In this document: one piece after another, positions 1 to 32,455 of the stretch | How the letters are laid out: each line of letters begins with the position of its first letter | How positions within the stretch are numbered: the first letter of the stretch is position 1 | Source of the DNA: Spirochaetales bacterium | GTDB taxonomy: Bacteria > Spirochaetota > Spirochaetia > Sphaerochaetales > Sphaerochaetaceae | Assembly: GCA_012514185.1 (NCBI GenBank) | Contig: JAAZAT010000045.1 | Coordinates: forward strand, 1-32,455 | Reading direction: 5' to 3' | DNA length: 32,455 nt | Notes under the pieces: model-generated | The model's input: the letters and a program-made list of their open reading frames with translations, nothing else | Databases searched by the model: none | Told to the model about the DNA's origin: nothing | Translations under genes and position numbers: made by a program

Positions 1-5
1 GAATT

Positions 6-2090
6 ATGAGCGTTGTCAGCACTGACTTAAGGAATGTTGCCATCATCGGCCACAATGAAACCGGGAAAACCACCTTGGTTGAACAGATGTTGTTTTATGC
101 CAATGTGATTTCCCGGGCAGAAACCGTAGCTAGCGGTAAGACCACCAGTGACTATACGGAAGAGGAAATCAACCACAAGATTTCCATCCACGCTTCCCTT
201 GCTTCCCTGAATTGGGACGGCAAGACCCTCAATATTCTCGACACTCCGGGAACAGCCGGCTTCATCGGCGAGACCATTTGCGGATTCCGCTCCTGTGAAT
301 CAGCCCTCATGGTCGTTGACGGACGTGACGGAGCACAAATAGAAACCATCAAGCTTTGGAGATATCTTGACGAGCGAAACAAACCGCGCGCAGTGTTCAT
401 CAATAAAATGGACCGCGACCGTGCAGACTATACCCATGTTTTGGAGAATCTGAGAGAGACCTTCAAAACCACCTTTGTTCCTGTCACCATCCCCATGGGA
501 AGCGGCAAGGACTTCAAGGGAATCATCAACCTGATTGAAAACAAGGCGTATTTCATGAACAGGGGCGGCAAGGAAACCGTCGGAGACATCCCGGCCGAAT
601 TTGCTGATTTTGCAGAAGAGTACCGAAGCGCCCTCATTGAGAATGCTGCTGAGGGTGCTGATGACTTGATTGAGAAATATTTCGAAGCAGGCACGCTGGA
701 AAGTGATGACATTCGACGCGGGCTTCGGGAAGGCATGGAGGGCAACAGGGTCGTGCCCGTATTCTGCGGTTGTTCCGAGGGAGGCGGCGGTATTATCAGC
801 CTGTTGACGTTCATCCGCAACAACTTCCCCAGGCCGTTGGGCAAGATCGACTGGACGGTGGGCGAAGATGGAACTGTCCATGACTTCCCCATCGCTGCCG
901 AAGGAAGTGCTGCAGCGGTCGTATTCAAGACCACCATCGACCAATTCAGCGGCAAGCTGAGCTTCATCAAGGTCCTCAGAGGCACCGTCAAGGGTGATAC
1001 CGAGTTGTATAATCCCGATCTCGGGAAAAAAGAACGGCCGAACAAGGTATACCGCATGGTTGGAAAGAAGTTAATTGAAACCGATGGACTGCCCGCCGGT
1101 GATATCGGGGTGATTGCAAAGAGCAATATCGCCGCTACCAATTCCACCCTCATCGAGGGAGCCGATCAGAAACTGAAGTTCAAGCCCCTTGCCTTCCCCC
1201 AGCCCATCTACAGCCTGGCCATCAGCAGTGATGACAAGAAGAGTGAAGTAAAGATGAACGAATCCCTGCACAAAGTCACGGAAGAGGACTTTACGTTCAC
1301 GATCAAGTTCAACGAGGAGACCAAGGATAATGTGGTTGCCGGAATGGGCGAACTGCATTTGAACATGATTCTTGACAAGGTGCGCGAGAAGCAGAAGATC
1401 AATATCGCCACCAAGCTTCCCAGGGTTGCCTATCGCGAAACCATCAGCAAAAAGAGTGGAATAGCCGAATATTCACACAAGAAGCAGAGTGGAGGTCATG
1501 GCCAATACGCCCGTGTCCTGATTGAAATCGAACCGCTTGAACGAGGAGCCTATTACTCATTCACCAATGCCATCAAGGGCGGCTCGGTGAGCAAGGGGTA
1601 TATCCCAGGTATTGAAAAAGGCCTGCATGAACAGATGGAGGAAGGCTTTTTGGCCGGCTATCCGATGATGGATATCGGCATCACCCTCATCGACGGCAAG
1701 GAACACCCTGTCGACTCAAGTGAAATGGCATTCAAACTCGCTGCAAAAGGAGCCATGAAGATGGCCCTCGAGAAAGCAGGGGCTGTACTACTTGAACCAA
1801 TTATGAAACTTAGTGTATATATTGAGAATGCTTATTTGGGCGACATTCTTTCCGACTTGAGCGGCAAACGTGGCAGGGTGCTCGGTCAGGAAGAGATGGG
1901 CCACCTGCAAATGGTAAAAGCATTGGTTCCCCAGTCCGAACTGCTCAACTACGCCATCGACCTCAAGTCAATGACCAGTGGAACAGGAAGTTTTGAAATG
2001 GAGTTCGACCATTACGAACCGCTGAGCGGCAAGTTGGCCGATGAAGTGATCAAGGCCTACAAGGAATCCGTAAAGGAAGAACAGGAGTAG
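6..2090 (+). CDS. Elongation factor G-like translational GTPase (EF-G II type)
   Basis: The 694-residue product has the full EF-G length. The G domain shows a G1 loop GHNETGKTT (residues 15-23), DTPG (79-82) and NKMD (133-136), followed by domains II to V; GHGQYARV near residue 500 lies in domain IV. The G1 loop differs from the GHVDHGKTT/AHIDAGKTT of the main EF-G and, with the SDYTEEE switch region, resembles the EF-G II paralogue family. Members of that family bind GTP and the ribosome, but their cellular role is not settled. The start ATG lies 5 nt into the window, so the ribosome binding site and promoter are not visible. It is convergent with trmB, with a terminator between them. I am confident of the family but not of a canonical translocase role, since a standard fusA is presumably elsewhere. 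Confidence 0.93.
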   Translation: MSVVSTDLRNVAIIGHNETGKTTLVEQMLFYANVISRAETVASGKTTSDYTEEEINHKISIHASLASLNWDGKTLNILDTPGTAGFIGETICGFRSCESALMVVDGRDGAQIETIKLWRYLDERNKPRAVFINKMDRDRADYTHVLENLRETFKTTFVPVTIPMGSGKDFKGIINLIENKAYFMNRGGKETVGDIPAEFADFAEEYRSALIENAAEGADDLIEKYFEAGTLESDDIRRGLREGMEGNRVVPVFCGCSEGGGGIISLLTFIRNNFPRPLGKIDWTVGEDGTVHDFPIAAEGSAAAVVFKTTIDQFSGKLSFIKVLRGTVKGDTELYNPDLGKKERPNKVYRMVGKKLIETDGLPAGDIGVIAKSNIAATNSTLIEGADQKLKFKPLAFPQPIYSLAISSDDKKSEVKMNESLHKVTEEDFTFTIKFNEETKDNVVAGMGELHLNMILDKVREKQKINIATKLPRVAYRETISKKSGIAEYSHKKQSGGHGQYARVLIEIEPLERGAYYSFTNAIKGGSVSKGYIPGIEKGLHEQMEEGFLAGYPMMDIGITLIDGKEHPVDSSEMAFKLAAKGAMKMALEKAGAVLLEPIMKLSVYIENAYLGDILSDLSGKRGRVLGQEEMGHLQMVKALVPQSELLNYAIDLKSMTSGTGSFEMEFDHYEPLSGKLADEVIKAYKESVKEEQE

Positions 2091-2146
2091 GCAAGGTGGG
2101 ACAATCAGAAGTATTCTGATTGCTTGAGAGTGAATTTGTGAACCTT

Positions 2147-2190
2147 GGAAGGGAGCGTGCGGCGGCAGGCTCCCTTCCCTCTTTTGTCCT
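2147..2190 (+). terminator. Rho-independent terminator of the EF-G-like gene
   Basis: A 10-bp perfect stem (2147-2156 with 2169-2178, GGAAGGGAGC/GCTCCCTTCC) has a 12-nt loop that can add three more pairs. It is followed by the T-rich run CTCTTTTGTCCT. A second 9-bp hairpin (CAATCAGAA/TTCTGATTG, 2102-2122, loop GTA) lies just after the stop codon but lacks a T tract. The T-rich side serves the plus-strand gene. The terminator run touches the trmB stop codon. Confidence 0.75.
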
Positions 2191-2926
2191 ACTGCTTTTC
2201 AAACCAGACTTCGTGGATGGAGTGCTGCTTGGCCCTTCCCTTCTGTTCGAACTTGGTTGTGTCCCTCCACGGCAGCGGGGGACAGAAGCCTGAGTGGGGG
2301 TTGTGCAAGCCTTCGGTGTGGGAGAAGACATCCAGCATCTGGAAGGCATACTCCTCCCAATCGGTCACGCAATAGATGTACCCACCACTGGTAAGCTTGG
2401 AAGCAAGCAAGCTGGCAAACGGAGCTTGGATCAGGCGTCGTTTCTGTTGGCGCTTTTTCGGCCAAGGATCAGGAAAGAAGATGTGAAAGCCTGTAACGCT
2501 TCCCTCTTCGACCATCATGGAAAGCACCTCTACTGCATCAAAGCGCATCAACCTTACATTATCAATCCGATTCGATCCCACAGCATGCAAGAGCTTTGCG
2601 AACCCTGAAAGAAACACCTCAAGGCAGAGGTAGTTGTATTGGCTGCGCTCCTTGGCAATGCGCTCGGTTGCCGTACCCATGCCGAAGCCGATCTCAATGA
2701 CAACAGGGTTGTCGTTTCCAAAGACCTGCTTCCAATCGAGCTTGGTCTTACTGTACGGGATGCCGTAGCTGCCATAGTAGCGGCGGATGGCCTCTACCTG
2801 GTAGGTGCGCAGGTAGGAGCCCCTGAGCACATAACTCTTGATGGGCCTCTCCTTCCCTTCCTCTTTGGTCTCCACCCACTCCAACTCCGGGATATCTTGG
2901 AAAATCGTTCCTTGGTTTTCCTGCAT
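2189..2926 (-). CDS. trmB: tRNA (guanine-N7-)-methyltransferase
   Basis: TrmB methylates G46 in the variable loop of tRNAs using S-adenosylmethionine. The protein (245 residues) shows the SAM-binding motif VIEIGFGMG, the family hallmark FFPDPWPKKRQQKRRL and a C-terminal TKFEQKGRA segment, all typical of TrmB. The reading frame could open at a GTG at 2932, but that leaves one base between it and the GGAG ribosome binding site. The ATG at 2926 sits five bases after GGAG and is preferred. It starts 8 nt after the mfd stop codon, so the two are probably co-transcribed. Confidence 0.93.
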   Translation of the reverse strand: MQENQGTIFQDIPELEWVETKEEGKERPIKSYVLRGSYLRTYQVEAIRRYYGSYGIPYSKTKLDWKQVFGNDNPVVIEIGFGMGTATERIAKERSQYNYLCLEVFLSGFAKLLHAVGSNRIDNVRLMRFDAVEVLSMMVEEGSVTGFHIFFPDPWPKKRQQKRRLIQAPFASLLASKLTSGGYIYCVTDWEEYAFQMLDVFSHTEGLHNPHSGFCPPLPWRDTTKFEQKGRAKQHSIHEVWFEKQ

Positions 2927-2934
2927 CAACACTC

Positions 2935-5900
2935 CTACATAAGGCGTTGCAGCTTCTCCATCAAGAACAAGGCCTTGTCCTTGAGAGAAACCGCATCGGT
3001 TTTCATATACATAACATTCATTCGTCTCATATCAAGCCAGATGCTCTTATTGCTCAGGGCGATGAGATTCATGACCTTGTTAACATTCAAATCCGCAACC
3101 TTGCCGAACTCAACGGAAACCACACCCTTGCGGTCGGTCAGGTGGATGATCGAGAGCTTGCGGCAGATGATCTTGATTTCGGCGATGTACAGCAGGTTCG
3201 CCACCTCGACCGGAGGAGGCCCGAAACGGTCGGACAACTCGCTGGCCAGGCCTTGCAGCTGCTCGTCGTTGACGATGGATGAAATCTTGCGGTAGATATC
3301 GAATTTGACCGAAGCTGCCTTGATATAGGTGTCAGGAATAAAGCCTGTATAGTCAAGTTCCAGAAACACTTCCTTTTCTTCTTCCCTGACCCCTTCGGCC
3401 TGCAGGTCCCTGATCGCCTCATCCAGGATGCGGATATACATATCAAGGCCGACCGAAGCCAGATGGCCGCTTTGTTCGCGCCCGAGCAGGTTCCCGGTCC
3501 CCCTGAGTTCCATATCCTTCATCGCCACCTTGAAGCCGCTGCCCAACTCAGTGTGTTCACTGATGATCTTCAGCCGCTTGAGGGCGATCTCGCTGAGGGC
3601 GCTCCCCTGCGGGTAGAAAAGATATGCATAGGCTTGGCTGTCGTTCCGCCCCACCCTTCCACGGAGTTGGTACAACTGGCTCAGTCCGTAGCGGTCCGCG
3701 CGGTCGATGATGATGGTGTTGACGTTTGGGATGTCAATGCCGTTCTCGATTATGGTGGTGGAGACCAGCACCTGGATGCCTTCATGGATGAACCGACGCA
3801 TCGTGTCCTCGAGCTTGGTGCTGTCCATCTGCCCATGAGCGCTCTCAATGATGACGTCAGGCAGCAGCTTGGTCAGCTGGAACACAACCTCATCAAGACT
3901 TTCGATCCGATTGTGCAGGAAGAAGACCTGGCCTCCACGGGAAACCTCATCGCGGATGGCCCGGACAATGGTTTGCTCATCATATTCACCGATATAGGTC
4001 TGAATGGGTCTGCGTGCGATCGGGGGGGTGGCAAGCAGGGACATGTCACGAATCTTCAAGAGCGACATATACAGGGTCCTGGGAATCGGGGTGGCACTCA
4101 AGGAGAGCGAGTCGATGCTCGCCCTCAGCGTCTTGATCCGTTCCTTGTCCTTGACACCAAAGCGCTGTTCCTCATCCACCACCAACAACCCAAGATCACG
4201 GTACATGATATCCTTCTGTAAAATCCTGTGGGTTCCAAACAGCACATCCACCTTGCCTTCTGCAAGGCCGATGAGTGTCTGCTTCTGCTCTTTTTTTGCC
4301 ACAATCCTCGACAGTTGTGCACAACGGATGGGAAAGTTCCCCACCCGTTTGAGAAAATTCTGATAATGCTGTTCAGCTAAAATGGTTGTCGGGGCCAGAA
4401 AGGCGACTTGTTTGCCACCCATGACAGCCTTGAATACGGCGCGAAAGGCAATTTCCGTCTTTCCGTAGCCTACGTCGCCGCAAACCAGGCGGTCCATGAC
4501 GATCGGCTTCTCCATATCTTCCTTGATATCCTCGATGCAGGTCAGCTGGTCGGCTGTTTCATCGAAGGGAAATGAGGCTTCGAACTGCAGTTGCCAGTCG
4601 GTATCCTTGGGGAAGGCGAATCCGATGCTGTTCTTGCGTTTTGCATACAACGCGATGAGGTGCTTTGCCAAATCCTCGGCATTCTTCCGGGCTTTGGCTT
4701 TCTTGTTCTCCCATCCCTGGCCTCCAAGCTTGTCCTTTTTCGGCAGTCCTGTGTCGCTGCCGATATAGCGCTGGACCAGGTTTGCCTGTTCAATCGGGAC
4801 ATAGAGCATCTCATTATTGGCGTAGGCGATTTTTATGAAGTCGCGTTCACGGTCGAAACTGGAGACCCGGTCGATCTTGACAAACTGCCCTACCCCGTAA
4901 TTCACATGGACAACATAGTCGCCTTCATTCAGGTCGACGAAGGAATCGAGTGCGGAGGTCTGCGTATGCTGAAGTGTCTTTATCACCTGCCGCCTGCGTC
5001 CGAAAATTTCGTGCTCGCAGATGGCAACGACTTTCAGCGAGGGAATGCCGAACCCGCCGCTGATCGCCCGATCCTCCCACCCGAGGAAGGGAAAGGCGCT
5101 CAGCATCTGCATCAACCGTTGCTTTTGCAGTTGGTTCTCGGTGAAGATCACCACACTCCAACCCTGCTTGTCCAGACTCTTCAAATCTTCTTTGAGCAAG
5201 GTGAAGTTCCCGAAATAGGAACGAGGTCCCTCGATGTCGAACCGATAAGCCTCCTGGTTCTGACCGGCAATATCGTACAGGGTTATGCCAAAGCAGCACG
5301 TTTTCTGCAGGGATGGGAAATCGAAGAGCAAGACATCGGGTTTTGGGGCCTCACGGTCTTCCAGAAACGCCTGGCGATAGAGGGCCTTGGCTTCCACCTG
5401 CAGGCTGTGATAACTGGTTGCCAGCCGCTGGTCGCCGATGAAACAGAACAAGTCGTCGTCATGCACATACGCTCCAATCGAACTGGTGGCCAATTCACTG
5501 GTTGCATCCACCAGACAGAGGGTGAGCTTGCCGACCGTGGTGATGCTCTCCTGGGTGATGGGGTTGTAGCGTGCAATCTTGCCCACCGTATCCCAGTCGG
5601 CATAAATCCGGTACGGATTTTCGCTTTCATACGGGAAAATATCCAGCACTTCACCGCGCAACGAGTACTCGCCCATAGCCGATGTCGATACAGTATGGAG
5701 ATAGCCCGCATTGGCAAGCTGTTGGGAGAAGGAGGCGGTGTCGAAGACAGATCCTACTTTGATGGTAAGCGATGCCTGTTTCAGTGTTGCCGGGCTTACG
5801 AGCGGAGAAACAAACGGCCTGAGGTGGGTTACCACCACGCCCTGTTTCAACTCCTGGATCTGCATCAACCGACTCAGTTGGTCGTACTCCACATTGTCGG

Positions 5901-6222
5901 CATTGAAAGGGGTGTATAATTTCCTCCCGTTCCCGCCCAGGTAGACGATCTTGGTTTCACTGTTGGAGAGCGGCGTCTGCATGACTTCAGCACCGTTTAC
6001 CAAGAATCCGCTGTCCTTGAGCAACTGCTGTGCACTCTCCTCGGTAGGACAAACCGCCCAGACCCTGCCTGCATGTTTACGACTGATCAACCTGAGGAAC
6101 TGAGCTAAAGGGTACCCCTCAAGCCCTTGGATGGCGAGGCGGTTAGACCCTGCTCCATATGCCTTGTAAGCGTTGCTTGTTTTGATATAGGATTGCACAA
6201 GGGTGGAAATTGGCGTTTGCAT
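2935..6222 (-). CDS. mfd: Transcription-repair coupling factor (Mfd)
   Basis: Mfd displaces RNA polymerase stalled at DNA lesions and recruits UvrA. The product is about 1,095 residues, normal for the family. The N-terminal third is the UvrB-like module. Next is the polymerase-interacting segment (NEGDYVVHVNYGVGQF), then the RecG-like translocase with Walker A CGDVGYGKTEIAF (about residue 585), DEEQRFGV (about 683) and QLRGRVGR, then the TRG motif region and the C-terminal autoinhibitory domain. The frame stays open to 6357, but that overlaps the divergent gene. Real starts are the ATGs at 6231 or 6222; an AGGG lies 11 nt before the latter. The gene is followed at once by trmB. Confidence 0.95.
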   Translation of the reverse strand: MQTPISTLVQSYIKTSNAYKAYGAGSNRLAIQGLEGYPLAQFLRLISRKHAGRVWAVCPTEESAQQLLKDSGFLVNGAEVMQTPLSNSETKIVYLGGNGRKLYTPFNADNVEYDQLSRLMQIQELKQGVVVTHLRPFVSPLVSPATLKQASLTIKVGSVFDTASFSQQLANAGYLHTVSTSAMGEYSLRGEVLDIFPYESENPYRIYADWDTVGKIARYNPITQESITTVGKLTLCLVDATSELATSSIGAYVHDDDLFCFIGDQRLATSYHSLQVEAKALYRQAFLEDREAPKPDVLLFDFPSLQKTCCFGITLYDIAGQNQEAYRFDIEGPRSYFGNFTLLKEDLKSLDKQGWSVVIFTENQLQKQRLMQMLSAFPFLGWEDRAISGGFGIPSLKVVAICEHEIFGRRRQVIKTLQHTQTSALDSFVDLNEGDYVVHVNYGVGQFVKIDRVSSFDRERDFIKIAYANNEMLYVPIEQANLVQRYIGSDTGLPKKDKLGGQGWENKKAKARKNAEDLAKHLIALYAKRKNSIGFAFPKDTDWQLQFEASFPFDETADQLTCIEDIKEDMEKPIVMDRLVCGDVGYGKTEIAFRAVFKAVMGGKQVAFLAPTTILAEQHYQNFLKRVGNFPIRCAQLSRIVAKKEQKQTLIGLAEGKVDVLFGTHRILQKDIMYRDLGLLVVDEEQRFGVKDKERIKTLRASIDSLSLSATPIPRTLYMSLLKIRDMSLLATPPIARRPIQTYIGEYDEQTIVRAIRDEVSRGGQVFFLHNRIESLDEVVFQLTKLLPDVIIESAHGQMDSTKLEDTMRRFIHEGIQVLVSTTIIENGIDIPNVNTIIIDRADRYGLSQLYQLRGRVGRNDSQAYAYLFYPQGSALSEIALKRLKIISEHTELGSGFKVAMKDMELRGTGNLLGREQSGHLASVGLDMYIRILDEAIRDLQAEGVREEEKEVFLELDYTGFIPDTYIKAASVKFDIYRKISSIVNDEQLQGLASELSDRFGPPPVEVANLLYIAEIKIICRKLSIIHLTDRKGVVSVEFGKVADLNVNKVMNLIALSNKSIWLDMRRMNVMYMKTDAVSLKDKALFLMEKLQRLM

Positions 6223-6261
6223 AAGCGCCATTACCCTATCATGAGCGGGAAGGTTATGCAA
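6217..6261. repeat. Inverted repeat spanning the mfd / phosphatase divergent starts
   Basis: Perfect 8-bp arms TTGCATAA (6217-6224) and TTATGCAA (6254-6261) are separated by 29 bp. The left arm contains the mfd ATG at 6222 and the right arm ends 4 bp before the phosphatase ATG. The whole divergent spacer is only 43 bp, so both promoters must lie here or within the coding regions. No convincing -35/-10 pair was found. Confidence 0.4.
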
Positions 6262-6265
6262 TACA

Positions 6266-7072
6266 ATGGATAGAATACTCGACCAAAAGGCATTGGATGC
6301 CTTGGCCCTGGTTGTACAGGATGCCGGCAGAAAAGCAAAAGAACAGCAACAGTCCATTCATCGTTCCTACAAGAGCGATGGAACGGTCATTACTGAAACC
6401 GACTTGGCCATATCCCAACGAATCCTGGGTGTTGTTGCCGAGCTCTTCGAGGATGTGAACATCATCAGCGAGGAGACGCTCACCCCGTTTGATGAGGATG
6501 CTCCCTATACCTTCGTCCTCGATCCGATCGATGGAACGGATGTCTACTCTCAAGGCCTGCCCTCCTGGGCGGTGGCTCTGGGCATCCTGGATAAAAACAG
6601 GAAACCGGTGGGGGCCATGATCAGTGCACCGCGCTGGGGGCTAGGAGAGGATGAGTTGTTCCTGCGTCTCGATCCAGGCAAGCCCCTGACCATAAACGGA
6701 AAACCGTTTTTCATCACCTCCGACAAGGACTTCCCCCACCAGATCACCATGGGTTCAAGCGGCCAGCGACTTATGGATTTCTCCCGCTATGAAGGGAAAA
6801 TCCGCATATTCGGCTCATCGATCCTGCACATGCTCAGCCCGGTGCTCTACGACCACATCCAAGGCTGTGTAAACCAGAGTTGCTACGTCTGGGATATTGC
6901 GGCAGCCCATGCAGTGCTTCTCAGCGCGGGAATGGATATCGAGTATGTCGACGGAACGCCGTTCGTCTACGACGATGCATTTCTTTTGGAACGCAAACCC
7001 TTCTCTCCTTCCTTCTATGCAGGGACAAAGGCATGCATCAAGGCGCTGAGGGAAGTACTGCCCGCTAAATAG
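6266..7072 (+). CDS. Inositol monophosphatase family protein
   Basis: The 268-residue product has the metal-binding motifs of the Mg2+-dependent, Li+-sensitive phosphatase superfamily: ISEE (about residue 70), LDPIDGTD (about 87-94) and a late WDIAAAHAVLLSAG segment. Members hydrolyse inositol monophosphate, fructose 1,6-bisphosphate or 3'-phosphoadenosine 5'-phosphate (CysQ), and the sequence alone does not decide which. It is probably cytoplasmic, as no signal peptide is present. The start is an ATG 12 nt after GGGAAGG. Its last 8 nt overlap the convergent queuosine-precursor transporter gene. Confidence 0.85.
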   Translation: MDRILDQKALDALALVVQDAGRKAKEQQQSIHRSYKSDGTVITETDLAISQRILGVVAELFEDVNIISEETLTPFDEDAPYTFVLDPIDGTDVYSQGLPSWAVALGILDKNRKPVGAMISAPRWGLGEDELFLRLDPGKPLTINGKPFFITSDKDFPHQITMGSSGQRLMDFSRYEGKIRIFGSSILHMLSPVLYDHIQGCVNQSCYVWDIAAAHAVLLSAGMDIEYVDGTPFVYDDAFLLERKPFSPSFYAGTKACIKALREVLPAK

Positions 7073-7772
7073 TGCTTGGAGGAAGCTTTCCGGTTTCGTA
7101 CCAATGTCTTGCGAGGTATATGAACGGCGTATCGAATACGGCGACCACCCACTTCAAGAGATAGGTGGACAGCATGATCTGCACCAGGACATTGGTCGGG
7201 TACACGTTCCAGAAAGCTATCATGGTGAAAACCAGCGTATCAATGAGCTGGCTGGCAAAGGTGCTAAGGTTGTTGCGCAGCCACAAGGTGTTGCGTCCGG
7301 GCTTCTTGCGCTTCCAGAAATCAAAGGCCCAGATGTCGTGCATGTTGCTGACCACATACGCCACCAACGAACCGAAAGCAATACGGGGCATCAAGCCGAA
7401 TATGTGAGACAGGGGGGCATGGCCGATGTCGGAAACAGCCGGCTCGAAGAACAGGGCGACCTGCATCAGGATTGTCATGGTGAGCAGGCTGAAAAAACCG
7501 ATCGCCACCGCTTTTGCCGACTCTTTCTTTCCGTAGAATTCGGTGAGGATATCGGTTGCAAGGAAGCCGGTTGCATAGACGATATTGCCCAGAGTCGCTT
7601 CCAGACCGAAGAGCATGACGTTTTTCGTAACCTGTATATTGGCAACGATGACGCTGATGGGCACCCAGATGAAAAGCCCCAGTTTTCCCCATTTTCGGAA
7701 CGCGAACATGATCAGGGCGAAATTGCAGAGCAGCATTACAAACCAAAAGAGTTCATTCATTTTCGATATCAT
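7065..7772 (-). CDS. yhhQ: Queuosine precursor transporter, YhhQ/QPTR (VUT) family
   Basis: The 235-residue integral membrane protein has about six hydrophobic segments. It carries family landmarks NIVYATGFLATDILTEFYGKK, LVAYVVSNMHDIWAFDFWKR and LRNNLSTFASQLIDTLVF. Characterised relatives import the queuine or preQ1/preQ0 base for tRNA modification, so salvage is inferred. The ATG at 7772 overlaps the NTPase gene by 20 nt; an alternative ATG at 7760 would overlap by 8 nt. It is the third gene of the ACT/NTPase/transporter operon. No preQ1 riboswitch is expected inside the operon and none was seen. Confidence 0.88.
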   Translation of the reverse strand: MISKMNELFWFVMLLCNFALIMFAFRKWGKLGLFIWVPISVIVANIQVTKNVMLFGLEATLGNIVYATGFLATDILTEFYGKKESAKAVAIGFFSLLTMTILMQVALFFEPAVSDIGHAPLSHIFGLMPRIAFGSLVAYVVSNMHDIWAFDFWKRKKPGRNTLWLRNNLSTFASQLIDTLVFTMIAFWNVYPTNVLVQIMLSTYLLKWVVAVFDTPFIYLARHWYETGKLPPSTI

Positions 7773-8253
7773 CCTTCTTCACCGGTACAAGCGTCAGTTC
7801 GGATGCATCCAGGCTGAAGTGCTTCACCACTTCCTGGACATGCTCATCCCTGACAGATGCAAGGATGCTCACCGCATTCAGGGCAAGAGCCTTGCGAAAG
7901 GAAGGGGCCAAGCCTCCCTCGCCCAACTCCAACTTCCCGATCTCATCGAAGACCACCACATCGGCGGCTCCCAATGATTTCTCAATGAGTGCGTTCGCCC
8001 AGGCAAAACCTTCAGCATTGATGCTGAAGCGGCCTATGCGTTGCATTCCAAGCAACTGGGTTTCACAGAGGACAAGCCTGGACTCTGTACTTGACAGGTC
8101 TTTGAGTCTATACCAAGTTTTTTCAGGATTTGCAAGGGCGAGCACCCCGGCTACATCAAGCCCGTCCTGCTTCAGTGTTTCTATCAAGTGCACCAAGTGC
8201 GTGGTCTTTCCCCCGTTCCGGGGAGCGACCACCAAGGTCAGCCTAGTTTGCAC
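7753..8253 (-). CDS. THEP1-like nucleoside-triphosphatase
   Basis: The 166-residue protein is of the small P-loop NTPase (THEP1/NTPase_1) type. It has Walker A VVAPRNGGKTTH near the N-terminus and the family hallmark VVVFDEIGKLEL (Walker B) in the middle. Related proteins hydrolyse ATP/GTP slowly in vitro and their in vivo role is unclear. The start is a GTG at 8251-8253, with AGGG eight nt upstream, and it overlaps the preceding ACT-domain gene by 11 nt. The tight coupling to that gene and to the transporter implies a shared role, but the nature of that role is unknown. Confidence 0.75.
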   Translation of the reverse strand: MQTRLTLVVAPRNGGKTTHLVHLIETLKQDGLDVAGVLALANPEKTWYRLKDLSSTESRLVLCETQLLGMQRIGRFSINAEGFAWANALIEKSLGAADVVVFDEIGKLELGEGGLAPSFRKALALNAVSILASVRDEHVQEVVKHFSLDASELTLVPVKKDDIENE

Positions 8254-8902
8254 TCAAAAAGCCCTGCAGTACATCAAACGCTTTCATTGAGTCCTCCCGC
8301 TTGATGACGAAGGTGAGCTCATTCATCGTAGAGACGATTTCAATCACATTGATTTGCTCCCAGGCCAAATGCCTCACCGCCTCATAGACAATACCCGGTG
8401 TTTGGAGGAAATCACCGGTGAACACCAAGGAGAGGGCAACCAAGTCGTCCATCTGATGCAACACTTCCTCGTCTTTGGCAAGCTCTCCGACCAGCGATCG
8501 ATACTTCTCACTGACAGCCAACGATACTTCATGGCTGCCCAGGGTGATATTCAAAAAATCACCTTTCTCGGTGGAAATCTGTCCATACAGGACACCCAAC
8601 TTGCTGATGAAACTGTCACGGCGCACCAGATTGAGGTCGAAGATATTTGTCTTCATGACAATGCCGTACTCAACATTGCCCACACTTTTCTTGTGGCTGC
8701 CCTTGCGAAGCTCTTCTGCATAGCGCCTGAGGGCCATCACGATGGCACTGGCTTTGACTTCCTTGCCGTAAGCTTTCTGAACCTCGTCCTGGATCGAGGA
8801 TGCGTAATTGCTGAACGAGAGAATCCCATTGATCAACATCTCATGGATAAAGGGGGATTTGTCCACAATCCGTTTTACACAACTGCTTACTGAATCAGCC
8901 AT
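8243..8902 (-). CDS. ACT-domain protein with probable N-terminal helix-turn-helix
   Basis: The product (219 residues) has no signal peptide or membrane segment. Residues about 15-65 contain a helical segment ending in VKASAIVMALRRYAEEL, which resembles the HTH half of HTH-ACT regulators. The rest holds two ACT-like beta-alpha-beta units. The second (QTPGIVYEAVRHLAWEQINV) closely resembles the ACT domains of aspartokinases, which bind amino acids. The best guess is a ligand-responsive regulator. It could also be an enzyme subunit. The start is an ATG behind GGAGG (8907-8911). It leads the operon with the NTPase and the YhhQ-type transporter and is divergent from nrdR. Confidence 0.6.
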   Translation of the reverse strand: MADSVSSCVKRIVDKSPFIHEMLINGILSFSNYASSIQDEVQKAYGKEVKASAIVMALRRYAEELRKGSHKKSVGNVEYGIVMKTNIFDLNLVRRDSFISKLGVLYGQISTEKGDFLNITLGSHEVSLAVSEKYRSLVGELAKDEEVLHQMDDLVALSLVFTGDFLQTPGIVYEAVRHLAWEQINVIEIVSTMNELTFVIKREDSMKAFDVLQGFLSAN

Positions 8903-8922
8903 ACTGCCTCCGTTATGTTATT

Positions 8923-8952
8923 ATTATCACAAGAAACAACTTTTTACAACAA
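8923..8952 (-). promoter_or_regulatory. Promoter of the ACT-NTPase-transporter operon
   Basis: On the minus strand TTGTTG (8952-8947) is followed after 18 bp by GATAAT (8928-8923), and a TG one base upstream makes an extended -10 (TGTGATAAT). Transcription would start near 8916, leaving a leader of about 14 nt that contains the GGAGG ribosome binding site. Confidence 0.6.
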
Positions 8953-8961
8953 ATATAGTGT
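8946..8961. promoter_or_regulatory. NrdR-box-like site
   Basis: The 16-bp site (ACAACAAATATAGTGT) matches the published NrdR box pattern acaCwAtATaTwGtgt at 13 of 16 positions. The right half ATATAGTGT is perfect. The conserved C at position 4 is replaced by A. It covers the -35 of the divergent ACT operon and lies about 150 bp upstream of the nrdR start. A second box at the usual spacing of about three helical turns was not found, which lowers confidence. Confidence 0.4.
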
Positions 8962-9077
8962 CAATTGTTGGAAAATTGCACACCCCCAGTACCCCGCTGA
9001 GAAACACTGGAAAACCTACATCTAGCGTAAAGCCTTGATATTTGTATCGAAAACAGCCTTATGAAAACACTATTATG

Positions 9078-9106
9078 TTGAGAAGCCCATACACAGTGTG
9101 TATACT
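9078..9106 (+). promoter_or_regulatory. nrdR promoter
   Basis: TTGAGA (9078-9083), a spacer of exactly 17 bp and TATACT (9101-9106) form a near-consensus sigma-70-type promoter. Initiation near 9113 would leave a leader of about 15 nt, with the AGGAGG ribosome binding site almost at its 5' end. Confidence 0.75.
9089..9103. promoter_or_regulatory. Perfect palindromic operator in the nrdR promoter
   Basis: ATACACA-G-TGTGTAT is a perfect 15-bp palindrome that fills most of the spacer and the first half of the -10. A dimeric repressor bound here would block the promoter. It does not match the NrdR box core, so autoregulation is possible but not shown. Confidence 0.5.
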
Positions 9107-9128
9107 GGATGCATGAGGAGGAACCTGC

Positions 9129-9593
9129 ATGCGATGTCCCCACTGCTCTCAGATGGATGACAAGGTCTTGGAATCGAGGCAGAATTCCAGCGGTTCAACA
9201 ATCCGGCGCAGGCGCCAGTGCAATTCGTGCGGTTACCGCTTCACCAGTTATGAGAGAATCGAGGACAAGCCGCTGATGGTCATCAAGCGTGACGGCAGAC
9301 GGGAGCCCTTCGATTTGAACAAATTGGGAAGAGGCATACGCTCTTGCACCGAAAAACTGAAAATCAGTGAGAATCAAATCGACACCCTGCTGCAAAACAT
9401 CGAGGATGCCATCATGCTCAAGGTGGGAAGCAAACGGGAAATCGCCTCTTCAGATATCGGGGATGAAGCGCTGAAGCAGCTGAGGGAAGTGGATCTGGTA
9501 GCATATGTCCGTTTTGCCGCCGTCTACAAGGCCTTCAACGACCTTGGGCAGTTCATAGCCGAAATCCAAAAGCTGGGCAAAGAGCTCGCTTAG
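9129..9593 (+). CDS. nrdR: Transcriptional repressor NrdR
   Basis: NrdR senses ATP/dATP and represses ribonucleotide reductase genes. The 154-residue protein is full length. It has a zinc ribbon with CPHC (residues 3-6) and CNSC (31-34), the basic RRRRQ stretch between, and an ATP-cone domain from about residue 46 (MVIKRDGRREPFD) to 136. AGGAGG lies 8 nt before the ATG. It is divergent from the ACT operon and overlaps the 3' end of a dGTPase gene by 4 nt, so two genes affecting dNTP pools abut. Confidence 0.96.
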   Translation: MRCPHCSQMDDKVLESRQNSSGSTIRRRRQCNSCGYRFTSYERIEDKPLMVIKRDGRREPFDLNKLGRGIRSCTEKLKISENQIDTLLQNIEDAIMLKVGSKREIASSDIGDEALKQLREVDLVAYVRFAAVYKAFNDLGQFIAEIQKLGKELA

Positions 9594-10741
9594 CGCACGT
9601 CGAACCATTTTCCGGTAAGCGATTGCTCGATGCTGTCGTTCAAATGCTCCGGCTTGAGGATCTCGTTGGCGCAATCGAGACAGAAGTTGTCGCTCATGCC
9701 TCCGATGTAGTCATAGACCAGGCGGTCAAGGTTGCCGTCCTTTTGCAGGTAGGCATCCTTCATATCCATCAAATGATGATAGAACCCCATTGCAAGCATA
9801 TTCTTTTCCTGGGTGTACAGCTGCTCTTCAAACTCATAGTTGGCAAGCAAATACCCCAGGTAATCCAGTATCAGGGTGAAAAGCCGGCTGAAATATCGCT
9901 CATACCCCTCCAGCATGGGGCTTTTATAGATGTATTGATAGTTGAATGCAATCATCTTCTGGACTGCGGGGAACAACTCATCGCTGAAACTGATGCCATC
10001 CTCACTATTTGAATGCTCAATGACATCGAATACCAAGGTATCGATGATCTGGGCATTTCGGTTTCCAAGGTGTTTCTCCACATCCTGGGGAAGATCTCTC
10101 TTGGATATGAGTCCGAGCCTGCAGGCATCCTCAAAATCCCGGCCCAGGTACGCAATGGTGTCACAGAGCCTGACGACGGCGGCCTCATAGGTTGCCGGCA
10201 GCAATCCCTTGCGCTCAGAGAGAGCATCCAAGTCCCTGACTTCAAAAGTCGGCTTGATGGATTTCACCAGTTTTTCACCGTTGTGGCAGGCAATCCCATC
10301 GCGCACCGCATACGTCAAATTGAGACCTTTGCCCTGGTTGGAGAGAAAATCGACGACCCTGAGGCTGTTTATCTCATGTTCGAACGGACCGAAACCCGCC
10401 TGCTGCATTTTGGTTGAGAGGATCTTTTCACCGGTATGGCCGAAGGGGGTGTGCCCTAGGTCGTGGCCCATCCCGATCGCCCAGGCCAGCTCGGTATCGA
10501 GACCCAGGCCCCGGCAGATGGTGGATGCGATGGAGGCCACATGCAGGCAATGCTCCATGCGGGTGCAGATGTGGTCGTTGCTTGGGGCGAAGAAGACCTG
10601 GGTCTTATGCTTCAACCGCCTGAAGGCCGATGAATGGATGATGGCGGTGGTATCGCGGTAATATGGACCACGAACATCCTCCTGTTTCTCGGTCTTCCGT
10701 TGTTTCAGCAACTGCTCGGAGATTTGATTCTGCAATTTCAT
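9590..10741 (-). CDS. dgt: dGTPase-like deoxynucleoside triphosphate triphosphohydrolase
   Basis: Family members cut dNTPs, classically dGTP, to the nucleoside and triphosphate. The 383-residue protein has the HD-domain metal ligands in HTF order: RMEHCLHVAS (H64), GHDLGHTPFGH (H93-D94) and CDTIAYLGRDFEDA. It also has the early YYRDTTAIIHSSAFRRLKHKTQVF block diagnostic of dGTPases. Length matches the shorter bacterial dGTPase-like group rather than the 505-residue E. coli Dgt, so substrate preference may be broader. The ATG is preceded by GGGGAA. The gene is convergent with nrdR and divergent from the aroK operon. Confidence 0.92.
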   Translation of the reverse strand: MKLQNQISEQLLKQRKTEKQEDVRGPYYRDTTAIIHSSAFRRLKHKTQVFFAPSNDHICTRMEHCLHVASIASTICRGLGLDTELAWAIGMGHDLGHTPFGHTGEKILSTKMQQAGFGPFEHEINSLRVVDFLSNQGKGLNLTYAVRDGIACHNGEKLVKSIKPTFEVRDLDALSERKGLLPATYEAAVVRLCDTIAYLGRDFEDACRLGLISKRDLPQDVEKHLGNRNAQIIDTLVFDVIEHSNSEDGISFSDELFPAVQKMIAFNYQYIYKSPMLEGYERYFSRLFTLILDYLGYLLANYEFEEQLYTQEKNMLAMGFYHHLMDMKDAYLQKDGNLDRLVYDYIGGMSDNFCLDCANEILKPEHLNDSIEQSLTGKWFDVR

Positions 10742-10766
10742 AGTTATTCCCCAAATTGTTGGCCTA

Positions 10767-10775
10767 TGGTATCAT
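10767..10775 (+). promoter_or_regulatory. Possible extended -10 promoter of the membrane protein-aro operon
   Basis: TGGTATCAT fits an extended -10 (TGnTATnnT-like) 32 bp before the ATG at 10807. No good -35 is seen 17 bp upstream, so this is tentative. Confidence 0.35.
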
Positions 10776-10806
10776 AGGAAAAGACTCTTTGGATAGCGGA
10801 GGTTCC

Positions 10807-11280
10807 ATGGCTGAATTATATGCACTGCCCTTGGTTTGCCTGCTCTTGAACTTTCTCGCCTTCGCCGCCTGCCTGCGTTTCCTGTTCTCACGCCAAGGCT
10901 TGTACTGGATCGTCCCTCTCCTGTTGACCTTGTTCATCCTGTGGCCGAACGCTCTCAATCTCTACCGGGTCGCAAGCGATCCAGGGTCTATACCACTGCC
11001 CTACACCTACTCCGACCTGCAACCGCTTTTGCTCTCCCTTTTCTGGTATGCAATGATCGTCACCTTCCACTTCGCCCTGAAGAAGACGGTGCGCATCAAT
11101 CACTATGAGGAGCAGGTGCGCAAGAACCTGCATGAGGCCCGGTACCAGATGGCTGTGGATACCTTGGTGCATCAGCAGAAGGAACGACGCAGGAAACAGT
11201 ACTATACCAAGCAGGCGGCTGCGGTTCCTTCCATCGATGCCTATGACGAGCAGTGGACCGACCTGTTCGACCAGCGATGA
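10807..11280 (+). CDS. Small three-helix membrane protein of unknown function
   Basis: I do not recognise this 157-residue protein. It has three hydrophobic helices (about residues 6-27, 32-50 and 70-90). A soluble, strongly charged tail follows, with a likely coiled coil containing QQKERRRKQYY. By the positive-inside rule the tail is probably cytoplasmic. An upstream in-frame codon at 10756 exists, but GGAGG (10798-10802) lies just before the ATG at 10807, which is preferred. Its TGA overlaps the next ATG in an ATGA, so it is translationally coupled to the shikimate kinase gene and shares its operon. Confidence 0.65.
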   Translation: MAELYALPLVCLLLNFLAFAACLRFLFSRQGLYWIVPLLLTLFILWPNALNLYRVASDPGSIPLPYTYSDLQPLLLSLFWYAMIVTFHFALKKTVRINHYEEQVRKNLHEARYQMAVDTLVHQQKERRRKQYYTKQAAAVPSIDAYDEQWTDLFDQR

Positions 11281-11813
11281 GTATGGAAGGCCATCTTTTT
11301 TTCTGCGGGATCAAGCACAGCGGGAAATCCACGCTCGGACGCTTGTATGCAAAAGCAAACAATCTGGCCTGGGTGGATTTGGACGACCTGATACTGAAGT
11401 CCATTGCACCCTGCCTGAGCATACGAGCCTATTACAAGCAGGAGGGCCAAGCAGCCTTCCAGAACCAGGAAGTCAGTTCGCTGAAGAACTTTCTCTTTTC
11501 GCAAACACAGCGCACCGTGATAAGCCTTGGAGGCGGAGCCTCGGACAACAACGAGTTGCTCAGCCTTGCAAAAACCCATGGAAAGCTCATCTACCTGATG
11601 GTTGAGGAATCGGTGCTGCTTGCAAGGATTCTCAACGGCGGGGTTCCTCCCTTCTTGGACGAGACGGACCCGAAAGGCTCATTCCACACCCTGTATGCAA
11701 GAAGACATGCAATCTATGGAAACATCTGTGATGTTTTGGTACAATTACCAAATTATCCCGATATCCGCGATACAGCCGACTTCCTTGTGCAAACTCTCAA
11801 GAGCGAGGTATGA
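11277..11813 (+). CDS. aroK: Shikimate kinase-like protein (atypical)
   Basis: Shikimate kinase transfers phosphate from ATP to the 3-OH of shikimate. The 178-residue product has a P-loop GIKHSGKST (residues 11-19), the DLD substrate/metal motif (34-36), SLGGGA (84-89) and the late Arg in YARRHAIY (about 142). Two conserved arginines look absent. The shikimate-binding Arg of the usual GFR segment aligns with Gln62 in AAFQNQE. The lid motif RPLL is replaced by GGVPPFL. Position directly before aroC supports the role. The start codon overlaps the previous stop (ATGA), with an alternative ATG two codons later. Confidence 0.78.
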   Translation: MSMEGHLFFCGIKHSGKSTLGRLYAKANNLAWVDLDDLILKSIAPCLSIRAYYKQEGQAAFQNQEVSSLKNFLFSQTQRTVISLGGGASDNNELLSLAKTHGKLIYLMVEESVLLARILNGGVPPFLDETDPKGSFHTLYARRHAIYGNICDVLVQLPNYPDIRDTADFLVQTLKSEV

Positions 11814-11814
11814 A

Positions 11815-12864
11815 ATGGGTCACAACAGCTTTGGAAATGCATTTACCGTCACCACCTTCGGCGAGTCCCACGGCCCCGCCCTCGGTGTCATCATCGACGG
11901 GGTGGAAAGCAATTTCAAGATTGACATGCAGGCGCTGCAAAATCAGATGAACCGTCGTCGTCCGGGGGGCAATCCCACCGGGACCAAGCGCAATGAAATC
12001 GATGAACTCTCCATTCTTTCAGGGGTGTACGAAGGGTATACCACCGGCACCCCGATTGCCATGATACTGTACAGCACCAACCAAAAATCATCCGATTACG
12101 ACCACCTGAAGGATGTCTTCCGTCCAGGGCACGCTGACTGGACCTTTTACAAGAAGTATGGGATCCGAGACATCCGCGGCGGCGGCAGGTCCAGCGGGAG
12201 AGAAACCAGCGCACGGGTCGCTGCAGGGGCTTTGGCCATGCAGCTGCTTGCAAAACGGGGAATAACGATCCAAGCCGGCACGGTGCAAGTAGGCTCGATA
12301 GTCGCCCAGGCACGGAATTGGGATGAGACGGACAATGTTCTGAGCTGCCCCGACGCGGTTGCTGCACAGCAAATGGTGGACTTGATCGAACAAGTACGAG
12401 CAGAGAACGACAGCATCGGCGGCATTATCGAGTGCAGGGTCAACGGAGTCCCCGCCGGGCTCGGAGAGCCGGTATTCGGCAAGCTGCAGGCCCTGCTCAG
12501 CCATGCGGTGATGAGCATCGGGGCGGTGAAAGGAATCCAATTCGGTTCGGGTTTCGCCTGTGCTGCCATGAGGGGCAGCGAGTGCAACGACCAGAGAACC
12601 AGCGAAGGGTTTCTCTCGAACCATGCAGGAGGGATTTTGGGCGGCATCTCCAGCGGGCAGGAAATCGTCCTGCAGGCAGCCATCAAACCCACTTCCTCGA
12701 TCTCCAGGGTCCAGCAGACGGTCAACAAGAACAATGAGACGACAAGCTTGGTGGTGGAGGGCAGACACGACCCCTGCATCTGCCCACGCGCTGTCGTGGT
12801 GGTTGAGGCGATGGTGGCCATCACGCTGCTCGACCTCTATTACACCGCGTTTGGAAGAACATGA
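11815..12864 (+). CDS. aroC: Chorismate synthase
   Basis: AroC converts 5-enolpyruvylshikimate 3-phosphate to chorismate using reduced FMN. The 349-residue product has the signatures GESHGPALGV near the N-terminus, NRRRPGGNPTGTKRNE and GGGRSSGRETSARVAAGA, and a normal C-terminal RHDPCICPRAVVVVEAM block. The frame is open 213 nt further upstream, but the true N-terminus MGHNSFGN is set by the ATG at 11815, one base after the aroK stop codon and behind GAGCGAGG. Its stop overlaps the helicase start. Confidence 0.97.
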   Translation: MGHNSFGNAFTVTTFGESHGPALGVIIDGVESNFKIDMQALQNQMNRRRPGGNPTGTKRNEIDELSILSGVYEGYTTGTPIAMILYSTNQKSSDYDHLKDVFRPGHADWTFYKKYGIRDIRGGGRSSGRETSARVAAGALAMQLLAKRGITIQAGTVQVGSIVAQARNWDETDNVLSCPDAVAAQQMVDLIEQVRAENDSIGGIIECRVNGVPAGLGEPVFGKLQALLSHAVMSIGAVKGIQFGSGFACAAMRGSECNDQRTSEGFLSNHAGGILGGISSGQEIVLQAAIKPTSSISRVQQTVNKNNETTSLVVEGRHDPCICPRAVVVVEAMVAITLLDLYYTAFGRT

Positions 12865-14525
12865 TGCAAGACACCCCCCTGATCGTACAAAGCGACAAGA
12901 CCCTGCTCTTGGATGTCCATCACAAGGACAGTGAAGCCTGCCGTGCCGATTTGGTCCGCTTTTGTGAGTTGATCAAAAGCCCGGAACACATGCACACCTA
13001 TGCACTCTCCCCCATCTCCTTGTGGAATGCTGCCTCCTCGGGATTCGATGTGGATTCGGTTGTAGAGAGGCTCAAGGCATGGTCGAGATTTCCCGTTCCC
13101 GAAAGCATCCTGTTCTACGTCAAGGACATTGCATCGAGATGGGGGAAAGTCCGCCTGAGCGAAAGCGACGACCCCCGCTATTATCGGCTGTTCGTGGACA
13201 GTCAGCGGATCAAGACCGAGTTGATGCAGCGCAAGGCGCTGTCCAAGCTGCTGGTGGTCAAGGATGAGCACTCCTTCCTGTTGGAAACGTACGCACGAGG
13301 CGAGGTGAAACTGCAACTGATCAAAATCGGTTACCCGGTCGAGGACAGGGTGCCGCTCGTCAAAGGACCGGATGTACCGATCGCCCTGAGGAGTGAAACC
13401 CTCGGCGGCAAACCGTTTTCCGTCAGACCTTATCAGCAGATGGCCTCCGATGCCCTGCTTGGGGATCTGGGACCCGGTTGCGGCTTCGGCACCATTGTAC
13501 TGCCCTGCGGTTCGGGCAAGACCGTGGTGGGCATGCACATCATGCAACGGCTGTGCACCCGTACCTTGGTGGTGACCACCAATGTGGCGGCGGTGCACCA
13601 GTGGATGCAGGAAATTCAGGACAAGACCACGCTTGACAGCAGCCAGATCGGTGAATACACCGGCGAGCGCAAGGATCCAAGGGATGTGACGGTCTGCACT
13701 TATCAGGTGCTCACCTACCGTCCTGACAAGGAAGGACCGTTCCCTCATCTGGAATTGCTGACCAAGGGCCGTTGGGGCCTGATCATCTATGATGAAGTGC
13801 ATATGCTGCCCGCTCCTGTATTCAAGGTCACCGCAGAGCTGCAGGCAGTCTACCGCGTCGGGCTGACCGCGACCTTGGTGCGGGAGGACGGCAGGGAGGA
13901 CGAGGTGTTCAGCCTCGTCGGTCCAAAACGCTTCGATGTACCCTGGAACGAACTGCAACAGCAGGGCTTCATCGCCGAAGCATACTGCCACGAAATCCGC
14001 ATCGACCTACCCAAGGAGCTGGAGATTCCCTATGCACTGGCAACCAAGCGGGAAAAGTATCGCATGGCCAGCGAGAATCCCCTGAAGCTGGAGGTTGTGA
14101 AGGATTTGGTCAGCCGGCACCCGGATGATTTCATCCTGATCATCGGCCAGTACCTGGACCAGCTGAAACAGATTGCTGATGCATTCGGACTTCCCATCAT
14201 CACCGGCAGCACCCCGAATGCCAAGCGGGAGGAGCTGTACAAGGCATTCAAGGAAGGCGATTGCAGGATCCTGGTAGTCAGCAAGGTGGCCAATTTCGCC
14301 ATCGACCTGCCCGATGCATCGGTGGCCATCCAGGTCTCCGGCACCTTCGGGAGCCGGAGCGAGGAAGCACAGCGCCTGGGAAGAATTCTCAGGCCGAAAA
14401 ACCGATCGAGTTTCTTCTACTCGGTGGTGACCCGTTACTCCAATGAGGAGGAGTTTGCCTCCAACCGCCAAAAATTCCTTGCCGAGCAGGGTTATTCTTA
14501 TGAGATAGAGGTATGGACCAATTGA
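12861..14525 (+). CDS. XPB/Ssl2-type DNA helicase
   Basis: The product is a superfamily 2 translocase of the archaeal/eukaryotic XPB (ERCC3/Rad25) type, 554 residues. An N-terminal XPB domain contains IKSPEHMHTYALSPISLW. The helicase core has PCGSGKT (about residues 215-221), DEVH (about 311-314) and GLTATLVRED with the XPB-specific RED motif. Motif VI is EEAQRLGRILRPK near residue 505. XPB opens DNA in nucleotide excision repair and transcription in eukaryotes, and bacterial homologues are known in actinobacteria and treponemes. The ATG overlaps the aroC stop, and its 3' end overlaps the next gene by 13 nt. Confidence 0.93.
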   Translation: MMQDTPLIVQSDKTLLLDVHHKDSEACRADLVRFCELIKSPEHMHTYALSPISLWNAASSGFDVDSVVERLKAWSRFPVPESILFYVKDIASRWGKVRLSESDDPRYYRLFVDSQRIKTELMQRKALSKLLVVKDEHSFLLETYARGEVKLQLIKIGYPVEDRVPLVKGPDVPIALRSETLGGKPFSVRPYQQMASDALLGDLGPGCGFGTIVLPCGSGKTVVGMHIMQRLCTRTLVVTTNVAAVHQWMQEIQDKTTLDSSQIGEYTGERKDPRDVTVCTYQVLTYRPDKEGPFPHLELLTKGRWGLIIYDEVHMLPAPVFKVTAELQAVYRVGLTATLVREDGREDEVFSLVGPKRFDVPWNELQQQGFIAEAYCHEIRIDLPKELEIPYALATKREKYRMASENPLKLEVVKDLVSRHPDDFILIIGQYLDQLKQIADAFGLPIITGSTPNAKREELYKAFKEGDCRILVVSKVANFAIDLPDASVAIQVSGTFGSRSEEAQRLGRILRPKNRSSFFYSVVTRYSNEEEFASNRQKFLAEQGYSYEIEVWTN

Positions 14526-16414
14526 CCGATCATGCACAACAGCAATTCATGAAACTCCTGGGCCGCTACAGCGAGGACTCGTACTTCTATCTGGTGCGCA
14601 ATTACCTCGGAGTGGTGACCACGCCGTTCCATAAACCCCAGCTGACGGCAAGACTCTGCCAATTTTTCAGCCAGAAGACACACCAGGACCGCATGTTGGA
14701 ACTGCTGGACGAGCTCGACTTGGTCATCCTCAGCCTGCTCGCAGTCACCGGCCCCCTTCCATCGGAAGTTGTGATGGATTTGCTCAAAGGCTCCTACAGT
14801 TATGGCACGATTCTCAGGCGGGTGGCCAATTTGCAGGAGCGCCTGGTGCTTATGACCGATGAGGGCAGGCTTGTCTTCAATCCCCTGCTTGCTGAAGAAC
14901 TGGCGCTGCGGTGCAGCCTCAGGCCCCTGTTCGGTGAACACGCACAACAGGTTTCCTCCGCCCCGTATTGTAGTACCGAATTTGTGCGGGCCTACCTGTC
15001 GTTGGTCGCCAAAGAGTCCAAGGTTGCATTTCGTGAAGAGTACCTGCGCGTGTTCCCAAGCTTCGAACCGCCGCGGCTTCAACAGCTGTTCAACGCCCTC
15101 ACCCAGGTGCTGATGCAGAATTTGGTTCTCACAGGAGATAAGAAAGTATCAATCGACTACGACAGGGCTGGGATGTTGCTGGAATTGGACGATCATCAGC
15201 TCGTATGTTTGTTGCTGTGCTCGCAGATGAGCACGTTCAGGGGAGAAAGCAGTTTCGCTTTTTGCTCCGACCTGCTCTCTTACCTCGACGCGCTCATGCA
15301 GATCGACACAGCATCGCTCAAGCTTTTAATCCGCTCGCTTTCCCTAAAGCACGGCATAGCCTATGACAGTGAGGTGCTGACTCATCTGTCGACTTGGGGT
15401 GTCATCACCCTCGACGGGGTGTGGAAGGTCGCCGATATCCAGACTGGACAGCAAACCAATGCCTTGTTGATCGACAGCGACCAGACGATCAGCTATCTGG
15501 GAAGCCGGCCCAAGGATGACATCCTCTATCGATTCACCTTCATCGAGGTGCTCGACCGCCAAAAACGGTACCGCCTGACCAAGGAAAGTTTTCTTTGGGG
15601 TTTGGACTCGGGTCTCAGCTACCAGGAAATCGAGCGGTATCTGCAAGACAACAGCAGTACGGCAATGCACTCCTTGCTGCTCAAGCAGCTCGGCATGCTC
15701 AATGAACGGTACCAAGCCATCACCGTGTATGACGCACTGTTGCTAAGCTGTGATGAAAGGACAGCCCATGTCGTCCAAAACCTTCCGACCCTGGCCGAGC
15801 ACCGATACAAGAGCATCAGCCCCACCCTGTTTCTGATGCGGCGCGATACCGAGGAGATATGGCGGCAGATCCTGGCCTCAGCCGGCCTGCTTGCCGGTGC
15901 TACCAGGTCGTACGAGAAAATCGAGGTGCAAAAACAAAAAGAAGCACTCTCGCTCTCCCTGCTTTTGCAACAGGCGCTGCGATGCCGTCGTTGTACGACA
16001 GCCAAGGTGGAAGGCGATACGGTCCGGCCGATGATCGATGAGTCCTTGCAGAGGGAAATCGAGTCATCTTCGTTCTCCCAAGCACAAAAACAGGATTTGC
16101 TGCACCGCTTCCACGCAAAAATGATTCTTTCGTCAAGCCAAATTGTGGCCCAGGTGATCAATACCACAATTGAAGCTGGAGGCTTTGACTACCAGGGCAA
16201 GGTCAGCCTGGCCCGGCAGGCTGTCGGGCGCAAGGATGTAGCTTTGCAATTGCAGCTAACCGACCAGGAATTGGTAGTCCAAGCCCTCGAGGTGGCCTAT
16301 ACGGTCCAACGGGAAGCCCTGCTGAAAGCAGCGGTCATGCCTACCATGGAAGTGAAAATCCTGCCCATCAGCAAGATTTTCCTCATACGGCTGGTTCGAT
16401 TTCATGTCTCGTAA
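14513..16414 (+). CDS. XPB-partner protein with helicase-associated (PF13625-like) domain
   Basis: The 633-residue, mostly helical protein has no Walker motifs, signal peptide or membrane helices. Residues about 318-440 follow the pattern of the helicase-associated XPB/Ssl2 N-terminal-like domain: SDQTISYLGSRPKDDILYRF, YRLTKESFLWGLDSGLSYQE and a later YDALLLSCDE. The N-terminal half looks like repeated winged-helix units and the C-terminus contains a CRRC pair. It overlaps the XPB gene by 13 nt. A similar arrangement is known in mycobacteria, where a long hypothetical (Rv0862c) sits next to XPB (Rv0861c). I infer a physical or functional partner. Its final codon lies 1 nt from the convergent aroDE stop. 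Confidence 0.68.
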   Translation: MDQLTDHAQQQFMKLLGRYSEDSYFYLVRNYLGVVTTPFHKPQLTARLCQFFSQKTHQDRMLELLDELDLVILSLLAVTGPLPSEVVMDLLKGSYSYGTILRRVANLQERLVLMTDEGRLVFNPLLAEELALRCSLRPLFGEHAQQVSSAPYCSTEFVRAYLSLVAKESKVAFREEYLRVFPSFEPPRLQQLFNALTQVLMQNLVLTGDKKVSIDYDRAGMLLELDDHQLVCLLLCSQMSTFRGESSFAFCSDLLSYLDALMQIDTASLKLLIRSLSLKHGIAYDSEVLTHLSTWGVITLDGVWKVADIQTGQQTNALLIDSDQTISYLGSRPKDDILYRFTFIEVLDRQKRYRLTKESFLWGLDSGLSYQEIERYLQDNSSTAMHSLLLKQLGMLNERYQAITVYDALLLSCDERTAHVVQNLPTLAEHRYKSISPTLFLMRRDTEEIWRQILASAGLLAGATRSYEKIEVQKQKEALSLSLLLQQALRCRRCTTAKVEGDTVRPMIDESLQREIESSSFSQAQKQDLLHRFHAKMILSSSQIVAQVINTTIEAGGFDYQGKVSLARQAVGRKDVALQLQLTDQELVVQALEVAYTVQREALLKAAVMPTMEVKILPISKIFLIRLVRFHVS

Positions 16415-16415
16415 A

Positions 16416-17900
16416 TCAGATGTCCGCCTGGATCCAGTGGGGATAGTGATAACCGGTGAAGGCTTCGAACTGCAGTTTGCCCTGCTCCATCAGCATCTGT
16501 GAGCCTCCGATGATGGTGCATCCAGCTTCCATGGCACGGTTCAAGAACCGAGTCAGTTTGGGATCGTATACCAGATCGTAGGCGATTTCCTTTCCTGTGA
16601 AGCTGAAGGATGGAATACTCTCCTCACCGCTGAGAGACCCCATGCCGACAGAGGTGGTCTGCACAACCAGCTCAACGCTCCCGTTGTACAGATGGGCGTT
16701 TTCCAAGGTATCGAATGAGCTCATCGTCTCTGATGCAAGCGTTTTGGCATGCTCGAGGCTGCGGTTCAGGATGGTGACCTTCACCCCATGATTGTGAAGC
16801 GCCCAGACCACCGCCCGGGCGGCTCCTCCTGCCCCTACGACCAAGGCGTTCTTGATCTCACCCTTGCCAAGCGGTTCGGAAATCGGGGCCAAGAATCCGT
16901 AGTAATCGGTATTGATGCCTTTCCACATGTTCTGGATGCGTACCACTGTGTTGCAGGAACCGATCTGTTTCACCTCGCGGGTGATTCTTCCCAAATACGG
17001 CTGTACGCTGCGCTTGTGCGGCACCGTCACGGAGAACCCATGGATTTGCAACAGCTCTGCCAGCTTGAAGAACGCCCGGACTGAATCGACCAGGAAGGGG
17101 ACATAGACGGCGTTGTACCGGATGGCTTCAAAGCCGGGATTATGGATTTTCGGGCTTGCCGTATGGTAAACAGGGTTGCCGATGATGCCGAAAATGTGAG
17201 TCTTGTCGTCAAGTTTGTCTGCACGATAGAGTTCACTCATCGCCCGGGCGCCGAGGTGGCCTAAAGCTGCCTGGCTGTCGGAACAGAAGCTGAGCAAGGA
17301 TCCGCACTTTTTGTACAATATGCGGGTGCAGATGCCGTAATCGCCCATGCCGATCACTATTTTTTCCTGTACACTTGCCAGTTCCTGTTCCACCCTGAAC
17401 AGGGTGATGACATCCATCATGCTCTGCGGGGTGACAGCAACCTTGGGGATGTCGCCTTTTGCCGCCAACTTGCTGATCCTTGCATAGATATCGGCAGGAA
17501 CGCACTCAAAGTTATGATACGATCGGATGATTTTTATCGAGCGCTGCCTCAGGCTCTGCTCGAGGTCCACTTTCTGCTCGAAGAGCGGGTCCTTGAACTT
17601 CAAATCGGCTTTCTTGACGTCTTCTTCAATATCGACATAGGCAAAATCGCCTTTTGCCGCCTCGTACAGCAGTTGCAGCCGCTGTTTCTCAGCCAGGGTG
17701 CAGGCACCCCCGTCACAGCTGCGCCTGAGCGTCAGGATCACCGGCAGGTCTACGGTGGAAGGAAAAGAAGAGGCGATTTTTTGTTCATCCGGGTGCAGGT
17801 AATCGAGACGGAGCTCTGCGAGGGAGATCCATTTGCGGTTGCGTTCAACTAATGCCCGGTTCTCCTCCAAGGTTGAGCCGGTAAGTGTAAGGCAAAGCAC
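16416..17900 (-). CDS. aroDE: Bifunctional 3-dehydroquinate dehydratase / shikimate dehydrogenase
   Basis: The 494-residue fusion covers two consecutive steps of the chorismate pathway. Residues 1 to about 215 are type I dehydroquinase: ELRLD, the catalytic His in IIRSYHNFE and the Schiff-base Lys in DIPKVAVTP. From about residue 235, shikimate dehydrogenase follows: FGIIGNPVYHTASPKIHN, VTVPHK with the catalytic Lys, GSCNTVV, NTD and the nucleotide loop VGAGGAARA. Both active sites look intact. The start codon is GTG (17898-17900) behind AGGAGG. It is convergent with the aroK-aroC-helicase operon, with which it shares the pathway but not the transcript. Confidence 0.94.
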   Translation of the reverse strand: MLCLTLTGSTLEENRALVERNRKWISLAELRLDYLHPDEQKIASSFPSTVDLPVILTLRRSCDGGACTLAEKQRLQLLYEAAKGDFAYVDIEEDVKKADLKFKDPLFEQKVDLEQSLRQRSIKIIRSYHNFECVPADIYARISKLAAKGDIPKVAVTPQSMMDVITLFRVEQELASVQEKIVIGMGDYGICTRILYKKCGSLLSFCSDSQAALGHLGARAMSELYRADKLDDKTHIFGIIGNPVYHTASPKIHNPGFEAIRYNAVYVPFLVDSVRAFFKLAELLQIHGFSVTVPHKRSVQPYLGRITREVKQIGSCNTVVRIQNMWKGINTDYYGFLAPISEPLGKGEIKNALVVGAGGAARAVVWALHNHGVKVTILNRSLEHAKTLASETMSSFDTLENAHLYNGSVELVVQTTSVGMGSLSGEESIPSFSFTGKEIAYDLVYDPKLTRFLNRAMEAGCTIIGGSQMLMEQGKLQFEAFTGYHYPHWIQADI

Positions 17901-17971
17901 TGAAGACCTCCTGACTTGGGGTGGATTGTCACCGAATACACGCTTGTGTTAAGGTAATCATAACGTCATTC

Positions 17972-17993
17972 AACGGGCTTTTCAACACCCGTT
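17972..17993 (+). other. Leader hairpin before the ABC-F gene
   Basis: A 6-bp stem AACGGG/CCCGTT with a 10-nt loop lies about 19 nt before the GTG start. The region 17901-18012 must also carry the divergent aroDE and ABC-F promoters, but no convincing -35/-10 pair was identified. Confidence 0.3.
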
Positions 17994-18012
17994 TGGAGAA
18001 AGGGGAACGAGC

Positions 18013-19953
18013 GTGGCAACCTTGCAGGTACAACGGGTCCAATTGGCTTTTGCCGACCGGGATATCCTCAATGATATCTCCTTCACATTATCGGATACAA
18101 GCCGCAGTGCACTTGCAGGAGGCAATGGGAGCGGCAAGTCCACCCTGCTGAAGGTGATCAGCGGACACATGAGTGCGGATGACTTTGCATATTCGGCTAC
18201 CAAGGGTATGAGGATCAGCTATCTTCCGCAAAGCGACATCGTCTTTGAAGACGGTACCGTGTACGAGGAAGTCGAGAAAGCCTTCGCCCGTTTTGATGAG
18301 ATGCTGGGCGAATTGCATGAGCTGGAAACAAAACTTGCCCGGGCGGGCGAGGAAGACAAGACTGAATCGCATCTGCTGCGGTTGCATGAGATTCAGGAAA
18401 CCCTGCTCAATGAGGGATACTACAGCCGCAAGGAGTTCATCCAGCAGGTCCTGTTCGGGCTGGGGTTTTCGAACAAGGATATGGACCGTCCCACCAAGGA
18501 GTTCTCCGGAGGGTGGCAGATGAGAATCGCCCTGGCAAAGATCTTGGTCGAGAATCCCACCATCATGCTGTTGGACGAGCCGACGAACTATCTCGATATC
18601 GAGGCTCGGTATTGGCTGAAGAACTATCTGAAAGTCTTCGACGGCGGGGTGATGATAGTCAGCCACGACCAGGGTTTTCTCGATGAGACGGTTACAGAAG
18701 TCTACGAGCTCTTCCAAGGAAGGCTGCACCGCTACAGCGGCAATTACTCCCAGTATGTCAAGCTAAGGGAGCTGGAAATCGCCCAACTCGAAGCCGCCTA
18801 CAAGGTGCAGCAGGAACAGCTTGAGAAAACCGAGCAGTTCATAGAAAAGTTCCGGTACAAGGCGACCAAGAGCAAGCAGGTGCAGAGCCGCATTAAAATG
18901 CTCGAAAAACTCGATATTGTCGAAGTGCCGTCTCACCTGAAGCAGCTCTCCTTCAGCTTCCCCCCGGCTCCTCACAGCGGCAACGATGTGTTGATCATCG
19001 AGCACCTCGGCAAGCGCTACCCCGGCCTTGAAGTCTTTTCCGACTTCTCCCTGATGGTCAACAAAGGAGAGAGGCTCGCCGTCACGGGGAAGAACGGCAG
19101 TGGCAAATCTACGCTGCTGAGGATCATCAGCGGACAGGATTCCGATTATAGCGGGGTCGTTCGGCTTGGAAGCAACGTAACGATCGGCTACTTCGCCCAG
19201 GATACCGAGAAAACGCTCAATCCGAATAACTCCGTTCTCCAGGAGGTCTCCAGCATAGCTGCAACCGCAGACCTGCCAAAACTGCGCAACTATCTGGGCT
19301 CGTTTCTTTTCAGCGGGGATGATGTGTTCAAGCCGGTGTCTGTGCTCAGCGGCGGGGAGCGGAGCCGGCTCGCTTTGCTCAAGATCCTGCTGCACCCGGT
19401 GAACCTGCTCATTCTCGACGAGCCTACCAACCACTTGGACATCAATGCCAAGGAGATGTTGCTCAAGGCTCTCAAGATGTATGATGGGACGATGGTGTTT
19501 GTCAGCCATGACTCCTATTTCATCGAGCATATAGCCACCAAAATCCTGTATCTGACCGAAGACAGGCCGCCCGAAGTATTCGATGGTGACTATGAATATT
19601 TCATCTACAAGCTTGAGCAGAAGGAGCGGGTTGAAGATCGCAAGAAAAAATCACCATCCACTCCGGTTCCAGCAAAAGCCGCCCTCACCTTCAAGGAAGC
19701 AAACCGAAAAAAGAATCGGCTGACCACCCTGCGGCGACAGAGCGATGAGAAGTTGAAGACTCATGAGATTCTCTTGGAAAAAATCCAGCAGACCGAGCAG
19801 GAGATGGCTCTCATTGAAAACTACAGCAATGCTGAGAAGATTACCGCTTTGGTCCAGCAAAAAGAGCAATTGCAACGTTCGTTGGAAGAAGAAGAGGAAT
19901 CCTGGCTCTCCTTGACGATGGAAATTGAGGAATTGGAGGAAGAACTTGCCTGA
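18013..19953 (+). CDS. ABC-F family ATPase
   Basis: The 646-residue protein has two ATP-binding cassettes and no membrane domain, as in the ABC-F ribosome-associated group (Uup, EttA, YheS, antibiotic-resistance factors). Cassette 1 has GGNGSGKST (about 36-44), the signature FSGGWQMRIALAK and LLDEPTNYLD. Cassette 2 has GKNGSGKST (about 356), LSGGERSRLALLK and ILDEPTNHLD. A long charged linker with coiled-coil character sits between them and a C-terminal coiled-coil extension follows residue 560. The start is a GTG behind AAGGGG. The subfamily is unresolved; the C-terminal coiled coil favours a Uup/YheS-like assignment. maf follows 10 nt later. Confidence 0.92.
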   Translation: MATLQVQRVQLAFADRDILNDISFTLSDTSRSALAGGNGSGKSTLLKVISGHMSADDFAYSATKGMRISYLPQSDIVFEDGTVYEEVEKAFARFDEMLGELHELETKLARAGEEDKTESHLLRLHEIQETLLNEGYYSRKEFIQQVLFGLGFSNKDMDRPTKEFSGGWQMRIALAKILVENPTIMLLDEPTNYLDIEARYWLKNYLKVFDGGVMIVSHDQGFLDETVTEVYELFQGRLHRYSGNYSQYVKLRELEIAQLEAAYKVQQEQLEKTEQFIEKFRYKATKSKQVQSRIKMLEKLDIVEVPSHLKQLSFSFPPAPHSGNDVLIIEHLGKRYPGLEVFSDFSLMVNKGERLAVTGKNGSGKSTLLRIISGQDSDYSGVVRLGSNVTIGYFAQDTEKTLNPNNSVLQEVSSIAATADLPKLRNYLGSFLFSGDDVFKPVSVLSGGERSRLALLKILLHPVNLLILDEPTNHLDINAKEMLLKALKMYDGTMVFVSHDSYFIEHIATKILYLTEDRPPEVFDGDYEYFIYKLEQKERVEDRKKKSPSTPVPAKAALTFKEANRKKNRLTTLRRQSDEKLKTHEILLEKIQQTEQEMALIENYSNAEKITALVQQKEQLQRSLEEEEESWLSLTMEIEELEEELA

Positions 19954-19963
19954 ATTGAGCCAT

Positions 19964-20530
19964 ATGCTGCCCCGCCTCATCCTTGCCAGCCAATCGGTGG
20001 CGCGAAAGGCACTGCTCCAGGAGCTGGGAATCGAGGTTGCAACCTGTCCCACCCATAGCGATGAGACATTCGACATGTCTGATCCGGCTGACGTGGTGGG
20101 CACCCTTGCCCGACGCAAGCTGCATTCGTATCAGATAGAGCACCCATCGTATACCCTTCCGGTGCTTTGCTGCGACACCCTCATATGGTTCGAGGGCAGG
20201 CTCATCGGCAAGCCAGCCGACCGATCTGATGCAAGGAACCAGCTTCAAAGTTTCAGCGGGAAAGCCCAGCAGGTTTACTCAGGGTGGGCGTTGTGGTATG
20301 AGAACCAGGTTTTCTGGGATGCTGATCAGGCTTTGGTATGGTTCAAGGACCTTGATGAACCGGCTATTGAAGCATACCTGGCGACGCGGGAGTGGGAAGG
20401 AGCTGCAGGTTCCTACCGCATCCAGGGGCTGGGACACCATCTGGTCGACCGAATCGAGGGAGACAAGGGAACGGTCATCGGTTTGCCGGTGGAACAGTTG
20501 ACACGAGTGCTTGGCGAGTACCGAGCGTAA
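19964..20530 (+). CDS. maf: Maf family nucleotide pyrophosphatase
   Basis: Maf proteins hydrolyse dTTP/UTP or modified nucleotides to the monophosphate and are considered house-cleaning enzymes. The 188-residue product shows LILASQSVARKALL at the N-terminus, the catalytic Asp segment CCDTLIWFEGRLIGKP, GAAGSYRIQGLG and GDKGTVIGLPVEQL. The usual SPRR of the first motif reads SVAR. An upstream in-frame start at 19925 would run into the ABC-F gene, so the ATG 10 nt after its stop is preferred, although its ribosome binding site is weak. Confidence 0.88.
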   Translation: MLPRLILASQSVARKALLQELGIEVATCPTHSDETFDMSDPADVVGTLARRKLHSYQIEHPSYTLPVLCCDTLIWFEGRLIGKPADRSDARNQLQSFSGKAQQVYSGWALWYENQVFWDADQALVWFKDLDEPAIEAYLATREWEGAAGSYRIQGLGHHLVDRIEGDKGTVIGLPVEQLTRVLGEYRA

Positions 20531-20537
20531 CACGGAT

Positions 20538-20617
20538 GTTCTTAGAAAGCACAAAAGTGTTGCGACTTTTTGCGATGCTTCATTCGATGCAACACAAGAA
20601 CTGAAAATTGCAATTTT
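20538..20617 (+). other. Structured region downstream of maf
   Basis: This stretch has several inverted repeats. AAAAGT/ACTTTT (20553-20558 with 20565-20570) is followed by T and could be a weak terminator. GTGTTGC/GCAACAC (20557-20563 with 20589-20595) is nested in GTTCTT/AAGAAC (20538-20543 with 20596-20601). A 14-bp palindrome AAAATTGCAATTTT lies at 20604-20617. The first two stems are mutually exclusive. Confidence 0.4.
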
Positions 20618-20653
20618 TTGTCGTTTTTATCCTTGTTTACCTTCGCATTTTTG

Positions 20654-20682
20654 TTGCAGTTTACGCAAGTCAAACCTACTAT
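20654..20682 (+). promoter_or_regulatory. Promoter of the TRAP transporter operon
   Basis: TTGCAG (20654-20659), a 17-bp spacer and TACTAT (20677-20682) place a start near 20689, about 35 nt before the dctP ATG. Confidence 0.6.
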
Positions 20683-20685
20683 GTA

Positions 20686-20709
20686 TGTGAATGCATATTC
20701 ATAATCACA
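20686..20709. promoter_or_regulatory. Candidate operator at the TRAP operon start site
   Basis: TGAAT-GCAT-ATTCA (20688-20701) is an interrupted palindrome at the predicted transcription start. It lies inside TGTGA ... TCACA arms (20686-20690, 20705-20709). The position suits repression. No regulator gene is adjacent. Confidence 0.35.
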
Positions 20710-20723
20710 CATGGAGGTTCGCT

Positions 20724-21746
20724 ATGAGAAAACGCTTGACAATTTTGATCGTGCTCTTGTTTGTTGCCTCTGCATTTGTGTTCGCCCAGGCTGCCCCTGA
20801 AGCGGCAGCAGTCAAACCGGTGGTGCTCAAACTCTCTGAAGTCCATGCCGAAGGGTATCCCACCTCCCTTGCCGACCACGAATTTTCCCGGTTGGTCGAA
20901 GAGAAGACAAACGGAAGGGTGAAGATTGAAGTCTATACCGGAGGCACGCTCTATGGGCAGGAAACCGCAGCCATTGAAGCCCTGCAAATCGGCGACCTGG
21001 CGTTTGCCCGTGTCTCAGCCTCTCCGGTTGCCAGCTATGTACCGGCACTCAATGCCATCCAGATGCCCTACCTGTACAACAACAGCGCCCACATGTGGGC
21101 CGTCCTGAACGGGGAGGTCGGGCAGAAAATGCTCAGCGACATCGAGGCATCAGGTTCCGGCTTGATCGGATTGTGCTACTACGATGCAGGTTCCCGCTCG
21201 TTCTACCTGACAAAACCGGTTCATCGTGTTGCCGACATGAAGGGTTTGAAAATCCGCATGCAAAACAACCAGATGATGGTTCGCATGGTTGAACTGCTCG
21301 GCGCCACCGGAGTAACAGGAATCGGGCCGAACGATGTGTACTCCGCCATCACCCAGGGTGTCATCGATGGTGCTGAGAACAACTGGCCGACCTACCAGAA
21401 CATGGGCGACTACGAAGCTGCAAAGTACTACATCCTTGACCAACACACCCGTGTTCCGGAAATCCTGCTCGGCTCGGTGGAAGCCCTGAAAAAAATCAGC
21501 AAGGAAGATTTGGCGATCATCAAACAGGTTGCCAAGGAGACCCAGGAGTTTGAAATTGCTGCATGGGCGAAGAAAGAAGCTTCCTCGGAACAGATAGTCC
21601 GCGCAGCAGGAACCACGGTCATTTCGCTCACCCCGGAAGCGTTTGCTGAATTCCAGAGCAGGATGGCTCCTCTGTACTCCGAGTTCGGTTCTGCATACAC
21701 CGATACCATCAACAAGATCCGGGAGATCGGCAAGCAATTCAAGTAG
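20724..21746 (+). CDS. dctP: TRAP transporter substrate-binding protein (DctP family)
   Basis: The 340-residue periplasmic binding protein captures an organic acid for the DctQ-DctM permease. A classic signal peptide (MRKR, a hydrophobic stretch, AFVFAQ) ends near residue 22. The mature protein shows YTGGTLYGQETAAIEALQIG, GLKIRMQNNQMMVRMVELLGA with the conserved ligand-binding Arg, and GVIDGAENNWPTY, all typical of DctP. The ATG at 20724 follows GGAGG and is chosen over an upstream in-frame ATG at 20691 that would spoil the signal peptide. The substrate cannot be told from sequence, and no catabolic gene lies beside it. Confidence 0.93.
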   Translation: MRKRLTILIVLLFVASAFVFAQAAPEAAAVKPVVLKLSEVHAEGYPTSLADHEFSRLVEEKTNGRVKIEVYTGGTLYGQETAAIEALQIGDLAFARVSASPVASYVPALNAIQMPYLYNNSAHMWAVLNGEVGQKMLSDIEASGSGLIGLCYYDAGSRSFYLTKPVHRVADMKGLKIRMQNNQMMVRMVELLGATGVTGIGPNDVYSAITQGVIDGAENNWPTYQNMGDYEAAKYYILDQHTRVPEILLGSVEALKKISKEDLAIIKQVAKETQEFEIAAWAKKEASSEQIVRAAGTTVISLTPEAFAEFQSRMAPLYSEFGSAYTDTINKIREIGKQFK

Positions 21747-21764
21747 GCATGGCCCGTTTCATCA

Positions 21765-21791
21765 GAGGGGGATGGAGAATCCCCCTCCATC
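21765..21791 (+). other. Intercistronic hairpins between dctP and dctQ
   Basis: A 9-bp perfect stem GAGGGGGAT/ATCCCCCTC (21765-21773 with 21779-21787, loop GGAGA) is followed by no T tract. An alternative 7-bp stem GATGGAG/CTCCATC (21771-21777 with 21785-21791) shares bases with it and cannot form at the same time. Such hairpins after binding-protein genes often protect the upstream message and lower permease output. Confidence 0.65.
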
Positions 21792-21810
21792 ACAGCGCGA
21801 GGGCAGACGC

Positions 21811-22479
21811 ATGAAGAAAAAATCACGTCCTCACTCATCAAAGATTCATTCCTATTTGGTTTCGAATCACTTGGTTCCCGTTGTTGCAGACCGAAAAGGC
21901 CTGCATTTGATTGCTGAACTGCTTCGCACCCTCAACCATTGGGTCCATAAGCTCATTCTGTACATCGCACAAGCGGCGTTGGCCTTGATGGTGGTGTTGG
22001 TGATCATAACGGTCATTCTTCGGTATGTATTCAATACAGGCATCGGCTGGGCGGAGGAAGTTCCCCGTCTTTTGGTTACGCTTTTTGCGTTCCTCGCATG
22101 CGCAATCGGAGTCCGCGACCATATGCATATCTCTGTGGACATCCTGTACAACGCATTTGCAGAGGACTCGTTCATGCGCAAGGCCTTGGTAGTCTTTACC
22201 GACTTCTGCATCCTCTTGTGCGGCTTGTTCCTGCTGATCTACGGTTGGCAGTACACCCAGCGCTTGATGCGGCTTCCCGGAACACTTCCGATGACCGGGT
22301 GGCCCACCTTCATCCAATATATACCGGCACCATTGGCTGGATTTGTCATGACATTCGACTCGGCTCTGTTCCTTACAGGCATTCTCAAGCGGGACGACCT
22401 GCTCTATTCTGAGAAGGAAGTCGACTACACCCAGCTTGTCAAGCACCAAAACCAAGATCCTCAGGAGGAGAAACTGTAA
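21811..22479 (+). CDS. dctQ: TRAP transporter small permease subunit (DctQ family)
   Basis: The 222-residue integral membrane protein has four hydrophobic helices between about residues 50 and 190. It carries the family segments LRYVFNTGIGWAEEVPRLL and GVRDHMHISVDILY. It is longer than typical DctQ proteins of about 160-180 residues, with a basic 40-residue N-terminal extension and a hydrophilic C-terminal tail. The chosen ATG at 21811 lies 10 nt after GCGAGGG. The frame is open upstream into dctP, but that part is a shadow. The stop codon overlaps the dctM start by one base (TAATG). Confidence 0.88.
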   Translation: MKKKSRPHSSKIHSYLVSNHLVPVVADRKGLHLIAELLRTLNHWVHKLILYIAQAALALMVVLVIITVILRYVFNTGIGWAEEVPRLLVTLFAFLACAIGVRDHMHISVDILYNAFAEDSFMRKALVVFTDFCILLCGLFLLIYGWQYTQRLMRLPGTLPMTGWPTFIQYIPAPLAGFVMTFDSALFLTGILKRDDLLYSEKEVDYTQLVKHQNQDPQEEKL

Positions 22480-23897
22480 TGGATACCGCCTTGCTTTCAA
22501 CCATTGTCCTGCTTGCAGGCTTTTTCCTGCTGATGCTTTTGAAGGTTCCCGTAACATTCGCATTGCTGCTCTCCACGCTTGCCTCGGCCTTCATCAACGG
22601 AACCAACTTCACCGTGATGATACGGATGATGATTGACGGGGTGAACAATTTCACCTTGCTCGCAATTCCTTTCTTCATCCTGATGGGAGAGATCATGGCT
22701 GCCGGAAAGGTCTCCGATAAAATCATCGACTTGGCAAATCTTGTAGTCGGCCGCTTCAAGGGAGGTCTCGCCTATGTGAACTGCGTCGACTCGATGTTCT
22801 TCGGAGGAATCAGCGGATCGGCGGTCGCCGATGTATCCTCGCTGGGTTCAGTGGTTGTCCCGCTCATGGTAAAGCAGGGCTACAGCCCAGAATTCTCGGT
22901 CGGGCTTACCGTTGTCACCTCATGTCAAGGAGTACTCATTCCCCCAAGCCACAACATGGTGATTTATGCCCTTGCTGCAGGTGGAGGGGTCTCCATCGCA
23001 CGCATGTTCATCGGAGGAGCCATTCCTGGTATTTTTCTTGGTCTCTCGTTGTTGCTGTACTGCTTCCTGTTCCGCAATCATTATCGATTCCCCTCAGGCA
23101 TCAGAATCGGCATGGGAGACAGTGTCCGTTGGATGAAATTCTCCGTGAAAGGGGAGAAGAAGTGGAAGTACACCAAAAAAGCAGATACCTTTGCAGTCAT
23201 CTCAACCCCCTTTTTCTCGGTGGAGATGGGCAAATGCATCCAGATTCTGCTCAATGCAATCTTGCCGATGATGACAATCGTCATCATCATGGGTGGTGTT
23301 GCAACCGGTGTATTCACGGCAACCGAGAGTGCTGCGGTGGCCTGCCTGTACACCTTCATCCTGACGTATTTTGTCTTCAGGAGTGCACGGTTGCGCGATT
23401 TCGGTCACATACTGAAGAATGCGCTCAAGACATTGGCCATCGTGCTCACCTTGATAGCAACGGCAAAAGCCTTCAGTTACATGATGACCGATCTCAGGAT
23501 TCCCGCACTCATCACGCGGACCTTGGTATCCATCACCGACAACAAGTACCTGTTGTTGTTGATCATCAATGTGTTGCTCCTGGTACTGGGCTGCTTCATG
23601 GACATGGCTCCCCTGATCATGATCATGACCCCAATCCTGCTGCCGGTTGTAACCAATGAGGTGATTGGTATGAATCCAATTCACTTCGGCATCATGTTGA
23701 TTTTCAACCTTGCCGTAGGGCTTTGCACCCCTCCCGTAGGAAGTGCGCTCTTTGTCGGGTGTGCAGTAGGAAAAACCAGCATTGAAAAGACCAGCAAGGC
23801 CATGTTGGGAATGTATGCAGTCATGATCATCTGTTTGATGATCATTACCTACGTTCCGTCTTTTTCGCTCTTTTTGCCTTCCATCCTGGGTCTCTGA
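22479..23897 (+). CDS. dctM: TRAP transporter large permease subunit (DctM family)
   Basis: The 472-residue membrane protein carries out Na+-driven substrate translocation with DctQ. It shows the DctM features AIPFFILMGEIMAAG, FFGGISGSAVADVSSLG, IPPSHNMVIYALAAGGG, GVFTATESAAVA and a C-terminal NLAVGLCTPPVGSALFVGC. It is about 40 residues longer than usual, because the cytoplasmic loop at about residues 200-247 is extended and basic. AGGAGGAG precedes the ATG. No clear terminator follows; two copies of CCATACTT (23904-23911 and 23913-23920) lie just after the stop. Confidence 0.94.
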   Translation: MDTALLSTIVLLAGFFLLMLLKVPVTFALLLSTLASAFINGTNFTVMIRMMIDGVNNFTLLAIPFFILMGEIMAAGKVSDKIIDLANLVVGRFKGGLAYVNCVDSMFFGGISGSAVADVSSLGSVVVPLMVKQGYSPEFSVGLTVVTSCQGVLIPPSHNMVIYALAAGGGVSIARMFIGGAIPGIFLGLSLLLYCFLFRNHYRFPSGIRIGMGDSVRWMKFSVKGEKKWKYTKKADTFAVISTPFFSVEMGKCIQILLNAILPMMTIVIIMGGVATGVFTATESAAVACLYTFILTYFVFRSARLRDFGHILKNALKTLAIVLTLIATAKAFSYMMTDLRIPALITRTLVSITDNKYLLLLIINVLLLVLGCFMDMAPLIMIMTPILLPVVTNEVIGMNPIHFGIMLIFNLAVGLCTPPVGSALFVGCAVGKTSIEKTSKAMLGMYAVMIICLMIITYVPSFSLFLPSILGL

Positions 23898-23909
23898 AGC
23901 CTTCCATAC

Positions 23910-23940
23910 TTGCCATACTTTTTGTTTTCTGAAATACTAT
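23910..23940 (+). promoter_or_regulatory. Possible promoter of the rpsB-tsf operon
   Basis: TTGCCA (23910-23915) and TACTAT (23935-23940) are separated by 19 bp, longer than optimal. The -10 is identical to that of the TRAP operon. A start near 23947 would give a leader of about 115 nt. Confidence 0.4.
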
Positions 23941-24004
23941 GCAGTACCGGTTTGTGTATGCAAAACGGAATCTCCGCCCCCAGGGGTGAGTAAGAGTAGA
24001 AGGG

Positions 24005-24049
24005 TGACGCACAGTCAAGACCTGTCCCGTTGGGAGAGGTGTGTCGTCA
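24005..24049 (+). promoter_or_regulatory. Structured rpsB leader hairpin, possible S2 autoregulatory site
   Basis: TGACG-CAC (24005-24012) pairs with GTG-T-CGTCA (24041-24049), leaving one bulged T. After a one-sided internal loop, ACCT-G-TCCC pairs with GGGA-G-AGGT around a GTT loop (24020-24040). The base of the hairpin ends 3 nt before the AGGAGG of rpsB. The position suits translational feedback by S2, which is known in other bacteria. The link is inferred from position only. Confidence 0.5.
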
Positions 24050-24061
24050 GACAGGAGGATT

Positions 24062-24952
24062 ATGTCCGTAGTTACCATGAAGAGCCTGCTCGAGTCAGGC
24101 GTACATTTCGGCCACCAAACCAAGCGGTGGAACCCCAAGATGGCCCGTTTCATTTTCAGTCAGAGAAATGGAATCCACATCATCGACCTGCAGAAGACCT
24201 CTGCCTGCATCGTTGAAGCATACGATGCCGTTCGTGCAGTCGTAAAGCAGGGCAAGACGGTCCTGTTCGTTGGGACCAAGAAGCAGGCCCAGCAGGCGAT
24301 GGAAACAGAGGCCAAGAGATGCGGTATGCCGTACATCAACAACCGCTGGCTCGGCGGCATGCTGACCAACTTCAGCACCATCAAGAAATCCATTGCAACA
24401 CTGAAGAAGATTGAGAAGATGGAAATCGACGGGACCTTCGATTCCCTTACCAAGAAAGAAGTCTCCCTGCTTACCAAGCAGAAGATCAAATTGGAGAAGA
24501 ACCTTGGCGGCATCAAGGACATGAAGGATCTGCCCGGCGCCCTCTTCATCATCGACACAAAGAAAGAAGCCATCGCTGTAGCCGAGGCAAAACGTTTGGG
24601 AATTCCTGTCATTGCCGTCGTCGACACCAACTGCGACCCCACCGATATCACCTACCCCATCCCCGGCAATGATGATGCCATTCGTGCCATCAGCCTCTTT
24701 GTTGAGATCATCGCCAACGCAGTAGTTGACGCCGACAATGAAGCCAGCATCCAGATCATCGAGACCCTGGGCAACGAAGACGAAGGTGAAGAAGTCGTCA
24801 ACAAGGACGAGGAAGAAGAAGCCATCGTCTTCTCCACCGATGAAGGTGCAGACTTCTCCAAGTTCGAGGAGAAGGATGCAGAGAAGAAGGATGAGGAAGA
24901 GGGAGAAGATGAGGACCTTCTCGTTGATGAAGAGACCTTGTACAAAGACTAA
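24062..24952 (+). CDS. rpsB: 30S ribosomal protein S2
   Basis: The 296-residue product has the full S2 core: [41 protein letters not shown] and [13 protein letters not shown]. The core ends near residue 224. A further 72 residues form an acidic tail in which 32 residues are Asp or Glu, so the protein is well beyond the roughly 240 residues of E. coli S2. AGGAGG lies 4 nt before the ATG at 24062. The frame's earlier in-frame codon at 24041 lies inside the leader hairpin and is rejected. tsf follows 11 nt after the stop. Confidence 0.97.
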
Positions 24953-24963
24953 GGAGAACAAGC

Positions 24964-25815
24964 ATGGCAATTACCGCTGATGAAGTAAAGAGACTGCGCG
25001 ACCTTACCGGCGCAGGTATGATGGATTGCAAGAAGGCATTGACCCAGGCCAACGGTGATTTCGCTGTTGCCGAGAGACTGCTCAAGGAAATGGGGCTTGC
25101 TGCAATTGCAAAGCGCCAGGACCGTGCAACCGACAACGGACGTATATTCGTAAAGGTGCAGAAAGACAAGGCTATCATTGTTGAACTTTCCTGTGAAACC
25201 GACTTTGTTGCCACCAACGAGCAGTTCGCCGACCTTGGCAACAAGATTTGTGATGTCGCACTCGCCAAGGGATATAAGCAGATCAACGACGAGTTGACCG
25301 GCATGGTCAATGACCTTATCACCATCATCAAGGAGAACATGGCTCTGAAGAACCTGTGCACCTTCGACCTTGGCCCGAACGAGTATGCTTCCAGCTACAT
25401 CCATGGAAATGGATCCTTGGGAGTATTGGTCATGTTCAAGGCGGACAAGGCTGAGTTGTTCGAAAACGAGTTGGTCAAGGAATTCACCAACGATTGTGCC
25501 CTGCACGTCGCTGCCTTCACCCCTGCGTATCTCAACACCTCCACCGTTGATGAATCATATATCAAGGAGCAGACTGAGATTTTCTCTGTTCAGGCCGCAA
25601 AACTCGACAAGCCTGCCAAGGTATTGGAAGGCATCGTCAAGGGCAAGCTGAGCAAGCATCTCGCAGAAATCTGCTTCCTCCAACAGCCGTTCGTAAAGGA
25701 CGATTCCATGAGCGTTGAGAAGAAAGCTGCTGAAGTTGCAAAGAGTGCGGGCGGAAAGCTCGAAATTGTCAACTTCTCCTTCCTTCGCGCCGGCGTCGCT
25801 TCCTGCAGCAACTGA
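24964..25815 (+). CDS. tsf: Elongation factor Ts
   Basis: EF-Ts is the nucleotide exchange factor for EF-Tu. The 283-residue protein begins with the UBA-like domain VKRLRDLTGAGMMDCKKAL, has the contact segment SCETDFVATNEQF at about residues 78-90 and continues through the core repeats. The length matches the bacterial family. AAGGAG lies before the ATG. It is followed by a terminator-like hairpin rather than by pyrH. Confidence 0.97.
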   Translation: MAITADEVKRLRDLTGAGMMDCKKALTQANGDFAVAERLLKEMGLAAIAKRQDRATDNGRIFVKVQKDKAIIVELSCETDFVATNEQFADLGNKICDVALAKGYKQINDELTGMVNDLITIIKENMALKNLCTFDLGPNEYASSYIHGNGSLGVLVMFKADKAELFENELVKEFTNDCALHVAAFTPAYLNTSTVDESYIKEQTEIFSVQAAKLDKPAKVLEGIVKGKLSKHLAEICFLQQPFVKDDSMSVEKKAAEVAKSAGGKLEIVNFSFLRAGVASCSN

Positions 25816-25834
25816 CTGCAATCGTTTTATGCCC

Positions 25835-25865
25835 ACCGCTCACCCCTGTGAGCGGTAGTTTTATT
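25835..25865 (+). terminator. Terminator/attenuator between tsf and frr
   Basis: A 9-bp perfect stem ACCGCTCAC/GTGAGCGGT (25835-25843 with 25848-25856) has a CCCT loop and is followed by AGTTTTATT. This is a good intrinsic terminator. The frr ribosome binding site GGAG begins right after the T tract, so frr and the genes after it depend on readthrough or on an unseen promoter. Confidence 0.8.
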
Positions 25866-25875
25866 GGAGATATCT

Positions 25876-26430
25876 ATGCAACAGGTACTTGATACGTGCG
25901 AAAACAAGATGCTTAAAAGTCTCGAGAATCTTTCCAAGGATTTTTCCGGCCTGAGAACCGGAAGAGCTTCGGCATCCCTTCTGGACAAGATTCGTGTCGA
26001 CTACTATGGATCAGAGACACCCATCAACCAAGTCGCGACAGTCAGCGTTCCGGAGGCCAGGATGATTGTCATCCAACCTTGGGACAAGAGCGTATTGAGC
26101 GCTATCGAAAAGGCAATCCTGAAAAGCGACCTGGGACTTCCCCCGAACAACGATGGCAAGCTGATTCGTCTCAACTTCCCCCCTTTGAATGAGGAGAGAC
26201 GCAAGCAACTGGTAAAGAGCGCAAAAGCCACTGCAGAACAGAGCAGGGTTGCGATGCGCAACATCAGGCGGGAGGCCATGGATGAGCTGAAGAAACTGCA
26301 GAAAAGCGGGGACATCAGCGAAGACGAGCTCAAGGACGCCGAGGGCAAGATTCAGAAGATGACCGATTCCTACATCGCCCAGATCAACTCCCTCTCCGAT
26401 GAGAAGGAGAAGGAAATCATGGAGATTTAG
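25876..26430 (+). CDS. frr: Ribosome recycling factor
   Basis: The recycling factor splits post-termination ribosomes with EF-G. The 184-residue length is exactly typical. Conserved parts are LSKDFSGLRTGRASASLLDKI, YYGSETPINQVATVSVPEARM, the proline-rich hinge and the C-terminal helix with AEGKIQKMTDSYI. The ATG at 25876 follows GGAG. A TTG four codons upstream is in frame but poorly placed. The stop is 1 nt from uppS. Confidence 0.97.
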   Translation: MQQVLDTCENKMLKSLENLSKDFSGLRTGRASASLLDKIRVDYYGSETPINQVATVSVPEARMIVIQPWDKSVLSAIEKAILKSDLGLPPNNDGKLIRLNFPPLNEERRKQLVKSAKATAEQSRVAMRNIRREAMDELKKLQKSGDISEDELKDAEGKIQKMTDSYIAQINSLSDEKEKEIMEI

Positions 26431-26431
26431 G

Positions 26432-27130
26432 ATGGAAGAGAAACCCGTTGTCCCTGTCCACCTTGGCATTATCATGGATGGAAACGGCCGATGGGCGAAG
26501 AAGCGATCGCTTCCTCGCACCGCCGGACATGCTGAAGGCTTGAAAGCCCTCAAACGAGTGATATGCGAGGCAGCACGACAGGGCATCGGGTATGTCACCT
26601 TCTATACCTTCTCTACTGAAAATTGGAAACGAAGCGAGCAGGAAGTACAGTACCTGATGCATCTCTTCGTTTCCAAGATTCACGTGGAACTGGCATTCTA
26701 CAACAAACACGGGATTCGCATCCTTGCCAGGGGTGATCTCAAGGCATTGCCGGATGAAGTGCAGACAGCAATTGAAAAAACCGTCCTGGAAACAAGAAAC
26801 AACTCCACCATTACAGCAATCGTTGCGATAAACTATGGAGGAAGGGATGAAATTTGCAGGGCCGTGAACAAATTCCTCAAGCAGAACCCGGGACAAAGCA
26901 TTACCGAGGCCGCCATAGCTGACAATTTGGACTTGCCTCAGGTACCGCCTGTCGATATGATAGTGAGAAGCGCGAATGAGAAGAGACTGAGTAATTTTCT
27001 CTTGTGGGACAGCGCATATGCTGAGCTTGCTTTCTATGAAAAATATTGGCCTGACTGGAACGAAGATGATATTCGTAAAGTCTGCCACGATTATAGCCAG
27101 CGGGTAAGGAAATTTGGGGGAGTAGAATGA
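26432..27130 (+). CDS. uppS: Undecaprenyl diphosphate synthase (isoprenyl transferase)
   Basis: The enzyme adds cis-isoprene units to farnesyl diphosphate to make the lipid carrier for cell-wall synthesis. The 232-residue protein has LGIIMDGNGRWA with the catalytic Asp, the AGHAEGLKALKR block, TFSTENWKR, and RLSNFLLWDSAYAELAF. The pyrophosphate-binding stretch usually reading R-T-(S/G)-G-E is RSANE here, with the Arg and Glu kept. The ATG follows the frr stop by one base. Its own stop overlaps the cdsA start. Confidence 0.95.
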   Translation: MEEKPVVPVHLGIIMDGNGRWAKKRSLPRTAGHAEGLKALKRVICEAARQGIGYVTFYTFSTENWKRSEQEVQYLMHLFVSKIHVELAFYNKHGIRILARGDLKALPDEVQTAIEKTVLETRNNSTITAIVAINYGGRDEICRAVNKFLKQNPGQSITEAAIADNLDLPQVPPVDMIVRSANEKRLSNFLLWDSAYAELAFYEKYWPDWNEDDIRKVCHDYSQRVRKFGGVE

Positions 27131-27966
27131 CATCAATGGCAAAGAGGGTTCTTACCACCGTAGTTACGATTCCTACCTTGTTCTGCATCATTTTATTCCT
27201 CCCGCACAACTCCTATCTCGCTCTCTCGATCCTTGCCATGGCCACTGCTGGCTGGGGGGCGAAAGAGCTGAAAGAACTGTATCAAAAAAGTGAGAACGTA
27301 AAGGTTCATCTCCCTTCCTATGTAATCGGGCTGCTGCCGTTCGCCCAATGGCTTGAGATTGCATATTACCCAAACCTTCCATTGGTCGATTTGGCTGTCG
27401 TACTCATGGCTTTGGGCTTTTTCTCCAACGAATTATTTTATGGGGTCAAGGATGCATTTGCAAAATCCCTCTCCCGCATTGCAGGACAGAGCCTGCTTTT
27501 GCTCTACCCCGGTCTTCTAATTACCTTCATCCAACGGATTTCCACGCTCGCCTACCCCACCCAATCATTTTTGCTCTTTTTCCTGCTTGTCTTCGGCAAT
27601 GACATTTTTGCCTTCGTCTTCGGCATGTCATTGGGCAGGACGAACAAGGGCTTTGTCAAGGTAAGCCCCAATAAGAGCATTGCAGGATTCGTCGGCGGGA
27701 CAGCAACCACAATCCTGCTTTCCGTTCTTTTCTGCCTCTTTGTTCCAGGCATCAAGGAACAGGTTACCCTGATCCAGGCGATCATCCTTGGCTTGGCAAC
27801 CAGTACGGCTGCCAATATCGGTGATTTGATCGAAAGCGCCTTCAAACGTTCTGCTCATATGAAGGACAGCGGAATCCTGATTCCCGGCCGAGGCGGCCTT
27901 TTGGACTCCATCGATTCGATGTTGGCGAGCGCCCCCATTTTCTGGATCTTGCTCTCGCTCTTCTAG
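27127..27966 (+). CDS. cdsA: Phosphatidate cytidylyltransferase
   Basis: CdsA makes CDP-diacylglycerol from phosphatidic acid and CTP in the inner membrane. The 279-residue, multi-helix protein ends with the family signature region ESAFKRSAHMKDSGILIPGRGGLLDSIDS. In the consensus this reads P-G-H-G-G and D-R-x-D; here His is Arg and the second Arg is Ser. The metal- and CTP-binding KD and Asp residues remain. The ATG overlaps the uppS stop (ATGA). Confidence 0.92.
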   Translation: MTSMAKRVLTTVVTIPTLFCIILFLPHNSYLALSILAMATAGWGAKELKELYQKSENVKVHLPSYVIGLLPFAQWLEIAYYPNLPLVDLAVVLMALGFFSNELFYGVKDAFAKSLSRIAGQSLLLLYPGLLITFIQRISTLAYPTQSFLLFFLLVFGNDIFAFVFGMSLGRTNKGFVKVSPNKSIAGFVGGTATTILLSVLFCLFVPGIKEQVTLIQAIILGLATSTAANIGDLIESAFKRSAHMKDSGILIPGRGGLLDSIDSMLASAPIFWILLSLF

Positions 27967-27973
27967 GAGTTGT

Positions 27974-29089
27974 ATGAAACGGGTCATCATTCTGGGGTGC
28001 ACGGGAAGCATCGGAACCACCGCACTCAAGGCCATTCGAACCAAGCATCTCGATCTCTCGATCGTCGGGCTTTCGGCGCATACCAATGCCTCCCAGTTGG
28101 TTGCCTTGGCCCGGGAATTTTCCGTCAAGTCCGTGTGCCTCACCGGCTCTGAACTTCAGCCGCTTCCCAACCTTCAGACGTATTCATACTTTTCTGGTCT
28201 CAAGCAGATGCTTCACTCGCTCGAAGCAGATATCGTGCTCAATGCCATCGCCGGCTTTGAAGGGTTGCAGGCTTCTCTTGAAGCGCTCTCGTGTGGTTTT
28301 GATCTTGCCCTTGCCAACAAGGAAAGCATTGTGTGCGCAGGATCATACCTCTTTGAGGTAGCGAAAGAAAATCACTGCCGCATCATACCGGTCGACAGCG
28401 AACACTCAGCCTTGGCTGAACTGCTCAAGGGCCATGATCGAAACCAGGTGCAATCCTTGGTCATTACTGCGAGCGGCGGGCCGTTCAGAACACTCGAAGC
28501 CTCGCAGTTCTCAACCATCACGGTCGAGCAGGCACTCGCCCATCCCACCTGGAACATGGGAAAGAAAATCAGCATCGACAGCGCAACCATGGCAAACAAG
28601 GCTTTGGAGGTGATCGAAGCCTCCTACTTGTTCGGTTTTGACGCCGATCGGATTGAAGTGGTGATTCATCCACAGTCAATAGTCCATTCGATGATTCGCA
28701 CCTTCGATGGTGCTGTCTATGCCCAACTCGGTACCCCCGATATGACCCTTCCGATCATCAACGCCTTGGGTGAGGGAGGTACTTCATTGGTCAGACCGCT
28801 CGACTTTGCCTCGTTGTCGCTGACCTTTGAGAAACCAGACTTCACACGCTTTCCGCTGCTCGCGCTCTCCTTTGAGATCCTCAACCGCAAAGGCTCAAGC
28901 GCCCTTGCCTTCAATGCCGCCGATGAAATTGCGGTGCATGCCTTTCTGCAAGGAAAAATTTCGTACCTGAAATTGATAGAAGTCGTACAGCGGACACTCC
29001 AGCAGAGGTGGGATGAAGAGATTGCATCCTTTTCCCAGATCCTGGCCTTGGATGAAAAAGCCAGACAGCTGGCAAGAAGTTTTCTATGA
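27974..29089 (+). CDS. dxr: 1-deoxy-D-xylulose 5-phosphate reductoisomerase
   Basis: Dxr performs the committed step of the MEP isoprenoid pathway. The 371-residue protein has the NADPH loop LGCTGSIGTTAL, ALANKESIVCAG, VDSEHSAL and the catalytic-domain segment PTWNMGKKISIDSATMANK, followed by the C-terminal helical domain. The ATG lies 6 nt after AGGAG. The stop overlaps the rseP start by four bases. Its position links isoprenoid supply with uppS just upstream. Confidence 0.97.
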   Translation: MKRVIILGCTGSIGTTALKAIRTKHLDLSIVGLSAHTNASQLVALAREFSVKSVCLTGSELQPLPNLQTYSYFSGLKQMLHSLEADIVLNAIAGFEGLQASLEALSCGFDLALANKESIVCAGSYLFEVAKENHCRIIPVDSEHSALAELLKGHDRNQVQSLVITASGGPFRTLEASQFSTITVEQALAHPTWNMGKKISIDSATMANKALEVIEASYLFGFDADRIEVVIHPQSIVHSMIRTFDGAVYAQLGTPDMTLPIINALGEGGTSLVRPLDFASLSLTFEKPDFTRFPLLALSFEILNRKGSSALAFNAADEIAVHAFLQGKISYLKLIEVVQRTLQQRWDEEIASFSQILALDEKARQLARSFL

Positions 29090-30471
29090 GTGAGATCGCC
29101 TCCCTCTTGGTGAAATATCTCATCGGGTTGGCAGGCATCACCATCGTGGTGGTCATTCATGAAATCGGCCATCTGGTTGCTGCAAAAATCCATGGAATCG
29201 AGGTTGAGATTTTCTCCTTCGGGCTCGGGCCGAAGGTATTGGGGAAACTCTATAAAGGGACAGAATACCGCATCAGCTTGTTTCCCATGGGCGGCTACTG
29301 CAGGCTCAAGGGATCAGATGATCTCAGCCAAGCCCTCATCGGGGGCCAGCGAACCTTCACCCATACCGAAGAGGGATCTTTGTTCTCGGTCCATCCATCC
29401 AAACGGATGATCACCTACCTGGCAGGACCCTTGGCCAACTTCATCTTCGCCATCCTGCTCTATGCAGTGCTGGCAACCCTGCCGATGCAGGTAGTGTCGA
29501 GGAGCCCCGTAGCAGCGGTCGTCGACGACTATCCTGCACTCTTCGGTGGTGCGACCAGCCCTGCATCTGAAGCCGGCATGCAAAGCGGAGATGAAATTCT
29601 CAAACTCAATGGCGAGCATATCACCGATTGGGAGGATCTGGAGAGCAGGCTTACCCATTCCAAAGGCACCGAAACCTTCACGGTAAAGCGCAACAACTCG
29701 GAGCTGGTATTTACGGTTTCAGGCGAAAAAAATGAGGATGGAAGCTATCGATTTGGACTGACCGTTCTCCAGCAGCCAATGGTTGGCAGCGTACGACCCA
29801 ACTCGGCTGAGTACCACGCTGGCCTGCGGGGCGGGGATTTCATCATTGCCGTGGACGGGAAACCGGTTGCCAACCATCTCGACCTGCTGCTTTTGCTCAA
29901 TGCAGATAAGGACCCAATTCAATTGACCGTCCTTCGTGACGGGAGTGAGGTTCTCATTTGTTTCACCCCCAAGCTCGATGAAAGCGGTGCCTTGGACCTG
30001 CAATTCTCCCTAGCTGCCGGGACCGTAAAGCGGGAAGGCCTGCCGTTCAGCATCATCGAGGGCTATCAACGCACCAAACAGATTGTGGACCAAACCTTTA
30101 CGATGCTTGCAGGCTTGTTTTCCCGGGATGAGGAGAACCTGCGCAGCTCGGTCACCGGCATGGCGCGTTCCGCCCTGCTCATAGGCGACATCACGACGCT
30201 CGGACTCGAACAGAATACACCCAGCGGGCTCTATGCACTCTTCTATCTGATGGGAGGGGTTTCCATATCGCTCGCCATAGCAAACCTCATTCCCCTGCCC
30301 GCCTTCGACGGGGGGCAGGTCATGATCGCCTTGGGCGAATGGGTGAGAAAAAAGCAAATCCGGCCCAAGACCTATTATGTACTTCAGCTGCTGGGTGTTG
30401 TCTGCATCATCGGGATTTTCTTGCTCTTGACGTTGGTTGACGTCCGCCACCTGTTGGCGATCAGGCGTTAG
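29086..30471 (+). CDS. rseP: Site-2 zinc metalloprotease RseP
   Basis: This intramembrane protease cuts membrane-bound anti-sigma factors or signal-peptide remnants. The 461-residue protein has the zinc motif HEIGH (residues 25-29) in the first helix, a second conserved block FPMGGYCRLKG, two periplasmic PDZ domains (about 155-215 and 235-300) and the distal metal ligand in NLIPLPAFDGG (near residue 405). The usual LDGG is FDGG, with the Asp retained. The 3' end overlaps convergent dnaB by 11 nt. No anti-sigma gene is nearby. Confidence 0.95.
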   Translation: MSEIASLLVKYLIGLAGITIVVVIHEIGHLVAAKIHGIEVEIFSFGLGPKVLGKLYKGTEYRISLFPMGGYCRLKGSDDLSQALIGGQRTFTHTEEGSLFSVHPSKRMITYLAGPLANFIFAILLYAVLATLPMQVVSRSPVAAVVDDYPALFGGATSPASEAGMQSGDEILKLNGEHITDWEDLESRLTHSKGTETFTVKRNNSELVFTVSGEKNEDGSYRFGLTVLQQPMVGSVRPNSAEYHAGLRGGDFIIAVDGKPVANHLDLLLLLNADKDPIQLTVLRDGSEVLICFTPKLDESGALDLQFSLAAGTVKREGLPFSIIEGYQRTKQIVDQTFTMLAGLFSRDEENLRSSVTGMARSALLIGDITTLGLEQNTPSGLYALFYLMGGVSISLAIANLIPLPAFDGGQVMIALGEWVRKKQIRPKTYYVLQLLGVVCIIGIFLLLTLVDVRHLLAIRR

Positions 30472-31846
30472 GATTGTTGCCCGCAACATACTTGCGGCTG
30501 AACTCCATCTCCTCAAACCGGACTATATTGCTTACAAAGGCAAGAGAGAACACCCCGGTCTCACCGTTGCGGTTCTTGGCCATGATGATCTTCGTCTCCT
30601 GGATATTGTTCTTCTCCCGTTCGGCTTCATCATCGGTGCGGTTCTTTCCGACATCGCGATGCAGGAGAATGACAACGTCTGCATCCTGCTCGATCGAACC
30701 GCTGTCGCGTAAATCACTGAGCTTGGGTTCAACCCCGTCCGCCTGTCGACCGACCTGACAGAGGCAGACCACCGGCAAATCGAGTTCACGGGCGAGCTGC
30801 TTCAGCGAGCGGCTGATGATGGAAATCTGTTCATGCCTGGGAATACGGGCATCGGCCTCGGCATCGATCAGGCCGATATAGTCGATGAAAATCACTTGGA
30901 TGTCGTGTTCGAGCTTCATCCTGCGGGCTTGGGCCCTGAGCTCCATCAGCTTCATGTTGGGAGTATCCTGTATGTAGAGCTCGGCTTCATACAAGGCCCC
31001 CGAGGCATCGATGATGGCGCTCATCTCGCTGTTCTTCAGGGTGGCTTTGCGGATGTGGGAGAAGTCAACACGGCTGTGACCGGTCAAAAGTCGTTCCATG
31101 AGGCTTGATGCGCTCATTTCGAGCGAGAAGAATCCAACCCGATACTTTTTCTTGACGATCATGTTCAAGGTCATGGAGAGAGCAAAGGCGGTCTTTCCGA
31201 TTGAAGGCCGCGCACCGACGATGATGAACTCCTGCTTCTTGAAACCACCGGTGATGGAGTCCAACGGAATATACCCGGTTTCAAAGCCGTTCTTAATCCC
31301 GCTGGTGCTGCGCATCTCGATATCACTGATGGTGTTGGTGATAAGATCCTTGATCGAGTAGTAATTGTCGCTGCCTGCAGTCTCATTGCTCAATGTCGAG
31401 AGTGCCTGCTCTCCTTCATCGATGACTTTCTGGATATCCTGAGACTCGTCAAAAGCGTTGTCCTTGAGCTTTGAGGCGAAAAGCAGAAGCTTGCGTCTCT
31501 GGCTGAGGGCTTTCAGGATCTTTGCATAATACGCGGCGTTCGTCGTAGTGGGAACGTCGCTGGTGAGGGTGGAAATATAGGAGAGCCCCCCGCACTGCTC
31601 GACCAAACTTTTTCGCTTCAGATACGAGCTGAGCGTAATCAAGTCGAGGGTTTCAGAACTCTCCTGTCTGAAAGCAACGATGGCACCGAACAGTTGCTGA
31701 TGGGCTACCTTGTAGAAGTCATCCTTGCCCAAAAAATCGGTCACTTCAACAAGGACCTTCTCATTGAGCAGGATAGCTCCCAATACTGCGCGTTCCGCCT
31801 CTTCGTTCTGAGGTGGGACGCGCCCTAGCATGCTATTCGACGCCAT
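30461..31846 (-). CDS. dnaB: Replicative DNA helicase DnaB
   Basis: The 461-residue hexameric fork helicase has the N-terminal DnaB domain (PPQNEEAERAVLGAILLN), a linker, then the RecA-like core: Walker A GARPSIGKTAFAL, FFSLEMSASSLMERLL, Walker B VIFIDYIGLI, LCQVGR and LRDSGSIEQDADVVILLHR. The frame is open another 144 nt upstream, but that part is antisense to the alanine-rich rplI tail, so the ATG at 31846, 4 nt after the rplI stop, is the likely start. It is co-transcribed with rplI. Confidence 0.96.
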   Translation of the reverse strand: MASNSMLGRVPPQNEEAERAVLGAILLNEKVLVEVTDFLGKDDFYKVAHQQLFGAIVAFRQESSETLDLITLSSYLKRKSLVEQCGGLSYISTLTSDVPTTTNAAYYAKILKALSQRRKLLLFASKLKDNAFDESQDIQKVIDEGEQALSTLSNETAGSDNYYSIKDLITNTISDIEMRSTSGIKNGFETGYIPLDSITGGFKKQEFIIVGARPSIGKTAFALSMTLNMIVKKKYRVGFFSLEMSASSLMERLLTGHSRVDFSHIRKATLKNSEMSAIIDASGALYEAELYIQDTPNMKLMELRAQARRMKLEHDIQVIFIDYIGLIDAEADARIPRHEQISIISRSLKQLARELDLPVVCLCQVGRQADGVEPKLSDLRDSGSIEQDADVVILLHRDVGKNRTDDEAEREKNNIQETKIIMAKNRNGETGVFSLAFVSNIVRFEEMEFSRKYVAGNNPNA

Positions 31847-31850
31847 GCAC

Positions 31851-32423
31851 TTACTCGTTGGCCTGGGCTTGTGCCTCTTGAGCAGCAGCCTTGGCAGCTT
31901 CAGCCTCAGCCTTTGCGGCAGCCTTTGCAGCTTCTGCAGCAGCCTTTGCCTCAGCCGCCTGGCGGGCCTTGACCGTAGCTTCGCTTTCAACCACCAACTT
32001 CAGTTCTGCACTCTCGTCCTCATAGAGGCGGACGCGGATTGAGTAGGTGCCGACCATCTTGATTGCATGGGTGGGAACCTCGATCTTCTTGCGATCAACC
32101 TCGATACCCTGCTTTGCAAGGGCCTCCTGGACCATGGAGGAAGTGACCGAACCGAAAAGCTTGCCGCTCTCGCCGGCAGTGACAACCATGGTGAGGACAA
32201 CCTTGTTCAGTTTCTCCTTCATGCTTGCACTGGCGCTGCGCTTCTCGATCTTGCGCTTCTCGATGGCAGCGGCGCGGGAAGTAAAAATGGCCTGGTTGGT
32301 CTTGTTGAACATCACAGCCATACCGGTGGGAAGCAGATAGTTACGGGCATACCCGTCCTTTACAACTACAACGTCTCCCTCTTCACCGAGGTTGACGACA
32401 TCCTGATTGAGAATGATTTTCAT
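31851..32423 (-). CDS. rplI: 50S ribosomal protein L9 with alanine-rich C-terminal extension
   Basis: L9 binds 23S rRNA near the L1 stalk. Residues 1-148 form a normal L9: MKIILNQDVVNLGEEGDVVVVKDGYARNYLLP, a long connecting helix and a C-terminal domain with GKLFGSVTSSMV. Residues 152-190 add a tail made almost only of Ala, Glu, Lys and Gln, predicted as one long helix. A typical L9 has about 150 residues. AGGAG lies upstream of the ATG. rpsR, ssb and rpsF probably lie just outside the window, as in most bacteria. Confidence 0.96.
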   Translation of the reverse strand: MKIILNQDVVNLGEEGDVVVVKDGYARNYLLPTGMAVMFNKTNQAIFTSRAAAIEKRKIEKRSASASMKEKLNKVVLTMVVTAGESGKLFGSVTSSMVQEALAKQGIEVDRKKIEVPTHAIKMVGTYSIRVRLYEDESAELKLVVESEATVKARQAAEAKAAAEAAKAAAKAEAEAAKAAAQEAQAQANE

Positions 32424-32455
32424 AGGGAAAACTCCTTACTCATTACGTCTATACA

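Follow-up and report, generated by a model that had tools for sequence, protein, structure and literature searches.

In TFIIH, the N-terminal domain of the helicase XPB has a counterpart of identical fold in p52, the clutch, with which it forms a pseudo-symmetric pair; p52 uses the clutch to anchor XPB and also stimulates its ATPase (PMC6422496, PMC9557730). A. fulgidus XPB has no N-terminal clutch domain, and purified M. tuberculosis XPB alone shows in vitro activity only at high concentration (PMC3353954). Archaeal XPB is found in a two-gene partnership with Bax1. Relatives of p52 have been stated not to exist in bacteria. We found no contrary report in the open literature, where matches were judged mostly by title and abstract and which leaves out subscription papers and most preprints.

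We analysed a window of 32,455 nucleotides from a Spirochaetales bacterium whose near relatives in our searches were Sphaerochaeta species. The window encodes an XPB-type helicase followed by a partner protein of 633 residues, and the four genes aroK, aroC, XPB and partner lie in this order on the forward strand (Table 1). A preliminary description had placed the pair inside an aro operon. This is accurate for the four forward-strand genes and inaccurate for aroDE, which converges on the partner gene from the reverse strand, so that the XPB pair forms the 3′ end of the aroK–aroC run. The same description had reported a coupling of aroC to XPB by ATGA, which is present, and a 13-nt overlap between XPB and partner, which is exact. 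This 13-nt overlap is identical in most congeners examined. In most of the Spirochaetia loci checked (L031-L109), aroDE is likewise convergent with the partner gene, and their 3′ ends abut or overlap. The window also carries the gene for Mfd, about 6.5 kb away from the XPB pair.

Table 1. Features of the XPB–partner locus and of related Deinococcus operons. Positions are those of the window, except for the Deinococcus genes, which carry the positions of their own loci.
Feature	Position	Strand	Evidence
Mfd transcription-repair coupling factor	2935-6357	-	TRCF, CarD-like RID and UvrB-interaction domains
Shikimate kinase aroK	11253-11813	+	PF01202, 86 bits; upstream of aroC, same strand
Chorismate synthase aroC	11815-12864	+	PF01264, 446 bits
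ATGA overlap, aroC stop/XPB start	12861-12864	+	Sequence
XPB-type SF2 DNA helicase, 554 aa	12861-14525	+	NF045503, 818.8 bits (cut-off 610)
XPB N-terminal domain (clutch, PF13625), residues 1-100	12861-13160	+	PF13625, 93.5 bits; homologous to partner clutch
XPB DRD-like domain, residues 98-166	13152-13358	+	Matches partner residues 402-460 by hhalign (Prob 77, E 2e-5)
Walker A GSGKT, residues 217-221	13509-13523	+	Conserved in alignment of 60
DEVH box, residues 311-314	13791-13802	+	DEV invariant, H at least 90% conserved (alignment of 60)
RED motif, residues 341-343	13881-13889	+	Invariant in alignment of 60
XPB/partner gene overlap, 13 nt	14513-14525	+	Sequence
p52/Tfb2-like XPB partner, 633 aa	14513-16414	+	PDB profile matches and Foldseek
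Partner N-terminal winged-helix half, residues 1-311	14513-15445	+	Separate model of this half: p52 at Foldseek ranks 1-2 (E 4.5e-3, 9.8e-3)
Partner clutch, residues 312-403	15446-15721	+	hhalign E 2e-15 with XPB NTD; residues 314-403 superimpose on human XPB NTD (Z 11.7, rmsd 2.1 A, 88 residues)
Partner p8/DRD-like domain, residues 404-460	15722-15892	+	Structure aligned into p52 C-terminal p8-binding domain; hhalign to p8, Prob 50
Partner C-terminal WYL-like domain, residues 541-633	16133-16411	+	Residues 557-632 vs PafBC 6sj9, Z 9.8
aroDE	16416-17900	-	Convergent with partner gene
Deinococcus small-protein genes	L130 6741-7070; L133 5744-6043; L134 5737-6084		

The helicase is the only XPB in the genome assembly and a full-motif member of the NCBIfam family ‘DNA repair helicase XPB’. 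Walker A, DEVH, RED and the motif VI sequence QRLGR are all conserved in an alignment of 60 sequences, in agreement with the earlier proposal of an XPB helicase with an intact RED motif. It belongs to the same bacterial XPB family as M. tuberculosis XPB (Rv0861c). XPB residues 7-133 match PF13625, with a score much above that of the partner. PF13625 is named ‘Helicase conserved C-terminal domain’, yet in XPB it forms the N-terminal domain, and a copy is also present in the partner. In both proteins this domain is the TFIIH clutch. A PF13625-like domain had been proposed for the partner from the outset; the match is real and recurs in all 26 partner homologues tested (best E 8e-12), while the partner from this window (residues 351-426) scores 24.1 bits, below the gathering score of 34.2.

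No NCBIfam or PADLOC family matches the partner. We aligned first 26 and then 90 of its relatives. Searched against the PDB, the profile of 90 homologues retrieved yeast Tfb2 first (E 5e-7) and human p52 at a similar level (7.7e-7), with the XPB N-terminal domain weaker (E 0.013). The Pfam p52/Tfb2 family (Pfam accession PF03849) did not match this partner and matched three of the 26 relatives (best E 0.012); these scores lie below the gathering threshold, so the partner is not filed in PF03849. The same family was silent against the partner’s own genome, as was the control of that search. The residues Y316, Y318, R337 and F338 of the human p52 interface are not clearly conserved in the partner, as judged by eye from the profile alignment.

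Predicted structure gives the same first match. An AlphaFold2 model built from the 90-homologue alignment (pLDDT 88.4, pTM 0.82) was searched with Foldseek, and ranks 1-21 were all p52/Tfb2 chains (best E 1.9e-8). VIA-align paired model residues 64-458 with p52 residues 47-459, which is nearly all of p52. In the predicted model the domains follow the p52 order of winged helices, clutch and p8-like domain, with a WYL-like domain appended. To see whether the p52 match depends on the clutch, we also folded residues 1-310 separately (pLDDT 91.7). Against 350,542 chains, p52 again took ranks 1 and 2, the first being the p52 N-terminal half (6tru), and the next match followed at E 0.25, a gap of about 25-fold. 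The sequence profile of this half alone did not retrieve p52, and its homology to p52 thus rests on predicted structure, at TM-scores of only 0.2-0.35 and with an rmsd inflated by domain motion.

The partner is also related to the helicase that it accompanies. With hhalign, partner residues 312-460 aligned with XPB residues 1-166 (Prob 98.9, E 3e-17), co-linearly over the clutch and the p8-like/DRD domain; unrelated domain pairs used as controls stayed at or under about 1%. This homology, which links the partner’s clutch and p8-like segment to the XPB N-terminal domain and its DRD, suggests, at the level of sequence, an old duplication. The p8-like domain additionally gave a weak alignment to TFIIH p8/Tfb5 (GTF2H5) itself (E 1.6e-4), with unrelated p8 pairings all below 1%; it resembles the p52 C-terminal domain by structure and p8, faintly, by sequence. 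A HMMER search of the PDB with the 57-residue p8-like profile, which is probably too short, found no p8 match. We recognised no separate p8-like gene in the window.

Such a duplication could also have given rise to the partner within bacteria, if the XPB N-terminal domain and DRD were copied there and fused to winged helices independently. The partner would then resemble p52 in function and not, as a whole, in descent. The clear homology of its clutch–CTD segment to XPB’s own N-terminal domain and DRD fits this scenario, as does an N-terminal half that sequence comparison does not recognise. However, the sequence profile favours p52 over the eukaryotic XPB N-terminal domain by four orders of magnitude, and the model of the N-terminal half taken by itself retrieves the p52 N-terminal half first. 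We therefore regard independent fusion as unlikely. We call the partner p52-like with fairly high confidence that it works like p52, to which it is probably also related by descent. Compared with TFIIH p52/Tfb2 (GTF2H4), the partner shares the domain order, the best PDB match by both profile and fold, and an association with XPB, here at the level of gene position; it differs in its greater length, its extra C-terminal domain and its score below the Pfam Tfb2 threshold.

The extra C-terminal domain has a WYL fold in the predicted model. Residues 557-631 superimpose on PafBC with an rmsd of 2.5 A over 73 residues, and BrxR, CapW and DriD are also similar (Z 8-10 across these regulators). By sequence, the WYL family (Pfam accession PF13280) matched one of 26 partner homologues (E 0.015). 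The best-conserved partner motif in Spirochaetia, EAGGFDYQGK (16172-16201, residues 554-563), lies at the start of this domain and is not evident in partners of other phyla. In contrast to PafBC, BrxR, CapW and DriD, the partner carries its WYL-like domain at the end of a clutch-bearing, p52-like protein encoded beside XPB. The WYL resemblance, together with the winged helices, might indicate that the main role of the partner is not structural and that it acts as a WYL-type transcription regulator or as a sensor of single strands, with XPB or other genes under its control. We consider this improbable: the clutch is common to partner, XPB and p52, the p52 layout extends over partner residues 64-458, and the partner co-occurs with XPB even where the two genes are unlinked.

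We surveyed 148 Spirochaetia genomes and identified both genes in 112, XPB only in four, the partner only in one and neither in 31. Among the 112, the partner gene lies directly downstream of XPB in 78 and within 2.5 kb in nine; in the other 25 it is non-adjacent or on another contig. Eight of these unlinked pairs are on the same contig and clearly apart, and some of those on different contigs may reflect assembly breaks. A reduced 1.1-Mb genome (G098) keeps both genes, unlinked. The nominal probability of this co-occurrence (P 2e-26) is too small, because related genomes were counted as independent. Five genomes (G034, G049, G053, G070 and G139) have partner matches with one internal stop, which may be pseudogenes, sequencing errors or read-through artefacts. 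Mutual information between the two proteins, calculated from 64 pairs, was dominated by phylogeny, and the combination of partner clutch and XPB N-terminal domain was not enriched.

The pair extends beyond spirochaetes. Of the ten bacterial-type XPB loci that we drew from a plasmid collection, all have a partner within about 8 kb; they come from Actinomyces, Tsukamurella, Arthrobacter, Nonomuraea, Nocardia, Gloeocapsopsis, Deinococcus (three loci) and Paenibacillus. The Gloeocapsopsis partner is the weakest of the ten, matching in the clutch only (E 4e-5) and having no WYL-like end. Actinomycetota, Deinococcota, Bacillota and Cyanobacteriota thus join the spirochaetes, and gene order, strand and neighbours of the pair differ between phyla. 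This survey of gene neighbourhoods, which the preliminary description had suggested, bears out its expectations: the partner homologues carry PF13625, and the partner adjoins XPB in other phyla as well as in the majority of Spirochaetia. The five phyla with linkage include Mycobacteriales in the form of Tsukamurella and Nocardia, relatives of M. tuberculosis. Rv0862c, which had been put forward as the mycobacterial counterpart, is named in no title or abstract among the open-literature papers that mention it.

Could the two proteins be co-transcribed neighbours of aro genes that share no function? Overlapping genes and a conserved aro context might persist by chance within one clade, but both genes are present and unlinked in 25 genomes, they are linked in five phyla although neighbours and gene order differ, and the clutch domain is common to both proteins, which makes this very improbable. 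An anti-phage defence system, at which a weak match of the helicase to PADLOC PbeA (63.7 bits) could hint, is just as hard to credit, since the partner matches no defence family, PADLOC calls no defence system, the housekeeping synteny is fixed across the class, beside aroDE in most loci checked, and the pair is retained in the reduced genome.

The archaeal partnership is of a different kind. Bax1 (DUF790, Pfam accession PF05626) belongs to a different family, of nucleases, and none of 60 Spirochaetia genomes has a match above the cut-off, with positive controls in archaea and Deinobacterium; this supports the pairing without the archaeal nuclease that was first proposed. At three of three haloarchaeal XPB loci we saw no partner-like neighbour. 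The Pfam families for Tfb5 and Tfb4/p34 (Pfam accession PF03850) gave no match in 40 genomes, and the control genomes were silent as well.

Three Deinococcus plasmids contain a gene for a protein of 99-115 residues between XPB and the p52-like partner. This small protein matches the partner’s p8-like domain (Prob 94, E 1.3e-7), of which it is a free-standing relative, and has no match to p8 itself by sequence. It consists of a basic, AT-hook-like N-terminal segment followed by the p8-like domain. The partners at these loci (L130, L133 and L134) have a long insertion in the C-terminal third, where their own p8-like domain is also displaced (hmmsearch matches at profile positions 405-507). The Deinococcus operon looks like an XPB, p8-like and p52-like set encoded together.

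Taken together, these observations make it likely that the pair is a bacterial counterpart of the TFIIH translocase module, with XPB as motor and the p52-like partner as scaffold and activator, a complex and a function that we infer from profiles, predicted folds and gene association. The ‘two-protein machine’ of the preliminary description is plausible. In such a complex the partner clutch would pair face to face with the homologous XPB clutch, as p52 does with XPB in TFIIH, and would thereby tether XPB. The p8-like domain may cradle or support RecA2, and the partner would switch on the XPB motor as p52 does. DNA, perhaps single-stranded, may be contacted by the winged-helix part together with the WYL-like C-terminus, and the DNA-bound partner would direct XPB to open the duplex. 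With UvrB encoded in the genome and Mfd in the window, the pair would most likely act alongside UvrABC and Mfd in nucleotide excision repair or in repair linked to transcription, which is the least certain part of the proposal.

A TFIIH-like origin can be framed more broadly. Bacteria may hold a minimal machine (XPB-p52, or XPB-p8-p52 in Deinococcus) that is homologous to the TFIIH translocase module and either predates eukaryotes or is bacterial in origin, with p8, the p52 C-terminal domain and the XPB DRD as copies of one ancestral domain; we consider this view about as likely as not. A tree of XPB cores separates bacteria and eukaryotes from archaea (support 98/95), which is a lead only, since the tree is unrooted and has 20 rows and long branches.

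A p52-like partner beside XPB would overturn the premise of a 2012 study that bacteria have no p52 relatives, and the pair bears on the origin of TFIIH. A missing activator would explain why M. tuberculosis XPB is active only at high concentration, and the partner is a named missing component to add to purified bacterial XPB. The resulting two- or three-protein system would give access to the regulation of XPB in a setting free of the remaining TFIIH subunits.
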